From Micromonospora sp. NBC_01699 (GTDB lineage: Bacteria; Actinomycetota; Actinomycetes; Mycobacteriales; Micromonosporaceae): 64,000 bases of DNA. Below, in pieces: positions 1-64,000 of the stretch. Location: assembly GCF_036250065.1 (NCBI RefSeq), contig NZ_CP109199.1, positions 310,001 through 374,000 of the forward strand, in the 5' to 3' direction. Below the pieces are notes generated by a model. The model made no database searches, was not told the origin of the DNA, and saw nothing but the letters and a program-made list of their open reading frames with translations. The translations under genes were made by a program, and so were the position numbers. Numbering within the stretch: the first letter of the stretch is position 1; the number at the start of each line of letters is the position of its first letter.

Positions 1-143
1 TCGCCGTGTCGCTGGGCGCCGTACTGATCGTGGTGGCGGCCGTGGTGTGGAGCAAGCGCAAGCCGATCGCGATCTCGGACGACGCCTCGGGCCCCGGTGC
101 CACCGGCAGCCCGGAGCACCGCCCGGAGACGATCACCGCCTGA
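1..143 (+). CDS. C-terminal end of a membrane protein (partial)
   Basis: The frame is open from the left edge (codons from position 3) to TGA at 141-143. The 46 visible residues are one hydrophobic helix (AVLIVVAAVVW), a positive SKRKPIAIS stretch and a short polar tail with acidic and Gly/Ser residues, so this is the last membrane span and cytosolic tail of an integral membrane protein. The tail and the position shortly before topA recall the proton-pumping pyrophosphatase HppA of related actinobacteria, but no catalytic part is visible and that name is only a guess. A strong hairpin follows the stop. Confidence 0.6.
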   Translation, partial: AVSLGAVLIVVAAVVWSKRKPIAISDDASGPGATGSPEHRPETITA

Positions 144-158
144 TCGGGCCTTTCGTTC

Positions 159-209
159 GGTCGGATGGTGCGGTGGGCCGGTACGGCTGTCCCACCGCAC
201 CATCCGACC
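159..209 (+). terminator. Perfect 19-bp hairpin after the first gene
   Basis: Arms 159-177 and 191-209 are exact reverse complements (19 bp) with a 13-nt loop, starting 15 nt after the stop codon of the upstream membrane protein. There is no T-tract, as is common for GC-rich actinobacterial terminators. It probably ends the upstream transcript and insulates the lipoprotein gene, whose putative -10 (TACGCT, 217-222) lies just beyond. Confidence 0.8.
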
Positions 210-229
210 CAACCCGTACGCTGCAACGC

Positions 230-772
230 ATGCGTACGCCCCGCGCGCCGGCCGCCGGGATCATCCCGGCGGTGCTGTGCATCCTCGTGCTGCTGACCGG
301 CGGATGTGGTGCGGGTCCGACGGCACCGGCCTGGGCGGCTTCGGTCTGCGAGGCGTTGGCGCCCTGGCGGCTTGAGATCAATGGTCTGACCAGCAGTACC
401 CAGCAACAGATGACGGCGCAGACGACACCCGCGCAGGCCAAGGAGAACCTGGTCCGGATGATGGCCGGTGCGGAACAGGCGAGCGAGACCGCCCGTCGCG
501 GGGTGGCGGACGCGGGGGTGCCCGACGTGTCCCAGGGCGAGCAGGTATCGCGGGGTTTCCTCGACTCGCTCACCGAGGTCCGCGACGCGTACGGCCGGGC
601 CGGTCGGACCATCGACGGGCTGAACACGGGGCAGTCGGGTCCGTTCTACGACGGGGTGAAGGCGGCGGTGGACACCCTCAACGCGGAGTACGACGCGGGC
701 GCGCTGGACACCAGCACCCTCGATTCACCGGAGTTGAAGCGGGCCTTCGACGAGGTTCCGGAGTGTCGCTGA
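230..772 (+). CDS. Putative secreted lipoprotein
   Basis: Product of 180 aa with a lipoprotein signal peptide: basic start MRTPR, hydrophobic core, and lipobox LTGGC with the acylated Cys at residue 26. The mature part is mostly helical (Gln/Ala/Glu-rich, around residues 50-150) with no motif I recognise. The frame is open further upstream to 47, but only the ATG at 230 gives a signal peptide. It lacks a Shine-Dalgarno and sits 7 nt after TACGCT, which suggests a leaderless transcript. It overlaps the next gene by 10 nt, so the two are probably co-transcribed. The envelope location is a prediction; the function is unknown. Confidence 0.75.
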   Translation: MRTPRAPAAGIIPAVLCILVLLTGGCGAGPTAPAWAASVCEALAPWRLEINGLTSSTQQQMTAQTTPAQAKENLVRMMAGAEQASETARRGVADAGVPDVSQGEQVSRGFLDSLTEVRDAYGRAGRTIDGLNTGQSGPFYDGVKAAVDTLNAEYDAGALDTSTLDSPELKRAFDEVPECR

Positions 773-1548
773 CCACGCCGCCCCCGAATGCGCCGCCGAC
801 GGAGTCCGCCGGACCGTCGGCGGGGGAGGCGCCGGCACTGATCCCGCCCGATCCACCCGATCTGCCCGTTCCACCTGATCCCCCCGATCCACCGGCTCCG
901 CCTGATCCGCCTGATCCGCCTGATCCGCCAGCTCCCCCGACTCCGCCTGATCCGCCTGATCCGAGGGTGCGGCAGCTCTCGCTGTTCGGGGTGGAGGCGA
1001 CCGAACCGTCTCCGGCCGATCTCACCGGTCTGCTCGTCGGCCCCGCGCAGGTGGTCCGGATGGGCGGGACGGCCAGGGTCTCGGTGATCGTGGACGCCGC
1101 CTGGCGGGTGCACGTGCTCGCGGCCGAACTGGCCCAACGCGGGTTGCCGGCCACCTGGGAGCCGACCGAGGACCAGCGGCACGAGGTACGCACGGCGTAC
1201 GCGACGACGCTCGCTCCGCTCGCCCGGTCCTGGTTGCGCGGTACGGCGAAACGGCCACCGGCCGGCCTGCACCTCAACGGGCGCCGGCTGCGGCTCTGGG
1301 TGGCGGCGGCGGGCAGCCCCGAACCGCCGGGGTTCCTGCTCGGGCTGGGCGACGCCGAGGAGAGTTGCTGGGAGGCGGTCGGGGCGGCGCTCGCGGCGAT
1401 CGGGCTGCCGGCCGTACTGTTGCTTTCCCGGGCCGGGGGTCCGGCGTACCGAATCACCGGCCGGCGCCGGTTGGCCCGGCTGGTGGAGCTGGTGGGCGAG
1501 CGGCCGGCGGCGGCCCCGGCCGCGACGTGGCCGGCCTCGGCGCTCTAG
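763..1548 (+). CDS. Conserved hypothetical protein with Pro-Asp repeat tract
   Basis: A 261-aa protein starting with GTG inside the end of the lipoprotein gene. Residues about 26-67 are a low-complexity tract of PPDPPDP units encoded by tandem GATCCGCCT-like 9-mers (about 840-962). The rest (from RQLSLFGVEA) is a globular domain containing a VVRMGGTARVSVIVDAAW segment and an Arg-rich region. I do not recognise the family. The polyproline linker would be rigid and extended, and its translation would be expected to need EF-P. The overlap with the lipoprotein gene suggests a two-gene operon. Repeat-number variation between strains is likely. Confidence 0.7.
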   Translation: MSLTTPPPNAPPTESAGPSAGEAPALIPPDPPDLPVPPDPPDPPAPPDPPDPPDPPAPPTPPDPPDPRVRQLSLFGVEATEPSPADLTGLLVGPAQVVRMGGTARVSVIVDAAWRVHVLAAELAQRGLPATWEPTEDQRHEVRTAYATTLAPLARSWLRGTAKRPPAGLHLNGRRLRLWVAAAGSPEPPGFLLGLGDAEESCWEAVGAALAAIGLPAVLLLSRAGGPAYRITGRRRLARLVELVGERPAAAPAATWPASAL

Positions 1549-1941
1549 CGATTTACGGCTTTTAACTATTCTTCATCCGCTTTAACACTTTCAGCGCTGA
1601 TTCAGGGACAATCTGGTCTACTGTCCGATGGCGGACAGCGAACCGGAGATTTGGGAGATAATCCACCAACTGGTGGCATTCGAAGGAGATGGTCGTCGCC
1701 AATGGATCCGGGCCGATTCATCGTCGGTGTACGGTGTCGCCGTCCGGGATGAACACCGGGCCGGCTCCGGGGTCAAGCGTTCGCCCAGCTCTGTGGGCCT
1801 CTTCGCGGCCCGCGCAACCCGGATGCCGCGCAGCGCGTTACGTTGGACGTTCAACGTCACGCCTGCGGCGTGGCGACCGGTGGAAAGGCGGACCACGGTG
1901 GTCCGCAGGGCGAGATGTCGTGAGTGAGGTCGGGGAGAGAC
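1549..1941. other. 393-bp intergenic region before topA
   Basis: This stretch is clearly more AT-rich than its surroundings at 1550-1690. It holds a 7-bp hairpin with an ATGG loop (1621-1638, CTGTCCG/CGGACAG) and an 18-bp near-palindrome at 1840-1857. A 99-codon frame (1628-1927) begins in the hairpin loop, but its composition is not gene-like after residue 40 and no SD precedes it, so I do not call it. The region probably carries the topA promoter and control sites. Confidence 0.5.
1840..1857. promoter_or_regulatory. Candidate operator upstream of topA
   Basis: ACGTTGGACGTTCAACGT is an 18-bp near-perfect palindrome (16 of 18 positions symmetric) located 84 bp before the topA start. The size and symmetry suit a dimeric regulator. 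The regulator is unknown. Confidence 0.35.
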
Positions 1942-4809
1942 GTGCCGAGTAACGCCAAGAGCACCCGTCTGGTCATCGTCGAGTCACCGGCGAAGGCCAA
2001 GACGATCTCGGGCTATCTCGGCCCGGGGTACATCGTCGAAGCCAGCCTGGGACACGTCCGGGACCTGCCGCGCAACGCCGCCGACGTACCCGCCAAATAC
2101 AAGAAGGAACCGTGGGCCCGGCTCGGCGTCGACGTCGACCACGGCTTCACCGCGCTCTACGTCGTCTCCGCCGACCGGCGCCAGCAGATCGCCAAGCTGA
2201 CCAAGCTGGCCAAGGAGGTCGACGAGGTCTACCTCGCCACCGACGAGGACCGCGAGGGCGAGGCCATCGCCTGGCACCTGGTCGAGACGCTCAAGCCGCG
2301 GGTCCCGGTCAAGCGGATGGTCTTCCACGAGATCACCCGGCCGGCGATCCAGGCCGCGGTGGCCAACCCCCGCGAGATCGACCAGGACCTGGTCGACGCC
2401 CAGGAGGCCCGACGCATCCTCGACCGGCTGTACGGCTACGAGGTCTCCCCGGTGCTCTGGAAGAAGGTCATGCCGCGCCTGTCGGCCGGCCGGGTCCAGT
2501 CGGTGGCGACCAGGATCGTGGTCGAGCGGGAACGGCAGCGGATGGCCTTCCGCACCGCCGAGTACTGGGACATCCTGGCCACCCTCGCCGTACGCGACGG
2601 CGGTGAAGGGCCGCGCACGTTCCATGCCACCCTGATCGGGCTGGGCGGCGACCGGATCGCCACCGGTCGGGACTTCGAGCCGACCACCGGGAAGGTGAAG
2701 CCGGGCGCCGGGGTGACGCACCTCGACGGTGACGGAGCCCGCGGGCTCGCCGCCCGCCTCGACGGGCGGCCGTTCACCGTCACCCGGGTCGAGGAGAAGC
2801 CCTACCGCCGCCGGCCGTACGCGCCGTTCATCACCTCCACGCTCCAGCAGGAGGCGGCCCGCAAGCTGCGCCTGTCGTCCCAGCAGACGATGCGCACCGC
2901 CCAGCGGCTGTACGAGAACGGCTACATCACCTATATGCGTACCGACTCGGTGAACCTGTCGGAGACCGCGATCGCCGCCGCCCGCCGCCAGATCGCCGAG
3001 CTGTACGGCGAGCGCAACGTGCCGCCGGAGCCGCGCCGCTACACCGGCAAGGTGAAGAACGCGCAGGAGGCGCACGAGGCGATCCGCCCGGCCGGCGACC
3101 ACTTCCGTACGCCCGGTGAGGTGGCGGGCGAGCTGTCCGGCGAGGAGTTCCGGCTCTACGAGCTGATCTGGCGCCGGACCATCGCCTCGCAGATGACCGA
3201 CGCGGTCGGCTCCAGCGTCTCGGTCCGGATCCGCGCGGTCACCACGGCCGGCGAGGAGGCCGACTTCGGCGCCACCGGCAAGACCATCACCGATCCGGGC
3301 TTCCTGCGGGCGTACGTGGAGTCGTCCGACGACGAGAACGCCGAGGCCGAGGACGCCGAGCGGCGGCTGCCGAACCTGGTCAAGGACCAGCCGCTGAGCG
3401 CCGAACAGCTCGCCGCGACCGGGCACACCACCCAGCCGCCGGCCCGCTACACCGAAGCCTCGCTGGTCAAGTCGCTGGAGGAGCTGGGCATCGGTCGCCC
3501 GTCGACGTACGCGTCGATCATGCAGACCATCCAGGACCGGGGGTACGTGTTCAAGCGCGGTCAGGCGCTGATCCCGTCCTTCCTGGCGTTCGCCGTCGTC
3601 GGCCTGCTGGAGCAGCACTACCCGCGCCTGGTCGACTACAACTTCACCGCCGCGATGGAAAACGAGCTGGACGAGATCGCCGGGGGCGACCACGCCGCGG
3701 TGGACTTCCTCACCTCGTTCTACTTCGGCAGCGACGTGGCCGGCGACGACTCGGTGGCCCGGTCCGGTGGACTGAAGAAGATGGTCACCGAGAACCTGAG
3801 CGAGATCGACGCGCGCAGCGTCAACTCGATCCCGCTGTTCCGCGACGACGAGGGCCGCGACGTCGTCGTCCGGGTCGGCCGGTACGGGCCGTACCTGCAA
3901 CGCACGCTGCCGGGCCCCGAAATCGAGAAACCGGTCGTGGCCGAGACCGGTGCCGAGGACGGCGGTCAGCCGGAGGACGGTGGTCCGTCGGGGGACAGGG
4001 TGTCGATCCCGGAGGGTGTCGCGCCGGACGAGCTGACCCCGGAGAAGGTGAGCGAGTACTTCCTCGGCGGTGGCGGCGAGCGCAAGCTCGGCGAGCACCC
4101 GGAGACCGGTGAGCCGATCCTGCTCAAGTCCGGCCGCTTCGGCCCGTACGTCTCCAGCGGTGACCGCAAGTCGTCGCTGCTGAAGTCGCAGTCGCCGGAC
4201 GACATTTCGCTCACCGAGGCGGTGCGCCTGCTCAGCCTGCCGCGGGTGGTCGGGCTGGCGCCGGACGGCGCGGAGGTGCTGGCCGCCGCCGGCCGCTACG
4301 GCCCGTACGTCAAGCAGGGCGACGAGTTCCGTTCGCTGGACTCGGAAGAGAAGATCTTCACGGTCACGCTGGACGAGGCGTTGGCGCTGCTCGCGGCGCC
4401 GAAGGCTCGTCAACGGCGGGCCGCCGCCCCGCCGTTGCGGGAGATGGGCGCCGACCCGCTGACCGAGAAGCCGTTGGTGATCAAGGACGGCCGGTTCGGC
4501 CCGTACGTCACCGACGGGGAGGTCAACGCGTCGCTCCGGCGAAGCCAGACCCCGGAGGAGCTGACTCTCGCGGAGGCATCGGAGATGCTGGCCGAGAAGC
4601 GGGCCAAGGGACCGGCGCCGAAGAAGAAGGCGGCGCCGAAGAAGGCCCCGGCGAAGAAGGCGACCCCTGCGGCCGGGGCAGATGCTCCCGCCAAGAAAAC
4701 CGCCGCAAAAAAGGCCGCCCCCCGAAAAGCCACCGCCGCCAAGTCCACCACCGCGACAAAGGCGACCAAGAAGACCACCCCCGCCAAGGCAACCGACCGA
4801 GCCAAGTAA
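1942..4809 (+). CDS. topA: DNA topoisomerase I
   Basis: Type IA topoisomerase of 955 aa that relaxes negative supercoils through a 5'-phosphotyrosine intermediate. The N-terminal TOPRIM domain starts with VIVESPAKAK and includes the acidic DEDREGE motif (residues 101-107). The catalytic tyrosine is Y331 in ITYMRTDS. After the core there are four GRxGPY repeats of the actinobacterial C-terminal region, then a Lys/Ala/Pro-rich tail (about residues 885-955) typical of high-GC actinobacterial TopA and thought to add DNA grip and processivity. The GTG at 1942 was chosen because GGGGAGAGA lies just upstream; an ATG six codons earlier lacks this. The gene is followed by C-rich sequence and a palindromic repeat element. 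Confidence 0.97.
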   Translation: MPSNAKSTRLVIVESPAKAKTISGYLGPGYIVEASLGHVRDLPRNAADVPAKYKKEPWARLGVDVDHGFTALYVVSADRRQQIAKLTKLAKEVDEVYLATDEDREGEAIAWHLVETLKPRVPVKRMVFHEITRPAIQAAVANPREIDQDLVDAQEARRILDRLYGYEVSPVLWKKVMPRLSAGRVQSVATRIVVERERQRMAFRTAEYWDILATLAVRDGGEGPRTFHATLIGLGGDRIATGRDFEPTTGKVKPGAGVTHLDGDGARGLAARLDGRPFTVTRVEEKPYRRRPYAPFITSTLQQEAARKLRLSSQQTMRTAQRLYENGYITYMRTDSVNLSETAIAAARRQIAELYGERNVPPEPRRYTGKVKNAQEAHEAIRPAGDHFRTPGEVAGELSGEEFRLYELIWRRTIASQMTDAVGSSVSVRIRAVTTAGEEADFGATGKTITDPGFLRAYVESSDDENAEAEDAERRLPNLVKDQPLSAEQLAATGHTTQPPARYTEASLVKSLEELGIGRPSTYASIMQTIQDRGYVFKRGQALIPSFLAFAVVGLLEQHYPRLVDYNFTAAMENELDEIAGGDHAAVDFLTSFYFGSDVAGDDSVARSGGLKKMVTENLSEIDARSVNSIPLFRDDEGRDVVVRVGRYGPYLQRTLPGPEIEKPVVAETGAEDGGQPEDGGPSGDRVSIPEGVAPDELTPEKVSEYFLGGGGERKLGEHPETGEPILLKSGRFGPYVSSGDRKSSLLKSQSPDDISLTEAVRLLSLPRVVGLAPDGAEVLAAAGRYGPYVKQGDEFRSLDSEEKIFTVTLDEALALLAAPKARQRRAAAPPLREMGADPLTEKPLVIKDGRFGPYVTDGEVNASLRRSQTPEELTLAEASEMLAEKRAKGPAPKKKAAPKKAPAKKATPAAGADAPAKKTAAKKAAPRKATAAKSTTATKATKKTTPAKATDRAK

Positions 4810-4903
4810 ACCCCCAAGCACCCCCCCGCCCCCCGCCCCGCCCCGTGCCCCCCCATGCCCCCCGTGCCTCCCGTGCCCCCCGTGCCCCCGTGCCCGCCCC
4901 TGT

Positions 4904-4973
4904 CCCCGTCGATCTAGGGCAAATACGTGCTTGTTGATCTCTAACAGCCACCATTTGCCCTAGATCGACGGGG
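4904..4973. repeat. Dispersed palindromic element, copy 1
   Basis: A perfect 21-bp stem (4904-4924 with 4953-4973; core CGATCTAGGGCAAAT) encloses a 28-nt loop beginning ACGTG and ending CCACC. A C-rich tract with repeated CCCGTGCC lies to the left (about 4811-4907) and a G-rich tract to the right (about 4970-5040). Two further copies occur at 16807-16864 and 22589-22646. It could terminate topA transcription, but sequence conservation in the loop suggests more than a terminator. Confidence 0.85.
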
Positions 4974-5040
4974 TGGGTGGGCGGCGGGCGGGGTGGACGG
5001 GGGTGGGGGTGGGGGTGGGGGCCGGAAGGGGTGAAGGGGG
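4970..5040 (+). other. G-rich tract with G-quadruplex potential
   Basis: More than six runs of three to five G separated by one or two bases lie between 4970 and 5024, with more runs to 5040, directly after palindromic element copy 1 and 46 bp before the next gene. Four-run intramolecular quadruplexes can be drawn on the plus strand. A matching C-rich tract precedes the element. The function is unknown. Confidence 0.6.
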
Positions 5041-5085
5041 CTGGAACGGGTTTTTTGGTTTGGGAGTGTGCTTTAGGCTGCTGCG

Positions 5086-6354
5086 ATGGTTCGACGGGGG
5101 ATATTGGCCGGACATCGGCACACAATGCTGCTGTTTTCGGCCGTACTGGTAGTGGTATTGATCGGTATCGGTGCCGTTGGTTATGGCGCGGACTGGTGGG
5201 GTGGGTCGTCGCCGCGTACGTCGACCTGGGTGGGTGCCCCCAGCGGCGTGCCGGGGACGCCGTCCGGGGGTGCGGCGGCGGCGTCCGGGGCCCGGCTGGA
5301 CGGGCAGGGCCGGCGGCTGTTCACGGTGCTCGGCGCGGGTGACGTACTGGTGCATCCGGCGGTGTCGGAGCAGGCGCGCCGGGACGCCACCCGGACCGGC
5401 CGACCGGGCAGCTTCGACTTCCTGCCGATGTTCGGCTCGGTCGCACCCGCCATCACCGGCGCCGACCTGGCCATCTGCCACCTGGAGATCCCGCTCGCCC
5501 CGGCCGCCGGTCCGTTTCTGGGCTACCCGCAGTTCAGCGCCCCGCCGCAGCTGGCCGACGGGCTGCGCCGAGCCGGCTTCGACGCCTGCTCCACCGCCTC
5601 GAACCACACGCTGGACCAGGGCGCGCAGGGGGTGAAGCGGACCCTGGACGCGCTCGACGCGGCCGGGCTCGGCCACTCCGGGAGCGCCCGCGACGCCCGT
5701 GAGGCCGGCACGCCGAGGATCTACCAGGCGGCCGGGGTCGGGGTCGGGCACCTGTCGTACAGTCTGAATTTCAACGGGCTGCAACGGCCGGCGGGCAAGC
5801 TCTGGATGGCCAACCTGATCGAGCCGGACAAGATCCTGGCCGCGGCGGCCGGGCTGCGCGCGGCCGGCGCCGAGATCGTCGTGCTCAGCCTGCACTGGGG
5901 TACGGAGTACCAGCATCTGCCGGACGCCGACCAACTGCGCTGGGTGCAGCAGCTGATCGACTCGCCCGATATCGACCTGGTTCTCGGGCACCACGCGCAC
6001 GTGGTGCAGCCGTTCGAGCAGTTCGGTGAGAAGTGGGTCGTATACGGCATGGGCAACCAGTTGGCACGCCATTCCGAACCGGTGAATGACAACCGCGAGG
6101 GTGTCATGGCAAAAATTACCTTCACGGAAATTGCCCCGGAAAAGTGGAAGATAAGCGAGGCTGCGGCGATTCCCATCTGGACCGATCTCGCGCCCGATAT
6201 CCGGCTGGTCGATCTCGCCGCCGCACTCGCCGATCCGACCCTGCCGGCCGCCAATCGCGAGGTCTACCGGGGCGCGTACGGGCGGATCACCGGTTATCTG
6301 ACCGCGCGGGGCGCCGACCAGGACGGACTGAAGGTGCTGTCCCGCACCGGCTGA
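5086..6354 (+). CDS. CapA-family (PGA_cap) metallophosphatase-like membrane protein
   Basis: A 422-aa protein with one N-terminal membrane helix (about residues 15-33) and an extracellular PGA_cap domain (about 75-330) of the calcineurin-like fold, related to CapA/PgsA of poly-gamma-glutamate synthesis. Visible family motifs are GDVLVHP, the SNH of TASNHTLDQG, LSLHWGTEYQ, and GHHAHVVQP near residue 302, which supply metal ligands. No CapB or CapC genes are nearby, so poly-gamma-glutamate production is not supported; many actinobacterial CapA-like proteins stand alone. The ATG follows a -10-like TAGGCT by 6 nt, consistent with leaderless expression. The 3' quarter (about 6055-6200) is noticeably less GC-rich than the rest. 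Confidence 0.85.
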   Translation: MVRRGILAGHRHTMLLFSAVLVVVLIGIGAVGYGADWWGGSSPRTSTWVGAPSGVPGTPSGGAAAASGARLDGQGRRLFTVLGAGDVLVHPAVSEQARRDATRTGRPGSFDFLPMFGSVAPAITGADLAICHLEIPLAPAAGPFLGYPQFSAPPQLADGLRRAGFDACSTASNHTLDQGAQGVKRTLDALDAAGLGHSGSARDAREAGTPRIYQAAGVGVGHLSYSLNFNGLQRPAGKLWMANLIEPDKILAAAAGLRAAGAEIVVLSLHWGTEYQHLPDADQLRWVQQLIDSPDIDLVLGHHAHVVQPFEQFGEKWVVYGMGNQLARHSEPVNDNREGVMAKITFTEIAPEKWKISEAAAIPIWTDLAPDIRLVDLAAALADPTLPAANREVYRGAYGRITGYLTARGADQDGLKVLSRTG

Positions 6355-6396
6355 GGCCGCCGGGCCGGGCCGGCTGGGTTTCGCCGTCGGGCCGGG

Positions 6397-7761
6397 TCAG
6401 GCGCCGAGGACCCGTTCGGTGTAGGCGTTGGCGAAGACCCGTACCGGATCGAGCCGGTCCCGTACGGCCACGAAGTCGTCGAACCGTGGGTAGACCGAGC
6501 GCAGCGAGTCCGCGTGCCGGTAGTGCAGTTTGCCCCAGTGTGGTCGGCCGCCCCACTCCATCGCGATCCGCTCGAACGCCCGGAAGTACGGCTCGTACGG
6601 CGCACCGGCGTACTGGTGGATCGCCAGGTACGCGGACTCCCGCTGGTAGCCGTGCGACAGCCAGATGTCGTCCGGGGCGGTGAACCGCACCTCGACCGGG
6701 AACTGGACCTTGAACGGCAGCCCGTCGACCAGCCGGCGCAGCGCGTCCAGCGCGTCGGGCAGGGCGGCGCGCGGCAGGCCGTACTCCATCTCGGTGAACC
6801 GGACCCGGCGCGGGGTGCAGAAGACCCGGTCGGAGCGGCCGGTGTACGTCCGGGCGGTGAGCGCGCGGGCGGAGAACGCGCTGATCGGCGGCACCAGCGC
6901 GGGCACCGCCCGACCGAGCCGGCAGGCCCCGGCGAAGACGGTGTTGGCCAGGAACTCGTCGTCGAGCCAACCCCGGAACCGGTTCAGCGGCTGATCGTCG
7001 GCCGGCACCCGGTTGTTCGTCTTGACCTGCACCCTGTCCGTGTACGGGAACCAGTAGAACTCGAAGTGGTCGTTGCCGGCGACCAGGTCGGGCAGGTCGG
7101 CCAGCACCTGCGCCAGCGGTGCCGGCCGTTCGTCGGCCCGGAGCACGAACGCGTCCACGCAGCGCAGGGTCACCTCGGTGATGATGCCCAGCGCGCCGAG
7201 CCCGACCCGGGCGGCGGCGAACAGTTCGGGGTCGGTCTCGGCGGAGCAGTGTCGTACCTCGCCGGTGCCGGTGACCAGGCGCAGTGCGGTGACGAAGGTG
7301 GAGAGGCAGCCGTAGCCGGCGCCGGTGCCGTGGGTGCCGGTGGAGATCGCCCCGGCGACGGTCTGGGCGTCGATGTCGCCGAGGTTCGGCATGGCCAGGC
7401 CGTGCCCGGCCAGCAGGGCGTTGAGTTGGCGCAGCTCCAGCCCGGCCGGCACGGTGACCAGGCGCCGGTCCGGGTCGACCCGGACCGGCCCGGTCAGGGC
7501 GGCGAGTTCCATCCGCCGGTCCTCGGTACGGGCGATGTCGGTGAAGGAGTGACCGCTGCCGACCGCCTTGATCCGGTGTCCCGCCGAGGCCGCCTCGCGT
7601 ACGGCGTCGACCAGCTCGTCCACGCCGGACGGCCGGAGTACGGCGGTGGCGGTGGCCCGCTGGTTGCCGGTCCAGTTGCGCCAGCCGGGGCCGGACACGG
7701 CGGACGATGGCGTCGCGCCGAGCGGCGACACCGCGCCGGACGGCGATGGGGTGCTGGCCAT
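6397..7761 (-). CDS. FAD-linked oxidase, D-arabinono-1,4-lactone oxidase type
   Basis: A 454-aa flavoprotein of the aldonolactone oxidase (ALO/GULO) family, which oxidises sugar-acid lactones at C2-C3 using oxygen or another acceptor. The PCMH FAD-binding domain has AVGSGHSFTDIA, with the His expected to bear the flavin at residue 71. The ALO C-terminal domain carries the HWGKLHY motif and ends with FANAYTERVLG. The start at 7761 has GGAGG five bases upstream; an in-frame ATG ten codons earlier lacks an SD. It is divergent from a TetR gene across an operator-rich gap and convergent with the CapA-like gene. The true substrate cannot be read from sequence. Confidence 0.88.
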   Translation of the reverse strand: MASTPSPSGAVSPLGATPSSAVSGPGWRNWTGNQRATATAVLRPSGVDELVDAVREAASAGHRIKAVGSGHSFTDIARTEDRRMELAALTGPVRVDPDRRLVTVPAGLELRQLNALLAGHGLAMPNLGDIDAQTVAGAISTGTHGTGAGYGCLSTFVTALRLVTGTGEVRHCSAETDPELFAAARVGLGALGIITEVTLRCVDAFVLRADERPAPLAQVLADLPDLVAGNDHFEFYWFPYTDRVQVKTNNRVPADDQPLNRFRGWLDDEFLANTVFAGACRLGRAVPALVPPISAFSARALTARTYTGRSDRVFCTPRRVRFTEMEYGLPRAALPDALDALRRLVDGLPFKVQFPVEVRFTAPDDIWLSHGYQRESAYLAIHQYAGAPYEPYFRAFERIAMEWGGRPHWGKLHYRHADSLRSVYPRFDDFVAVRDRLDPVRVFANAYTERVLGA

Positions 7762-7780
7762 GCAGCCTCCAGGGCCGAAT

Positions 7781-7795
7781 ATGAGTAGCATTCAT
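7781..7795. promoter_or_regulatory. Imperfect palindrome in divergent promoter region
   Basis: ATGAGTAGCATTCAT pairs with itself over its outer four bases plus one inner pair. It lies 20 bp before the oxidase start, between the divergent oxidase and TetR genes. It may be a second half of the regulator's control region. Confidence 0.4.
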
Positions 7796-7807
7796 ATCAG
7801 GCTTCGA

Positions 7808-7827
7808 TGCGATGAGTAAACATCGCA
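7808..7827. promoter_or_regulatory. Candidate TetR operator
   Basis: TGCGATG-6 nt-CATCGCA is a perfect 7-bp inverted repeat with a 6-nt AT-rich spacer, between the divergent oxidase (starts 7761) and TetR (starts 7914) genes. Size and place fit autoregulation and control of the oxidase by the adjacent TetR protein. Confidence 0.55.
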
Positions 7828-7913
7828 CACCAGGTCCGATCGTTAATCCAGGTAACGTTTCGAACTCGCGACGTACAGACGCATCTCATCCGTCGAAGGG
7901 GGAGTGGCGACGC

Positions 7914-8648
7914 GTGTCCACATCAACCGCCACGAGTGGTCCACTACGCCGCGTCCCGGTGCAGGGCCGCAGCGTTGCCCGGGTCCAGCGCATGCTCGAC
8001 GCCTGTGCCGAACTGGTCGACGAGGTGGGCTACGAGGGGCTGACCACGACCCTGCTCGCCGAACGGGCGGAGGTGGCGATCGGCTCGGTCTACCAGTTCT
8101 TCCCGGACAAGCGGGCGATCGTGCAGGCGCTCACGCTGCGCAACATGGAGGCGTACCTCGAACGCCTGGCCGACCGGTTCTCCCAGGGCGATCTGGCCCA
8201 CTGGTGGGACGGGGTCGACGCAGGCATAGACGAGTACATCGCCATGCACCGGCTGGTGCCCGGCTTCCGTACGCTGCACTTCGGCGACGTGGTCGACGTG
8301 CACCTGCTCGACGAGCAGCGGGACAACAACGGGGTCATCGCCGAACAGCTCGCCCGGGTGCTGGTCGAACAGTTCGGGATCACCGACGGCCCGCCGCTGC
8401 GGTTCGCGCTGGAGATCGCCGTCGAGGCCGCCGACGCCCTGATCAAGCTCGCCTTCCGGCGGGACTCCGACGGGGACGAGCGGGTGCTCGCCGAGGCCAA
8501 GGCGTTGATCCGCGAATACCTGTACCGCCAGGTCGGCACGGCGCCGGCCGTACCGGAGCAGTCCGGCGGACCGGAACAGACCGGTGCCGCCACGGGCGTC
8601 CCGGTCGCCGTCGGCGCCGCCGACCCGGCCGACAACCCGACCGGCTGA
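7914..8648 (+). CDS. TetR/AcrR-family transcriptional regulator
   Basis: A 244-aa regulator. The N-terminal helix-turn-helix lies around residues 20-70, with TTTLLAERAEVAIGSVYQFF followed by PDKRAIVQAL, the usual TetR recognition helix. The C-terminal ligand domain is all-helical and ends in a Pro/Ala/Thr-rich tail. GTG at 7914 was preferred because AAGGGGGA sits 10 nt upstream; an in-frame ATG at 7812 lies inside the palindromic operator and lacks an SD. Divergent orientation and shared palindromes suggest that it represses itself and the ALO-type oxidase. The inducer is unknown. Confidence 0.9.
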   Translation: MSTSTATSGPLRRVPVQGRSVARVQRMLDACAELVDEVGYEGLTTTLLAERAEVAIGSVYQFFPDKRAIVQALTLRNMEAYLERLADRFSQGDLAHWWDGVDAGIDEYIAMHRLVPGFRTLHFGDVVDVHLLDEQRDNNGVIAEQLARVLVEQFGITDGPPLRFALEIAVEAADALIKLAFRRDSDGDERVLAEAKALIREYLYRQVGTAPAVPEQSGGPEQTGAATGVPVAVGAADPADNPTG

Positions 8649-8655
8649 CCTCCGG

Positions 8656-8729
8656 CCGAGGCTGGTCGCGGGTAGACCACCGGGGCTCGTCGCGGGTAGG
8701 CCAGCCGAGGCTGGTCGCGGGCGGGTCAG
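8656..8729. repeat. Three tandem copies of a 24-25-bp unit
   Basis: Units begin at 8656, 8680 and 8705 with consensus CCGAGGCTGGTCGCGGGTAG plus five more bases. They fill the 77-bp gap between the convergent TetR and PLP-enzyme genes, and the last unit reaches the stop codon of the latter. No hairpin of note is seen; it looks like a slippage minisatellite. Confidence 0.7.
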
Positions 8730-9946
8730 AGGAACGCCCGGCCCTCGCCCCGGTAGCTCGGCACCGTCGCCACCACCTGCTCACCCTCGATCAGGTGCAG
8801 CTCGTTGACGTGCTCACTCAACTCGCCGGCCTTGGCGTGGCGGAACCAGACCCGGTCACCGACCGCCAGGGTGTTTGCCACCGACCCGGCCAGCGGCGTC
8901 TGCACCTCGCCGGCGCCCTCCGAGCCGGTCAACCGCAACCCGGCCGGTAGCCACGGCTCCGGCAACCGGCTCGGATCGGCCGGACCGGAGGCGATCCAGC
9001 CGCCGCCGAGCACCGTCGCCAGGCCGGGCGCCGGGCGGCGTACCACGGCGAGGGCGAAGAACGCGGCCGGAGCCGGTCGCCACGCGCGGTAGCCGTCGAA
9101 CAGGGTCGGCCCGTACAGCCCGGAGCCGGCGGTGATCTCGGTCACGGCCGGATCCGCGCTGGTCGCGGCCATACTGCCGGTGCCGCCGCCGTTGACGAAC
9201 GCCAGGTCGGCGTGTTCGCGTACGGCGGCCACCGCCGCGCCGCGCCGGGCCAGCAGTTCCGGGTACGACCAGTGTTGCAACGCCCGGATCGCCACCCCGC
9301 GCAGGGCCTGTCCGGGCGGGGCGTCGGCGAGCCCGGCGATCTGTGCCTCGTACGACATCAGTCCGACCAGCCGGAACCCACGGCGGGCGGTGACCTGCGC
9401 GGCCAGCGTGCCGGCGGCGGTGGCCGAGTGCACCGGCGAGCGGCGCACCCCGATGTGCACCCGGCCCCCGGCCGGTCGCCACGAGGCGTCGAGGTCGAGG
9501 CAGATCCGGATCGGCTCCCGCCGGTCGGCCGGTACGACCGCGTCGACCAGGTCGAGTTGGTCCGGGCTGTCCACCATCAGGGTCACCGCCGAGGCCAGCT
9601 CGGCGTCCCCGGCCAACTCGGCCAGCGCCGCCCGGTCCGCACTCGGGTACGCCACCAGCACGTCGCCCGTCACACCGGCCCGGACCAGCCAGTTCGCCTC
9701 CCGCACCGTGTACGCCATCACCCCGTGCCAGCCCGGCCGGGCGAGCGTACGGGTGATCAGGTCACGGCAGCGGACCGACTTGCTCGCCACCCGTACCGGC
9801 TTGCCGGCGGCGCGCGCGATGAGCGCGTCGGCGTTGGCGTCGAAGGCGGTCAGGTCGACCGCCGCGAACGGTGGGTCGAGGTGCGCGGTCGCCCGGTCCA
9901 GGCGGGTGCGCAGGGCATCTCGGGCGATTGGTTCCTCGGTGGGCAC
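8726..9946 (-). CDS. PLP-dependent amino acid deaminase/aldolase-like protein (alanine racemase fold)
   Basis: A 406-aa fold-type III PLP enzyme related to D-threonine aldolase and D-serine dehydratase. The N-terminal alanine-racemase-like barrel contains PVRVASKSVRC, where K56 is the expected Schiff-base lysine. The C-terminal beta domain includes VGDRVWFRHAKAGELSEHVN with the HAK and ELSEH elements that bind metal in D-threonine aldolases. The GTG start at 9946 has no clear SD. Genes of this type are often found next to ALO-type oxidases in actinomycetes, and here a TetR gene lies between the two. A shared, undefined catabolic role is inference. Confidence 0.82.
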   Translation of the reverse strand: MPTEEPIARDALRTRLDRATAHLDPPFAAVDLTAFDANADALIARAAGKPVRVASKSVRCRDLITRTLARPGWHGVMAYTVREANWLVRAGVTGDVLVAYPSADRAALAELAGDAELASAVTLMVDSPDQLDLVDAVVPADRREPIRICLDLDASWRPAGGRVHIGVRRSPVHSATAAGTLAAQVTARRGFRLVGLMSYEAQIAGLADAPPGQALRGVAIRALQHWSYPELLARRGAAVAAVREHADLAFVNGGGTGSMAATSADPAVTEITAGSGLYGPTLFDGYRAWRPAPAAFFALAVVRRPAPGLATVLGGGWIASGPADPSRLPEPWLPAGLRLTGSEGAGEVQTPLAGSVANTLAVGDRVWFRHAKAGELSEHVNELHLIEGEQVVATVPSYRGEGRAFL

Positions 9947-10032
9947 ATGTGCACGCTAACCGCCCAGCCGCCAATGCGAAACACCCTCGCGTCTTGCCGA
10001 TCGTGTCGACCGTCCCCGCCGCGAACAGGGGA

Positions 10033-12333
10033 ATGTCGGGGCAGCGCCCGTTCACGCCGCGATTAGAGTGTCCGGGGAAGCCCAGCGATGGGCCGGCACT
10101 CGGAGGTACGGCCATCGACACGAACCGCAGCGGCGAGCCAGGAGCGACATCCTCGGCAGCGCCGTCCACCACCCAGGTCGACCGCACGGGTTACCAGGCA
10201 CTCCGGTCAGTGCTGCGGATCCGACCCTTCCGCCGGCTCTGGCTGGTGCTCGGCGCGGCCTCGTTCGCCGACTGGCTCGGCCTGCTGGCCACGTCGATCT
10301 TCGCGGCCACCCAGGTCAGCGGCGACACCGCGAAGGGGCTGGCGTTCGGTGGGGTGATCGCGGTACGGCTGCTGCCGGCGCTGCTGCTCGGCCCGGTCGC
10401 CGGGGTGCTGGCCGACCGGTTCGACCGGCGCCTCACCATGGTCGTCTGCGACCTGCTGCGTTTCGTGCTGTTCGCCTCGATTCCGCTGGCCGCGCTGCTC
10501 AACGTCGGCGGTGCGCTGGTCGTCGGCTGGGCGGCGGTGGCCACCTTCCTGATCGAGGCGATCACGCTGATCTGGATCCCGGCCAAGGAGGCCGCGGTCC
10601 CGAACCTGATCCCGCGTACCCGGCTGGAGGTGGCCAACCAGCTCACGCTGATCACCACCTACGGGGTGACCCCGGTGCTGGCCGCGATCAGCATCGCGGT
10701 GCTCGACCGCAGCGTCCGGGCCGTCTCCGGCGGACCGCCGCAGGGCTGGAGCGACCCGACCCAACTGGCGCTCTACTTCAACTCGCTGAGCCGGCTCGCC
10801 ACCGCGCTCGTCGTCTTCTTCGGCATCCGCGAGATCAGCGGCCGGGTCGGCGCCCGCGAGGGCGGCGGCCAGGAGAGCGTGCTGCGACAGTTCCTCGACG
10901 GCTGGAAGTTCATCGGCAAGACCCCGCTGATCCGTGGCCTGGTCCTGGGCATTTTCGGCGCCTTCGCCGGTGGCGGCGTGGTGATCGGTACGGCGAACTT
11001 CTTCACCAAGTCGCTCAGCGCCGGTGAGGCCGCGTTCTACCTGCTCTTCGGCTCGATCTTCATCGGCCTGTCGGTCGGCATCGGCCTCGGCCCGATGATC
11101 GTCCGGGAGATGTCCCGCCGCCGCTGGTTCGGCATGAGCATCGTCCTGGCCAGCGCCTCGGTGCTGGTGCTGGCCGCCGCCATCCACCTGTCGATGGCGA
11201 TTCTCGGCGCGGTGCTGGTCGGCGCCGGTGCCGGCATGGCCTTCCTGGCCGGCACCACCCTGCTCGGCGGCGAGGTCGCCGACGAGGTACGCGGCCGGGT
11301 CTTCTCGGTCGTACAGACCGGCACCCGGCTGGTGCTGATCCTGGCCATCTCGATCAGCAGCCTGCTGGTCGGCGTCGGTGGTTCCCGCGAACTGCGGATC
11401 GCCGACCTGGGCATCTCGGTCTCCTCCACCCGCCTGCTGCTGCTCGTCGCCGGAGTCGCCGGGATCTTCGCCGGCATCAACGCCTTCCGCCAGATGGACG
11501 ACAAGCCGGGCGTACCGGTCCTGGCGGACCTGTGGGGCTCGATCCGGGGACGCCCGCTCTCGCCGGCCGAACCGTTCACCTCGACCGGTGCCTTCGTGGT
11601 CTTCGAGGGCGGCGAGGGGGCCGGCAAGTCCACCCAGGTCACGACGTTGGCCGAGGCGCTGCGGTCCGAGGGCCGGGAGGTGCTGGTGACCCGCGAGCCG
11701 GGCGCCACCGACGTGGGCGTACGGATCCGCTCCCTGGTGCTCGACAGTGTGGCGGCCGGTGCCGTACCGCTCTCGCCACGCGCCGAGGCGCTGCTGTACG
11801 CCGCCGACCGGGCCCATCACGTGGCCACCGTGGTCCGCCCGGCGCTGACCCGGGGCGCGGTGGTGATCAGCGACCGGTACGTCGACTCGTCCCTGGCCTA
11901 CCAGGGCGCCGGTCGTACGCTCCCGGTCGACGAGGTCTCCTGGCTCTCCTCCTGGGCCACCGGCGGGCTCAAGCCCGACCTGGTGGTGCTGCTCGACGTC
12001 GACCCCCGGGCCGGGCTGGACCGGGTGGCCGCCCGGGGCGGGGGCGCGGACCGGCTGGAGGGCGAGTCGCTCGACTTCCACGAGCGGGTCCGGGACGCCT
12101 TCCTCGACCTGGCCGCCGCCGACCCCAAGCGTTACCTGGTGCTCGATGGCACCGGCTCGATCGAGCGGATCGCCGCCACGGTCGCCCAGCGGGTTCGCGG
12201 CATGCTCACCGACCCGGACCCGATCGTGCACCCCGGTCCGGCGAGGCCGCTCGACCCGTCGGTCGAACCGAGGACACCGGAACCGAGCCCCCCGGAACCG
12301 AGCCCCCCGGTGGAGTTGGAGCGGCGGTCCTGA
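10033..12333 (+). CDS. tmk: MFS transporter-thymidylate kinase fusion (dTMP kinase)
   Basis: About 766 aa in two modules. The N-terminal part (to about residue 500) is a 12-helix major facilitator domain with DRFDRRLTM in the loop after helix 2. The C-terminal part is a complete thymidylate kinase making dTDP from dTMP: P-loop FEGGEGAGKST near residue 525, VTREPGATDVG, the DRYVDSSLAYQG motif, and a lid segment. This fusion is known in actinomycetes and fits the tmk-holB-ricT gene order. The start is uncertain. ATG 10033 is the nearest standard codon, but GGAGG (10102-10106) sits 7 nt before an in-frame ATC at 10114, which may be the true start. The stop overlaps a mini-ORF before holB. Confidence 0.93.
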   Translation: MSGQRPFTPRLECPGKPSDGPALGGTAIDTNRSGEPGATSSAAPSTTQVDRTGYQALRSVLRIRPFRRLWLVLGAASFADWLGLLATSIFAATQVSGDTAKGLAFGGVIAVRLLPALLLGPVAGVLADRFDRRLTMVVCDLLRFVLFASIPLAALLNVGGALVVGWAAVATFLIEAITLIWIPAKEAAVPNLIPRTRLEVANQLTLITTYGVTPVLAAISIAVLDRSVRAVSGGPPQGWSDPTQLALYFNSLSRLATALVVFFGIREISGRVGAREGGGQESVLRQFLDGWKFIGKTPLIRGLVLGIFGAFAGGGVVIGTANFFTKSLSAGEAAFYLLFGSIFIGLSVGIGLGPMIVREMSRRRWFGMSIVLASASVLVLAAAIHLSMAILGAVLVGAGAGMAFLAGTTLLGGEVADEVRGRVFSVVQTGTRLVLILAISISSLLVGVGGSRELRIADLGISVSSTRLLLLVAGVAGIFAGINAFRQMDDKPGVPVLADLWGSIRGRPLSPAEPFTSTGAFVVFEGGEGAGKSTQVTTLAEALRSEGREVLVTREPGATDVGVRIRSLVLDSVAAGAVPLSPRAEALLYAADRAHHVATVVRPALTRGAVVISDRYVDSSLAYQGAGRTLPVDEVSWLSSWATGGLKPDLVVLLDVDPRAGLDRVAARGGGADRLEGESLDFHERVRDAFLDLAAADPKRYLVLDGTGSIERIAATVAQRVRGMLTDPDPIVHPGPARPLDPSVEPRTPEPSPPEPSPPVELERRS

Positions 12334-12393
12334 TGGCCGACATCTTCGCGGAACCGGAGCGGCGGTCCTGATGGCCGATGTCTTTGCCGAACT
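12318..12393 (+). repeat. Tandem 38-bp duplication at the tmk-holB junction
   Basis: Copies 12318-12355 and 12356-12393 share 33 of 38 bases; the first 23 are identical. Each contains TCCTGATGGCCGA, so each supplies a TGATG stop/start overlap. Copy 1 ends tmk and starts a 12-codon ORF (12333-12371, product MADIFAEPERRS); copy 2 ends that ORF and starts holB (MADVFAE). Four of the five differences fall at third codon positions or are conservative (Ile/Val). Confidence 0.85.
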
Positions 12394-13579
12394 GGTCGGC
12401 CAGGCCGAGGCGACCGCGACGCTGCGGCGGGCGGCCGCCTCGGCGGCGGAGGTGATCCGGGCCGGTGTCGTACCGGACCCGGCGGCCGTCATCAACAGCG
12501 CGATGACGCACGCCTGGATCTTCACCGGCCCGCCCGGATCCGGCCGGTCGGCGGCCGCCCGTGCGTTCGCCGCCGCGCTCCAGTGCGAGCGGGGCACCGG
12601 CTGCGGCGACTGCGCCGGCTGCCACACCACGCTCGCCGGCACCAACGCCGACGTACGGTTCGTCGTACCCGAGGGGCTTTCCATCGGTGTCGGGGAGATG
12701 CGGGCCCTGGTGCTCCGGTCGGCGAGCACCCCGTCCGGCGGGCGCTGGCAGGTGGTGGTCATCTCCGACGCCGACCGGCTCACCGAGGCTGCCGGAAACG
12801 CCCTGCTCAAGGCGATCGAAGAGCCTCCACCTCGGACGGTCTTCCTGCTCTGCACCCCGTCCACCCACCCGGACGACATCTCGGTGACCATCAGGTCCCG
12901 GTGCCGGCTGGTGCCGTTGCGCCAACCGCCGGCCGACGCGGTTGCGGCCGTACTCGCCGAGCGGGACGGGATCGCGCCGGACCTGGCCGGGTGGGCGGCC
13001 GCGGCGGCGCAGGGGCACGTCGGCCGGGCCCGCCGGTTGGCCCGCGACCCGGAGGCGCGCAAGCGGCGGGACGCGGTGCTGGCGGTGCCGCGCCGGTTGA
13101 CCGGGGTCGGGGCCTGTTTCGACGCCGCCGCCACCCTGATCGACTCGGCCGAGGCCGAAGCGGAGGCGGCGGTGGCGGAGTCGGACGCGAGCGAACGGGC
13201 CGCGTTGCAGACCGCGCTGGGTGCCGGCGGAACGGGCAAGGGTGCCGCCGGTGCGGCGCGCGGCTCGGCCGGGCAACTCAAGGACCTGGAACGACGGCAG
13301 AAGTCGCGGGCCACCAGGGCGCAGCGGGACGCGCTGGACCGGGCCCTGGTCGACCTGGCCGGCTTCTACCGGGACGTACTGGCGGTGTCGCTGGGTGCCC
13401 CGGTCGCGCCGGTGCACACCGACACGGCGCCGTTGGCGAGCGCGGCGGCGGCGAAGTGGACCCCGGAGGCGACGCTGCGCCGCCTGGAGGCGGTGCTCGC
13501 CTGCCGTACGGCGATCGACACGAACGTCAAGCCCCGGATCGCCGTCGAGGCGATGATGCTCTCCCTCTGGCGCGGCTGA
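12371..13579 (+). CDS. holB: DNA polymerase III subunit delta'
   Basis: A 402-aa AAA+ clamp-loader subunit that works with gamma/tau and delta to load the beta clamp. The P-loop is GPPGSGRSAAA, with Arg where an active ATPase has Lys, as expected for a non-hydrolysing delta'. A four-cysteine zinc module (CERGTGCGDCAGC) follows, then VISDADRLTEAAGNALLK, EEPPP and the IRSRC sensor motif. ATG 12371 overlaps the stop of an upstream 12-codon ORF created by duplication of the tmk-holB junction, giving translational coupling. Residues about 255-300 are an Ala/Glu-rich insertion before the C-terminal collar domain. Downstream genes for RicT and others follow in the same direction. Confidence 0.95.
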   Translation: MADVFAELVGQAEATATLRRAAASAAEVIRAGVVPDPAAVINSAMTHAWIFTGPPGSGRSAAARAFAAALQCERGTGCGDCAGCHTTLAGTNADVRFVVPEGLSIGVGEMRALVLRSASTPSGGRWQVVVISDADRLTEAAGNALLKAIEEPPPRTVFLLCTPSTHPDDISVTIRSRCRLVPLRQPPADAVAAVLAERDGIAPDLAGWAAAAAQGHVGRARRLARDPEARKRRDAVLAVPRRLTGVGACFDAAATLIDSAEAEAEAAVAESDASERAALQTALGAGGTGKGAAGAARGSAGQLKDLERRQKSRATRAQRDALDRALVDLAGFYRDVLAVSLGAPVAPVHTDTAPLASAAAAKWTPEATLRRLEAVLACRTAIDTNVKPRIAVEAMMLSLWRG

Positions 13580-13689
13580 CCGAGGTCGATCCCACGGGGT
13601 TCCGTTCGGGAGATCCAACCGGTACGGTGCGTAGCTTGGCGCAACAGCGACGGCACAGTCAGTGAATGGCTGCCGGGAGGAGCTCATCG

Positions 13690-14016
13690 ATGTCGCGGGA
13701 GATCGACGAGACCTGGGTCGAGGAGGCGGTCGAGCGCTACCGCCGGATCGAGTCGTTGCAGGCCGAGTTCGACCAGGCGATACGCGCGGTCGAGGTCAGC
13801 GTACGGTCACCGGACGGGCTGGTCGAGGTGCTGGTGACCGCCGCCGGGACGATCACCGACGTCCGCTTCCTGGCCCCGGTGCGCAGCCGTGGCGACGCCG
13901 AGCTGGCCCGCTCCGTACAGGCCGCGGTGACCGCCGCCGCCGATGCGGCCGGATGGGCGCGGGAGAAGCTGCACACCGAGACGTTCGGCGCGTACCGGCG
14001 ACTGACGGAGGCGTGA
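13690..14016 (+). CDS. YbaB/EbfC-family nucleoid-associated-like protein
   Basis: A 108-aa protein with the YbaB pattern: an N-terminal helix (ERYRRIESLQAEFDQAI), a beta sheet (VEVSVRSPDGLVEVLVTA AGTITDVRF), and a C-terminal helix (SVQAAVTAAADAAGWAREKL). GGGAGG at 13675-13680 sets the ATG at 13690 rather than the ATG at 13666. The stop is immediately followed by the GTG of the next gene, so these small genes form one unit. YbaB-like proteins bind DNA in some bacteria, but in actinomycetes such genes often accompany WXG100/ESX genes, which applies here. Its own activity is unproven. Confidence 0.8.
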   Translation: MSREIDETWVEEAVERYRRIESLQAEFDQAIRAVEVSVRSPDGLVEVLVTAAGTITDVRFLAPVRSRGDAELARSVQAAVTAAADAAGWAREKLHTETFGAYRRLTEA

Positions 14017-14322
14017 GTGGAGAGCCTGCGCGAACTCGCCGACAAGCTGGACGAGGCGGCCGGGACACTCACCGCCGCCGGCCGTGAACTGGGCCGTGCC
14101 GACCGTGCCCGGCCGGCGCTCCGGGTCGACGGACCGGGCCGGCTCACCGGGACCATCCGGGCGCTGGGCGAGCAGTGGCAGGCCGCCATCGGGGCGCGGG
14201 CCACGGAGGCGACGCTGACCGCCGACCGGGTCGCCGACCTCGCCGCCACGCTGCGGTTGGTGGCCGACGGCTACGCCGACACCGATGACGCCGCCCGGCG
14301 CCGGCACGCGCGGGAGGCATGA
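14017..14322 (+). CDS. Small helical ESX/EspC-like protein
   Basis: A 101-aa, almost wholly helical protein. The end, VADLAATLRLVADGYADTDDAARRRH, resembles the YxxTD C-terminus of EspC-type type VII secretion substrates (split here as VADLAATLRLV and YADTDDAA). GTG 14017 directly abuts the previous stop, and the end overlaps the next ATG by 4 nt, so expression is coupled. The next gene has a WxG-like motif, supporting an ESX-linked pair. No ESX secretion ATPase (EccC) is in the window, so actual secretion is inference. Confidence 0.7.
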   Translation: MESLRELADKLDEAAGTLTAAGRELGRADRARPALRVDGPGRLTGTIRALGEQWQAAIGARATEATLTADRVADLAATLRLVADGYADTDDAARRRHAREA

Positions 14323-15020
14323 TGGACCTCGGCCCGAACGCCACCGGGGCGAAGGACCCGCTGGACCACCTCGCCGGGCCCGGCACCGACCTGCTCCGCC
14401 GGGTCGACGACCTGCTCGCGGTGGCCGGAGCGCCGGACGACCACCGGATCTGGCCACTGCTGCGCGCCCTCGGCGCACTGCCCGCCGACGCACTGGGCAC
14501 GATCGTCGCGCTGCGACCGGCGCCGCTGGCCGCCGCCGGCCACGCCGTCCGCACCCTTTCCGAGGAGTACGACCACGCCCGCGCGAACCTCACCACCGGT
14601 GACCCGTGGCAGGGGGCGGGGGCGCAGGCGTACGCCGCCCACCGGGACGCGCTCGCGGCGTACCTCGACGGTGATCCGGAGAGCCTGACCGGGCGGCTCG
14701 CCGCGACCGCCGCGTACGCCGAAGCGGTTGACGACTGGGTGGCCCGCAGCCGGCAGGCGCTCGCCCGCACCCTGGCCGACGTGCTCGGCTCCGCCGAGGC
14801 GGTTACGGTCGTCACGGCCGGTACGACCGGCGACCCCGGCGCCGTCGCGCTGGCCGCCGCCGAGATCGGTGCCCGGGTGCTGGCGACAGTGGCCGAGGCG
14901 GAGACGCGGGGGCGGGACCTGTTGCACCGGTGGGCGCAGGAGTTGACCGAGTTGCCGTACCGGGGTCCGAGGGACGCGGCGCCGAGCCGGCTCGACGGCA
15001 CCACCTGGATCTCCGGCTGA
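14319..15020 (+). CDS. WXG100-like helical protein
   Basis: A 233-aa protein overlapping the previous gene (ATGATGGA; start at 14319 or 14322). Helical throughout, with DPWQGAGAQAYAAH near the middle, a W-x-G turn between two long helices as in WXG100 and PPE-type proteins, followed by a second helical half (residues about 130-220). The end (ELPYRGPRDAAPSRLDGTTW) is probably unstructured. It is likely the larger partner of the EspC-like protein in a type VII secretion-linked pair. No toxin domain is visible. Confidence 0.68.
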   Translation: MMDLGPNATGAKDPLDHLAGPGTDLLRRVDDLLAVAGAPDDHRIWPLLRALGALPADALGTIVALRPAPLAAAGHAVRTLSEEYDHARANLTTGDPWQGAGAQAYAAHRDALAAYLDGDPESLTGRLAATAAYAEAVDDWVARSRQALARTLADVLGSAEAVTVVTAGTTGDPGAVALAAAEIGARVLATVAEAETRGRDLLHRWAQELTELPYRGPRDAAPSRLDGTTWISG

Positions 15021-15083
15021 CTCCCGTGGTGGTCGGAAAAAACGGTAGGTAAGGACCCGGCGTTTTGGACGTAGGGTGGGCAC

Positions 15084-15926
15084 ATGGGGATGCTGTGTGC
15101 GGTTAGCTTCACCCGGTACGGTCGTCTCTACTACCTGGATCCGGGTGAGTTCCGGCCGGCGGTCGGTGACCGGGTGCTGGTCCCCACCGACGACGGCACC
15201 GAGGTTGCCGAGTGCGTCTGGGCGGCCCAGTGGGTCAGTGACGACACCGACGGGTTCCCGCGCCTCGCCGGCCTGGCCGGCGATGCCGACCTGCGTCGCG
15301 ACGAACTCCAGCGCAAACGCAAGGCGGAGGCGAAGGTCGCCGCCAAGCGGCTCATCCGGGAGCACGGGCTGCCGATGAAGGTGATCGCCATCGACCACGT
15401 GCTGGAGTCGCCGGGCGGCACCACGTCCGGCTCCCGCACCACCGTCTACTTCACCGCGCCGCACCGGGTCGACTTCCGGGCGCTGGTCCGCGACCTCGGC
15501 GCCACCCTGCACTGCCGGGTCGAGTTGCGTCAGCTCTCGGCCAGGGACTCGGCGCGGGTGCAGGGCGGCATCGGTTCCTGCGGGCGCGACCTGTGCTGTG
15601 CCACCTTCCTGACCGACTTCGAGCCGGTCACCATCAGGATGGCCAAGGACCAGGACCTGCCGCTCAACCCGCTGCGCATCTCCGGCGCCTGCGGCCGGCT
15701 GATGTGCTGCCTCAAATACGAACACCCGCTGTACGCCAACAGCAGCAACTACCCGACGTCGGGTCAGCGGGTCGAGACTCCCGATGGCCTGGCGAAGGTC
15801 GTGTCCCGGCACCCGCCGAGCGAGACCGTCACCGTACGGCAGATCGAGGACGGAACCGTCCGGCGTTGCGCCGTCGCCGACGTCTGCGGCTCGCGCCGCG
15901 CGTACGAGGGCGCCGACCCGAGCTAG
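15084..15926 (+). CDS. ricT: RicT/YaaT-like PSP1 domain protein
   Basis: A 280-aa PSP1-domain protein. The N-terminus (MGMLCAVSFTRYGRLYYLDP) and central SARDSARVQGGIGSCGRDLC are typical. Cysteine clusters CGRDLCC and CGRLMCCLKYE match those that bind Fe-S in the Bacillus RicAFT complex, which acts on RNase Y-dependent mRNA maturation. RicA and RicF partners are not seen here. Position downstream of holB is conserved between Firmicutes and Actinobacteria. A TAGGGT -10-like box lies 6 nt before the ATG, so the mRNA is probably leaderless. Confidence 0.93.
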   Translation: MGMLCAVSFTRYGRLYYLDPGEFRPAVGDRVLVPTDDGTEVAECVWAAQWVSDDTDGFPRLAGLAGDADLRRDELQRKRKAEAKVAAKRLIREHGLPMKVIAIDHVLESPGGTTSGSRTTVYFTAPHRVDFRALVRDLGATLHCRVELRQLSARDSARVQGGIGSCGRDLCCATFLTDFEPVTIRMAKDQDLPLNPLRISGACGRLMCCLKYEHPLYANSSNYPTSGQRVETPDGLAKVVSRHPPSETVTVRQIEDGTVRRCAVADVCGSRRAYEGADPS

Positions 15927-15941
15927 CAGAGGGGCAGCGAC

Positions 15942-16688
15942 ATGTCCGGTACGCAGTTGTATGACACCATCGGTGCCACCTACACCGTGACGCGGCGTAC
16001 CGAGCCACGGATTGCCGCAAGGGTCTGGGCCGCGCTCGGCGATGCGCGGACGGTGTTGAATGTCGGCGCCGGCACCGGCTCCTACGAGCCCTCCGACCGT
16101 GACGTCACCGCGGTGGAACCGTCGACGCTCATGCGTGCGCAGCGTCCCGCGGGCGCGGCGCCGTGCGTGGCCGCCACCGCCGAGAGCCTTCCGTTCGCGG
16201 ACCAGTCCTTCGACGCCGCGATGGCCTTTGCCACCCTTCATCACTGGCAGGATCCGATCGCGGGGCTGCGCGAGATGCGGCGTGTGGCTCGCCGCGTGGT
16301 GGTCTTCACGCACGACACCAGTGATGCCGGATGGCGTCGCCGGTTCTGGCTCACTCGCGACTACCTGCCCGAGGTCGCCGACCTCGTGGTCGGCCGGCCC
16401 TCGGTGACCGATCTGGCCAGCGCGATCGAAGCCCGCATCGAGCCGGTGCCCATTCCGTGGGACTGCACCGACGGTTTCTTCGAGGCATACTGGCGCCGCC
16501 CGGAGGCGTACCTGGACGATCGTGTCCGTCGTGGACTATCGGTGTGGGCCAGGGTCGGGCCGGATGCCGAGCAGCGGGCGGTTCGCAGCCTCCGTGACGA
16601 CCTCGACTCGGGTCGGTGGGCCGAACGCAACCGCGACCTCGTCGCCCTCGACGCGGCGGAGCTCGGCCTTCGCCTACTCATCACCTGA
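15942..16688 (+). CDS. Class I SAM-dependent methyltransferase
   Basis: A 248-aa methyltransferase of the UbiE/Methyltransf_11 type. Motif I is VLNVGAGTGSYEP, the acidic ribose-binding position is in VTAVEPS, and motif IV is FDAAMAFATLHHWQD. The C-terminal half is Arg/Trp-rich and variable, as expected for the substrate-binding part. GAGGGG lies 7-12 nt before the ATG. The gap of 15 nt after ricT suggests co-transcription. The substrate is unknown. A palindromic repeat element lies between this gene and the convergent surface-protein gene. Confidence 0.88.
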   Translation: MSGTQLYDTIGATYTVTRRTEPRIAARVWAALGDARTVLNVGAGTGSYEPSDRDVTAVEPSTLMRAQRPAGAAPCVAATAESLPFADQSFDAAMAFATLHHWQDPIAGLREMRRVARRVVVFTHDTSDAGWRRRFWLTRDYLPEVADLVVGRPSVTDLASAIEARIEPVPIPWDCTDGFFEAYWRRPEAYLDDRVRRGLSVWARVGPDAEQRAVRSLRDDLDSGRWAERNRDLVALDAAELGLRLLIT

Positions 16689-16806
16689 ACCCCGCCCCTG
16701 ACTGGGTGTTCTCGCCATGATCATGGCCAGCCGAAGGCGGTCCTGTCGATACCCGGCGCAGCGGCAGGGTTTCGTGGCCCTTCTCGCCCCCGCTCCTCTC
16801 TGCCCG

Positions 16807-16864
16807 CGATCTAGGGCGAATACGTGCTTGTTGATCTCCGATCACCACCATTTGCCCTAGATCG
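16807..16864. repeat. Dispersed palindromic element, copy 2
   Basis: A 15-bp stem (16807-16821 with 16850-16864) with one G-T wobble and a 28-nt loop. Flanks are weakly C-rich on the left and G-rich on the right. Within the loop TGAT/ATCA can form a short apical stem. It lies between convergent genes, 118 bp after the methyltransferase stop and 57 bp before the surface-protein stop, where it could work as a bidirectional terminator. Confidence 0.85.
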
Positions 16865-16920
16865 ACGTGCCGTGGGGTGAGCGTCGCGCTGGGTTGGGTA
16901 TGGGGCGGAGCAGGGGCGAG

Positions 16921-19900
16921 TTAGACGAGGTTGCGTCTGCGTCCGGGGAGGCGCTGGTGGCTCAGTGCGATGAATGCCGCGCCGAGGGCGATGGTGGTCA
17001 GGGCGATGGTGACGTAGGCCGAGACTCGGCTTCCGGTGACGGGCAGCATGCCCTTGCGGACCGTGATGGTTGCCGAGGCCGAGGAGCCCGGGCCGCTCTG
17101 GTCCGAGGTGACGGCAGACGTCGTATTGACCTTCGTGCCGCTGGTGGTGCCGGTGACGTTCACCGAGAAGGTGCAGCTTCCGTTGGCCGGCAGGGTCGCG
17201 CCGGTCAGGCTGATGCTGCTGCTATCGGCGGTCGCGGTGATCGTGCCGCCGCCGCAGGAGCCATTCAAACCGTTGGGGGTGGCGACCACCAGGCCCGCAG
17301 GAAGGTCGTCGGTGAAGCCGACGCCGGTCAGCGGCGTACCCGTATTGGGGTTGGTGAGGGTGAAGCTCAGCGACGTCGTCCCGTGGAGATGGAGGATGCC
17401 CTTCTCGAACGCCTTGGCGATTGTCGGTGCCGTGACGATCACCGCGACGACCGTGACGGTTCCCGAGGCAGGGGTGCCCGGACCGCTTTCGACCGAGGTG
17501 ATGGCGGTGGTCGTATTGACCTTTGTTCCGGTGGTGGTGGCGGTGACGTTCACCGACACCGTGCAACTCCCGCTGGCCGGCAGGGTGACACTGAACAGGC
17601 TGATGGTGCTGCTACCGGGCGTCGCGGTGATTGTGCCGGAGGGGCAGTCGGTTTGCGCGGCGCTGGGGGTGGCGACCACCAGTCCCGCAGGAAGGTTGTC
17701 GACGAAACTGACGCCGGTCAGCGGCGTACCCGGGTTCGGGTTGGTGAGGGTGAAGTCGAGGGACGTCGTCCCGCCGGAAGGGATGGTGGCGTCACCGAAA
17801 GCCTTGGCGAGCGTCGGTGCCGTTGCGACAGCAACCGTGACGCTCGCCGCGGCGGGCGTACCCGGGCCGCTCTCGTTCGAGTTCACCGGGCCGCTCGTGT
17901 TCACCTTCGTACCGCTGGTGGTGGCGGTGACGTTCACCGAGAAGGTGCAGCTCCCGTTGGGCGCCAAGGTCGCGCCGGCCAGGCTGATGGTGCTGCTGCC
18001 GGCGGTTGCGGTGATGGTGCCGCCGCCGCAGGAGCCGGTCAGGCCGTTGGGGGTGGCGACGACGAGTCCTGCGGGCAGGGCGTCACTGAAACCGACCCCG
18101 GTGAGCGGTGTGATCGCGTTGGGGTTGCTGAGGGTGAATTCAAGCGATGTCGTACCGCCGGCACCGATGGTCGTGCTCCCGAAAGTCTTGGCGATCGTCG
18201 GCGGTGTGGCGACAGCAACCGTGACGGTTGCCGCAGCGGGGGCGCCGGGGCCGCCTTCGTTCGAGTTCACGGGGCCGCTGGTGTTGAGTTTTGTGCCGCT
18301 GGTGGTGGCGGTGACGTTTACGGAGAAGGTGCAGCTTCCGTTGGCGGGCAGGGTGGCGCCGGTCAGGCTGATGGTGCTGCTGCCGGCGGTTGCGGTGATG
18401 GTGCCGCCGCCGCAGGAGCCGGTCAGGCCGTTGGGTGTGGCGACGACGAGTCCTGCGGGCAGGGTGTCACTGAAACCGATGCCGGTCAGTGGCGTACCCG
18501 GGTTGGGGTTGGTCAGGGTGAAGTCGAGCGATGTCGTCCCGCCGAAGGGGATGGTCGCATCCACGAAAGCCTTGGCGATCGTCGGAGGTGCGACGACCGC
18601 CGCCCCGACTGTGACGGTTGCCGAGGCGGGGGCGCCGGGGCCGCTTTCGGTTGAGTCGACCGGGCCGCTGGTGTTGAGTTTTGTGCCGCTGGTGGTGGCG
18701 GTGACGTTCACGGAGAAGGTGCAGCTTCCGTTGGCGGGCAGGGTGGCGCCGGTCAGGCTGATGGTGCTGCTGCCGGCGGTTGCGGTGATGGTGCCGCCGC
18801 CGCAGGAGCCGGTCAGGCCGTTGGGTGTGGCGACGACGAGTCCTGCGGGCAGGGTGTCACTGAAACCGATGCCGGTCAGTGGCGTACCCGGGTTGGGGTT
18901 GGTCAGGGTGAAACCGAGCGATGTCGTCCCGCCGAAGGGGATGGTCGCATCCACGAAAGCCTTGGCGATCGTCGGAGGTGCGACGACCGCCGCCCCGACT
19001 GTGACGGTTGCCGAGGCGGGGGCGCCGGGGCCGCTTTCGGTTGAGTCGACCGGGCCGCTGGTGTTGAGTTTTGTGCCGCTGGTGGTGGCGGTGACGTTCA
19101 CGGAGAAGGTGCAGCTTCCGTTGGCCGGCAGGGTCGCGCCGGTCAGGCTGATGGTGCTGCTGCCGGCGGTTGCGGTGATGGTGCCGCCGCCGCAGGAGCC
19201 GGTCAGGCCGTTGGGGGTGGCGACGACGAGTCCTGCGGGCAGGGCGTCACTGAAGTTGACGCCGGTCAGTGGCGTACTCGGGTTGGGGTTGGTGAGGGTG
19301 AAGTCGAGTGAGGTTGTGCCGCCGGAGGGGATGGTCGGGTCTCCGAAGGCTTTGGCGATTGTTGGTGGTGCGATGACCGCCGCCCCGACTGTGACGGTTG
19401 CCGAGGCGGGGGCGCCGGGGCCGCTTTCGGTTGAGTCGACCGGGCCGCTGGTGTTGAGTTTTGTGCCGCTGGTGGTGGCGGTGACGTTCACGGAGAAGGT
19501 GCAGCTTCCGTTGGCGGGCAGGGTGGCGCCGGTCAGGCTGATGGTGCTGCTGCCGGCGGTTGCGGTGATGGTGCCGCCGCCGCAGGAGCCGGTCAGGCCG
19601 TTGGGTGTGGCGACTTCCAGCCCTGCGGGCAGGGTGTCACTGAAGTTGACGCTGGTCAGCGACGTACCCGCATTGGGGTTGGTCAGGGTGAAGTCGAGCG
19701 ATGTTGTCCCGCCGAAGGGGAGGGTCGCGTCCCCGAAAGCCTTGGAGATCGTCGGTGGCGCAATGGCTGCGGCACAGAACGGTCGCGTGATGGTGTTGTG
19801 GATCAGCGTGACCGCGCCGTTGCGGGCCAGCACCCGCCCGGCAACGGTGGCTCCCTCTCCCAGCGTCGCCGACTGCAACGCCAGGATGGTGCCGGCGAAA

Positions 19901-20517
19901 ATCGTTCTGGTATTCAGGGTCGCCGAGCTGCTGACCTGCCAGAACACGTTGCACGGCTGCGCGCCACGGATCAGGCTGACCCGGCTGTCAGTCGCGGTGA
20001 CCAGGTCGGATCCCACCTGGAAGACGAACACCGCGTTGGGATCGTTCCCCGCGTCCAGTGTGACGGTGCCCGTCAGGGACATGGTGGCGGGCGACCTGTA
20101 AACCCCTGCGGCCAGCGTCTGGCCGCCGAGGTCGGAACTTATCGTGCCGGTCGTCGGTTCGGCTGCGGCAAAGTTGTACGCCGTGGTCAGGGCAGCCTGG
20201 GCCTGCATCGCCGCGGTGTCACCGACGTGCGTGGCGCCGTTCACCACGGGGGCGCCGGTGACCGACGTGCCCGGCCAGACGCCCAGGTCCCCGTTGATGG
20301 TGGAAGGGCCGACGGGAGGTGGGACGTCGGTGACCGCTTGGCCGGCCAACACCCCGTAGGTCTCGGCAACGCCCAACGGGACCGGGGCCTGGGCCCACGC
20401 CGCCGGCACCCCAACGACCCCAACAAAAATCGTCGCGGTTGCGACCGCCCCCGCCATCGCCATCGCAGTAGACCGACGGCGTCTACGACACGCGCGAGCC
20501 AAACGGATCACCGACAC
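16921..20517 (-). CDS. Sortase-anchored surface protein: ice-binding (DUF3494) head plus seven repeats
   Basis: A 1198-aa secreted wall protein. Arg-rich start and hydrophobic signal peptide ending ..PAAWAQA; DUF3494 ice-binding-type domain (about residues 45-245). Seven 128-130-residue repeats start PPTIAKAF or similar at residues 254, 384, 514, 644, 772, 900 and 1030; these are DUF11-like Ig-type stalk units with one CGGG/CTF cysteine pair in most. The end is LPVTG (1158-1162), a membrane helix and RRR, a sortase signal. GTG 20517 was chosen because GGGGGA lies 6 nt upstream; a TTG seven codons earlier is possible. DUF3494 domains may bind ice or other surfaces, so an adhesin role is equally possible. 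No sortase gene is adjacent. Confidence 0.92.
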   Translation of the reverse strand: MSVIRLARACRRRRRSTAMAMAGAVATATIFVGVVGVPAAWAQAPVPLGVAETYGVLAGQAVTDVPPPVGPSTINGDLGVWPGTSVTGAPVVNGATHVGDTAAMQAQAALTTAYNFAAAEPTTGTISSDLGGQTLAAGVYRSPATMSLTGTVTLDAGNDPNAVFVFQVGSDLVTATDSRVSLIRGAQPCNVFWQVSSSATLNTRTIFAGTILALQSATLGEGATVAGRVLARNGAVTLIHNTITRPFCAAAIAPPTISKAFGDATLPFGGTTSLDFTLTNPNAGTSLTSVNFSDTLPAGLEVATPNGLTGSCGGGTITATAGSSTISLTGATLPANGSCTFSVNVTATTSGTKLNTSGPVDSTESGPGAPASATVTVGAAVIAPPTIAKAFGDPTIPSGGTTSLDFTLTNPNPSTPLTGVNFSDALPAGLVVATPNGLTGSCGGGTITATAGSSTISLTGATLPANGSCTFSVNVTATTSGTKLNTSGPVDSTESGPGAPASATVTVGAAVVAPPTIAKAFVDATIPFGGTTSLGFTLTNPNPGTPLTGIGFSDTLPAGLVVATPNGLTGSCGGGTITATAGSSTISLTGATLPANGSCTFSVNVTATTSGTKLNTSGPVDSTESGPGAPASATVTVGAAVVAPPTIAKAFVDATIPFGGTTSLDFTLTNPNPGTPLTGIGFSDTLPAGLVVATPNGLTGSCGGGTITATAGSSTISLTGATLPANGSCTFSVNVTATTSGTKLNTSGPVNSNEGGPGAPAAATVTVAVATPPTIAKTFGSTTIGAGGTTSLEFTLSNPNAITPLTGVGFSDALPAGLVVATPNGLTGSCGGGTITATAGSSTISLAGATLAPNGSCTFSVNVTATTSGTKVNTSGPVNSNESGPGTPAAASVTVAVATAPTLAKAFGDATIPSGGTTSLDFTLTNPNPGTPLTGVSFVDNLPAGLVVATPSAAQTDCPSGTITATPGSSTISLFSVTLPASGSCTVSVNVTATTTGTKVNTTTAITSVESGPGTPASGTVTVVAVIVTAPTIAKAFEKGILHLHGTTSLSFTLTNPNTGTPLTGVGFTDDLPAGLVVATPNGLNGSCGGGTITATADSSSISLTGATLPANGSCTFSVNVTGTTSGTKVNTTSAVTSDQSGPGSSASATITVRKGMLPVTGSRVSAYVTIALTTIALGAAFIALSHQRLPGRRRNLV
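17060..19760 (-). repeat. Seven tandem ~390-bp coding repeats
   Basis: The first three periods are exactly 390 bp (boundaries 19758, 19368, 18978, 18588), followed by 384, 384 and 390 bp. Long blocks around 18617-18860, 19007-19250 and 19397-19610 are almost identical at the DNA level, while the first and last units differ more. This points to recent amplification or gene conversion within the middle of the array. Confidence 0.88.
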
Positions 20518-20746
20518 GGATTTTCCCCCACCAATCAAGATCCCGCCCCCGGCGAGATTCAGAGCGTGAAGGTCGTTGACTGGCGCAGCGTCAGGTGACG
20601 GACGCCCGAAAGCCTTCTAGTACGAGGTTATCCATGCAAAGCGGCGCAATGCCGCCAAATGCCACATAAGGCAGTAGTGGGGGCAGGCGTACCAGGAGTG
20701 AGGCAATCTCGCATGTGCCGGCCCGGGATGGTTCCTCCGGCCGGGC

Positions 20747-22486
20747 TCAGCGCAGGACGATCGGTGGTTCGGCGAGCCGGGCGGGCAGCGGTTGCTGCGG
20801 TGTCAGCCAGGACGCGTCCGGCCGGCTGTCGTCCGGGTTCACCCGCCACTCGCGACTCACCCGGTCGACGCCGATCGGGTAGATGGTCAGCGAGCCGTCC
20901 GGGGCGAACCGCATCCGCAGGAAGCTCTTGGCGTCCTCGATGCCCTGCCCGGCGAACAGCTCGTTCAGGTTCACCCCGAAAAATCCGGCCACCAACAGGT
21001 ACGCGGCGGTGAGCTGGCTGGCGACGAGCCCGGCGAGTGGGGCGTAGAGCAATGCTGCGGCGGCCACCGGCAGCGGCCACGGCCAGTCCCGGAAGGGCAG
21101 TTGCAGCCAGAGCCAGGCGCCGGCCGCGCCCAGCGCGATGTGCGCGACCCCGTGCAGCACACCGAGCAGGTAGTGCCGGATCTGCCGCTTGCCACTCGCG
21201 GTCGGTGGCTTGGCGAAGAACGCCGCGCTCACCAGGACGACCGCCAACATCAGCACCAGCGGGATGCTGAACAGTCCCTGGTCGGTCGAGCTGGCCCGCT
21301 GGGTCGCCACCCCGGCGATCGGCAACATCAGCAGCAGGTGCAGGGCACCGAGCAGGGTGATGAAGCCGGTGTTGCGCAGCGGCAACCGGCCGAAGATGCC
21401 CCAGGCGTAGCGCCGAGACCTGGCTGCCTCCGGATAGCGGCCGGCGAGGTCGTACTCCCGGGTCTGGCTGGCTCGGCGGGCCAGGGTGTCCCGGGGTGGG
21501 ACCTCGATCCGTTCGGGCAGGTGGTGGGTCGGGTAGAGGTACGCGCCGCCGCCACCGCAGTGGATCAACTGGCGGTCCGGTGCGGCGTAGCGGGCATAGT
21601 GATGCAGATCACCTGAGATGATCAGGCGGACGCTCGCGCCGGCCGGATCGAGCACGGTACGGACGAAATAGTCGACCGACTCGTACGCCTGCGGGTTGTC
21701 CACGGCCTTGACCCAGGTCGGCGCCGGCACCGACACGATCACCCGGGAGTGTGGACCGAGCTGCTTCGCCGCCTCTTCGAAATAACGCAACTGCGGGTCG
21801 TCCAGATAGGTGCCGGACTGCTCGTCCAGGGCAAACAACCACCAGTCCGACGGCAGCCGTACGGCAAAGTAGGAGCGGGACTGCGGGGTACGCCACCCGC
21901 CGATGTTGTCGTCGCGGGAGCGGGCGAACAGGCGCAGGAACGCGGTCAGGCCGTCGTACCAGTCGTGGTTGCCGGGGATCGCGTACAGCGTCGGTTGTGG
22001 CGCGTCGGCCGGCGGACACGGCATGGCCGCCTGGTACGGCCCCTTGAACCGCTGCTCGTACGCGGCGCTGCTGGCGGTCGGGTAAACCTGGTCGCCACCC
22101 ATCATCAGCATCTGTCCACGGGGCAGCCGGTGCCCGTCGACCACCAGCTCCGGCTGCGCCAGCAGGTACGCCACCGAGTAGGTCGCGTTGAACCCGTCGC
22201 CCAGGTCCGCCACGTAGTCCAGCCACAGCTCACCGTCGGTGCCCGGCTCCCGGTAGACCTCACTGGGCAGCGCGTTCTGCAACTCACGCTTGTCGAGATA
22301 GGCGCCGAACAGCAACGCCAGCAACGTACGCACACCCGTACTGATCAGCAGCAGGGGCGCCAACCACGGCACCGGCCGGGCGGGAGTGAAACCAAGTTCC
22401 CGGGGATCGAGGCTGCGTGGCCGTGCCGGCGTGACCGATCCCGCCCCGGCCACCTCATCCCTCTTCACCCATCGGAGCCTACCCAT
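20747..22486 (-). CDS. Membrane-bound calcineurin-like metallophosphoesterase
   Basis: A 579-aa protein with a predicted membrane helix near residues 40-60 and several more in the C-terminal third. The phosphoesterase domain (about residues 85-330) shows DLGDGFN, MMGGDQVYPT, YAIPGNHDWYDG, and GDLHHYARY, matching the metal ligands of the family. The family holds phosphodiesterases and phosphatases, and the substrate is unknown. The start ATG 22486 is in a region without clear SD (GGTAGG nearby). It is transcribed away from the tRNA and palindromic element copy 3. Likely a cytoplasmic-membrane enzyme. Confidence 0.88.
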   Translation of the reverse strand: MGRLRWVKRDEVAGAGSVTPARPRSLDPRELGFTPARPVPWLAPLLLISTGVRTLLALLFGAYLDKRELQNALPSEVYREPGTDGELWLDYVADLGDGFNATYSVAYLLAQPELVVDGHRLPRGQMLMMGGDQVYPTASSAAYEQRFKGPYQAAMPCPPADAPQPTLYAIPGNHDWYDGLTAFLRLFARSRDDNIGGWRTPQSRSYFAVRLPSDWWLFALDEQSGTYLDDPQLRYFEEAAKQLGPHSRVIVSVPAPTWVKAVDNPQAYESVDYFVRTVLDPAGASVRLIISGDLHHYARYAAPDRQLIHCGGGGAYLYPTHHLPERIEVPPRDTLARRASQTREYDLAGRYPEAARSRRYAWGIFGRLPLRNTGFITLLGALHLLLMLPIAGVATQRASSTDQGLFSIPLVLMLAVVLVSAAFFAKPPTASGKRQIRHYLLGVLHGVAHIALGAAGAWLWLQLPFRDWPWPLPVAAAALLYAPLAGLVASQLTAAYLLVAGFFGVNLNELFAGQGIEDAKSFLRMRFAPDGSLTIYPIGVDRVSREWRVNPDDSRPDASWLTPQQPLPARLAEPPIVLR

Positions 22487-22588
22487 GCCTCCTCAACCCA
22501 CGCTGTCCACTACATGACCCCCACCCTTCTCCCTCCCCCTCCCCCTCCCCTTCCCCCACGCGCCCCTCCCGCGCCCCTCTTTGCGCGT

Positions 22589-22646
22589 CGATCTAGGGCA
22601 AATACGTGTTAGTTGATCTCCAATCGCCACCATTTCCCCTAGATCG
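22589..22646. repeat. Dispersed palindromic element, copy 3
   Basis: A 15-bp stem (22589-22603 with 22632-22646) with one C-C mismatch and a 28-nt loop beginning ACGTG and ending CCACC as in the other copies. A C-rich pyrimidine tract (about 22517-22578) lies left and a G-rich tract (22654-22710) right. Located between the metallophosphoesterase promoter region and tRNA-Thr, so here it is not between convergent genes and is unlikely to be a simple terminator. Confidence 0.82.
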
Positions 22647-22653
22647 CGGACGT

Positions 22654-22710
22654 GGGAAGGGGGGAGGGAGGGAGGGGGAAACCCGTGGAGAGGGGGCGGG
22701 GGGCGTGCCG
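22654..22710 (+). other. G-rich tract with G-quadruplex potential
   Basis: Runs of three to six G (GGGAAGGGGGGAGGGAGGGA and onward, then GGGGGCGGGGGG) directly follow palindromic element copy 3 and end just before tRNA-Thr. The arrangement mirrors that at copy 1. Confidence 0.55.
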
Positions 22711-22727
22711 TATGCTCGACGGGCGTT

Positions 22728-22804
22728 GCCGCCTTAGCTCAGTCGGCTAGAGCGACGCACTCGTAATGCGTAGGTCGACGGTTCGATTCCGTCAGGCGGC
22801 TCCA
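22728..22804 (+). tRNA. tRNA-Thr (anticodon CGT)
   Basis: Full cloverleaf of 77 nt including encoded CCA (22802-22804). The acceptor stem pairs GCCGCCT (22728-22734) with AGGCGGC. The anticodon stem ACGCA/TGCGT encloses loop CTCGTAA with anticodon CGT at 22762-22764, reading ACG threonine codons. The T-arm has GGTTCGATTCC. A GAAA-loop terminator follows. The DNA downstream looks accessory, so this tRNA may have served as an integration site, though no repeated 3' end was found. Confidence 0.97.
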
Positions 22805-22809
22805 GGTGT

Positions 22810-22845
22810 GAGGCCCTGACCAGCGGAAACGCTGGCCAGGGCCTC
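22810..22845 (+). terminator. Rho-independent-like terminator of tRNA-Thr
   Basis: GAGGCCCTGACCAGCG and its near-perfect complement flank a GAAA tetraloop (16-bp stem, one mismatch), beginning six bases after the tRNA CCA end. A TTTATCTAT stretch follows. Confidence 0.88.
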
Positions 22846-22988
22846 ATGTTTATCTATGCGGTCCTGAAGCCCCCCCGAAAACCCCCGATAACCCCCGCAA
22901 GCGATCAGGTTTGGCAAGCCTGGACACATCGGGCGTCGATCGCTGCCGTGTGTGTACGGACCAGTTCGGTCCGCGTGGAAGGTCGGCG

Positions 22989-23176
22989 GAGTCTGGTTTA
23001 CCGGCGTCCAGTTGATCATGCCTCTGGCGGTTTCAGGGAGGCGTTCGTAGCCGCGGGTGAGTCGACGGTGGGCGGCTAACAGGCCAGGGTCCGCTCGACA
23101 CCACCCAACGGCGCGGGTGGACCACGAAGCCCTCGTTGTCGGCGGGTTTCCGGACGATCTCCACGGTGTTGTAGGG
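22989..23176 (-). pseudogene. Remnant of an IS5-type transposase C-terminus
   Basis: Read on the minus strand with two frame changes, this stretch encodes VEIVRKPADNEGFVVHPRRW, then ERTLA, then AAHRRLTRGYERLPETARGM followed by INW. This is the conserved C-terminal signature of IS5-family DDE transposases (RWVVER..RR..RDYERLPE). The frame shifts fall after RRWVV and after TLA. The N-terminal catalytic part and the end of the element are missing, so it is a dead fragment. It lies directly downstream of tRNA-Thr and marks the edge of an accessory segment. Confidence 0.78.
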
Positions 23177-23243
23177 CAGCCAAGGGACGCCCGGCCCGGC
23201 GCCAACAACGCCGCACCTTCAACCCACCCGGCTGACAACAAAC

Positions 23244-25375
23244 TCATACACCCTCGGTGAGATGGCGCCGGACCGTGTCGGCTCGGGGGTCTCCGAGCGG
23301 GTCGAGGATACGGAGCGCTTCTTGCCGGTAGCGTCGGGCTTCGTCTGGCTGGCCGGTGGCGTCGAGGGTATCGCCAAGGGCTGCCAGGGTGAGTCCTTCG
23401 GAGCGCCGGTCGTCGAATCTGCGGAACAGATCCAAGGCGCGTTGGTGTTGCCGGCGGGCTTGGTCGAGTTGGCCGGCTTGCTGGTAGGCCAGGGCGAGGG
23501 GGTAGGAGGCCCAGGCGACGCTCCACTGGTCGTCGATACGTTCGAGTATGGCCACCGAGTCGCGGTAGTGGCTGATGGCGGCGTCGAGTTGACCGAGCGT
23601 GCGGTGGCAGTTGCCGAGGCTGAGCAGGGACATGCCCTCGCCTCGGGTGATATTGCTGGCGCGGAAGACGTCGCGTGCTTGGGCGTACAGGTCGATCGCT
23701 CGTCGATCTGGCCGCGTTCCTCGTGTATGAGACCCATTCCTCGGAGGGAGAACCCCTCCACCCAGCGGTCGTCAACTTCGCGGCTCGCTTCGACGCCTTG
23801 GCGGTAGCAGCTGAGAGCGTCCTCGCGTTGTCCCATTCGCCAGTACGCGTCGCCGAGGCATCGGAGGTTGGCGGCCTCGCCGTGGCGGGATGCGGCCGCG
23901 CGTGCGGCACGCAGGCCGAAGAGGTGGATGTCGCGCCAGTCCGTCCAGTAGGACTTGAGCTCGAAAAAGCCGTCGCTGACCACGGGTAGCTGCCAGGCGA
24001 TGTCGTAGTCACCGAGCTCGCTGGCCTGTCTGACGTTGTCGAGCAGGTTCAGCCTTTCCTGCTCGAACCAGGCCATCGCCTCGGCCACGGTCCTCGGGGA
24101 TGTGAGGGGTAGGTCGGGTTCCGCTGGTGGGAGGGGAATGGCGTGGGAGTAGGGCAGGATGATTTTTCGGCCCTCTTCCGCCATCCACTGGTACCAGTCG
24201 TAGGCACGGCGCCGCGCCCGGCGCTGCTGCTCTGCTGACTCTTCGGCCTCAGCGCGTTCCTTGGCGTAGGCGCGGAGGAGGTCGTGGAGGAGGTAGCGGT
24301 CCCGAGCGGGATTCTGTAGCAGGTGCGCCGCGTTCAGTTGATCAAGCAGGTTGCGGGCTCGGGGCACGCTCACACCGGCGAGCGCTGCCGCTGCGGCGGC
24401 GCAGATGTCGGACCCGGCGTGTAGCCCGAGTAGTCGGAGCAACCGTGCGGCGTCGTCCGGCAGGGCTCGGTATGACCAGGAGAAGACCGCCCGCACGTCG
24501 GAGAGTTCGTCGCCCTCGACGGCTAGGACATCGAGTTGATGTTCGGCCAGTGCGAGGTCGGTTACGAAGTCCGCGAGGAGCAGGTGGGGTGAGTTGGCGA
24601 TGCGTTCACCGATGATGCGCAGGGCTAGCGGCAGGTAGGCGCATCGACGGGCAAGCTCGGAGGCTGCCTGAGGTTCGGCGTTGACGCGGTCGTCGCCGAC
24701 GCTGTCGCGCAGCAGCGCGATCGACTCTTCGGGTGTGAGGACGTCCAAGGTCATGCGTGACGCTCCTTCCCGCGCGACCAGGCCGGAAAGCCGGCTGCGG
24801 CTGGTGATGATCGCCATGCAAGTCGGAGTGGCGGGCAGCAGCGGCCGGACCTGGCTGACTGTGGACACGTTGTCCACCACGATGAGCACCCGCTTGCCGG
24901 TCAGTACAGACCGATACAGGGCGGCTCGTCCCTCGGTGTCGGCGGGGATCTGCTCGGCGGGCACGTGAAGGGCGCGCAGAAAGGTGTCCAGTGCCTGGTC
25001 GACGGCGAGCGCGGGGCCGGGACCGTAGCCGCGCATGTCGACGTAGAGGTCACCGTCGGTGAACCACCGTCGGACCCGATGGGCCCAGTGAACGGCCAAA
25101 GCTGTCTTCCCGACGCCGGGAGCACCGGCGATGGCCGCGACGGTCATTGGCCGGCTGACCGTTGTGGTCGCGTCGTTGCTGGGCACCGGCAGCGCGGCGT
25201 CGAGTCGGGTAAGCGTCTGCTGGCGGTTGACGAAACGGGTCGTGTCGAGGGGCAACTGGCGAGGCGGCGGTGGTGGGGACACGGCTCGCGCATACAGGTT
25301 GATTCCGCCGTGCACCGTCCCCGCTTGGACGATGGCCTCGGCGTCCCCCGACGACTCATTTCGTGTTGTGTCCAC
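23244..25375 (-). pseudogene. NB-ARC/TPR regulatory ATPase, split by a frameshift
   Basis: A STAND-type signalling ATPase of about 710 aa when two frames are joined. The N-terminal 40 residues precede PRQLPLDTTRFVNRQQTL, then NB-ARC with Walker A AGAPGVGKTALAV, Walker B VLIVVDNVS, ITSRSR and LPLALRIIGER, a winged-helix region, and TPRs from about residue 470. The first frame keeps TPR sequence to GLIHEERGQIDER. At about 23697-23702 one base is missing, and the TPRs resume in another frame (DLYAQARDVFRAS..MSLLSLG..) to the stop at 23244. In the original frame translation runs on as nonsense to 23219. GGAGG lies just upstream of GTG 25375. Either a pseudogene, a phase-variable site or a sequencing error. 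Confidence 0.85.
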
Positions 25376-25405
25376 GCTGCCTCCTCGCCGACGGCGGCAT
25401 GCGGA

Positions 25406-25963
25406 CTAGGGCGAGCTGAGTTGCGGCTGGGAAGCGTACTGCGGGTAGGGGACCGATGAGGAGACGGCCGCGTCCCGCCAGTGATTGGCCTGCACGATCC
25501 GCTCCGGCTCGCTGATCAACTCACCCGAGACGAACCGGCCGTCCTCGTCGTAGTGCATCGCCACGAGCTCCGACGAGTCAAAGAGCCAGTAGTCGTAGTG
25601 TGGCAACCCCGTCGGCCAGTCGTCGCCGGAGACCACGATGAGACGGACATCCTCGCCCGCCTCGACCGTGTGCTCGTAGGCCCAGCCGCATTCGAACCGG
25701 ACGTAGTCCGACAACGGCTCGGTGACGATGTGGACCCGGTGCATACGCTTACCCGCCGACACGGCGGTCCGCACAGTGTCGCACCAGGTCGCGATGCCGG
25801 GGAACTCGCCGCGGGACTCGCCCGCCAGGAATCGGGCGAACTCGTCCTGCTCGTACGACACGTCATACCGCTGGAGGGTCTCCAATCGGTAGGCCGTGTA
25901 GCGGAACTCCCGGAACAGGCGGTTGAAGTCTTCGTCGTCCAGGGACGTGAAGGACCGGCTCAA
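25406..25963 (-). CDS. DUF6879-family protein
   Basis: A 185-aa protein with the pattern of the actinobacterial DUF6879 family: FTSLDDEDFNRLFREFRYTAYRLETLQRY, then a W..V..A...G..M.RVHIV segment (MHRVHIVTEPLSDYVRFEC), ending with Trp/Asp-rich DYWLFDSSELVAMHYD and NHWRDAA (only parts quoted). Members usually sit with DNA-binding regulators of the Scr1/WhiJ type; none is adjacent here, but an NB-ARC protein follows. The start is TTG 25963, overlapping the previous stop as TTGA, so translation is coupled to the 87-aa partner. The biochemical role is not known. Confidence 0.78.
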   Translation of the reverse strand: MSRSFTSLDDEDFNRLFREFRYTAYRLETLQRYDVSYEQDEFARFLAGESRGEFPGIATWCDTVRTAVSAGKRMHRVHIVTEPLSDYVRFECGWAYEHTVEAGEDVRLIVVSGDDWPTGLPHYDYWLFDSSELVAMHYDEDGRFVSGELISEPERIVQANHWRDAAVSSSVPYPQYASQPQLSSP

Positions 25964-26223
25964 CCCTCGCTCACCGCTGCCCCGGACTCGCGGTAGCGCT
26001 CGATCGCACCGAGCACGACCTCGGCAGAGATCCGGACCGCGCCCTCACCGGGCAGGACATTCTCCAGCTCGCTGAAGGTGTCCTCGTCGACCATGTCTCC
26101 CTGGACGATCAGCTCGCCGCTCTCACCCAGGTAGACGGTCGGGCAGCCGTTACCACCGGAAGTCCCGTCCTTGTAGAGCTTGGTGAGCTTCACCGCGATC
26201 TCCTTCGGCGGACTCGATGCCAT
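25960..26223 (-). CDS. Small conserved partner of the DUF6879 gene
   Basis: An 87-aa protein starting at ATG 26223 without a strong SD. The central CPTVYLGESGELIVQGDMVD and GEGAVRISAEVVLGAIERY form a compact alpha/beta protein of the kind commonly encoded just before DUF6879 genes in actinomycetes. It overlaps that gene by 4 nt. I do not know its function. Together with the NB-ARC gene, which starts 31 bp beyond the DUF6879 stop, it probably forms a three-gene transcript. Confidence 0.7.
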   Translation of the reverse strand: MASSPPKEIAVKLTKLYKDGTSGGNGCPTVYLGESGELIVQGDMVDEDTFSELENVLPGEGAVRISAEVVLGAIERYRESGAAVSEG

Positions 26224-26797
26224 CGGTCAACGCTTCTGGTGAGCAGGGTAGTGCGGAGCGTAGTTGTCGAACAAGGGTCCGTGGAGACAGCCCGCTCCCT
26301 GCGGTCACTACGCGGTGGCTGCTCGTACCTGGTCGAAGCTTGCCCGCAGGCGGCCGGTCAGCCAGCGGGCCACCGGTCGCTCCCACGGCCGGTGGACCAG
26401 GTACGCGAGCGGCAGCAACCCGACGAGGACAACCGCCACCAGCGGATACAGCGGCAGGTCATCCCTCCACCCACGGATGGCGATCCGGCCGATCACTCGG
26501 TGTTCTTCGCGGGCTCCGGTGGGCCCGACGGGTCCGCGACGACGGGCGCTTCGAGGGTGCCGGGCCGGCGGTTGTCGTCTCGCCACAACTCTCGTCTGAT
26601 GGGCGGGCCGGTCTGGCTTGCCGTGAACCTTGGGGGTCTCCACGGGGCATGCCGTTGATCGGCATCGACGGCGGGTCGGAGACGACCCGCCGTCCCGTCT
26701 CGTAGCCGACCGGCCCGATCGTGGGCGATCGTGTTTGCCGAGGTCACAGCCGGGTACGGGCCCAGCGCGGGAAAGCCCGCCGAGCTGGGAGGCGACC
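26224..26797. other. 574-bp region with gene debris
   Basis: No frame here has convincing gene character. The minus strand at 26308-26505 reads PLYPLVAVVLVGLLPLAYLV then HRPWERPVARWL, one membrane helix and a basic end resembling the last span of an acyltransferase-3 family protein, but no start or body is present. The right end (about 26700-26797) likely holds the promoter of the DUF2231 gene. Confidence 0.45.
26308..26505 (-). pseudogene. Possible C-terminal remnant of a membrane acyltransferase
   Basis: A frame ending at TAG 26308-26310 encodes one membrane helix followed by HRPWERPVARWLTGRL, similar to the C-terminal span and tail of acyltransferase-3 proteins. Sequence upstream in this frame is Arg/Pro-rich noise. 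It could instead be a tiny single-span protein. Low confidence. Confidence 0.3.
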
Positions 26798-27313
26798 ATG
26801 GAGAGCCGGATCAAATCGCTGGGTCACCCGGTGCACCCGATGTTGGTCATGTTTCCGGTCGCGCTCTTCGTGACTGCGGTGATCTTCGACTTCGCCGACA
26901 TCGTCGGCGGCCCGAGGTTCCTGGGCGAGGTGGCGTACTGGAATATTTTGATCGGGTTGATCGGCGGTGTGCTGGCAGCGGGGGTCGGCGCGGTCGACCT
27001 GCTGGCGATCCCGTCCGGCACCCGCGCGAAGCGGATCGGGGTGAGCCACGCGGCGATCAACATAGCGGTGATCCTCCTCTTCGCCGCGATCTGGGCGGTA
27101 CGGCTGGCGGCCAACGAGCGCGGCGCCGGTGGGGCCCTGTTCGCGATCGAGGTGGTGGCGCTCGCCTGCGTCGGTCTCGGTGCCTGGTTCGGTGGCGAAC
27201 TGGTCGACCGGCTCGGCGTCGGGATCGATCGGGACGCGGGGCTGAACGCGTCCAGTTCGCTGAGCCCAACCCCGGCGGCGGACCGGATGGGCCGGATGGG
27301 AGACGCCCGATGA
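26798..27313 (+). CDS. DUF2231 membrane protein
   Basis: A 171-aa integral membrane protein with four predicted helices and the family start RIKSLGHPVHPMLVMFPVAL (HPxHP motif with a conserved His pair). DUF2231 proteins are small membrane proteins of unknown role; the His motif has led to suggestions of haem or redox association. TGGGAGG lies 5 nt upstream of ATG 26798. The stop overlaps the start of the Hsp20 gene (ATGA), so the two are translated together and may act in envelope or redox stress. Confidence 0.88.
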   Translation: MESRIKSLGHPVHPMLVMFPVALFVTAVIFDFADIVGGPRFLGEVAYWNILIGLIGGVLAAGVGAVDLLAIPSGTRAKRIGVSHAAINIAVILLFAAIWAVRLAANERGAGGALFAIEVVALACVGLGAWFGGELVDRLGVGIDRDAGLNASSSLSPTPAADRMGRMGDAR

Positions 27314-27981
27314 GTCAACCGGTGCAGGCAGGACTCGACCGTGGCCGGGAGGCGGTGACCGGGCTGCGGGCATTCCGCACCGAGCTGGGCCGGATGGTGA
27401 ACTCGGCGCTGGCCGGGGTCGGCGGCGGCCCGCCGGACGTGGAACTGGTGGACGGCGACGACGGCTGGTACGTGGTCGCCCGGCTGCCCGGGGTCGCCCC
27501 GGAGGAGGTGGCCCTTGAGGTCGACGGCCGGGACCTGTGCGTACGGGGCCGGTCCGAGGAAGAGGTCAACACCGACAACGGGATGCCCGGCTCCGGTTCG
27601 AAGGCGCGGGCGTTCGAGCACAAGATCCGGTTGCCGGGTGAGGTCGACCTGGAGCGAATCGACGCGGTGATGGACCACGGCCTGCTCACGGTGGCGTTAC
27701 CGAAGGCGGGCCGGTCCGGTCGCCGTACGATCACCGTCGGCCGGCGTTACCCGTCCGGCCGGTCCACCCCACCGGGAAGCGGCAGTGGCGCGACGAGCGG
27801 CAGTACGGCTCTGCCGGCCGGTGCCGCCGCGCGTCGGGTCGGTGAGGCGGCGCTGACGGCGGGCAGTTCGGCCCGTGCCGGTGGTGGCATCACCCAGGGC
27901 ACCAGCGATCCGGCCGCCGACCGGGAGCTGCATCAGCCGGAGGCGGGATCGAGTCAGCCCACTCGACGCCACTTCGGCTGA
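27310..27981 (+). CDS. Hsp20/alpha-crystallin small heat-shock protein
   Basis: A 223-aa small heat-shock protein, an ATP-independent holdase. The alpha-crystallin domain (about residues 45-145) includes WYVVARLPGVAPEEVALEVD, the LCVRGRSEEE strand, the FEHKIRLPGEVDLERIDAV segment and the GLLTVALPK motif. The C-terminal 75 residues are a Gly/Ser/Ala-rich disordered tail, longer than usual, in place of a plain IxI end. It overlaps the DUF2231 gene by 4 nt. No HspR/HAIR site was recognised upstream. Confidence 0.9.
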   Translation: MSQPVQAGLDRGREAVTGLRAFRTELGRMVNSALAGVGGGPPDVELVDGDDGWYVVARLPGVAPEEVALEVDGRDLCVRGRSEEEVNTDNGMPGSGSKARAFEHKIRLPGEVDLERIDAVMDHGLLTVALPKAGRSGRRTITVGRRYPSGRSTPPGSGSGATSGSTALPAGAAARRVGEAALTAGSSARAGGGITQGTSDPAADRELHQPEAGSSQPTRRHFG

Positions 27982-27997
27982 GCGGCGACCACGGGCG

Positions 27998-29101
27998 ATG
28001 ATCGGCCGGGTACGGGACCTGGTGCCGGATGTCGAGCGGATCGCCGTACTGCGGGCGAACGCGCTCGGTGACTTCATTTTCGCGTTGCCCGCGTTGGAGG
28101 CGCTGCGGGCCGGTTATCCGCACGCCGAGCTGGTCCTGATCGGTGCACCGTGGCACGCCGGCCTGCTCGCCGACCGGCCGGGGCCGGTGGACCGGGTGTT
28201 GGTGGTGCCGCCGGCCGAGGGGATCAGGACCGCCGGGCCGGACGAGCCGGCGCCGTCGAGTGCCGCGATGGCCGACTTCCTGTCCGCTGCCCGTCGGGAG
28301 CGGTTCGACCTGGCCCTACAGATGCACGGTGGCGGGGGGAACTCGAACCCGATAGTGGCCGGACTCGGCGCCCGGGTCACCGCCGGGCTGCGCGCCGAGG
28401 GTGCGCCGGAACTGGACCGGTGGCTGCGGTACGTCTTCTACCAGCCCGAGGTCTTCCGCTACCTGGAGGTCGCCGGCCTGGTCGGGGTGAGCCCGGCGAC
28501 GGTGAGCCCGCGCCTGCACGTGACCCCCGCCGACCTGGCCGAGGCCCGGTCGGTGCTCGGTGAGCCGGACCGACCGAGGATCGCCCTGCATCCGGGTGCC
28601 AGCGATCCGCGCCGACGTTGGCCGGCGGAGCGGTTCGCCGAGGTCGCCGACCGGCTGGTCGCCGACGGGTACGACGTGTTCGTCACCGGTACGTCGCAGG
28701 AGCGGGACCTGGCCGGGCAGGTGGTCGACGCGGCGCGCGTACCGCTGCGATCGCTGGCCGGGGAGTTGTCGCTCGGTGGGCTGCTCGGCTTCTTCACCGG
28801 CTGCGCGGTGGTGATCGCGAACGACACCGGCCCGGTGCACGTCGCGGCGGCGGTCGGTACGCCGACGGTCGGCATCTTCTGGGTCGGCAACCTGATCAAC
28901 TGCGCCACCCCGTTGCGGGCGCGGCACCGGCCGATCGGCTCCTGGACGATCCACTGCCCGGAGTGCGGCCTCGACTGTAGCCGGGGCATCTATCCGGCCC
29001 GCCCCGGTGCCGGGGACTGCCCGCACCGGGTCTCCTTCGTCACCGACGTACCGGTGGTGGAGGTGCTGGAGGCGGTGGCCGACCTGACCGACGCCCACTG
29101 A
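27998..29101 (+). CDS. Glycosyltransferase family 9 (heptosyltransferase-like)
   Basis: A 367-aa GT-B enzyme of family 9, which in Gram-negative bacteria moves heptose from ADP-heptose to lipid A core. It shows VLRANALGDFIFALPAL (donor-domain start), HPGASDPRRRWP and NDTGPVHVAAAVGTPTVGIF-type motif (NDTGPVHVAAA), which bind the ADP-sugar. The C-terminus has a Cys cluster (CPECGLDCS). The neighbouring hldE encodes an ADP-heptose-forming enzyme, so the donor is probably ADP-heptose and the product a cell-surface or secreted glycan. ATG 27998 follows the Hsp20 stop by 16 nt. Confidence 0.9.
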   Translation: MIGRVRDLVPDVERIAVLRANALGDFIFALPALEALRAGYPHAELVLIGAPWHAGLLADRPGPVDRVLVVPPAEGIRTAGPDEPAPSSAAMADFLSAARRERFDLALQMHGGGGNSNPIVAGLGARVTAGLRAEGAPELDRWLRYVFYQPEVFRYLEVAGLVGVSPATVSPRLHVTPADLAEARSVLGEPDRPRIALHPGASDPRRRWPAERFAEVADRLVADGYDVFVTGTSQERDLAGQVVDAARVPLRSLAGELSLGGLLGFFTGCAVVIANDTGPVHVAAAVGTPTVGIFWVGNLINCATPLRARHRPIGSWTIHCPECGLDCSRGIYPARPGAGDCPHRVSFVTDVPVVEVLEAVADLTDAH

Positions 29102-29137
29102 CCCGGTCGGTGTCGGTGTCGGGTCGGAAAGGATCGG

Positions 29138-30112
29138 TCACATCGGTTCCAGGGCGGCCTGGGTTTCGAGCGAGGCGGCCTGTGGTTCCAGCGAGGCCGG
29201 TTGGGGTTCCGGTGCCGCCACCGCCCGCCCGTCGGACTCGTCGGCGAGCACTATCTCCCACGCCTCGACCGGTCGGTCGGTGACCGTGGTCGGCGCCTCC
29301 AGGTGGTAGGCGCCGCTGGGCAGGATGCCGGCCCCGCCGTACCGGCGCATCACCGCTAGTTGGGCGGCGACGTCCTCGCCCTGGTGTTTCTCCGGCAGCC
29401 GGCGCCAGAAGTCGAAGCCGCCCGAGGCGTGCAGCCGGAGCCGGTCGTAGAGCACGCAGCCGCCGATCCAGGAGACCTTGTACGCCCGCCACTGGCCGGG
29501 CGTCAGACCCACCGTCTCGGTGACGTGCAGCAGGTTCGCGGCGGGATGGATCCGGGCCCGGTCCCATTCCGGCGTGCCGGGGCGGATCTCCTCCGGCACC
29601 GGCGGCCCGTCCCACTCCTGGTAGTGCCGGTGCGTCTCCGGCCGTACGTCGTCCAGGTAGGACAGTCCGTGTACGGCGTTGCCGACGAAGCCGCAGTCCA
29701 GTTCCTGGATCGCGTCGACCAGCCGGTCGACCGCGTCCGGTTCGAGCCACACGTCGTCGTCGAGGAAGAGCACGTACCGAGCGAGGGACTGGTCGAGCAG
29801 GTAGGCGCGGTGTTCGGCCAGCCCGCGCCGGGGCAGTCGCCGGGTGAGCAGCACCGGGTGACCGCGATGGCGGAGCACGCGTACGGTCGCGGCGACCGCC
29901 GGCTGGGCCCACGGCGGGCTGCCGCCGGACTGGTCGCTGACCACCACCCCGAACCCGTCCGGCCCGCTCTGGGCGGCCAGCCCGGCCAGCGTGACGGCCA
30001 GTTCGGCCGGGCGGTTCCGGGTCGGGATGAGCACGTCCAGCAGCCGGCCGGTCCGGAAGTCCGCCGCGTCGTCCGAGGCCAGCGGCCGGTTCACGACGGG
30101 CGGCCGGCTCAC
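29138..30112 (-). CDS. Glycosyltransferase family 2
   Basis: A 324-aa GT-A enzyme. It has the nucleotide-sugar site LLDVLIPTRNRPAELAVTL, the DxD-type FLDDDVW, and an acceptor-domain SWIGGCVLYDRLRL with the WRRLPEKHQGEDVA acidic base region. The last 30 residues are a degenerate repeat (ASLEPQA/ASLETQA). GTG 30112 overlaps the hldE stop by 4 nt, so it is co-translated with the heptose enzyme and likely acts on the same glycan as the convergent GT9 gene. The sugar and linkage are unknown. Confidence 0.9.
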   Translation of the reverse strand: MSRPPVVNRPLASDDAADFRTGRLLDVLIPTRNRPAELAVTLAGLAAQSGPDGFGVVVSDQSGGSPPWAQPAVAATVRVLRHRGHPVLLTRRLPRRGLAEHRAYLLDQSLARYVLFLDDDVWLEPDAVDRLVDAIQELDCGFVGNAVHGLSYLDDVRPETHRHYQEWDGPPVPEEIRPGTPEWDRARIHPAANLLHVTETVGLTPGQWRAYKVSWIGGCVLYDRLRLHASGGFDFWRRLPEKHQGEDVAAQLAVMRRYGGAGILPSGAYHLEAPTTVTDRPVEAWEIVLADESDGRAVAAPEPQPASLEPQAASLETQAALEPM

Positions 30113-31914
30113 GGCGTACTGCCGCTCGGGCTGTCGACCGGCCTGTCGGCGTAACCCCCGGCGTAACCCTCGGTGTGGCTGTCGACAGGGCTTTCCACGG
30201 GGTCGGGTGGGCTTTCGGTGAGCACCACCGGGATTCCGGCGGCGCTGTCGGCGACGGCGGGGGTTCGGTCGCCGGCCTGGGCCCGGATCCGTTCGATGAT
30301 GGCGGAGGTGGAGCGGTCGGGCACGTAGCCGAGGGTGCGGACCTGGCCGCCGAGCCGCCGTACCAGGGGTGCCTCGGGGACCATCTCGGGCGGGTAGTCG
30401 CCGCCCTTGACGTACACGTCGGGCCGGACGGTCTCGATCAGGGCGGCCGGCGAGTCTTCCTCGAAGACGACCACGTGGTCCACACAGGCCAGTGCGGCGA
30501 GCACGGCGACCCGGTCCTCGACCGGGTTCACCGGCCGGTCGGCGCCCTTGAGCCGGCGCACGCTGTCGTCCGAGTTGACCGCCACCACCAGCACGTCGCC
30601 CAGCCGGCGGGCCTGGTCGAGGTAGCGGACGTGGCCCCGGTGCAGGACGTCGAAGCAGCCGTTGGTGAAGACCACCGTGCGGCCGTCGCGCCGGTGCTGG
30701 GCGATCAGCGCGTCGAGTCCGCCGTGGTCGACGATCGCCGGCGCCGGCTCGCCGCCGTCGGTCGAGCCGAGGGCCGCGAGCAGATCTTCCCGTACGCAGA
30801 CACAGGTGCCGGTGCCGGCCACGGTGCTGGTGGCGGCGAGTTGGGCGAGTCGGGCGGCCGTCGGCAGTGGTGCGCCCGCGGCCAGGGCCAGGGTCATCGC
30901 GGCCAGGTACGCGTCTCCGGCGCCGACCGCGTAGCTGGCCGGGACCGGGGTGGCGTGGCTGCGGCGGGGCTCGCCGTCGGCGCCGCCGACCACGGCACCG
31001 TCGGTGTCCAGGGTCACCGCCACCACGTCCGCCCCGGTACGTTCACGGATCTCGGCGAGCCGGGAGCGGGCCAGCCCCGCCCGGTCGGTGCCGGCGCCGG
31101 TGGTGCTCTCGGTGAACCCGCGCGACCGCTCCGGCAGCGGCGGTACGTCCACCGTGGTCACCACCGTCGGCATCGCCACCGCGGGTGTCCCATGCGCAGC
31201 CGGCGGTTGCGGTGCTGCCGTCGGGGCGGGGCGGGCGGCGTTGAGCAGGCGGGTCGCCTCGGCGAAGCTCGGCGTCACCACGGTCGGGGCGAGACCGCGC
31301 CAGTAGGCCAGGTCGTGCGCGTCGAGCGCCACCGTGCCGAACAGGTCGCGGTGCTCGACCAGCCAGGCCCGGATCGGTTCGGGCAGGGCACCGAGGCCGT
31401 AGTCGCAGATCACCAGCGTCGGCGGCTGACCGGTGACCTCGCGCAGTTCCTCGGTGGCGCTGGCGAGGGTGCCGAGCAGCCGCTCCACCCCGTCGGCGCA
31501 GAGCCGGTCGTCCCGGTCGCCCTCGTCCTCGCGTACCAGGATCTGGTCGGCGGCGAGGATCCGTCGTTTGACCGGCGTACGCCGTCCGGTCTGCGACACC
31601 GTACGGTCCCAGACCCCGGCCCGGTCCAGGCAGTCGTGCAGTTCGTCGCCGGCCACGTCGGCGCCGACCGGGGCGACCAGGGACGCCCGGCCACCGAGCG
31701 CGCTCAGGTTCACCGCGGTGTTCGCGGCGCCACCGGCGGCGGTGATCCGCCGCCGCAGGGTGAGTACGGGGGCGGGCGCCTCCCGGCAGAGCCGGTCGGA
31801 ATCGGCGAACCGCCACTCGTCGAGCATCGCGTCGCCGACGACCAGCACGCCACGCCCGAGCCAGCTCTCGACCACATCGGCGAGTCGCCGATCATCTGCT
31901 GCTCCGATCACCAT
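30109..31914 (-). CDS. hldE: Bifunctional heptose-7-phosphate kinase/heptose-1-phosphate adenylyltransferase
   Basis: A 601-aa enzyme making ADP-heptose in two steps. The N-terminal PfkB-type kinase has GGAANTAVNLSALGG (from residue 61) and GAGDAY (331-336, catalytic Asp 334). The C-terminal nucleotidyltransferase has TNGCFDVLHRGHVRYL (417-432) with the HxGH-like signature, and VKGGDYPPE. Between kinase halves there is an unusual Pro/Ala/Thr-rich insertion (about 225-280), and a long Pro/Ser/Asp tail follows residue 525, making it longer than the roughly 475-aa family norm. It is translationally coupled to the GT2 gene. GmhA and GmhB are not in the window. Confidence 0.93.
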   Translation of the reverse strand: MVIGAADDRRLADVVESWLGRGVLVVGDAMLDEWRFADSDRLCREAPAPVLTLRRRITAAGGAANTAVNLSALGGRASLVAPVGADVAGDELHDCLDRAGVWDRTVSQTGRRTPVKRRILAADQILVREDEGDRDDRLCADGVERLLGTLASATEELREVTGQPPTLVICDYGLGALPEPIRAWLVEHRDLFGTVALDAHDLAYWRGLAPTVVTPSFAEATRLLNAARPAPTAAPQPPAAHGTPAVAMPTVVTTVDVPPLPERSRGFTESTTGAGTDRAGLARSRLAEIRERTGADVVAVTLDTDGAVVGGADGEPRRSHATPVPASYAVGAGDAYLAAMTLALAAGAPLPTAARLAQLAATSTVAGTGTCVCVREDLLAALGSTDGGEPAPAIVDHGGLDALIAQHRRDGRTVVFTNGCFDVLHRGHVRYLDQARRLGDVLVVAVNSDDSVRRLKGADRPVNPVEDRVAVLAALACVDHVVVFEEDSPAALIETVRPDVYVKGGDYPPEMVPEAPLVRRLGGQVRTLGYVPDRSTSAIIERIRAQAGDRTPAVADSAAGIPVVLTESPPDPVESPVDSHTEGYAGGYADRPVDSPSGSTP

Positions 31915-31999
31915 GCCGGCGGGTCCCCGCTGTCGGCAGGGCCAAACCGGGCGGTGATCGGCGCGCGGTGGTTCTGGTGGTGTTCGTACCGGATCGGGG

Positions 32000-33313
32000 T
32001 TATCCGACGGGGCTGGCCGGCGTGGTCGCGGCGGCGGCCCAGGCGGCGTCCTCGGCCTCCTTGCGGGCCAGGCCGTCGCGCCCGTCGTAGCGCAGGAACC
32101 GGGGCAGCGCGGCGGCCAGGGCGACCGTGCCGACGATGCAGAGCAGGCCGCCGGAGACGATCGAGCCGTTCACGCCGAGCGCGCGGGCGGCCAGCCCGGA
32201 GCGCAACTGCCCGAGCAGCGGCCCGGTCGAGTACGACAGCATCTCGATCCCGGCCAGCCGGCCGCGCAGGTGGTCGGGGATGGTCTGGTTCCAGATGATC
32301 ATCCGGAACAGCCCGGAGACCATGTCGGCGGCACCGGCGAGGGCGAGCAGGACCAGCGCCAGCCAGAGCGAGTCGACCAGCCCGAAGGCGAGGATGGCCA
32401 GCCCCCAGGCCCCGGCGGCCAGCACCACCATCAGCCCGTGCCGGTGCACCTGCCGGGTCCAGCCGGAGCCGAGCGTGGCGAGCAGCGAGCCGACCGCCGG
32501 GGCGGCGTAGAGCAGCCCGAGTACGGCCGGTCCGCCGAGCTTGCCGGCCATGAACGGGTAGAGCGCCTGCGGCATGCCGAAGAACATCGCGTTGATGTCG
32601 ACCAGGTAGGTGCCGAGCAGTTCGGGGCGGCTGCGGGCGTACCGCAGGCCGGTCAGCACCGAACGCACCGACGGGCGGTCGGCGGCCGGTGGTGGTGGGA
32701 CCGCCCGGACCAGCGCCAGGCAGCCGAGCGAGGCGGCGAAGGTGGCCAGGTCGATGGCGTACACCCAGGCCAGGTCGACCGAGGCGATCAGCACCCCGGC
32801 CAGGGCCGGGCCGGCGAGCTGGGCGATCTGCATGCGCAGCGAGTTGAGCGCGCTGGCGGCCGGGATCTCGGCCGGGGTGACCAGCCTCGGCGTGAGTCCC
32901 TCCAGGGCCGGGCGCTGCACCCCGTCGACCGCGGCGGTCAGTCCGGCGACCAGGTAGAGCAGCCACAGGTGGGGTTGGTCGGACAGCGAGTTCACCAGCA
33001 GCACCCCGCAGAGCAGGGTGAGGCCGATCTCGCCGCCGAGCACCAGCCGGCGCCGGTCCAGGTAGTCGGCCAGCGCGCCGCCGACAAAACCCATCAGGAG
33101 CAGGGGTACGAGTTCGACCACGCCGAGCAGGCCGACCAGCAGCGGATCGTGGGTCAGCTCGTACACCTGGTACGGGACGGTGACGTACGTGATGAACGAC
33201 CCGAAGCCGGAGATGCCGGCGGCGGAGAAGACCAGCCGGAAGTCACGGGAGGTACGCAGCGGGGTGAGGTCCAGCGCCAGGCGCCGGAGCAGGCCGGTCT
33301 TCACCCGGCGCAT
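32000..33313 (-). CDS. MFS transporter (EntS-like)
   Basis: A 437-aa, 12-helix major facilitator of the MFS_3/EntS type, probably a proton-driven exporter. Family features are DFRLVFSAAGISGFGSFITY at helix 1, GGALADYLDRRRLVL after helix 2, and RMQIAQLAGPALAGVLI in helix 5. ATG 33313 (MRRVKTG) was chosen over longer upstream frames because the hydrophobic core starts soon after it; the SD is weak. It is divergent from a DHA2 exporter gene across a gap with a palindromic operator. The substrate cannot be inferred. Confidence 0.87.
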   Translation of the reverse strand: MRRVKTGLLRRLALDLTPLRTSRDFRLVFSAAGISGFGSFITYVTVPYQVYELTHDPLLVGLLGVVELVPLLLMGFVGGALADYLDRRRLVLGGEIGLTLLCGVLLVNSLSDQPHLWLLYLVAGLTAAVDGVQRPALEGLTPRLVTPAEIPAASALNSLRMQIAQLAGPALAGVLIASVDLAWVYAIDLATFAASLGCLALVRAVPPPPAADRPSVRSVLTGLRYARSRPELLGTYLVDINAMFFGMPQALYPFMAGKLGGPAVLGLLYAAPAVGSLLATLGSGWTRQVHRHGLMVVLAAGAWGLAILAFGLVDSLWLALVLLALAGAADMVSGLFRMIIWNQTIPDHLRGRLAGIEMLSYSTGPLLGQLRSGLAARALGVNGSIVSGGLLCIVGTVALAAALPRFLRYDGRDGLARKEAEDAAWAAAATTPASPVG

Positions 33314-33403
33314 GGTCCCGGATCGTCGTCCCGCCGTCGAGCCGGTTTCGCTGGTACAGCCGGCTCCCAGCATTCGCTGATCTTCGGGATGTCCGGGATC
33401 ACA

Positions 33404-33423
33404 TACTTGTCGGCCGGTAAGTA
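33404..33423. promoter_or_regulatory. Palindromic operator between two divergent exporters
   Basis: TACTTGTCGGCCGGTAAGTA is a 20-bp palindrome centred on CGGCCG with 16 of 20 positions symmetric, typical of TetR-family sites. It lies 91 bp before the MFS start on the left and 71 bp before the DHA2 start on the right. No regulator gene is adjacent, so the binding protein would act in trans. Confidence 0.5.
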
Positions 33424-33494
33424 GGCGGGTGGGTGCGGGTGGAAGAGTGGCCACCCGCCAGGCATGTTCGGTGCCGGCGGGGGGAGAAAGCACG

Positions 33495-35111
33495 ATGACG
33501 ACCGCCGAGAACACCCGGCCGAGCCTGACTCACCGGCAGATCCTGCTCCTGATGAGCGGCCTGATGACCGGCATGCTGCTGGCCGCCCTGGACCAGACGA
33601 TCGTCGGTACGGCTCTGCCCACCATCGTGGGTGAGCTGGGTGGGATCAACCACTACTCGTGGGTGGTGACCGCGTACCTGCTGGCGTCGACCGCCTCCAC
33701 CCCGCTGTACGGCAAGATGGCCGACCTCTACGGTCGCCGCCCGGTCTTCCTCTTCTCGATCGGTACGTTCCTGGTCGGCTCGGCACTGGCCGGGCTCTCC
33801 CAGGACATGACCCAGCTGATCATCACCCGGGCGATCCAGGGCATCGGCGCCGGTGGTCTGCTGACCCTCGCCTTCACCATCATCTCGGACGTGGTGGCAC
33901 CCCGGGAACGCGGTCGTTACCAGGGGTTGTTCGGCGCGGTCTTCGGTATCGCCTCGGTCGCCGGCCCGCTGGTCGGTGGTTACTTCGCCGAGCACAACTG
34001 GCGCTGGATCTTCTACATCAACGTGCCGTTGGCGATCGTCGCGATCATCGTCAGCTACTACGTGATGCGGCTGATCCCGTTCGTCAAGCGGCAGCACTCG
34101 GTCGACTGGCTCGGCGCCGGCCTGCTGGTGGGCTCGGTGAGCGCGCTGCTGCTCGCGCTGAGCTGGGGCGGCAACGAGTACGCCTGGGCCTCGCCGCTCA
34201 TCCTCGCCCTGTTCGCGGTCGGCGCGTTGCTCGCGGTGGTCTTCCTGTGGCAGGAGTCCCGGGTGTCCGAGCCGATCCTGCCGCTCGGCCTGTTCCGCCG
34301 CCGGACCTTCGCGCTGGGCAACGCGGCCTCGTTCATCCTCGGCCTGGTGATGTTCGGGTCGATCATCTTCATCCCGCTGTACCTACAGATCGTCAAGGGC
34401 GCCTCGCCGACCAACAGCGGTCTGCTGATGCTGCCGATGATGGCCGGCATCATCGTCACCTCGGTGCTCACCGGCCGGGCGATCAGCCGGATCGGTCGGT
34501 ACAAGTGGTTCCCGGTCGCCGGTGCCGTACTGCTGGTGCTCGGCATGCTGCTCTTCACCCAGCTCCAGGTGCACTCGACGCTCTGGCTGGCGTTCGTCTA
34601 CATGGTGATCATCGGTATCGGCCTCGGCCTGTGCATGCAGTCGCTGATCCTCGGCGTGCAGAACTCGGTCGAGGTGCGCGACCTCGGCGCCGGTACGTCG
34701 ACCGTCACCTTCTTCCGCTCGCTCGGCGGTTCGTTCGGGGTGGCCATCCTCGGCACCCTGCTCTCCACCCGGCTGACCGGTGGGCTCACCGACCGGCTGC
34801 CGACCGCGCTGTCGAAGCTGCCGCCGGAGCAGCAGGCCCCGATCGACCCGAGCACGTTCTCCATCAACGAACCGGCGAAGATCATGGCGCTGCCGGACCC
34901 GCTCCGCGACGCCGTACAGCAGAGCTTCGTCAGCGGGCTGCACCTGGTCTTCCTGGTCGCCGGCCTGATCGCGATCGTGGCGGTGGTGCTCACCGTGCTG
35001 ATGCCGAACCAGGAACTGCGCGGTGCCGGTGGCGCCGGCACGCCGCTTTCCAAGGAGTCGCACGACGACGCCGCGACGGACATGGAAGCGAACGCCCAGA
35101 CGATGATCTAG
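33495..35111 (+). CDS. DHA2-family multidrug exporter (EmrB/QacA type)
   Basis: A 538-aa proton-coupled drug exporter with 14 predicted helices. It has [14 protein letters not shown] in helix 1, the [13 protein letters not shown] loop, motif [13 protein letters not shown] and motif [17 protein letters not shown]. The cytoplasmic tail is short and polar. GGGGAGAAAG lies upstream of ATG 33495. Regulation is probably through the 20-bp palindrome at 33404-33423. Such pumps export dyes, antiseptics or the cell's own metabolites; specificity is unknown. Confidence 0.93.
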
Positions 35112-35116
35112 CCGCC

Positions 35117-35611
35117 CTACTTGAGCACGAGTTGGCCGGTGCGCTCGTACACCGCCAGGTCGTCCAGGGTCTCCAAGACCGTCGGAGAGGTCGGCGCGGG
35201 CAGGCCACGGGGCGGGAAGAAGCCGGCGTTGGTGGTCTCGTCGGTGACCGTCAACAGCTCACCGGACCAGGTCTCGACCCGGAACGCCACCACGAAGAGC
35301 TGGTACGTGTCGCCGTACATGTTGGTGAAGGTGCGCTCCGGGCCGGTGTAGAACGCGAACGGGGTGACCGCCTCCGCGCGCAGACCGGTCTCCTCCCACA
35401 CCTCCCGCTTCACACAGTCGCTGATCGACTCACCGAGCTCCATCGCCCCGGCCGGCAACGCCCAGTCACCGTTGTCGGACCGCTCGATCAGCAGAACCTG
35501 ACCGGCCGCGTCCCGGACCACGCCCCGGGCGCCAACGAACATCAGGGTCCGGTCGCCGGCCAGCGTACGAAGCTGCCCGAGGTAGGACTCCGCCCACGAA
35601 ATGCTGCTCAT
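35117..35611 (-). CDS. NUDIX hydrolase
   Basis: A 164-aa nucleoside-diphosphate-X hydrolase. The Nudix box is complete: GAMELGESISDCVKREVWEE followed by TGL (GX5EX7REUXEEXGU), with the Mg-binding Glu pair present. The N-terminal FVGARGVVRDAAGQVLLIER and ADP-sugar/NTP-like core are typical of small house-cleaning members. It is convergent with the DHA2 gene, with only 5 nt between the stops. The substrate is unknown. Confidence 0.92.
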   Translation of the reverse strand: MSSISWAESYLGQLRTLAGDRTLMFVGARGVVRDAAGQVLLIERSDNGDWALPAGAMELGESISDCVKREVWEETGLRAEAVTPFAFYTGPERTFTNMYGDTYQLFVVAFRVETWSGELLTVTDETTNAGFFPPRGLPAPTSPTVLETLDDLAVYERTGQLVLK

Positions 35612-35786
35612 CCCGATAACTCTAGGGCGCGAACCGGGCCGCCGAGTCCGCTGTTTCGGCCTCGGGAGAGCGCCGCCGGGCTTTCCAAGGTATCGGTGCC
35701 GACACCTGACCAAATCCGCTCGATGCTGTGGCGGTCCGCTGCCCCTGGAGGGGTAGCGGACCGGCGCAGCGAGTTGAATGGGGTGC

Positions 35787-36260
35787 ATGGAATCAGGGGT
35801 GGTGGTGGGGCGGGCGATTTCGCGGGCGGCGGAGGGTGCCGTCGCGGCGGCGGTCGCACGGGACCCGGAGGAGTTCGAGCGGGCGGCGGTGGAGTTGGCG
35901 GCCCGCAATCCGGAGCAGGTCGGGCTGGTGCTCGGCGGGGTGGTACGGATGCTGCTGGAGGAGATGCACCCGGACGGACTGGACAGCGACGACCTGCAAG
36001 TGGTCCTGAAGCGGTGCGCCGTCGACAACCTCGGTTGGTTTCCGGAACTGGACCCGACCGTGCTCGTGCTGCTGCTGACGGCCGCGCTCGGCGTACATCC
36101 CTCGGAGGAGGAGGCGCCGCGGATCGAGCCGGCGGCGATGGCCCGGCACGCGCCGCTGCTCGTCGCCGACCTGCTCGCGGTCACCGGCCGGCCGCTCGCC
36201 GACTACCTCGACGCGGCGTTGGCCGAGATCTTCGTCGTCCAGACGATGGAACTGCCGTAG
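35787..36260 (+). CDS. Hypothetical helical protein
   Basis: A 157-aa, acidic and mainly helical protein (ISRAAEGAVAAAVARDPEEF, LVLGGVVRMLLEEMHPDGLD). I do not recognise a family; the repeating amphipathic helices suggest a helical bundle. An in-frame ATG three codons earlier (35778) is an alternative start; neither has a strong SD. It is convergent with the barstar gene, 12 nt between stops, and could be a third member of that locus, but nothing in its sequence shows this. Confidence 0.7.
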   Translation: MESGVVVGRAISRAAEGAVAAAVARDPEEFERAAVELAARNPEQVGLVLGGVVRMLLEEMHPDGLDSDDLQVVLKRCAVDNLGWFPELDPTVLVLLLTAALGVHPSEEEAPRIEPAAMARHAPLLVADLLAVTGRPLADYLDAALAEIFVVQTMELP

Positions 36261-36272
36261 TCCTGCCCGGTC

Positions 36273-36674
36273 TCAGGACAGCGCGGCGGCGATCCGCCGT
36301 CGCAGGGTGGGCGCGTCGTCCGGCCCGGTGTCCAGAACAACCCGCAACGCCTGCCCGGACCCGTCGTCGACCGAGCCGAGTACGGCCAGCAGGGTCGTGA
36401 GCTGCGCGGGCGGCTCGTCGGCGAGCAACTCGTCGGCGTCGGTCACGACCAGCGTGGGCCGTTGCCGCTCGACCAGGTCGCGTAGCGCGTCCAGCAGGGC
36501 GTCCCAGTTGCGGCCGAAGTAGTCCGGGAAGGCGAGCGCCGCCGCCCACCCGGTGAACAGCCCGTCCCGGGTACGACCGGCGGCACCGCTTACCACCACC
36601 GCGTCCGGCGGTACGGCGGCGGTGGTCGACACACTCAGCCACGGCGGGAGTTGCGGACCGGTCGGTTCTGCCAT
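36273..36674 (-). CDS. Barstar-family ribonuclease inhibitor
   Basis: A 133-aa cytoplasmic inhibitor. The barstar signature FPDYFGRNWDALLDALRDL is present, with the Asp and Trp residues that plug the RNase active site, and a core strand TLVVTDADEL. The N-terminal 45 residues are an extension compared with the 90-aa Bacillus barstar. Directly upstream, on the same strand, is the gene of a secreted guanyl-specific RNase, so it protects the producer before export. The gap between the genes is 72 nt. Confidence 0.9.
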   Translation of the reverse strand: MAEPTGPQLPPWLSVSTTAAVPPDAVVVSGAAGRTRDGLFTGWAAALAFPDYFGRNWDALLDALRDLVERQRPTLVVTDADELLADEPPAQLTTLLAVLGSVDDGSGQALRVVLDTGPDDAPTLRRRIAAALS

Positions 36675-36746
36675 CGGGTTTCCTCGTCTTGACGGTCGAG
36701 CTGTCGGGCCGGGCGAGTGCCGCCCGGCCCGACGGTACGCACCCGA

Positions 36747-37199
36747 TCAGAGCCGGTAGAAGTCCGCGTAGTGGTTCGGGGTGAACCAGGTCGCGCCGGT
36801 GGCCTTGTTGACCACGATCCGGTACGCGTCGCGGGCGGCACCCTGGCTGCGCGGGTAGACGTCGTACTCGTAGTAGGTGGCGTTCGTCGGGAGCTGGCCC
36901 TCGTAGTTCATGTGCCGGCCGCCGGCGTAGTTGGAGAGCCCGCCGCTCCAGGAGACCCAGCCGCGCGAGGTCGGGAAGCCCCGGCTGGCCCAGCCGCTGC
37001 GGGCGGTCCGGGCGTCGGCGCACCGGGAGATGTTGCAGGAGCTGAACACGGCGGCCGAGGCCGAGTCGGTGTGCGCCGGCGCGACCACCGCCGGTCCGAC
37101 CAGCATCGTGGCGACCATCGCGGCGAGCAGGGCGAAGCTGGCGAGCAGGCGCTGCGGTCGCGATCGGGCGACGGCGGCGAGCGGGGCGAGGACGGTCAT
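36747..37199 (-). CDS. Secreted guanyl-specific ribonuclease (RNase Sa/barnase family)
   Basis: A 150-aa preprotein. Sec-type signal peptide: ARSRPQR, hydrophobic core, likely cleavage near residue 50. The mature enzyme has two Cys (55, 60) and the catalytic set of the microbial RNase family: E111 in YYEYDVY, R123/R127 in RDAYRIVVN and H143 in PNHYADFY. It cleaves RNA after guanosine. The barstar gene downstream supplies immunity. It could scavenge phosphate or nucleosides, or harm competitors. An AT-rich stretch at 37290-37320 lies upstream and may carry the promoter. Confidence 0.93.
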   Translation of the reverse strand: MTVLAPLAAVARSRPQRLLASFALLAAMVATMLVGPAVVAPAHTDSASAAVFSSCNISRCADARTARSGWASRGFPTSRGWVSWSGGLSNYAGGRHMNYEGQLPTNATYYEYDVYPRSQGAARDAYRIVVNKATGATWFTPNHYADFYRL

Positions 37200-37454
37200 G
37201 GTGGGCCTCCAGTGCCGGGGAAGTCCGCGGGGGTGTGCGGGTCGTGATCCATCTTCGATAGTGGATGTCTGCCCTGGAAGAGGGAAAAGGTTAAATTAAT
37301 CGATGATCTACCATATGTTTCCGCCTCGGCCGCGGCCGGACCGGTTGGTCGGGTGCGGCGGCGTCGGCGCGTACCCGTAAGCTTTGGAGGATTCCCCAGT
37401 GCGGAGCCCGGCGCTGTCGTGTGACCCGTACCCACGAGCTCCAGGGAGACAACG

Positions 37455-37697
37455 ATGCCGGATCCGAGCGGTCCCGAGAACACCGACGACGTGACCGAGG
37501 CGGCGGAGCTGACCGAGGGCGCTGACCCGGCCGACGACGACGCGCCGGCCGAGGACGACGCGCCAACCTTCCTGAACCGGGCGGCCCGCCGGGGCAAGGG
37601 CGGCCCACAGCAGCAGCCGCAGGGCAAGGGCAAGAGCTTCGGCGGCCGGGGTTCGGTCCAGGGGCCGCGCCAGTGGGGCAACCGCCGCAGCGGCTGA
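37455..37697 (+). CDS. Small protein with acidic head and basic Gly/Gln tail
   Basis: An 80-aa protein. Residues 1-37 are acidic (DDDAPAEDDAP), the rest basic and low-complexity (NRAARRGKGGPQQQPQGKGK, then GPRQWGNRRSG), so it is probably disordered and could bind nucleic acid through its tail. AGGGAGA precedes ATG 37455. I recall similar tails in other actinomycete small proteins, but know no function. It faces the quinone reductase gene with 1 nt between stops. Confidence 0.72.
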   Translation: MPDPSGPENTDDVTEAAELTEGADPADDDAPAEDDAPTFLNRAARRGKGGPQQQPQGKGKSFGGRGSVQGPRQWGNRRSG

Positions 37698-37698
37698 G

Positions 37699-38730
37699 CT
37701 ACGCCGCCGGCTGCTCCTGGGCCGTACTGATCAGGACCTTGCCAACCGTCGAATCCTCCACCGCGGCATGCGCGTCGGCGGCCTCGGCCAGCGGGTAGTA
37801 GTGCAACGGCAGGCCGGCATCCGCGCCGACCCGGATGCCGCCCTGCGTCGCCGCGGTGGCCACGTCCTGTACGGCCTGCGCCTTGGCCGCCGTCGGCACC
37901 TGGTAGATCGTCACGAACTGCCAGCGCGCGTTGGGCGTCATCAGCTGCATCGCGGGCAGGCTCAGGGTGCCGTCGCCGCCGAACGAGTAGACGGAGACGA
38001 CCCCGGCGTGGCCGATCACCTGGGCGTCGATCGACGCGTTCCGATCGCCGGCCACCTCGACGATCGTGTCCACCCCGTGCGGGGCGATCTTCTTCACCTC
38101 GGCGACCACGTCCTGCTGCCGATAGTTGATCACGTGTGAGGCGCCGGCTGCGGCGGCCAGCTGGGCCTTCTCCGCGCTGCTGACCGTGGCGATGACGGTG
38201 GCGTCGGCCCAGCGGGCGAGCTGGATCGCCGCGTTGCCGACCACGCCCGCACCGCCCTGGACCAGGACGACGTGGTCGGCCAGGCTGCCGACGTCGAGGT
38301 GTCGGGGCATCAACTCGCCGACGGTCAGGCAACGGTGGGCGGTCAGGAACGGGATGCCGAGCGCCGCGCCGACCTCGAACGATGCCGGGCCGAGCAGGAC
38401 GATCTGGCGGGACGGTACGAGGGTGTACTCGGCCGCCGTACCCCAGGGGCGGGTGACGGCGGCTTCCCAGACCCAGACCCGCTCGCCGACCAGGGTCGAG
38501 TCCACCCCGTGGCCGGTCGCCTCGATCACGCCCGCACCGTCCTGACCGGGGACCTGCCAACCGTACGGGGGTGGGCCGCCGTCGCCGGAGCGGGCCTTGA
38601 CGTCGGTGGGGTTGATGCCGGAGAAGGCCATCCGGACCAGGACCTCACCCGCGTCGGGCTCGGGGATCGGCTGGTCGACCAGCTCCAGCACCCCCGGTTC
38701 GCCGGTGCGGGTGTAGACGGCTGCCTTCAT
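37699..38730 (-). CDS. NADPH:quinone reductase-like MDR oxidoreductase
   Basis: A 343-aa zinc-free medium-chain dehydrogenase/reductase of the zeta-crystallin type. N-terminal GroES-like domain (GINPTDVKARSG, GQDGAGVIEATG), Rossmann domain with VLVQGGAGVVGNAAIQLARW and a polar end to the next strand that fits NADPH. GGAGACC lies upstream of ATG 38730. Probably reduces quinones or enones under oxidative or electrophile stress. It is divergent from the GH15 gene. Confidence 0.9.
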   Translation of the reverse strand: MKAAVYTRTGEPGVLELVDQPIPEPDAGEVLVRMAFSGINPTDVKARSGDGGPPPYGWQVPGQDGAGVIEATGHGVDSTLVGERVWVWEAAVTRPWGTAAEYTLVPSRQIVLLGPASFEVGAALGIPFLTAHRCLTVGELMPRHLDVGSLADHVVLVQGGAGVVGNAAIQLARWADATVIATVSSAEKAQLAAAAGASHVINYRQQDVVAEVKKIAPHGVDTIVEVAGDRNASIDAQVIGHAGVVSVYSFGGDGTLSLPAMQLMTPNARWQFVTIYQVPTAAKAQAVQDVATAATQGGIRVGADAGLPLHYYPLAEAADAHAAVEDSTVGKVLISTAQEQPAA

Positions 38731-38853
38731 GGTGGTCTCCCTGCCTGGCGCGGTTGACCCCATTTTCCCCGGTTATCGGAGCCATGTACGGGTATCCGGG
38801 GTCCTTCCTGGTTCGGGAGGTGTCGTGGCGCGGGACGGCGGGGTGTCGGGGGT

Positions 38854-40686
38854 ATGACAGATCGGACATCGGGCACAGGTCGTACGGACGGAGTGCCGGT
38901 GACCGGCAACCGGATCGGCGACTACGGCTTCCTGGCCGACGGCCGTACCGGTGCGCTGGTCGGCCGGGACGGCGCGGTGGACTGGTGGTGCCCGTCGCGG
39001 TTCGACGGACCGTCGGTCTTCGCCCGGATGCTGGACGAGGGCGGCGGGCACTGGACGATCCGCCCCGCAGCGGACTTCGAGGTGGAACGGGAGTACCTGG
39101 ACGAGACGTTGGTGCTGCGTACGGTCTTCACCACGGGGGAGGGGACGGTCGCGGTGACCGACGCGCTCGCACTGGAACCGGGCGCACGCGGGCACCAGAT
39201 CGGCCGGCGCTCACCCGCCATGCTGCTGCGTACGGTGGAGGGCCTGTCCGGGAGCGTACCGATCCTGATGTCCTTCGCCCCGCGCTTCGAGTACGGCCGG
39301 GTGACCGCGTACCTGACCGTCGAGGAACGCGAGGTCACCGCGACCGCCGGGGCGACCACGCTCACCATGACCGCGAGCGTTCCCGTCGACCGGGACCACA
39401 TCGACGCCTCGGCCCGGTTCACCGTCGCCGCCGGCCAACGGGAGAGCTTCGCCGTCACCTACTCGCCCACCTACGGCGACGGTGCCCGGCGACTGCCGGC
39501 CGGGGACGTGCCCGAGACACTGGCCGACACGGTGACCGGCTGGCGCTCCTGGATGCACCACCACAACTATCAGGGACGCTACCGCGACCAGGTACGCCGC
39601 AGCTCACTGGTGTTGCAGGGGCTGACCTTCGGGCCCAGTGGTGCCGTGGTGGCCGCCGGCACCACCTCGCTGCCGGAGGAGATCGGTGGCGACCGCAACT
39701 ACGACTACCGGTACGCCTGGCTGCGCGACTTCGCCCTCACCATGCGCGCCCTGTGGGTGGCGGCCTGCCCGGACGAGGCGAACCGGCTCTTCGACTGGGT
39801 GGCCAAGTCGGTCGGCCGGGTCACCACCGAACCGGTGCCGATCATGTACGGGCCCGAGGGCGAGCGGGACCTGACCGAGCACGCCCTCGACACCCTCGGC
39901 GGGTACGCCGGCAGCAGACCCGTGCTGGTCGGCAACGACGCCTGGCGGCAGCGGCAGTCGGACGTACTCGGTGAGGTCCTCGACGCGGCCTGGCTGTTGC
40001 GCGACTACCTCGACCCGATGCGCGAGTCGGTCTGTCACCTGCTGCGCTCGCTGGCCGACCAGGCCGCCGCGAGCTGGCACCTGCCCGACGCCGGCATGTG
40101 GGAGGCGCGGGACGCGCAGCGGCACTACCTCTCGTCCAAGGTGTGCTGCTGGGTGGCGCTCGACCGGGCGGTCCTGTTCGGCGAGCGGATCGGTGACGCG
40201 GCGGACGTCGAGCGCTGGGCGCGGGCCCGCGACGAGGTCCGCGCCACCGTCCTCGCGCAGGGTTGGAACGCGGACGTCGGCGCGTACACCGGGGCTTTCG
40301 GGTCTGACCGGCTCGACGCCTCGGTGCTGACCCTGCCGATCTGGGGTTTCCTGCCCGCCACCGACTCACGGATGCGGGCCACCATCGACCGGATCGAACG
40401 CGAGCTGACCGTGGACGGGTTGGTCCGGCGCTGGGACGGCGACCCGGCGGCCTTCTTCCTCTGCTCGTTCTGGCTGGTCAACTGCCTGGCCCAGGCGGGC
40501 GAGCACGACCGGGCCAGCCTCATGTTCGAGAGCCTCACCGCCCGCGCCAACGATCTCGGGCTGTTCGCCGAGCAGTTCGATCCGCGTACGGGGGAGCAGC
40601 TGGGCAACTTCCCGCAGGCGTTCTCCCACATGGCACTGATCAACACGGCCTGGCAGCTCACCGAGAGCGCCCGCGTACGCGTCTAG
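38854..40686 (+). CDS. Glycoside hydrolase family 15 protein (trehalase/glucoamylase-like)
   Basis: A 610-aa intracellular enzyme without a signal peptide. An N-terminal beta-sandwich (about 15-240, starting NRIGDYGFLADGRTGALVGR) leads to the (alpha/alpha)6 barrel. Barrel motifs are GDRNYDYRYAWLRDFALT, the acid Glu in DAGMWEARDAQRHYLSSKV and the base Glu in GLFAEQFDPRTGEQLGNFPQ (last in the conserved segment before AFSHMALIN). Bacterial members of this length hydrolyse trehalose or alpha-glucans. It is a single-gene unit divergent from the quinone reductase. Confidence 0.93.
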   Translation: MTDRTSGTGRTDGVPVTGNRIGDYGFLADGRTGALVGRDGAVDWWCPSRFDGPSVFARMLDEGGGHWTIRPAADFEVEREYLDETLVLRTVFTTGEGTVAVTDALALEPGARGHQIGRRSPAMLLRTVEGLSGSVPILMSFAPRFEYGRVTAYLTVEEREVTATAGATTLTMTASVPVDRDHIDASARFTVAAGQRESFAVTYSPTYGDGARRLPAGDVPETLADTVTGWRSWMHHHNYQGRYRDQVRRSSLVLQGLTFGPSGAVVAAGTTSLPEEIGGDRNYDYRYAWLRDFALTMRALWVAACPDEANRLFDWVAKSVGRVTTEPVPIMYGPEGERDLTEHALDTLGGYAGSRPVLVGNDAWRQRQSDVLGEVLDAAWLLRDYLDPMRESVCHLLRSLADQAAASWHLPDAGMWEARDAQRHYLSSKVCCWVALDRAVLFGERIGDAADVERWARARDEVRATVLAQGWNADVGAYTGAFGSDRLDASVLTLPIWGFLPATDSRMRATIDRIERELTVDGLVRRWDGDPAAFFLCSFWLVNCLAQAGEHDRASLMFESLTARANDLGLFAEQFDPRTGEQLGNFPQAFSHMALINTAWQLTESARVRV

Positions 40687-40694
40687 CAACGCGG

Positions 40695-41561
40695 TCAGTT
40701 GAGGGTCTGCCCGAGGAAGCCCCGGATGTAACCGGTGATCGGGTCCAGATGGGTCTCAAGGGCGAAGTGCCCGGTGTCGAGCAGGTGGATTTCGGCGTCC
40801 GGCAGGTCCCGCTGGAAGGCACGGGCCCCGTCCGGGCCGAAGATCTCGTCGTTGCCGCCCCAGACCGCGAGCAGGGGCACCTTCGTGCGCCGGAAACAGT
40901 CCTGGGCGGCCGGATAGACGTCGAGATTCGTCTTGTAGTCGCGGAAGAGCTGAAGCTGGATGTCGTCGTTGCCGGGCCGGTCGAGAATCGACTGGGCGTG
41001 GGCGTACGCGTCCGGACTGATCAGGCTCACGTCGGCCACGCCGTTCTCGTACTGCCAGCGGACCTTCGTCGGCGTGAACGCCACCCGAGCCGTCTTCTCC
41101 GTCTCCGGGCCGGGGGCCTTCGCGTACGCGAACAGCGGTGTCCAGAACGCGTCGACGAAACCCTCCATGTACGCGTTCCCGCTCTGGGTGATGAACGCGC
41201 TGATCTGCTCGGGTTTGCGCAGGAACAGCCGCAGGGCGATGGGCGCGCCGTAGTCGTGCATGTAGACCGCGTACCGCCGGATCTTGAGTTGTTCTAGCAG
41301 TTTGGCGGTGACGTCGGTGAGCGCGTCGAACGTGTACGGGAAGTCGGCCAGGCTCGGCGCGGCGGAGTAGCCGAAGCCGAGCATGTCCGGGGCCACGAGG
41401 TGGTAACGGTCGGCCAGTGCCGGGATCAGCTCCCGAAACGAGTGCGAACTGGTCGGGAAGCCGTGCAGCAGTACCAGGGTTGGCGAACTCGGATTGCCGG
41501 CCTCGCGGTAGAACACCTCGAACCCGTCGACCGTCGCGGTCCGGTGATGTACAGGGATCAT
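40695..41561 (-). CDS. Alpha/beta hydrolase (haloalkane dehalogenase/epoxide hydrolase-like)
   Basis: A 288-aa alpha/beta hydrolase. Oxyanion motif HGFPTSSHSF, nucleophile elbow YMHDYGAPIAL with D103 in place of Ser (as in dehalogenases and epoxide hydrolases), cap domain about 135-210, acid in VWGGNDEIFGP and catalytic His in DTGHFALETH. Asp as nucleophile predicts an alkyl-enzyme ester and attack on halides or epoxides rather than esters. It is convergent with GH15 (8 nt gap) and divergent from a quinone oxidoreductase. Confidence 0.88.
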   Translation of the reverse strand: MIPVHHRTATVDGFEVFYREAGNPSSPTLVLLHGFPTSSHSFRELIPALADRYHLVAPDMLGFGYSAAPSLADFPYTFDALTDVTAKLLEQLKIRRYAVYMHDYGAPIALRLFLRKPEQISAFITQSGNAYMEGFVDAFWTPLFAYAKAPGPETEKTARVAFTPTKVRWQYENGVADVSLISPDAYAHAQSILDRPGNDDIQLQLFRDYKTNLDVYPAAQDCFRRTKVPLLAVWGGNDEIFGPDGARAFQRDLPDAEIHLLDTGHFALETHLDPITGYIRGFLGQTLN

Positions 41562-41748
41562 GTCCGCAGTATCGAGGCGCATTGCCCGACACGTCCCGAG
41601 ATCCGCGAAGTTCCCCCGCTTCCGCTCCGGCGCCTGGTACCCCGGACGGCATCGGCGGACCGCACATCGGGTCCGGCGGTGGCCGATGCCCATTGCGATC
41701 ACCACCTTGAATGCCGACGATACCTCTGAGCCAAGAGGAGGCCGATCG

Positions 41749-42666
41749 ATGCAGGCGGTAGCGGTGACCGCGCAGGGTGGTCCGGAGGTTTTACAGGTGA
41801 TCGAGCGGCCGGACCCGGTCCCCGGTCCGGGGCAGGTGCTGGTCAGGGTGCTGGCGGCGGTCGTACATCCGGCCGACGTGGCGGCCCGGCTCGGACTCAT
41901 CCCCGGTGGGCCGGTCGAGCCGCCGTTCCTGCCCGGCTGGGACTTCGCCGGTGAGGTGGTCGAGGTCGGCGACGGCGGCGGCGGCGAATACCGGCCCGGT
42001 GACCGAGTGGTCGGGATGGTGCCCTGGTACCGGACCCGGGGCGCGGTCGGCGCGTACGCCGAACTGATCGCCGCGGATGCCGACTGGGTGGTGCCGCTGC
42101 CCGACGGGCTGGCCCCGACGGTGGCCGCCACCGTGCCGCTGAACGCGTTGACCGCACGTCAGGCGCTCGACCTGATGGAGCTGCCGCCCGCGTCCACCGT
42201 GCTGGTCACCGGTGCGAGCGGCGGGGTCGGCGGCTTCGCCGCCCAACTGGCGGTACGGGCCGGGCACCGGGTGCTCGCCGTTGCTGGCCGCGACGACGAG
42301 GACTGGGTACGCGACCTGGGGGTGGCGCAGGTCGTACCGAAGGAGGTCGACCTGGCCGGGATCGGCCCGGTGCCGGCGGTGCTGGACGCCGTGCCGCTGG
42401 CCGAGTCGGCCGCGGTGGCGGTTGTCGACGGCGGGATCCTGCTCACCACCCGCCCCACCCCGCCGGTCGACCCGGCGCGGGGCGTCCGACAGCAGGTCGT
42501 CCTGATCCGGTTCGACCGGGAGTTGCTGCGCGAGCTGATCGTCGAGGTCGCCCGGGGTCGGCTGCGGACCCGGGTCGCTACCACGTTGCCGCTGGCCAGG
42601 GCGGCCGAGGCGCACCGGATAGTGGAGGCCGGCGGGGTACGGGGCAAGGTCGTGCTGACCCCCTGA
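41749..42666 (+). CDS. Quinone oxidoreductase-like MDR protein
   Basis: A 305-aa MDR-family reductase without zinc ligands. It shows VHPADVAARLG, PGWDFAGEVVEVGDG, and the coenzyme motif VLVTGASGGVGGFAAQLAVR. GAGGAGG (41735-41741) lies 7 nt before ATG 41749, and TTGAAT further upstream may be a -35 element. It is shorter than most members because the C-terminal catalytic part is compressed. Convergent with the HbpS-like gene, 1 nt between stops. Confidence 0.9.
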   Translation: MQAVAVTAQGGPEVLQVIERPDPVPGPGQVLVRVLAAVVHPADVAARLGLIPGGPVEPPFLPGWDFAGEVVEVGDGGGGEYRPGDRVVGMVPWYRTRGAVGAYAELIAADADWVVPLPDGLAPTVAATVPLNALTARQALDLMELPPASTVLVTGASGGVGGFAAQLAVRAGHRVLAVAGRDDEDWVRDLGVAQVVPKEVDLAGIGPVPAVLDAVPLAESAAVAVVDGGILLTTRPTPPVDPARGVRQQVVLIRFDRELLRELIVEVARGRLRTRVATTLPLARAAEAHRIVEAGGVRGKVVLTP

Positions 42667-42667
42667 G

Positions 42668-43069
42668 TCAGAGCGCGTCGGCACCGGCCTCGGCGACGGT
42701 CTGGTCCTGTTCGCCGGTGCCGCCGCTGACGCCGATCCCACCGACCACCCTGCCGTCGCGGACCAGCGGGATGCCGCCGGCGAAGATGACCACCCGGCCG
42801 TGGTTCGTGGCGTGGATGCCGAAGAACTGCGAGCCGGGCTGGGCGTTGGTGCCCAGGTCCTTGGTCTGGATGTCGAAGGCCCGTGCCGTCCACGCCTTGT
42901 TGATGCTGATGTCGACGCTGCCGAGCCAGGCGCCGTCCATCCGTACGTGTGCGACCAGGTTGCCACCGGCGTCGACCACGGCGATGTTCTGCGGCTGGCC
43001 GATCTCGTTGGCGCGGGCCTCGGCGGCCGCGATCACCTGACGCGCGTCGGCGAGTTTCAGTACGGACAT
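42668..43069 (-). CDS. GlcG/HbpS-family haem-binding-like protein
   Basis: A 133-aa PF03928 protein: MSVLKLADARQVIAAAEARA, then VVDAGGNLVAHVRMDGAWLG and GRVVIFAGGIPLVRDGRVVG with the closing GIGVSGGTGEQDQTVAEAG. HbpS of Streptomyces binds haem and signals to SenS/SenR, but that protein is secreted and this one has no signal peptide. A cytoplasmic role as a small-molecule or haem binder is inferred. It lies 40 nt downstream of the zinc alcohol dehydrogenase, on the same strand, so the two are likely co-transcribed. Confidence 0.88.
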   Translation of the reverse strand: MSVLKLADARQVIAAAEARANEIGQPQNIAVVDAGGNLVAHVRMDGAWLGSVDISINKAWTARAFDIQTKDLGTNAQPGSQFFGIHATNHGRVVIFAGGIPLVRDGRVVGGIGVSGGTGEQDQTVAEAGADAL

Positions 43070-43109
43070 GGGCGCTCCTTCGGCGAGGGTGGGAACATCT
43101 GCGCCTGCC

Positions 43110-44246
43110 TCAGGCGGCGGGCTTGAGTACGACCTTGGAGTAGCCGTCCTCCCGACGGTCGAACCGGGCGTACGCGTCCGGTGCGTCGTTCAGTGGCAGC
43201 CTCTTGCTGACCACGAAACTCGGTGTGGCCCGGCCGGCGATGATCAGGTCCCGCAACTGCTCGTTGTACGCCTTGACGTTCGCCTGCCCGGTCCCCATCC
43301 GCTGGCCCTTCTCGAAGAACTTGCCGACCTTGAACAGCAGTTCGCCGTGGGCGGAGTGCTCGTCGGGCGCGCCCGGATCGCTCGGCAGGTAGAGCCCGAC
43401 GACCCCGATCCGGCCGGTGGCCCGGACGATATCGATCAGGTTGTTCAGCACCAGCGCGGGTTGTTCCTCGCCACCGGTGCCGTGTGCCTGGTAGCCGACC
43501 GCGTCGACGCCCTTGTCGGTGCCGTTGCCGTCGGTCTGGTCCAGGATCTGCATCACCGGGTCGGCCCTGCTGAAGTCGATCGGGATGGCGCCGATCGACT
43601 CGGCCAGCCGGAGCCGGGACGGGACCCGGTCGACCACGAACACCTTGGCCGCACCGATGAGCATCGCCGAGTACGCGGCCATCAGCCCGACCGGTCCGCC
43701 GCCCATCACCGCCACCGTCTCGCCCGGCTGTACGTCGGCGAGGGCGACGCCGTGGTACCCGGTGGGGAAGATGTCGGCGAGCATGGCGAAGTCGTCCTCG
43801 TGCTCGTCACCTTGGGGCAGGTCCAGGCAGTTGAAGTCGGCGAACGGGACCCGCAGGTACTCCGCCTGCCCACCCCGGTACGGTCCCATCGCGGCGTAGC
43901 CGTACGCGCCGCCGGCGAAGTTGGAATTGACCGTGAGGCAGTAGGCGGTGTTGCCGGCGAAGCAGTTCTTGCAGAACCCGCAGGCCACGTTGAACGGGAT
44001 GGAGACCCGGTCGCCGCGGCGGACCCGGGAGACACCGGGGCCGATCTCGGTGACGATGCCCATGTTCTCGTGGCCGAACACCATGCCCGGCTGTGCCTTG
44101 GTGCGCCCCTCGTACATGTGCAGGTCGGACCCGCAGATCGCGGTGGTGGTGATCTTGATGATCACGTCGTTCGGGTCCTCGATGCGGGGGTCCTCGACGT
44201 TCTCGACCGAGACGTCGTTGGCCCCGTGGTAGACGACTGCCCTCAT
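43110..44246 (-). CDS. Zinc-dependent alcohol dehydrogenase (formaldehyde dehydrogenase-like)
   Basis: A 378-aa zinc MDR enzyme close to glutathione-independent formaldehyde dehydrogenases. Catalytic zinc ligands are in TAICGSDLHMYEGR and FGHENMG; the structural zinc has four Cys in CGFCKNCFAGNTAYC. The NAD site is VMGGGPVGLMAAYSA followed by an acidic FVVDR. Long insertions (GYQAHGTGGEEQ region) match the family. AGGAGCGGAC precedes ATG 44246. The likely role is NAD-dependent oxidation of small alcohols or aldehydes. Confidence 0.92.
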   Translation of the reverse strand: MRAVVYHGANDVSVENVEDPRIEDPNDVIIKITTTAICGSDLHMYEGRTKAQPGMVFGHENMGIVTEIGPGVSRVRRGDRVSIPFNVACGFCKNCFAGNTAYCLTVNSNFAGGAYGYAAMGPYRGGQAEYLRVPFADFNCLDLPQGDEHEDDFAMLADIFPTGYHGVALADVQPGETVAVMGGGPVGLMAAYSAMLIGAAKVFVVDRVPSRLRLAESIGAIPIDFSRADPVMQILDQTDGNGTDKGVDAVGYQAHGTGGEEQPALVLNNLIDIVRATGRIGVVGLYLPSDPGAPDEHSAHGELLFKVGKFFEKGQRMGTGQANVKAYNEQLRDLIIAGRATPSFVVSKRLPLNDAPDAYARFDRREDGYSKVVLKPAA

Positions 44247-44321
44247 GTCCGCTCCTGTCCCAGCCCGGGATCCTGTCATCGACCCTAGGGCGGCGCCGGG
44301 CTCTCGATGCCGGAATGCGGA

Positions 44322-44361
44322 AACGGTGAACCCCCGCGACGAAACGCGGGGGTTCACCGTT
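44322..44361 (-). terminator. Perfect 17-bp hairpin after the FKBP gene
   Basis: Arms 44322-44338 and 44345-44361 are exact complements with a 6-nt loop (ACGAAA on the plus strand). It begins 35 nt past the FKBP stop and lies before the alcohol dehydrogenase start, so it separates the two minus-strand units. Confidence 0.85.
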
Positions 44362-44395
44362 CGGAGCGGTTGCGGCGGTCGTGCCGCTGCCGGGT

Positions 44396-45112
44396 CTACT
44401 GCGCCGCGAGTACGTCGACCACGAAGCGCAGGGCGCCGGCCGGCGCGCCGTTGCCCGGGTTCTCGCCGTACGCGAGTGCGGGCGGGATGTCGAGCTGGAT
44501 CCGGCTGCCCACCTTGACACCGACCAGGCCCTGGTCCCAGCCGGGGATGACCTGACCGGTGCCGATCTGGAAGGGGACCGCCCGGGACTGCTTCCAGGAG
44601 GAGTCGAACTCCTGCCCGTCGGCGTAGGTGACGCCGACGTAGTTCACGGTGATCTGCTGCCCGGCCTGGACCACCGGGCCGGTGCCCTGGACCAGGGTCT
44701 TCGAGGTCAGCTTCGCCAACTCGCCCTCGCCCTTGGTCACCACCGGCTCCTTGCCCAGGGCCGGGTCGGCGCCCTCGGGCAGCGGCGGGAACTCCGCGTC
44801 CGCCGGCGGCTGGGCCGGGGGAGCGGCCGGGTCGGCGGGGGCGGCGGGGTCGGCCGGGGCGCTGGCGCTCGGGTTGGAGGCGAGACCGCCGTCGGCGGGT
44901 TCCTTGCCGGTGTCGTCGAGGGCGACGAATGCGACGACGATCACGGCGACCACGGCCAGGCCGGCGAACGCACCGGCGAGCGCCTGGCGGCGGCGCTTCG
45001 CGGCGGCGGCCCGTGCCTTGGCGGCCTTCGCGAGGGCGCGCTTCTCGGACTTGGTCAGCGGCGCCGGCTCGTCCGTGACGTTGGCGGGACGGCTCTGGAC
45101 CTGGTCGCTCAT
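44396..45112 (-). CDS. Membrane-anchored FKBP-type peptidyl-prolyl isomerase
   Basis: A 238-aa protein: Lys/Arg/Ala-rich cytoplasmic start, one membrane helix (about residues 45-65), a Pro/Ala linker with PADPAAPADPAAPP, then an FKBP domain (about 130-238). The FKBP part has VQAGQQITVNYVGVTYADGQ, FDSSW, FQIGTGQVIPGWDQGLVGVK, and IPPALAYGENP, covering the active site. It should catalyse prolyl isomerisation outside the membrane. AGGA lies upstream of ATG 45112. A strong hairpin follows. Confidence 0.93.
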   Translation of the reverse strand: MSDQVQSRPANVTDEPAPLTKSEKRALAKAAKARAAAAKRRRQALAGAFAGLAVVAVIVVAFVALDDTGKEPADGGLASNPSASAPADPAAPADPAAPPAQPPADAEFPPLPEGADPALGKEPVVTKGEGELAKLTSKTLVQGTGPVVQAGQQITVNYVGVTYADGQEFDSSWKQSRAVPFQIGTGQVIPGWDQGLVGVKVGSRIQLDIPPALAYGENPGNGAPAGALRFVVDVLAAQ

Positions 45113-45236
45113 AGGTGTCGGCTCCTGCAAGAGGTCGGGGCGGGGCGGCCTCGCCCGGATGTGTTCCGATCGGAGGGCCTTGCATACGGTACTCGGCCAG
45201 CAGCCGAATGGTCCCGGAGCCGATGATCAATCTGGC

Positions 45237-46280
45237 TCAGGCGGACTTGCGGGGGGTCTTCTTCGCCGGGGTGCTCTTTTTCACCGAGGTCGATTTCGTG
45301 CCGGTGGACTTGGCGCCGGTGGACTTGGTGCCGGCGGCGGCCTTCTTCGCCGGGGCCCCGGTGGTGCCGGTTGCCTTCTTCTGGGCGGTCTTCTTCGCCG
45401 GGGTCTTTGCCGCCTTCGCGGCCTTGGCCGCCTGCTGGGCGGATTTCGCCGCCGAGATCGGGGTGGCCTTGGCCACACCCCGGCCCTCGGACGGCTCCTC
45501 GCCGCGGGCCGCCCGAGCCCGGTCCACCGAGGCACGCAGCGCCGCCATCAGGTCAACCGCGGCCGCCGGGGCCTCCTCCGCCTCCTCCGGTTGCACCACC
45601 TCGCGGCCCTCGACCTTGGCGTTGATCACTTCCTGGAGCGCCGTCCGGTAGTCGTCGGTGAAGGCGTCCGGTTGGAACTCGCCGGCCATCGAGTCGATCA
45701 GCGAACTGGCCATCGCCAGCTCCGGCGGGCGGACCGTGATGTCCTCGTCGAGGAACCCGAAGTCGGGGACACGGACCTCGTCCGGCCAGAGCATCGTGTT
45801 GAGCAGCAGCACTCCCTCGCGTACGCGCAGGGTGGCGAGTTGCTCCCGCTGGCGCAGCGCCACCTTCACGATCGCCACCCGGTCCGAGTCGGTCAGCGCG
45901 TCCCGCAGCAGCACGTACGGCTTGGTCGCCGCCCCGTCCGGCTCCAGAAAGTACGCCTTGTTGTAGAGGATCGGGTCGACCTGCTCGGCCGGTACGAACT
46001 CCAGCACGTCGATCGCGTGCGAGGTGGTCAGCGGCAGTTCGGCGAAGTCCTCGTCGGTCAGGATCACCATCTCGCCGCCGCCGAGGTCGTAGCCCTTGGC
46101 GATGTCGTCGTAGCTGACCTCTTCGCCGTCGATCGAGCAGGTGCGCTTGTACTTGATCCGCCCGCCGTCAGTCCGGTGTACCTGATTGAACCGTATGTCC
46201 TTCTCCTCGGTGGCTGAATATAGCCGTACGCCGATGGATACCAGGCCGAATGAGACCGCGCCCCGCCAGATAGCCCGCAT
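45237..46280 (-). CDS. ku: Ku DNA end-binding protein
   Basis: A 347-aa bacterial Ku. The core (residues 1-255) starts MRAIWRGAVSFGLVSIGVRLY and contains YKRTCSIDGEEVSYDDIAKG and LEFVPAEQVDPILYNKAYFL, the ring that encircles DNA ends as a homodimer. The C-terminal 80 residues are a Lys/Ala/Thr/Pro tail (KKTAQKKATG..), typical of long-tailed actinobacterial Ku and thought to help threading and bridging. It is divergent from the ligase and polymerase genes, 85 bp apart, so the end-joining set shares one control region. Confidence 0.97.
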   Translation of the reverse strand: MRAIWRGAVSFGLVSIGVRLYSATEEKDIRFNQVHRTDGGRIKYKRTCSIDGEEVSYDDIAKGYDLGGGEMVILTDEDFAELPLTTSHAIDVLEFVPAEQVDPILYNKAYFLEPDGAATKPYVLLRDALTDSDRVAIVKVALRQREQLATLRVREGVLLLNTMLWPDEVRVPDFGFLDEDITVRPPELAMASSLIDSMAGEFQPDAFTDDYRTALQEVINAKVEGREVVQPEEAEEAPAAAVDLMAALRASVDRARAARGEEPSEGRGVAKATPISAAKSAQQAAKAAKAAKTPAKKTAQKKATGTTGAPAKKAAAGTKSTGAKSTGTKSTSVKKSTPAKKTPRKSA

Positions 46281-46365
46281 TCCCCGCTCCCTTCCCCGGT
46301 ATTGACCAGGATTGCATCTGATAGAAGGTCGGGCGAGTGTTTCCCTGCGGACCTAGAGTGATGTC

Positions 46366-47307
46366 GTGCCGGGCGCACCGCTCAAACCGATGCTCGCCAT
46401 GACCGGGGAGCTGCCCAGCGGCCCCGGCTGGGGGTATGAGTTCAAGTGGGACGGCGTACGCGCGATCGCGCAGGTCATCGACGGTGCGGTCCGCCTCTTC
46501 GCCCGTTCCGGCGCCGAGATCACCGCCGCCTACCCCGAGTTGGCGCCGCTCGGCGCGCAGGCGCCGGACGCCCTGCTCGACGGCGAGGTGGTGGTGCTGA
46601 CCGACCGGGGGCAGCCGTCGTTCACCGCCCTCGCCGAACGGATGCACGTACGAGAACCGGGCCGGGCGGCGCGACTGGCGGCCACCGTACCCGTGACGTA
46701 CATGATTTTCGACGTGTTGCGACTGGTCGGCGCGGACCTGATCGGCCAGTCGTACGAGCGGCGCCGGGCGACGCTCGACGGCCTCGGCCTGGGCGGCGCG
46801 CGGTGGGCCGCGCCGCCGGTCTTTCCGGACGGCCCGGCCACCTACGAGGCCGCCGATGAGCACGGGCTGGAGGGCGTGGTCGCCAAGCGGCTCGACTCGA
46901 TCTACCGGCCGGGCGTGCGGTCACCGGACTGGCTCAAGGTCAAGCTGGAGGTGACCGGGGACTTCGTGGTCGGCGGCTGGCGTCCGGGCGCACGCCGGCT
47001 CGGCGGACTCCTGGTCGGGGTGCCCGCGCCGGACGGGCGGCTGGTGTTCCGGGGCCGGGTCGGCGGCGGGATCGGCGCGGCGGCCGAACGCGAACTGCTC
47101 GCCGCACTGGAGCCGCTGCGGGTCGACACCGCCCCGTTCGTCGACGCCGTGCCGCGCGAGGATGCCAAGGGCGCGATCTGGGTACGTCCCGAGGTCGTGA
47201 TCGAGGTGAAGTACGGCCAGCGCACCCCGGACGGGCGGCTGCGGTTCCCGCGGCTGCGCCGGTTGCGTCCCGACAAGGCGGCGGAGGAAGTCGAGGATGC
47301 CGGCTGA
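46366..47307 (+). CDS. ATP-dependent DNA ligase (LigD ligase domain type)
   Basis: A 313-aa ligase made of the adenylation domain and OB-fold only. Motif I is YEFKWDGVR, with K27 as the AMP-accepting lysine; motif III VPVTYMIFDVLRL, motif IV EGVVAKRLDSIYRPG, motif V DWLKVK. It corresponds to the ligase module of multidomain LigD, here encoded alone. GTG 46366. The stop is overlapped by 11 nt with the polymerase gene, so both parts are made together and act with Ku in end joining. Confidence 0.94.
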   Translation: MPGAPLKPMLAMTGELPSGPGWGYEFKWDGVRAIAQVIDGAVRLFARSGAEITAAYPELAPLGAQAPDALLDGEVVVLTDRGQPSFTALAERMHVREPGRAARLAATVPVTYMIFDVLRLVGADLIGQSYERRRATLDGLGLGGARWAAPPVFPDGPATYEAADEHGLEGVVAKRLDSIYRPGVRSPDWLKVKLEVTGDFVVGGWRPGARRLGGLLVGVPAPDGRLVFRGRVGGGIGAAAERELLAALEPLRVDTAPFVDAVPREDAKGAIWVRPEVVIEVKYGQRTPDGRLRFPRLRRLRPDKAAEEVEDAG

Positions 47308-48229
47308 GAAGATCAGGGTCGAGGTGGAAGACCGCACCCTTGAGGTCTCCAACCTCGACAAGGTGCTCTACCCCGGGGTCGGCTTCACCAAGGGCGAGGT
47401 GATCGACTACTACACCCGGATCGCCCCGGTGCTGCTGCCGCACCTGCGGGACCGGCCGCTGACCAGGATCCGCTACCCGAACGGGGTGGACGCGTCCTTC
47501 TTCTTCGAGAAGAACGCCCCGGCCAGCACCCCCGACTGGGTGCGCCAGGCGCGGCTACCCACCCCCGGTTCGTCCAAGGACCGGGACGAACTGGACTATG
47601 TGGTCTGTGACGACCTGCCCACCCTGGTCTGGCTGGCGAACCTCGCCGCACTGGAACTGCACACCCCGCAGTGGCGGGTCGGCACCCGTAGCCGGGCCGG
47701 TGAGCCCCGGCCGGACCTGATGGTGGTCGACCTCGACCCGGGCTCGCCGGCCGGGCTGCCGGAGTGCTCCACGGTCGCGGTACGGATGCGCGACCGGTTG
47801 GCGCAGGACGGAATTGCCAGCTACCCGAAGACCTCGGGCAAGAAGGGCATGCAGCTCTGCTGCCCGATCGCCGGCAAGCAGTCGGCGGACGAGGTCTCCG
47901 GCTACGCCCGCCGGATCGCCGAGGAGCTGGAGCGGGCCGACCCGGAGCTGATCACCGCGAAGATGGCGAAGCGGCTGCGACCAGGCAAGATCTTCATCGA
48001 CTGGAGCCAGAACAGCGCGGCGAAGACGACGGTGGCGCCGTACTCGTTGCGGGCCGGATCGGTGCCGGCGGCGTCGGCGCCGCTGACCTGGACCGAGGTG
48101 GAGGCGGCAGGCTCGGGCGAGCTGGGCGCCGTCCGCCCGTTCACCGCCGTCGAGGTGCTGGCCAGAGCCGAGGAGTACGGCGACCTGATGGCCGACCTGC
48201 TCGTCCCCGGCCCCAAACTCCCCCGCTGA
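47297..48229 (+). CDS. LigD-type polymerase/primase for end joining
   Basis: A 310-aa protein equal to the LigD polymerase domain, an archaeo-eukaryotic primase that adds nucleotides at break ends. Motifs: LTRIRYPNGVDASFFFEKNA, catalytic Asp pair VVDLDPG (D145, D147), SGKKGMQL and GKIFIDWSQNSAAKT. It overlaps the ligase gene by 11 nt. A LigD nuclease (3'-phosphoesterase) module is not in this locus, so it would be encoded elsewhere or absent. Confidence 0.95.
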   Translation: MPAEKIRVEVEDRTLEVSNLDKVLYPGVGFTKGEVIDYYTRIAPVLLPHLRDRPLTRIRYPNGVDASFFFEKNAPASTPDWVRQARLPTPGSSKDRDELDYVVCDDLPTLVWLANLAALELHTPQWRVGTRSRAGEPRPDLMVVDLDPGSPAGLPECSTVAVRMRDRLAQDGIASYPKTSGKKGMQLCCPIAGKQSADEVSGYARRIAEELERADPELITAKMAKRLRPGKIFIDWSQNSAAKTTVAPYSLRAGSVPAASAPLTWTEVEAAGSGELGAVRPFTAVEVLARAEEYGDLMADLLVPGPKLPR

Positions 48230-48278
48230 CCCACCCCGCCCCGCCGGCTCGGTTCCGCCGGCCCGGCCCCGCCGAAAC

Positions 48279-48354
48279 GCATAACACGAAACTTTCGTAC
48301 ACCTTCTTCGGCGTACGCACATCAAAGAAGGCGTACGAAGAATTCGAGTTATGC
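48279..48354. repeat. 30-bp imperfect inverted repeat with 16-nt loop
   Basis: Arms 48279-48308 and 48325-48354 match at 25 of 30 positions, starting GCATAAC and ending GTTATGC. The segment is far more AT-rich than its flanks. It lies 50 nt after the polymerase stop and just before two DnaA boxes, upstream of an XRE gene. It may be a terminator, a protein site or part of a replication-type control region. Confidence 0.8.
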
Positions 48355-48365
48355 CTTCGATTCGA

Positions 48366-48386
48366 TTGTCCACAGGGTTATCCACA
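48366..48386 (+). promoter_or_regulatory. Two DnaA boxes
   Basis: TTGTCCACA (48366-48374) and TTATCCACA (48378-48386) are direct repeats 12 bp apart start to start. Both match the DnaA-binding consensus exactly; the first is the form preferred in high-GC actinobacteria. They end 10 bp before the likely XRE start. Confidence 0.75.
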
Positions 48387-48396
48387 GGATTGCCGG

Positions 48397-49368
48397 GTGG
48401 GGTGGCGCACGGTGGGCGGGGGCGGACACCATCGGCGGGATGTCGGACAGACCCTCGCCGGGCAACTCGGTCGCCTGCTGCGAACGGAGCGGGAAGCGGC
48501 CGGGCTCACCCAGGCGAGGCTCGCCGTCCGGGCCGGCGTGACCCAACAGACTCTCTCCCGGTTCGAAAGTGGCCGGTCCGCGCCCACCACCACGCAGGTG
48601 GAACGACTCTTCGCCGCGCTCGGCAAGCAGCTCCGGCTGGACGTCGAGGAACGCGACGCCGACCTGGACACCGCCATCGACGCGGTCACCGACCGGCACC
48701 GGATCGAGGTTGACCACGTCGAGATGTGCCTCCACGACCTGGCCCTGCTGCACCGCCGGGCACCCGACGGGCTGACGTACCTGGTCGACGGCGAGCTGGC
48801 CGCGGCGCTCCAGGGGGTGCCGATCAGGCCGACCCGGGTCGACCTCGCGGTGGCCGAGGACGACCTGCCCCGGCTGGACGAGTGGATCCGAGCCATCCCC
48901 AACTGCCTGCGCCGGGTGGAGCGCTGGCGGGACTTCAGCGGGTACGACATCAGCCCACTTCGCCCCGGCCCGCTGCACTGGCGGTCACCAAGCGGCGAAC
49001 TGCGCGTACGTCTGCTGGCCCGGCTGCCGGCGGCGGTGCGGATCCGGGCCGGCGACCGGCACGACGGGCCGGTGAGAGCGCTCAGTCGATGGTGGGCAGC
49101 GGTGGGCCGAGCACGTCGTCGGCGTCCACGATCCGGTAGGCGTAGCCCTGCTCGGCGAGGAAACGCTGCCGGTGGGCGGCGTACTCGGTGTCGATGGTGT
49201 CCCGGGACACCACCGTGTAGAAGTGCGCCTGCCGGCGGTCGGCCTTCGGGCGCAGCACCCGGCCGAGCCGCTGCGCCTCCTCCTGCCGGGAACCGAACGT
49301 GCCGGAGACCTGGATCGCGATCCCGGCCTCGGGCAGGTCGATCGAGAAGTTGCCCACCTTCGAGATGA
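48397..49368 (+). CDS. XRE-family regulator with nucleotidyltransferase-like domain; end uncertain
   Basis: An HTH_3 domain (RTEREAAGLTQARLAVRAG, VTQQTLSRFESGRSAPTT) is followed by a helix and a second domain (YLVDGELAAALQGVPIRP, then TRVDLAVAEDDLPRLDEW) that resembles substrate-type nucleotidyltransferase folds. GTG 48397 has AGGA 7 nt upstream. The frame stays open to 49368, running 287 bp antisense into the end of xpb; after about residue 225 the sequence is Arg/Pro-rich noise. A one-base shift near 49070 would give TGA at once, so the real or ancestral protein is probably about 225 aa. It lies directly behind two DnaA boxes. Confidence 0.6.
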   Translation: MGWRTVGGGGHHRRDVGQTLAGQLGRLLRTEREAAGLTQARLAVRAGVTQQTLSRFESGRSAPTTTQVERLFAALGKQLRLDVEERDADLDTAIDAVTDRHRIEVDHVEMCLHDLALLHRRAPDGLTYLVDGELAAALQGVPIRPTRVDLAVAEDDLPRLDEWIRAIPNCLRRVERWRDFSGYDISPLRPGPLHWRSPSGELRVRLLARLPAAVRIRAGDRHDGPVRALSRWWAAVGRARRRRPRSGRRSPARRGNAAGGRRTRCRWCPGTPPCRSAPAGGRPSGAAPGRAAAPPPAGNRTCRRPGSRSRPRAGRSRSCPPSR

Positions 49369-50791
49369 CCAGGGTGGGCACCTCACCCGAGCGGAACGCG
49401 TCGAAGAGCCGCTCGCGCTCCTTGTTGGTGGTGGAACCCTCCACGATCGGCGCGCCCAGGAACTCGCCCAACTGGTGCAACTGGTCGATGTAACCGCCGA
49501 TCACCAGCACCTGGTCGCCCCGGTGCCGGTCGATCAGCGCCTTCACCACCGGCAGCTTCGTCCGGGCGGTCGCCGCCATCCGGTAACGCTCCTCCGGCTC
49601 GGCGGTCGCGTACGACATCCGCTCGGCGTCGGTCAGCGTCACCCGTACCTCGGTGCAGTCGGCCGGGGCGATCCAACCCTGCGCCTCGATGTCCTTCCAC
49701 GGCGCGTCGTACCGCTTCGGGCCGATCAGTGAGAAGACGTCGCCCTCGCGGCCGTCCTCGCGGACCAGCGTCGCGGTCAGGCCCAGCCGGCGGCGGGCCT
49801 GGAGATCGGCGGTGAACCGGAAGATCGGCGCCGGCAGCAGGTGCACCTCGTCGTAGATGACCAGGCCCCAGTCGCGGGCACCGAACAGGTCCAGGTGCGT
49901 GAACGCGCCGTTGCGGCGCGCGGTGAGCACCTGGTACGTCGCGATGGTGACCGGGCGGATCTCCTTGCGCTCGCCCGAGTACTCGCCGATCTCCTCCTCG
50001 GTCAACGACGTACGGGCGATCAGCTCGCGCTTCCACTGCCGCCCGGCGACCGTGTTCGTCACCAGGATCAGCGTGGTCGCCTTCGCCTCGGCCATCGCGG
50101 CCGCGCCGACCATGGTCTTGCCCGCCCCGCAGGGCAGCACCACCACGCCCGACCCGCCGGCCCAGAAGTGCTGCACCGCCTCCCGCTGGTACGACCGCAG
50201 CGTCCAGGGCGCCTGGTGCCGCGCCGGGTGCCGCCCGTCCGCCGGTACGTCCTTGCCGGCCTCGGCCAGCTCGATCGGGTGCGCCTCACCGTCGACGTAA
50301 CCGGCCAGGTCCTCCGCCGGCCAGCCGAGCTTCAGCAGGCCCTGCTTGAGCCGGCCACGCTCGGACGGGTGGACGATCATGGTGTCCTCGTCGACCTTGG
50401 CGCCGAGCATCCCGGCCAGCTTCTTGCTCTTGGCCACCTCGATCAGCACCATCCGGTCGAGCGCGTGCAGCACCAGTCCGTGGTTCGGGTGGTTCATCAG
50501 TTGCAGCCGGCCGTACCGGTCCATCGTCTCGGCGATGTCGACCAGCAGCGCGTGCGGCACCGGATAGCGCGAGTACTTCAGCAGCGCGTCGACAACACCC
50601 TCGGCGTCGTGCCCGGCGGCCCGCGCATTCCACAGCCCCAGCGGCGTCAGCCGGTAGGTGTGCACGTGTTCCGGCGAGCGTTCAAGTTCGGCGAAGGGGG
50701 CGATCGCCATCCGGCAGGCGAGCGCGTCCGGGTGATCGACCTCCAGCAGCAGCGTTTTGTCCGACTGCACGATCAATGGGCCACTGCTCAC
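49082..50791 (-). CDS. DNA repair helicase XPB
   Basis: A 569-aa SF2 helicase of the bacterial XPB/Rad25 group, acting 3'-5' on DNA. An N-terminal damage-recognition-like domain (1-200) precedes RecA-like domain 1 with VVLPCGAGKTMVGAAAM and IYDEVHLLPAP, the GLTATLVREDGREGD segment, and domain 2 with VLVIGGYID and QEEAQRLGRVLRP. GTG 50791 (VSSGPLIVQSDKT) was chosen because AGAGG lies upstream and the longer frame adds no conserved sequence. It is near the large helicase-associated gene, its usual neighbour in actinobacteria. Confidence 0.94.
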   Translation of the reverse strand: MSSGPLIVQSDKTLLLEVDHPDALACRMAIAPFAELERSPEHVHTYRLTPLGLWNARAAGHDAEGVVDALLKYSRYPVPHALLVDIAETMDRYGRLQLMNHPNHGLVLHALDRMVLIEVAKSKKLAGMLGAKVDEDTMIVHPSERGRLKQGLLKLGWPAEDLAGYVDGEAHPIELAEAGKDVPADGRHPARHQAPWTLRSYQREAVQHFWAGGSGVVVLPCGAGKTMVGAAAMAEAKATTLILVTNTVAGRQWKRELIARTSLTEEEIGEYSGERKEIRPVTIATYQVLTARRNGAFTHLDLFGARDWGLVIYDEVHLLPAPIFRFTADLQARRRLGLTATLVREDGREGDVFSLIGPKRYDAPWKDIEAQGWIAPADCTEVRVTLTDAERMSYATAEPEERYRMAATARTKLPVVKALIDRHRGDQVLVIGGYIDQLHQLGEFLGAPIVEGSTTNKERERLFDAFRSGEVPTLVISKVGNFSIDLPEAGIAIQVSGTFGSRQEEAQRLGRVLRPKADRRQAHFYTVVSRDTIDTEYAAHRQRFLAEQGYAYRIVDADDVLGPPLPTID

Positions 50792-51188
50792 GCTCAGGTT
50801 CCTCTCGACAGCGCGGAACAAGACCCTCAAGTGTTGCACGGTCGGTAACCAGTCTTCGCCGGTAGACAACCGGGCAAGAAAAGTCTTCACCTCAGGCAAC
50901 CCTGACCACCCTCCGGGCGTCTAGCAGACGACGACCGTTCCGGTTCAGAACTCGGGAACATTCCGTCCGGTTTCCGCTCCGGTGGTGGTCGTCCTGGTCG
51001 GCGCCGGTGTACGCGCGTTCGATCCGTCGGGGGACCGGGGTGGGTGCGGGGGCACCGGCCGGTCCCGGCGGCGGAAGGCAACGGGGGCGAACGGCTCGCC
51101 GGCGCCCGACCAGTTTTCGGCCCTGTCACCACGCCCACCCGAGTGCGAGTCTTGAGGGACAGGACGGGCCCGGGTGGGGGAGGCAGCC

Positions 51189-51452
51189 ATGTCGCTGGAC
51201 CGCGAGCTGAGCACCGGAACGCAACGGCCGACCGAGGAGCCCAACGGCCCGCCGGCCCGGGACGCCCCGGTCTCCCGGGCCACCCTGATCGGCTACGCCA
51301 CGGTCGCCGTCGCCCTGTTCGGCTGGTTCCTGTTCGGCTGGCTGGTGGAACGCCAGGGCTTCGTCAACTCGGTCGGCGAGGCGGCCGGCACCGCGTTCAC
51401 GTTGCTGCTCGTCATCGCGATCGTCGGGACCCTACGCCGCAGCCGCCACTGA
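51189..51452 (+). CDS. Small two-helix membrane protein
   Basis: An 87-aa protein with a hydrophilic start (ELSTGTQRPTEEPNGPPARD) and two predicted membrane helices (YATVAVALFGWFLFGWLV and FTLLLVIAIVGTL), ending RRSRH. GGGGGAGG lies 7 nt before ATG 51189. No known family. It sits between xpb and the helicase-associated gene but on the opposite strand. Confidence 0.72.
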   Translation: MSLDRELSTGTQRPTEEPNGPPARDAPVSRATLIGYATVAVALFGWFLFGWLVERQGFVNSVGEAAGTAFTLLLVIAIVGTLRRSRH

Positions 51453-51476
51453 CACCGCCGCCACTGACGCCGTCGG

Positions 51477-53963
51477 CTACGCGTCGAGCACCGCCGCCGT
51501 GATCCGGTGCAGCGCGAACGTGTGCAGCATCTCGGTGCGCTCGTCCTCGGCGCGCAGGTAACCCCCGCCGATCGAGACCGGCCGGACCAGGCGGGACGTG
51601 GTCGCGCCGTGGGCGTCGACGTACCCGACCCAGACCGGTGTCTTGTCCCGGATCGCCTGTTGCAGCACCGCGAGTGCCTGGGTGTGCGCGTGTGCCGGGG
51701 TGGCGCTCCCGCCGGCCCGGCCGGCCGCACCCCGGACCGGGTCCGGAGCCCGCCGGGCGGCCCGCGCGGCGGCGTCGCCCCGGCGCATCTGCTCCACGAT
51801 GCCGAGCACCCGGGGCGTGGTCAGCTTCGGCGCGGCGAGCGGGTCACCGACCCGGTTCCCCACCGGCGCCCGGGCCGGAGCCCGGCGCACCTTCGTCCGG
51901 GTCAGCACCACCGCGCCGGTGGCGTCCTCCGGCACCGGCGCGTACCCGGCCTCGCGCAGCATGGTGAGCAGCCGGCCCACCTGGAACGGGGTGGCCAGCA
52001 CCGTCGGCGCCAGCCGCCGCAGCGACATCGTGCTCAGCCGTCGGTCGGCGACCACCTCGGCGAGCAGCGCCTCGTCGTCGCTGCGCAGGTACGCACCGGC
52101 GGAACCGACCCGCAGCCCGCCGTGCTTGCGGGCCACGTCGTCGACCAGGTACGTCAACCCCTGCGGCACCGGCGTACGGGACCGCCGCTGGAACAGCGCG
52201 TGCAGGTCCTCGGCGGCGTACCCGGCGTCCAGGGCGCGACGCAGGCTGGTGGCGGTCACCCGGTACACGCTGGCGCCACCGGCCGACTCCGGGTCGGCCA
52301 GCGCCTCCAACTCGGCCGCCAGCGTCGGCTCCGGCGGGCCGGGCACCACGAGGCTCAGGTCGGCCTGGAGCAGGAAGTGGTCCACCGGGGCCGGAAGCAG
52401 CCCGTCCAGGGCCCGGACCGCCGCCGACGCCTCGCCGGACTCGTCGGCGCCCAGCCGTACGCCCAGCGGGTCGTCGGTCCCGGCGGCCGACCGGTCCTCG
52501 GCGGCGGTCGAGTCGGTCAGCAGCAGGCGCCCGTAGGCGGTGATCGCGCCGAGCCCGGTCAGACCGATCCGGGCCGCCTCGGCGAGCACCTCCCGCTGGG
52601 CCGTCTCACGACCCCGGCTGCGCCGGGGTGACCGCCAGGCGAGCAGCGCCAACACCTCGTCCGGTCCGGGCGCGGTCCCCGGATCCAGCCCGGCGAGTAC
52701 GCCGAGCAGCCCCCGGCGCGCGGTCGGCGTACCGGCCCGTTCCAGTTCGGGGGAGAGCACGGTGATCAACCGGTCCCGCTCGTCCCGCTGGCCGATCAGC
52801 CCCGGCTGACGGGTCATGGCCAGCCACGCCCGAGCCAGTTGCTCCCACCGCCGGGCAAGCGTTCCGGCCCGCCAGGCTTCGTAGCCGGCGGTCGGCAGCA
52901 CCTGCTGGTCGGCACCGGCGCGGGTGGTGGTGGAGCCGGTCAGGTCGACCTCGCCGGCCAGCCCGGCGGCGTAGACGACCTCCAGCACCAGCGCCGTGGT
53001 CGGCTCGTCCAACCCGACACCACGGGCGATCCGGCGCAGGTCACGTACGCCCAGACCACCGGAGCGCAGCACCGGGGGCGGATCGGCGGCGAGCGCCTCC
53101 AGCACCGTCTCGGCCTGCCGGACCACCTCCATCGCCTGGCCGGCGCCGGCCGAGTCGACGGCCTTCGGCTCGCGCAGCGCGGCGGTGCCCAGAGCCGGTG
53201 GCAGCGGCTGCATCGGCCCGAGCGGCCCGGAGTCGCGGCGCAGCAGCAGGCCGATCTCGCGGGGCAGTTCCACCGCGGTCCCGCCGGACCCGGCGTCGGT
53301 GTCCGAGATCGGGACGAGCAGGGCGTTCTCCACCAGCCAGCGCACCGGTGAGCCGGAGCCCGGGTTCGCCGGATCCTCGACCGGCGGCGCGTCCAGCGCC
53401 TTCGGCGGGAGCGTGCCCACCGGGGGGCCGGCGGCGAGCCGGTCCAGGATCGCGCGGGCCGCGGGCGGTGCCGCCAGCACCGTACGGCGCAGCCGGGCCG
53501 GGTCGGCGCACAGTGCCGCGGCGGCCGGGTCCAGATCCAGCGCGGGGCGCCCCAGACCGGCCGGGTACGGCGAACTGACCTCGTCCACGCCTGGCACCAC
53601 CCGCAGCGCGTGCTCCGGGCCGTACAGCAGGAAGAGCGCGCGGAGCCGGTTGAGCGCGGCCCGTACGGCGGCCGGGTCGGCACCCTGCACGGGCACCGCC
53701 GCGACGGCCAGGACCGCGTCGACGGAGGTGGTGCCGTCGGCCGGGTCACGGGTGAGCCGGGCACCGTCGAGGATTTGCAGGGTGAACTGGTCCAACCCGT
53801 CCAGGGCGCGGGCGACCGACACCCGCGACTGCGCCCGTACGGCGAGCGCGGAGATGTCGGCCGGGACCGGCAGGACCAGATCGGGGCGCAGTTGTAGCAG
53901 CGCTGCCAGGGCTTCGTCCGGCAGCGACCGCAGGTGATCGGCGAGTGAGGTGGTCATCGTCAT
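51477..53963 (-). CDS. Helicase-associated domain protein (XPB neighbour)
   Basis: An 828-aa protein of the actinobacterial helicase C-terminal/XPB-associated type. N-terminal helical repeats (SLADHLRSLPDEALAALLQL), a central winged-helix-like region and a block at about 530-690 (FLLQADLSLVVPGPPEP, LTYLVDDVARKHGGLRVG) match PF13625. The last 70 residues (IRDKTPVWVGYVDAHGATTS, RLVRPVSIGGGYLRAEDE) look like a WYL domain, which senses nucleic acid or nucleotides in other proteins. No helicase motor motifs are present. A role as an XPB partner in repair is inferred from its constant neighbourhood. Confidence 0.85.
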   Translation of the reverse strand: MTMTTSLADHLRSLPDEALAALLQLRPDLVLPVPADISALAVRAQSRVSVARALDGLDQFTLQILDGARLTRDPADGTTSVDAVLAVAAVPVQGADPAAVRAALNRLRALFLLYGPEHALRVVPGVDEVSSPYPAGLGRPALDLDPAAAALCADPARLRRTVLAAPPAARAILDRLAAGPPVGTLPPKALDAPPVEDPANPGSGSPVRWLVENALLVPISDTDAGSGGTAVELPREIGLLLRRDSGPLGPMQPLPPALGTAALREPKAVDSAGAGQAMEVVRQAETVLEALAADPPPVLRSGGLGVRDLRRIARGVGLDEPTTALVLEVVYAAGLAGEVDLTGSTTTRAGADQQVLPTAGYEAWRAGTLARRWEQLARAWLAMTRQPGLIGQRDERDRLITVLSPELERAGTPTARRGLLGVLAGLDPGTAPGPDEVLALLAWRSPRRSRGRETAQREVLAEAARIGLTGLGAITAYGRLLLTDSTAAEDRSAAGTDDPLGVRLGADESGEASAAVRALDGLLPAPVDHFLLQADLSLVVPGPPEPTLAAELEALADPESAGGASVYRVTATSLRRALDAGYAAEDLHALFQRRSRTPVPQGLTYLVDDVARKHGGLRVGSAGAYLRSDDEALLAEVVADRRLSTMSLRRLAPTVLATPFQVGRLLTMLREAGYAPVPEDATGAVVLTRTKVRRAPARAPVGNRVGDPLAAPKLTTPRVLGIVEQMRRGDAAARAARRAPDPVRGAAGRAGGSATPAHAHTQALAVLQQAIRDKTPVWVGYVDAHGATTSRLVRPVSIGGGYLRAEDERTEMLHTFALHRITAAVLDA

Positions 53964-54048
53964 TCCACGCTATCCGGCCGAGTGCCGCCTGTGCCCCCCG
54001 GTCGGCCGGCTGGACTTCGCGATGCGGTCGGCGTGCGACGATGATCGG

Positions 54049-54669
54049 ATGGCGACCACCCCCTCGGTCGGGTTCGACCTTGACATGACCTTGATCGACT
54101 CTCGCCCCGGCATCGCCGCCACCTACCGTGAGCTCACCGCCCGGACCGGGGTGCACGTCGACGCCGACCTCGCGGTCAGTCGGCTCGGCCCGCCGCTGCG
54201 GCACGAACTGGCCCACTGGTTCCCGTCCGAGCAGGTGGAGTCGGCGGTGACGACGTTCCGCTCGCTCTACCCGGCGTACGCGGTCGGCCCGACGCTGCTG
54301 CTGCCCGGCGCGGCCGAGACGCTGGCCTCGGTACGCGACGCCGGGCTGCGTGTGTTGGTTGTCACCTCGAAGCTCGGCCGGCTGGCCCGACTGCACACCG
54401 AGCACCTCGGGCTGACCGTCGACGAGGTGGTCGGCGACCTGTTCGCCGAGCAGAAGGCGACCGCGTTGCGGGAGCACGACGCCCGGCTCTACGTCGGCGA
54501 CCACGTCGCGGACATGACCGCCGCCCGGATCGCCGGCGTGCCCGGCGTCGGTGTCGCCACCGGGCCGTGCGATGTGGATGAGCTGCGCGCGGCCGGCGCG
54601 CGAATGGTGCTCGACGACCTCACCGGATTCCCAGCGGCGTTGTCGGGCCTGTTGCGGCTAGCCTTGTGA
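54049..54669 (+). CDS. HAD-superfamily hydrolase
   Basis: A 206-aa haloacid dehalogenase-type phosphatase. Motif I FDLDMTLID (D10, D12), motif II LVVTSK, a Lys in motif III (EQKATALREH) and motif IV VGDHVADM; a helical cap lies between residues 20 and 85. It resembles phosphoglycolate phosphatases. ATG 54049 was chosen since motif I starts nine residues later. The next gene, a cold-shock protein, is 36 nt downstream on the same strand. The substrate is unknown. Confidence 0.9.
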   Translation: MATTPSVGFDLDMTLIDSRPGIAATYRELTARTGVHVDADLAVSRLGPPLRHELAHWFPSEQVESAVTTFRSLYPAYAVGPTLLLPGAAETLASVRDAGLRVLVVTSKLGRLARLHTEHLGLTVDEVVGDLFAEQKATALREHDARLYVGDHVADMTAARIAGVPGVGVATGPCDVDELRAAGARMVLDDLTGFPAALSGLLRLAL

Positions 54670-54705
54670 GGGTCATCAGCCGTTTACGGAGTCGAGGTCA
54701 ATCAG

Positions 54706-55092
54706 GTGCCGACGGGTCGAGTGAAGTGGTACGACGCGGCCAAGGGTTATGGATTCGTCACCAGTGACGAGGGCGGCGACGTATTCCTACCCAAGAGTGC
54801 GTTGCCCGCTGGTGTCACCGATCTCAAGGGGGGTCAGCGGATCGAGTTCGGCGTGGTGGACAGTCGCAAGGGCGCCCAGGCACACGCCGCGAAACTGCTG
54901 GACGCGCCGCCGTCCATGGCGGAACTCCGCCGCCGTCCCGCCGAAGAGCTGCACGGGCTGATCGAGGACATGATCAAGGTGCTGGAGGCGAAGGTCCAGC
55001 CGGATCTGCGGCGCGGCCGGTACCCGGACAAGAAGACCGCGACGACCGTCGCTCAGCTTGTCCACGCGGTCGCCAGCGAACTGGAAGTCTGA
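54706..55092 (+). CDS. Cold-shock domain protein with C-terminal extension
   Basis: A 128-aa RNA-binding protein. The cold-shock domain (residues 1-66) carries TGRVKWYDAAKGYGFVTSDE with RNP1-like KGYGFV and RNP2-like DVFLPKS. The second half (67-128) is a helical extension (AELRRRPAEELHGLIEDMIK) not found in classical 67-aa Csp proteins but common in actinobacteria. GTG 54706. Its last 40 nt overlap the convergent mqnD gene, allowing antisense contact between the mRNAs. Confidence 0.93.
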   Translation: MPTGRVKWYDAAKGYGFVTSDEGGDVFLPKSALPAGVTDLKGGQRIEFGVVDSRKGAQAHAAKLLDAPPSMAELRRRPAEELHGLIEDMIKVLEAKVQPDLRRGRYPDKKTATTVAQLVHAVASELEV

Positions 55093-55901
55093 GGGGTCGC
55101 CGGGGTCAACCCGGCCGCCGCAGCCCGGCGGAGCAGGGCGTCGATCGCCCGGTAGCCGTCCTCGCCGAGGTCAGCGGTGAACTCGTTCACATACAGCGCG
55201 ATGTGCTGGTCGACCACGTCCGGTTCCATCTCCTGCGCGTGCGCCAGCACGTACTCGCGGGTGCCGGCCGGGTCGGCCCACGCACGCCGTACGGACGCGC
55301 GGATCCAGTCCGCCGCGGCCACCGGATCAACGGTGCCGCGGCGGGCCAGGATGGCGCCGAGCGGGATCGGCAGGCCGGTGTCCGACTCCCACCACTGCCC
55401 GAGGTCGACCAGCGCGGTCAGCCCGTGCCGGTGGTAGGTGAACCGGGCCTCGTGGATGACCAGTCCGGCGTCGTAGCGACCGGCCGCCACCCCGGGCATG
55501 ATCTCGTGGAACGGCACCACCTCGATCCTCGCCGGCCGCTGGTCCGCCGCCCAGAGCCGGAACAGCAGGTACGCCGTGGTCCGGTCGCCGGGCACCGCGA
55601 CGGTCGCCCCGCCCAGATCGGTCCGGTCGCCCCGGGTCAGCACCAGCGGCCCGCAGCCGCGCCCGAGCGCCCCGCCGCACGGCAGCAGTTGGTAGTCGTC
55701 GAGCAGCCACGGCAGTGCGGCGTAACTCACCTTCACGATGTCGTACGCGCCCTGCTGGGCGGCGGTGTTGGTGACGTCCACGTCGGCGTAGGTCACCTGC
55801 ACCGGCGGTGCCCCCGGCACCAGACCGTGCACCAGTGCGTGGAACACGAAGGTGTCGTTGGGGCAGGGGGAGAACGCCAGCGAGAGAGCCACGTCCCCCA
55901 C
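55053..55901 (-). CDS. mqnD: 1,4-dihydroxy-6-naphthoate synthase
   Basis: A 282-aa MqnD of the futalosine route to menaquinone, releasing 1,4-dihydroxy-6-naphthoate from cyclic dehypoxanthine futalosine. It has the periplasmic-binding-protein fold with LAFSPCPNDTFVFHALVHG, DVTNTAAQQGAYDIVKVSYA, and LVIHEARFTYHRHGL, where the His is catalytic in the family. GTG 55901 (a second GTG three codons on is possible). It lies 16 nt downstream of mqnB on the same strand. mqnA, mqnC and mqnE are not in the window. Confidence 0.95.
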   Translation of the reverse strand: MGDVALSLAFSPCPNDTFVFHALVHGLVPGAPPVQVTYADVDVTNTAAQQGAYDIVKVSYAALPWLLDDYQLLPCGGALGRGCGPLVLTRGDRTDLGGATVAVPGDRTTAYLLFRLWAADQRPARIEVVPFHEIMPGVAAGRYDAGLVIHEARFTYHRHGLTALVDLGQWWESDTGLPIPLGAILARRGTVDPVAAADWIRASVRRAWADPAGTREYVLAHAQEMEPDVVDQHIALYVNEFTADLGEDGYRAIDALLRRAAAAGLTPATPQTSSSLATAWTS

Positions 55902-55917
55902 GGTAACCCGCAGTGGA

Positions 55918-56553
55918 TCAGTGCAGCGCGGCGGCTGCGGAGCGGAGCGCCTCGAACGCCTCGGTGATCCGCCACGCGCCCCGGTCGCGGGGCCCGACCG
56001 GGTTGGAGATGGTACGCAGCTCGGCGAAGGGCACCCCGGCCTGGGCGGCGGCGACGGCCACCCCGTACCCCTCCATCGCCTCGGCTACCGCGTCCGGGTA
56101 GCGGGCGGCGAGCGTGCGGGCGCTCTCCGAGGTCCCGGTGACGGTGCTACAGGTGACAACGGCGCCGACGGTGGCCCTGGGCAGCGATTCGCGCAGCCGT
56201 TCCAGCAGTGCCGGGTCGGCACTGGCCGACGATGGGCCGAAGCCCAGGTCGTCCAGGGGCAGGAAACCCTCCGGCGACTCGGCACCGAGGTCGGCGGCGA
56301 TGCTCCGGGTGGCCAGCACGATGGTGCCGAGCGCCGCCCGGTCGGGGAAGCCGCCGGCGATCCCGGCGCTGATCACCGCCTGGTACGGGCGCCCGGCCGC
56401 CTCGGCCAGTGCCAGCAGCCGGGCGGTGCCGGCAGCGGCGGCGGCCGGCCCGACCCCGACCGGGGCGACCACCGCAGTGGTGCTGGTCAGGCCGGCCCGG
56501 ATCGCCTCCGCCTCGGCCGGCACCGCGGTGACGATCAGCAGTCCAGCGCTCAT
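55918..56553 (-). CDS. mqnB: Futalosine hydrolase
   Basis: A 211-aa nucleoside-phosphorylase-fold enzyme that removes hypoxanthine from futalosine. It starts LLIVTAVPAEAEAIRAGL and shows VISAGIAGGFPDRA, the VVTCSTVTGTSE segment, and EAMEGYGVAVAAAQAGVPF with the Glu of the nucleoside site, then RTISNPVGPRD. It forms an operon with mqnD downstream and overlaps the upstream MFS gene by 4 nt. This confirms the futalosine rather than the classical menaquinone route here. Confidence 0.95.
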   Translation of the reverse strand: MSAGLLIVTAVPAEAEAIRAGLTSTTAVVAPVGVGPAAAAAGTARLLALAEAAGRPYQAVISAGIAGGFPDRAALGTIVLATRSIAADLGAESPEGFLPLDDLGFGPSSASADPALLERLRESLPRATVGAVVTCSTVTGTSESARTLAARYPDAVAEAMEGYGVAVAAAQAGVPFAELRTISNPVGPRDRGAWRITEAFEALRSAAAALH

Positions 56554-58268
56554 GTGGTCGGCTCCCGTGGTTCGTGTGGCCGGTGCCCGCCGTCGTCGCC
56601 GGAGCCCGGTGCGGGTACGGCCGACGACGGTCGGTAGATGTGGTAACCGGGCGGCGCCAACGGCCGTTCGCCGCCGCCCCCGTTCCCGGTCTGGCCCGCT
56701 GCCGCCGTCGCCGGTTCGGTGACGCCGGTCCGGTCGTCGGCCTCCCGTTCGGCGGCCGCCCGCTGCCGTTCGTCCTCGTCCCGGGCCGCCCGCGCCCGTT
56801 GCGCGGCGGCGGCCTGCTCCTCGGCGGCCCGTTGCGCGGCGGCCTGCTGTTCGGCGGCTTCCTGCTCGGCGTCCGGGATGGCCCGACCGTGCAGCCGCTC
56901 GCCCCGCAGCCGCCCGGCAACCACGACGGCGCGTACGGCGGCGAGGATGGCCAGCCCGCTCAGCACCGCGATGCCGACCCGGCCGTCGAACGGGATCAGG
57001 CCGATCGCGCCGCCGGCCACGAAGGCCAGCATCAGCGCGGTCTCGGAGTGGGCGAAGGCGCTGGCCCGCGACCGTTCCCGGATCCGTTCCTGGATCGAGG
57101 CGTCGACGGCGAGTTTGGCGATGCCGCTGACCAGCGCGGTGACCAGGCAGAGCAGGGCGACCGTGAGCAGTGAGAACTCGACCGTGGCCAGTACCGCCAG
57201 GGCGGCGACGATGACCAGGCCGCTGGACTGGATGGCGGTCGGCCGGTGGATGCGCAGCCGGGTGCCGACGGCGGTGGCGAGGAAGCTTCCGACCGCCAGC
57301 GCCCCGCCGACCAGGCCCAGCGCGGCCTGGTCGGAGAGGTCCCGACCGAACACGGCGGTGGTGATGTCGCCGCCCTTGATCGCGAAGGCGAGGAAGAGCA
57401 GGAGGAAGCCGTACAGGCCGCGCAGGGTGGCGCCGCCGGCCAGGGCGCCGATGACGAGCCGGCCGCCCGGACCGCCCCGACCCAGTGCGCCCGTTCCGCC
57501 CCGCCACGCGGCGCGCATCGCCCGGGGCACCGCCTCCGGCGGCTCGGAGTCGGCGCGCGGTGGCAGCCGGAGGGCGATCACCATTCCGACCAGGAAGATC
57601 ACCGACGCCACCCGAAGCGGCCACTGTGGACCTAGCCAGAACGCGGCCAGCCCCAGCGGCGCCACCACGGCCCCGGCGATGGTGCCGTAGACACTGGCCC
57701 GCGCCCCGGCCTGGGAGAGCCCGATCCCCTCGGGCAGCAACCGGGGTACGGCGGCCGAGCGGGCCACGCCGTACGCGCGGGAGAGCGCCAGTACGCCGAA
57801 CGCGGCCGGGTAGAGCCCGAAGCCGTGGATGTAGTCGGAGATCAACCAGGCCAGGAAGGCGCGGCCGAGCATGGTGGCGGCGAGCGCGTACCGGCGGCCG
57901 TGCCGGAAGTGGTCGAGCAGCGGCCCCACCACGGGTGCCAGCAGCGCGAACGGAACCATGGTGACCAGCAGGTAGAGCGCGACCTTGCCCCGCGCCTCGC
58001 CGAGCGGGGCGTTGAAGAAGATCGTCCCGGCCAGCCCGATGGTGATCAGTACGTCGCCGGCGCAGGAGATGGCGTGCAGGTCGAACAGGCGCACCATGCC
58101 GGTCTCGCCGCCGGCGCCCCTGGTCCGTGCCCGGCCGGCGCTCCGGGTGATCCAGGCACCGCCACGGAACGTCCCGCGTACGAGTGCCCGGACGCCCCGG
58201 ATCGTCCTTCCGAGGGCACGCCCGAGGAACGACCCCTGGGGGCGGCTGAAGAGCGGCATGTGCACCAT
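56550..58268 (-). CDS. MFS transporter with long cytoplasmic tail
   Basis: A 572-aa protein: a basic N-terminal stretch of about 55 residues, 12 predicted helices (about 60-460) and a Glu/Ala/Gln-rich coiled-coil-like tail (EQEAAEQQAAAQRAAEEQAA). The transporter part has VVGPLLDHFRHGRRYAL after helix 2, a divergent MFS signature. The tail is rare for the family. Overlap with mqnB and co-transcription with mqnD are conserved-looking but the link to menaquinone is not explained; it may just be a shared operon. Confidence 0.87.
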   Translation of the reverse strand: MVHMPLFSRPQGSFLGRALGRTIRGVRALVRGTFRGGAWITRSAGRARTRGAGGETGMVRLFDLHAISCAGDVLITIGLAGTIFFNAPLGEARGKVALYLLVTMVPFALLAPVVGPLLDHFRHGRRYALAATMLGRAFLAWLISDYIHGFGLYPAAFGVLALSRAYGVARSAAVPRLLPEGIGLSQAGARASVYGTIAGAVVAPLGLAAFWLGPQWPLRVASVIFLVGMVIALRLPPRADSEPPEAVPRAMRAAWRGGTGALGRGGPGGRLVIGALAGGATLRGLYGFLLLFLAFAIKGGDITTAVFGRDLSDQAALGLVGGALAVGSFLATAVGTRLRIHRPTAIQSSGLVIVAALAVLATVEFSLLTVALLCLVTALVSGIAKLAVDASIQERIRERSRASAFAHSETALMLAFVAGGAIGLIPFDGRVGIAVLSGLAILAAVRAVVVAGRLRGERLHGRAIPDAEQEAAEQQAAAQRAAEEQAAAAQRARAARDEDERQRAAAEREADDRTGVTEPATAAAGQTGNGGGGERPLAPPGYHIYRPSSAVPAPGSGDDGGHRPHEPREPTT

Positions 58269-58363
58269 CCTCGCCCATTCGGCGAGCGGCCGGAGGATGT
58301 GGCGCGAGAACAGGTACGGGGAGTCCCTGCCGGCGGGCCGCTCGGATAGGGAACAATGAGCAT

Positions 58364-59185
58364 GTGACCAGGACCGCCGGTGCTCGCGCAGCCCGTCTCG
58401 ACCAGGTTTGTGCCGCTGCCGTCGAGGTGGCGCGGGCCGGCATTACCGAGGTGGAGCCGACCGATGTCGGCGATCACCTGGAGGTGGTTGCCGAGGGTGA
58501 ACGCCTGGTTACCCACTTCTTTGAATGTCTGCTGGCCGGCTACCGGGGTTGGCGCTGGGCGGTGACCGTCACCCGGGTGTCGCGCAGCAAGCAGGTGACC
58601 ATCTGCGAGACGGTGCTGCTGCCGGGACCGGACGCCCTGCTGGCGCCGAGCTGGCTGCCCTGGCAGGAGCGCCTTCAGCCGGGCGATCTGGGCGTCGGCG
58701 ACCTACTGCCGGCCACGGCCGACGACGACCGGCTCGTTCCCGGTTACGTCCTCTCCGACGACCCGGCGGTCGAGGAGGCCACCTGGGAGCTCGGGCTCGG
58801 CCGTTCGCGGGTGATGTCCAAGGAGGGCCGGGAGGAGACCGCGCAGCGCTGGTACGACGGCGACCACGGCCCGACCGCGCCGATCTCGGCCGCCGCCCCC
58901 CGGACCGCCCGCTGCGGGACCTGCGGCTTCTACCTGCCGCTGGCCGGTTCCCTGCGCCAGGCGTTCGGCGTGTGCGGCAACTTCTACGCCCCCGACGACG
59001 GCCGGGCGGTCAGTGCCGACCACGGCTGCGGGGCGCACTCGGAGACCATGCTCGACGTGGCCGAGACGCCGGTGGACGAGCTGCCGACGATCTACGACGA
59101 CAACGAGGTCGAGGCGGTCTCGGTCAGCCGGGCGCCGGGCTCGGTGGCCGACGAGGAGCCGGCCGAGCCGTACGGCCACGGCTGA
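58364..59185 (+). CDS. DUF3027 protein
   Basis: A 273-aa actinobacterial DUF3027 protein. N-terminal part LDQVCAAAVEVARAGITEVE, GDHLEVVAEGERLVTHFFEC and YRGWRWAVTVTRV, then VLLPGPDALLAPSWLPW. The C-terminal third holds a zinc-ribbon-like Cys set (CGTCGFYLPLAGSLRQAFGV, CGN, DHGCGAHSE). GTG 58364 is close behind a possible promoter (GGATAGGGAACAATG). Function unknown; the zinc ribbon suggests nucleic-acid or ribosome contact. Confidence 0.9.
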   Translation: MTRTAGARAARLDQVCAAAVEVARAGITEVEPTDVGDHLEVVAEGERLVTHFFECLLAGYRGWRWAVTVTRVSRSKQVTICETVLLPGPDALLAPSWLPWQERLQPGDLGVGDLLPATADDDRLVPGYVLSDDPAVEEATWELGLGRSRVMSKEGREETAQRWYDGDHGPTAPISAAAPRTARCGTCGFYLPLAGSLRQAFGVCGNFYAPDDGRAVSADHGCGAHSETMLDVAETPVDELPTIYDDNEVEAVSVSRAPGSVADEEPAEPYGHG

Positions 59186-59222
59186 GTCGGCCCGGCCGTC
59201 GGCTGTCGGTTCGTGGCACCGA

Positions 59223-59477
59223 TCAGTGCTGCTGACCGGCCCGACGGCGTCGACGGTGGGCGTCGTGTCGCAGCATCACGGCCAGTCCGGGGAAGCCGAT
59301 CAGGAAGCCGGCCAGACAGGTCCAGAGCCAGTCCCGGTGACCGTGCTCGGTGAGCCAGTCGCGGAAGAAGACCAGCAGGACCAGCCCGACGGCCGCCCAG
59401 ATCACGAGGCCGCCGACGGCGAACGGAACCATCGGTGGGTCCAGCGGCTCCGGCCGCGGTTGCTGCTGCTCCGGCAC
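59223..59477 (-). CDS. DUF2530 small membrane protein
   Basis: An 84-aa protein with two predicted membrane helices (PFAVGGLVIWAAVGLVLLVF and WTCLAGFLIGFPGLAVML) and a basic end (RRRRRAGQQH), matching the DUF2530 family. GTG 59477 gives the short family-like form; upstream codons add non-conserved sequence. Convergent with the DUF3027 gene, an arrangement seen in related genomes. Function unknown. Confidence 0.82.
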   Translation of the reverse strand: MPEQQQPRPEPLDPPMVPFAVGGLVIWAAVGLVLLVFFRDWLTEHGHRDWLWTCLAGFLIGFPGLAVMLRHDAHRRRRRAGQQH

Positions 59478-59596
59478 GTGGTCAGCGTACCCGTGGGCAG
59501 GGATCGAAGTTCGTAACCGGAACGTACTTTCCCGGTAACAGGTCGTCTGGGACGATGCGCCCAATGAACCCCCCATGATCACTATGTGAGGTCCTT

Positions 59597-61075
59597 ATGA
59601 CGACCACCACCCCGGAGGCCGCCGCCCCGGCGGCGACCACACCCCCGCGCAACGGCTTCGACCGGTACTTCGAGATATCCGCCCGTGGCTCGACGATCAG
59701 CCGCGAGATCAGGGGCGGTCTCGCCACCTTCTTCACGATGGCCTACATCGTGGTGCTCAACCCGCTGATCCTCGGCAACGCGGTCGACGGCGACGGTCAG
59801 AAACTGGCCATCCCGGCGCTCGCGGCGGCCACCGCCCTGGTCGCCGGGGTGATGACGATCCTGATGGGTGTTGTCGGCCGGTTCCCGCTCGCCCTGGCCG
59901 CCGGCCTCGGCGTGAACGCGCTGGTCGCGTACGAGATCGCCCCGCAGATGACCTGGGCCGACGCGATGGGCCTGGTGGTGATCGAGGGTGTGATCATCGC
60001 GATCCTGGTGCTGACCGGGCTGCGTACGGCGGTGTTCCACTCGGTGCCGACCCAGCTCAAGACCGCGATCGGGGTGGGCATCGGCCTGTTCCTGACCATC
60101 ATCGGCCTGGTCGACGCCGGGTTCGTCCGGCGGATTCCGGACGCCGCCGGCACCACCGTCCCGGTCGGCCTGGGCATCAACGGCAAGCTGGTCACCTGGC
60201 CGGCGCTGGTCTTCGTGCTCGGCCTGCTGATCACCCTGGTGCTGGTCGTGCGCAAGGTCAGGGGCGCGATCCTGATCGGCATCGTGGCCTCGACCGTGCT
60301 GGCGATCGTGGTGGAGGCGATCACCAACGTGGGCCCGTCGTTCGTCGACGGCAAGCCGAACCCGCAGGGCTGGTCGCTGAACGTGCCGGAGTTGCCGGCG
60401 ACCGTGGTCGACACCCCCGACCTGTCCCTGCTCGGCAACTTCAACGTGCTCGGCTCGTGGTCGACCGCCGGCTGGCTGGTCGCGCTGATGTTCGTCTTCA
60501 CCCTGCTGGTCACCGACTTCTTCGACACGATGGGCACGATGGTGGCCGTCGGCCAGGAGGGCGACCTGCTGGACGAGAGCCAGACGCCACCGCGTACGCG
60601 GGAGATCCTGCTGGTCGACTCGATTGCGGCGGCGGCCGGCGGCGCGGCGAGCACGTCGAGCAACACCTCGTACATCGAGAGCGCGGCCGGGGTGGCGGAG
60701 GGTGCCCGTACGGGCGTGGCGAACCTGGTCACCGGCGGGCTGTTCCTGCTGGCGATGTTCCTCGCCCCGCTGGTCGTGGTGGTGCCGTTCGAAGCCGCGT
60801 CGACCGCGCTGGTGGTGGTCGGGTTCCTGATGATGACCGGGGTACGGAGCATCGACTGGACCGACTACGAGATCGCCGTACCGGCCTTCCTCACCATCGT
60901 GCTGATGCCGTTCACGTACTCGATCTCGAACGGGATCGGTGCCGGAATGATCACCTTCGTGGTGCTCAAGCTGGCCCGGGGCAAGGCGGGCGAGGTGCAC
61001 CCGCTGCTGTACGGGGTGGCCGCGCTGTTCGTCCTGTACTTCCTGCGGGGTCCGATCGAGACGCTGATCGGCTGA
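59597..61075 (+). CDS. NCS2/AzgA-type purine permease
   Basis: A 492-aa membrane transporter with about 12-14 helices of the nucleobase-cation symporter 2/AzgA group. Marks are FEISARGSTISREIRGGLAT, FTMAYIVVLNPLIL, GLGVNALVAYEI and the DFFDTMGTMVAVGQEGDLLD segment, then STSSNTSYIESAAGVAEGAR, all typical of adenine/guanine/hypoxanthine uptake. GAGGTCC precedes ATG 59597. A GC-rich terminator follows the stop. No purine riboswitch was recognised in the 119-bp leader. Confidence 0.94.
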   Translation: MTTTTPEAAAPAATTPPRNGFDRYFEISARGSTISREIRGGLATFFTMAYIVVLNPLILGNAVDGDGQKLAIPALAAATALVAGVMTILMGVVGRFPLALAAGLGVNALVAYEIAPQMTWADAMGLVVIEGVIIAILVLTGLRTAVFHSVPTQLKTAIGVGIGLFLTIIGLVDAGFVRRIPDAAGTTVPVGLGINGKLVTWPALVFVLGLLITLVLVVRKVRGAILIGIVASTVLAIVVEAITNVGPSFVDGKPNPQGWSLNVPELPATVVDTPDLSLLGNFNVLGSWSTAGWLVALMFVFTLLVTDFFDTMGTMVAVGQEGDLLDESQTPPRTREILLVDSIAAAAGGAASTSSNTSYIESAAGVAEGARTGVANLVTGGLFLLAMFLAPLVVVVPFEAASTALVVVGFLMMTGVRSIDWTDYEIAVPAFLTIVLMPFTYSISNGIGAGMITFVVLKLARGKAGEVHPLLYGVAALFVLYFLRGPIETLIG

Positions 61076-61090
61076 TCGGTTTGGCGTGCG

Positions 61091-61129
61091 CGGGCGGGGG
61101 ACACTGGTAGTCGACGGGTCCCCCGCCCG
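61091..61129 (+). terminator. Terminator of the purine permease gene
   Basis: A perfect 12-bp GC-rich stem (CGGGCGGGGGAC with GTCCCCCGCCCG) and 15-nt loop, starting 16 nt after the permease stop. Confidence 0.82.
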
Positions 61130-61180
61130 TTCGCTGGTTCGGTGACCGTGGTCATAACAGTGGTCGTTAGCAAGGCTTAT

Positions 61181-61195
61181 TAGTTAGGCTAACTA
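61181..61195. promoter_or_regulatory. MarR operator overlapping the marR start
   Basis: TAGTTAGGCTAACTA is a near-perfect 15-bp palindrome (arms TAGTTA/TAACTA) ending 2 bp before the GTG of the MarR gene. Its position over the promoter of a probably leaderless transcript fits autorepression by MarR and control of the downstream exporter. Confidence 0.7.
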
Positions 61196-61197
61196 TC

Positions 61198-61647
61198 GTG
61201 ACGGAGCGGACGGTGATGGCGCAACGTGTGCCGCCCGCGCAGCTGGCCAGCCTGCTGCGCGATGCGATCACCCGGCTCAACCGACGGGTCCGGCAGTCCC
61301 GGCCGGTCGGCGAACTGACGCTGACCCAGTTGTCCGCCCTGACCAGCCTTGAGCTGGCGGGCGCGCTGAGTCCGCGTGAGTTGGCCGATACCGAACGGGT
61401 GCAGCCACCGACCATGACCAAGATCGTCGCGAAGTTGGAGGAGCGTGGCCTCGTACGCCGCACTCCGCACCCGACCGACCGGCGACAGGTCATCCTCTCG
61501 ACGACCGAGTCCGGCCGCGAGGTGTTCGCCGATTTCGAGCGGGCCCGCAACGAGTGGCTGGGCCACCGGCTCGCCGAGCTGACGCCGGAGGAACGGGAGA
61601 CGCTGCGGGAGGCCGCGGCGATCCTGCAAAAGGTGGCTCGCGCCTGA
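61198..61647 (+). CDS. MarR-family transcriptional regulator
   Basis: A 149-aa winged-helix regulator. DNA-binding region LSPRELADTERVQPPTMTKI VAKLEERGLVRR (recognition helix PPTMTKIVAKLEE) and wing DRRQVILSTTESGRE, with flanking dimer helices. GTG 61198 directly follows a palindromic operator, with no room for an SD, so it is probably leaderless. The MFS gene 70 nt downstream on the same strand is the likely target, an arrangement usual for MarR-controlled efflux. Confidence 0.93.
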   Translation: MTERTVMAQRVPPAQLASLLRDAITRLNRRVRQSRPVGELTLTQLSALTSLELAGALSPRELADTERVQPPTMTKIVAKLEERGLVRRTPHPTDRRQVILSTTESGREVFADFERARNEWLGHRLAELTPEERETLREAAAILQKVARA

Positions 61648-61717
61648 TCGGCGCCACCAACCGGGTCCGCTTCGTCCGCCGTGGATGACGCGTACGACCC
61701 GAGGAGGCGCACCCCGA

Positions 61718-63028
61718 GTGCGGGCAAAACTAGGCACCACGTTCCAGTCCCTACAGGTTCGAAACTACCGGCTGTTCGCGATCGGTCAGCTCGCCAAGCT
61801 GATCGGCGTGTGGATGATGTTCACCGCGCAGGACTGGCTCGTACTCGATCTGTCCGACGACTCGGCCACCGCGCTCGGCTGGGTCACCGCACTACAGTTC
61901 ACCCCCGTACTGCTGCTCACCCTGTTCTCCGGTCGGCTGGCCGACCGGTACGACAAGCGCCTGCTGCTGTTCATCGCCAACGCCGCCTGGTGCGTGCTGT
62001 CGCTCGCGATGAGCCTGCTGGTGGTCACCGGTGTGATCGAACTCTGGCACGTCTTCGTCTTCGCCGCCCTGCTCGGTACGGCCAACGCGGTCGAGACGCC
62101 GGTCCGCCAGTCGTTCGTCTCCGAACTCGTCGGCACCCCGCTGCTGCCGAACGCGCTCTCGCTGTCCGCGGCGACCTTCAACTCGGCCCGGATCATCGGC
62201 CCGGCCGTCGCCGGGGTGGCGATCGCCCTGTTCGACGTCGGGCCGGTCTTCCTGATCAGTGTCTTCGGCGCGCTCGCGCCGTTGATCGGCCTGGTCCGGA
62301 TGCGCGGTGAGGAACTGCACCGGGAAGCCCTGCTGCCGATGGACGAACGCGCCCCGGCCAAGGTCATCGACGGCCTCCGGTACGTCCGGGTCCGGCCGGA
62401 CCTGGTGCTGCCGATGGTGCTCATGTCGGTGATGGGGATGACCCTGTTCAACTTCCAGATCACCCTGGCCGCGCTCGCCAAGACCGTCTTCAACACCGGC
62501 GCGGCCTCGTTCGGGCTGTTCACCACGGCACTGGCCGTGGGTGCGCTCGGCGGGGCACTGGCCGGCAGCGGCCGGCGCAGCCGGCCGTCGGTCTGGGTGG
62601 TCCTCGGCGCCGCGGTGGCCTGCGCGGTCGCCGGCACCCTGGTCGGCGTGGCGACCACGTACTGGCTGGTCCTGGTGCTGCTGGTGCCGGCCGGTTTCCT
62701 GATGGTCTACTTCGCCCAGGCGTCCAACCAGCGGGTCCAGCTCGGTGTCGACGCCGCCTTCCGGGGCCGGGTGATGGCCCTGTGGGTGCTGGTCTTCCTC
62801 GGCACCAACCCGGTCGGCGCACCGGCGATCGGCTGGGTCGCCGAGCACGCCGGCGCCAACGCCGCCATCTGGATCGGCGGGCTCATCTCGCTGGCCGCCG
62901 CCCTACTGGCGGTGCTCTGGCAGTTGCGGCACGACAAGTCCCGGCTCCGGTTGCGGATCGCCCCGCTGCCGCGCTTCTACGTCGTACCCGCCGACGCCAA
63001 CCAGGCGCGAACTGTCGTAGGTGTCTGA
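61718..63028 (+). CDS. MFS exporter (EntS/multidrug type) in MarR operon
   Basis: A 436-aa, 12-helix transporter. It opens FQSLQVRNYRLFAIGQLAKL and has LFSGRLADRYDKRLLLF after helix 2 and SLSAATFNSARIIGPAVAGV in helix 5, as in MFS_3 exporters. GTG 61718 is preferred over ATG 61685 because GGAGG (61703-61707) fits it. Co-transcription with marR predicts an inducible efflux system. The end of the gene is 12 nt before the next ATG. Confidence 0.92.
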   Translation: MRAKLGTTFQSLQVRNYRLFAIGQLAKLIGVWMMFTAQDWLVLDLSDDSATALGWVTALQFTPVLLLTLFSGRLADRYDKRLLLFIANAAWCVLSLAMSLLVVTGVIELWHVFVFAALLGTANAVETPVRQSFVSELVGTPLLPNALSLSAATFNSARIIGPAVAGVAIALFDVGPVFLISVFGALAPLIGLVRMRGEELHREALLPMDERAPAKVIDGLRYVRVRPDLVLPMVLMSVMGMTLFNFQITLAALAKTVFNTGAASFGLFTTALAVGALGGALAGSGRRSRPSVWVVLGAAVACAVAGTLVGVATTYWLVLVLLVPAGFLMVYFAQASNQRVQLGVDAAFRGRVMALWVLVFLGTNPVGAPAIGWVAEHAGANAAIWIGGLISLAAALLAVLWQLRHDKSRLRLRIAPLPRFYVVPADANQARTVVGV

Positions 63029-63040
63029 TTGGTTGGTGGG

Positions 63041-63790
63041 ATGGAAACGTCGCGCTATCTGGAGTGTCTCGCCGCCGACCACGCCCGGCTGGGCGCGGTC
63101 GCGGCGACCGGCCTCGCCGAGACCGTGCCGAGCTGTCCGGACTGGAGCGTCGAGGACCTGACCCGCCACGTGGCCCAGGTCTACCTGCACAAGGTCGAGT
63201 GCATGCGGACCGGGTCCGCGCCACAGACCTGGCCGCCGGACCTGTCCGGCGAGCCGCCACTCGCGCTCCTGGACCGGGCGTACGCGCAGCTGCGCGCCGA
63301 GTTCGCCGAGCGCAGCCCCGAATCGCCCGCCCACACCTGGTACGACCCGGACCAGACGGTGGCGTTCTGGATCCGTCGGATGGCGCAGGAGACGGTGGTG
63401 CACCGGGTCGACGCCGAGCTGGCCGCCGGGACCTCCGTCGCCGACATCCCGGACGACCTCGCGCACGACGGGATCGACGAGGTGCTCCGGGTGATGCTGG
63501 GCTACGGCACCCACCGCTGGCCGGAAGCCTTCACCGGCGTGCTGCCCAGCTCGACCGTCCGGCTGCTGGTCGACACCGGCGAGCAGAGCTGGCTGGTCCG
63601 CCTCGACGCCACGGGTGCGGTGGTCGAGCCGGGCTCGACGGACCAAGCGGTGCACGCCACCATCAGCGGTGCCCCGCCGGAGCTGTTGCTCTGGCTCTGG
63701 CGCCGCACCCCCGACGACGCCGTACGCCGCACCGCCGATCGCCACGCGGTCGACACGTTCCGGGCGGTGCTCGGCGCGGCGACCCAGTAG
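63041..63790 (+). CDS. Maleylpyruvate isomerase-family mycothiol-dependent protein
   Basis: A 249-aa protein of the MDMPI/DinB type. The N-terminal four-helix bundle has CPDWSVEDLTRHVAQVYLHK and the MAQETVVHRVDAELA motif, whose His residues bind the metal. The C-terminal domain (VRLLVDTGEQSWLVRLDATG and ISGAPPELLLWLWRRTP) is the SCP2-like part. Such enzymes use mycothiol for isomerisation or detoxification. It follows the MFS gene closely and may belong to the same transcript, pointing to a drug or electrophile response. The reaction is not certain. Confidence 0.9.
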   Translation: METSRYLECLAADHARLGAVAATGLAETVPSCPDWSVEDLTRHVAQVYLHKVECMRTGSAPQTWPPDLSGEPPLALLDRAYAQLRAEFAERSPESPAHTWYDPDQTVAFWIRRMAQETVVHRVDAELAAGTSVADIPDDLAHDGIDEVLRVMLGYGTHRWPEAFTGVLPSSTVRLLVDTGEQSWLVRLDATGAVVEPGSTDQAVHATISGAPPELLLWLWRRTPDDAVRRTADRHAVDTFRAVLGAATQ

Positions 63791-63850
63791 CGACCCGGCT
63801 CACTTTCCAAATCGGTGGCGTGCCCCGATCGTGGGGCCTAGCGTCGGAGG

Positions 63851-64000
63851 ATGGCCGTCGTGCAGGTTTTCGTGCTGGCCCTGGCACTCCTGTCGCTGGT
63901 CTGCCTGCCGGCGTTGGTGGCCGCGATCCTCTGCGCCGACGAACTGGTCGACTGGCTCACCGCCGAGGCGGTCACCCGGCGGACCGGATGGCGGCAACGG
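63851..64000 (+). CDS. Small membrane protein, 5' part only
   Basis: The frame is open to the window edge. Fifty codons encode a hydrophobic helix (VFVLALALLSLVCLPALVAA) followed by CADELVDWLTAEAVTRRTG. GGAGG at 63846-63850 is too close to ATG 63851 but well placed for GTG 63860, so the latter may be the true start. No family assigned. Confidence 0.5.
   Translation, partial: MAVVQVFVLALALLSLVCLPALVAAILCADELVDWLTAEAVTRRTGWRQR

Follow-up and report, generated by a model that had tools for sequence, protein, structure and literature searches.

A repeated palindrome in the 64-kb window

The window analysed here is a stretch of 64,000 nucleotides, positions 310001-374000 of the source genome (G000, one contig of 8,280,328 bp). 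It contains three copies of a 58-bp palindrome, which we call F1 (Table 1). A first-pass annotation made from the letters of the window had proposed all three, and all three are present; its first copy, drawn as 4904-4973, is our 4910-4967 plus six stem bases on each side. The neighbours it assigned to the copies are also the ones we find: copy 1 lies between topA and a PGA_cap gene on the same strand, and copies 2 and 3 have the contexts listed in Table 1, the ORF at copy 3 being on the minus strand. Allowing no more than 3 mismatches, we counted 6 instances of the half-site GATCTAGGGCAAAT in the window, where 0.88 would be expected; none of 100 shuffles reaches 6. Other features of the window include a large protein encoded on the minus strand at 16921-20463, with an Ice_binding domain and seven DUF7933 repeats for which DNA repeats of 384-390 bp code; a tandem 9-bp CCGCCTGAT-like repeat at 844-969, in 10 overlapping registers; and an NB-ARC and TPR protein adjoining the tRNA-Thr gene (23219-25375, minus strand).

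Table 1. Coordinates of F1 copies and adjoining features in the window, and of palindromes F2 to F4 on the source contig (G000:C1)
Feature	Position	Strand	Remarks
F1 copy 1	4910..4967	+	core GTTGATCTC on +; 89.4 bits
F1 copy 2	16807..16864	+	convergent genes either side; 80.3 bits
F1 copy 3	22589..22646	+	ORF start on one side, tRNA-Thr on other; 78.4 bits
topA (neighbour of copy 1)	1942..4809	+	Pfam Topoisom_bac
tRNA-Thr (cgt) (neighbour of copy 3)	22728..22804	+	
Copy 1 left flank, C-rich	4810..4909	.	within 215-bp stretch 4810-5024, without counterpart in sister G002
Copy 1 right flank, G-rich	4968..5024	.	same G000-only 215-bp stretch
Older DNA right of copy 1	5025..5110	.	aligns in G002 and G001; C -> T/G shift vs both
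F2 places	G000:C1:212667-212729 (L178), 2424413, 2812535, 7010132, 7027479 and others		
F3, AGAGAAAGAGTGGTTA...	G000:C1:6203990, 1358417		one flipped, one weak/un-flipped copy
F4, CGACGATCTTGCACTTGTGG...	G000:C1:4130567, 4142902		one flipped, one weak/un-flipped copy

The history of copy 1 can be followed by comparison with a sister genome (G002) and an outgroup (G001). F1 is absent from the topA site in both, and both have an intact hairpin after the topA stop codon, which is where the G002 alignment breaks. In G000 this hairpin has decayed, and its remnant (within the older DNA of Table 1) lies beside the 215-bp stretch that is present in G000 only. Compared with G002, the right flank of copy 1 has lost C on the plus strand 13 times and gained it twice.

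The F1 family in the source genome

Three copies in 64 kb had been taken to imply many per genome, and the whole of G000 bears this out. Genome-wide, a 20-mer half-site is matched 117 times when as many as 3 mismatches are allowed, and its reversed control once; a covariance-model search of the genome gave at least 150 two-strand matches (150 of 2850 candidates scored). From stretches fetched around the covariance-model matches we recovered at least 93 distinct elements, a lower bound because weak copies may be missing. Their layout is CGATCTAGGGCAAAT-ACGTG-CTWGTTGATCTCYRATCA-(CCACC or CACGT)-ATTTGCCCTAGATCG, exactly 58 bp. Little or no variation is seen among the 93 copies in GATCTAGGGC and its complement, in the central GATCT, or in the G and C on either side of the core. 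For the outer arms of F1 this invariance is partly selected by the method, as they were preferred by the search seeds.

The loop had been described as fixed, with 28 nt that begin with ACGTG and end with CCACC. That is accurate for the three window copies, where such a loop separates arms of 15 bp, but the combination is not fixed across the family: ACGTG...CCACC is found in 38 of the 93 copies and ACGTG...CACGT in 21, and there are 17 other combinations. The arm variants ACGTG, GGTGG, GGGGG and ACAGG pair across the two sides as if independent, with observed frequencies equal to expected ones. Folded as RNA in 78-nt windows, the elements have energies of -27.6 to -49.6 kcal/mol.

Five elements overlap a called ORF. 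Of the other 88, the flanking genes are convergent at 40, codirectional at 36 and divergent at 12, and convergent over divergent placement has an odds ratio of 5.2 (p=1.5e-6) against element-free intergenic regions of the same stretches, which were themselves sampled around elements. F1 prefers the 3' ends of genes, with a median of 60 bp to the incoming stop codon. The TAG in its GATCTAG is itself the stop codon of nine called ORFs (for example at G000:C1:7478669, 7696892 and 1315322), as called by a gene finder specific to this analysis whose start codons are uncertain. The core points in the sense direction at 23 of the 36 codirectional sites, which is not a significant bias (p=0.13).

Distribution and conservation among genomes

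The pattern GATCWAGGGC-N10-14-TTGATCTC occurs in 11 of 200 Micromonosporaceae genomes, from 7 of 44 genera, and its reversed control has no match; searched phylum-wide in 296 genomes, it was found in the source genome only. Positive genomes have between 1 and 412 F1 half-sites. Occurrence is patchy within genera (2 of 37 sampled species in g4, 2 of 6 in g31, 1 of 5 in g7 and 1 of 3 in g23), a mobile-looking distribution of which g31 and g4 are examples. The earlier description of a dispersed, palindromic, intergenic family is supported, F1 being mostly intergenic. Named relatives with F1, all of them Micromonosporaceae, contributed 17 stretches (assemblies JAHRHA01, SLSW01 and Micromonospora sp. 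CPCC 205371). In the genome with 412 half-site matches (G032; L035, L046, L051), elements are edged by extra arms such as CGATCAAGGATTTCCGCG, which gives nested palindromes.

What the genera have in common is the outer arms, GATCWAGGGC, and the loop core TTGATCTC, whereas the inner stem is species-specific and largely compensated. The earlier claim that conservation extends into the loop is sustained for its core, which is kept across genera while the inner stem differs by species. For its rows from the named collection, the alignment concerned (A3) relied on a pattern that requires outer arm and core, so the conservation of those two parts is partly built in; that of the inner stem is not. 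Among 24 chosen sequences, stem positions pair across genera in 90.9% of cells, against 80.4% after shuffling, and the covariation score is 0.272 against 0.107 for shuffled alignments, with none of 500 shuffles reaching it and values of at most 0.059 when the alignment is slid. Because the stem is compensated and the core unchanged, the F1 hairpin or cruciform and the core look constrained, with the inner stem drifting as a dialect.

A strand-biased field around F1

The DNA on either side of F1 has an unusual composition. Read toward the element, the first 60 bp of the 116 flanks that have an incoming gene are 65% C and 13% G, and those of the 60 flanks that lack one are 66% C and 11% G; in element-free intergenic DNA, C/G is about 35/35. 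This field does not depend on the direction of transcription. It persists to about 150 bp from the element, is halved at 150-200 bp and is nearly gone at 200-300 bp.

The field extends into coding sequence. In genes that end toward F1, the composition of third codon positions is C 0.73, G 0.10-0.14, A about 0.13 and T 0.01 within 150 bp. Far from F1 it is roughly C 0.50, G 0.40, A 0.05 and T 0.05, which control 3' ends resemble. Four-fold sites within 100 bp are more extreme still (C 0.81, A 0.12, G 0.055, T 0.011). Codon positions 1 and 2 shift too, so that proline rises from 6 to 14% and threonine from 7 to 13% near F1, and glycine falls from 10 to 4%. Runs of four to six C are over-represented near F1 and runs of seven or more are depleted, and words resembling CCCTCCC and CCCCT are enriched relative to mononucleotide shuffles. 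The pattern of C-runs hints at motif selection or at slippage.

Site histories and the direction of change

Twenty G002 stretches were fetched blind, and 23 of the 93 G000 sites could be mapped onto the full set of G002 stretches. Of 12 G002 element loci tested, 10 lie at the same place as a G000 element; this count of orthologous sites omits 7006579/L146 and 1367518/L152, which have non-orthologous neighbours. At one of the 10 sites (4039963; G000:C1:4039953-4040030 vs L150) the core is inverted within the same arms, so the F1 loop can flip or be replaced by another copy. Thirteen G000 sites were looked up in G002 regardless of content. None has an intact element there (the best matches cover 22-34 of the 58 bases), and two, at 332589 and 7093869, hold degenerate copies. 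The field described above appears in G000 at sites where its sister has no intact element; such sites are polarised through absence of the element from G002 only. At one site, 7451932, the outgroup G001 has an element, so here the copy may have been lost from G002 or gained separately. We saw no target-site duplication by eye at the 13 aligned sites, whose flanks are of low complexity and altered.

Substitutions at these 13 sites run in one direction. Within 150 bp, on the strand read toward the element, G was lost 219 times and gained 25 times in G000 relative to G002, and T was lost 78 times and gained 24 times; C was gained 192 times and lost 58 times, and A was gained 155 times and lost 41 times. 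At 500-900 bp from the same sites the losses and gains of G are balanced (290/274). Net loss of G is seen on 25 of the 26 flanks, the remaining one being a tie, and on incoming (-151/+16) as well as outgoing (-68/+9) flanks. The imbalance shows a change that lies on the G000 side, or at least one that differs between G000 and G002. The 10 sites with an element in both genomes show the same direction more weakly, with G lost 145 times and gained 33 times. The dominant changes on the outgoing strand are C>T, C>G and A>G, and they have no strong neighbour context; a sequence-specific deaminase was rejected as the source, the neighbour-base signature of known deaminases being absent. Divergence at the 13 sites is 0.174 and 0.151, as against 0.088. 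Third-position divergence rises slightly (about 0.20 vs 0.16), and that of positions 1 and 2 about two-fold.

Specificity of the field

A blind scan of 815 kb of G000 detected 90 flips from C-rich to G-rich DNA and none in the reverse sense. F1 elements account for 79 of them (out of 93 F1). By eye, the other 11 belong to three further palindromes, F2 (6), F3 (1) and F4 (1), or lie beside F3-like half sequences (2), with one unassigned. F2 is a palindrome of 62-64 bp, CGTTGATCATGAAGTTA...TAACTTCATGATCAACG, with a variable middle and the same skew flip, and has 71 half-sites in G000 and 72 in G002. Its skew has the same sign in G000, G001 and G002 and is weaker in G032 and G017; one of its two places in G020 is slightly negative on the both-side average. 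F1 is sparse in the middle of the contig (about 3.2-5.6 Mb of G000:C1), with 4, 2 and 6 copies in the intervals 3-4, 4-5 and 5-6 Mb, and the other full megabases hold 10-22 copies each; F2 places too avoid 3.62-5.78 Mb.

Strong hairpins as such do not make a field. Outside F1, 40 hairpins have stems of 15 bp or more; once the 11 belonging to F2-F4 are excluded, the remaining 29 have flips of only -0.25 to +0.15. In eight other genomes the flip at F1 is positive in 64 of 65 cases, some of the G028 stretches among which may overlap, and random positions average zero. The mean flip in these genomes is 0.15-0.42 vs about 0.54 in G000, so the field is strongest in the genus of G000. Further candidate explanations were rejected. 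A replichore effect is one, there being no clear difference between the two halves of the chromosome. Selection on host transcripts alone fails because outgoing flanks match incoming ones. Outward growth of the palindrome by snap-back copying fails because complementarity between the two flanks of an element is no greater than between flanks taken from different elements, except in the first 3 bp (z 4.5) and at 16-20 bp (z 2.3).

Interpretation

Our tentative reading, to which we give a probability of about 45%, is that F1 is a REP-like dispersed palindrome which is processed as DNA again and again, and that this processing leaves behind strand-biased substitutions like those of an origin. The element, of 58 or 59 bp and situated mostly just past stop codons, would spread in some Micromonosporaceae genomes and would act as DNA by forming a hairpin or cruciform. 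Each copy lies in the middle of a symmetric substitution field that reaches about 150-200 bp to either side; on the outward strand C and A give way there to G and T. The palindrome may be opened, nicked or cut repeatedly, presumably by a nuclease or an initiator; unwinding or resynthesis might then proceed outward over 150-200 bp, and the outgoing strand, exposed or miscopied, would acquire the C>T, C>G and A>G changes. Opening or cutting with outward unwinding is the simplest account because the field is symmetric, independent of transcription and specific to repeated palindromes, and because its sign is that of the keto-rich outward strand of origins; the strands that diverge from a bacterial replication origin are usually keto-rich. 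Several points count against this reading. Selection for strand composition could yield an equal net flow, third-position divergence rises little beside that of positions 1 and 2, no known deaminase has left its signature, the C-runs hint at motif selection or slippage, and the G000-only sites are polarised by G002 alone. We found no partner gene, nuclease or transposase for F1, and by eye no transposase is recognisable between the members of four close F1 pairs, where the ORFs look ordinary or are unconvincing. It is possible, if doubtful, that some repeated Micromonosporaceae palindromes are miniature origins or programmed break sites, at which opening and synthesis over about 150-200 bp outward would rewrite neighbouring genes by strand-biased mutation and possibly aid the spread of the palindrome.

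The main rival to processing of the palindrome, in our judgement somewhat unlikely, is a bidirectional terminator or insulator, with a hairpin and C-rich, G-poor RNA on each side for loading of Rho, and with flanks shaped by selection. Rho sites are stretches of C-rich, G-poor RNA over about 100 nt, and the approach to F1 matches this signature. The excess of convergent over divergent placement, the incoming stop codons a median of 60 bp away and the strong RNA hairpins point the same way, as does the topA site, where the hairpin that has decayed in G000 was terminator-like. A terminator accounts for the preference for 3' ends, but not for an equal field on promoter-side flanks: the field is just as strong where no gene comes in, and it extends into neighbouring coding sequence. 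Further, no T tract follows the stem of copy 1, ordinary strong hairpins have no field, and the loop core is kept whichever way it points, something that termination does not need.

The flanks might instead be selected as DNA, their G-rich outgoing strand forming a quadruplex or i-motif, or serving as a polar signal at which a translocase or nucleoid protein loads, around a palindrome that binds protein. The symmetry of the field, the excess of C-runs of four to six, the enrichment of CCCCT-like words and the near-invariance of GATCTAGGGC and its complement, which goes beyond the bias of the search seeds, would all suit this explanation. Against it, the field changes amino acids and second codon positions as far as 150 bp out, without G-runs being formed there, and divergence is raised rather than lowered; we consider it unlikely. 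Least probable by far is that F1 functions as RNA, either in a structured 3'-UTR or as a family of small RNAs; a structured-RNA family was one option named by the first-pass annotation. Covariation and low folding energy agree with it, and pairing is indeed conserved across genera, but the orientation of the core is not significantly tied to transcription, the core is inverted at one orthologous site and the flanks are symmetric as DNA. The window has no Rfam match at gathering score other than tRNA, and a 261-bp search at E<=1 returned only sub-threshold animal microRNA and snoRNA models. The evidence favours an element that acts as DNA.

If F1 drives strand-biased change nearby, mutation in bacterial genomes would have in it a local, directed source, one that alters the ends of neighbouring proteins (within 100 bp proline and threonine double, and glycine drops by more than half). 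What it is that processes palindromes in actinobacteria then becomes a testable question, since polarity and range are recorded in the genome, and codon usage and protein termini beside such repeats could not be read as the result of selection alone. If the flanks are termination signals instead, F1 would be a portable bidirectional insulator.

Comparison with known systems

We could not match F1 to a known repeat family. In open PMC text, strings from F1 and F2 gave incidental matches in unrelated listings and never appeared as a described repeat, and at the level of titles and abstract openings we found no literature about the F1 family or about local asymmetry of the strands near palindromes in bacteria.

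The REP and BIME class of repeats, including the GTAG and CGTC palindromes treated in the available part of PMC3733652, resembles F1 in being short, present in many copies, placed between convergent or codirectional ORFs, divided into species dialects and mobile-looking. Tagged REPs are described there as having stems of 5-13 bp with an unpaired GTAG or CGTC tag at one end, and the RAYT transposase (Y1_Tnp, PF01797) is reported with GTAG repeats and not with CGTC repeats (PMC3733652, same part). F1 differs in its length of 58-59 bp, its stem of 15-18 bp or more, its loop of 28-29 nt with a conserved core, and its strand-asymmetric flanking field, a feature absent from that part of the account. 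The CGTC of F1 sits inside the stem, paired with GACG, rather than in an unpaired tag. A RAYT-driven REP was rejected: PF01797 has no match in five F1-rich genomes (G000, G001, G002, G028 and G032), and its occurrences, in 9 of 61 genomes, include G010 and G036, two genomes whose few, weak R1 matches are to different palindromes. The earlier suggestion of a REP-type element is not supported in the strict sense; F1 works like a REP-type dispersed palindrome but lacks the tag, stem and transposase features. MITEs are likewise small, non-coding, dispersed and built on inverted repeats, and may differ from F1 in the target-site duplication, which by eye is not seen in its low-complexity, altered flanks, and in the partner transposase, which was not found.

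Rho-dependent and bidirectional intrinsic terminators, like F1, stand behind stop codons and have a hairpin and a C-rich approach. The C-rich, G-poor upstream transcript of the Rho type is present at F1, equally on flanks without incoming genes. The T tract of an intrinsic terminator is missing at copy 1, which is followed by ACGGGGTGGG; a terminator scanner with a loop limit of 8 cannot report this copy. The symmetric, transcription-independent field and the conserved loop also set F1 apart from terminators, as does the lack of a field at ordinary hairpins of G000. With replication origins F1 shares the switch from C-rich to G-rich DNA and the rise of keto bases on the outward strand. Unlike at an origin, the switch at F1 spans about 150-200 bp per side, is repeated at about a hundred sites and is centred on a palindrome.
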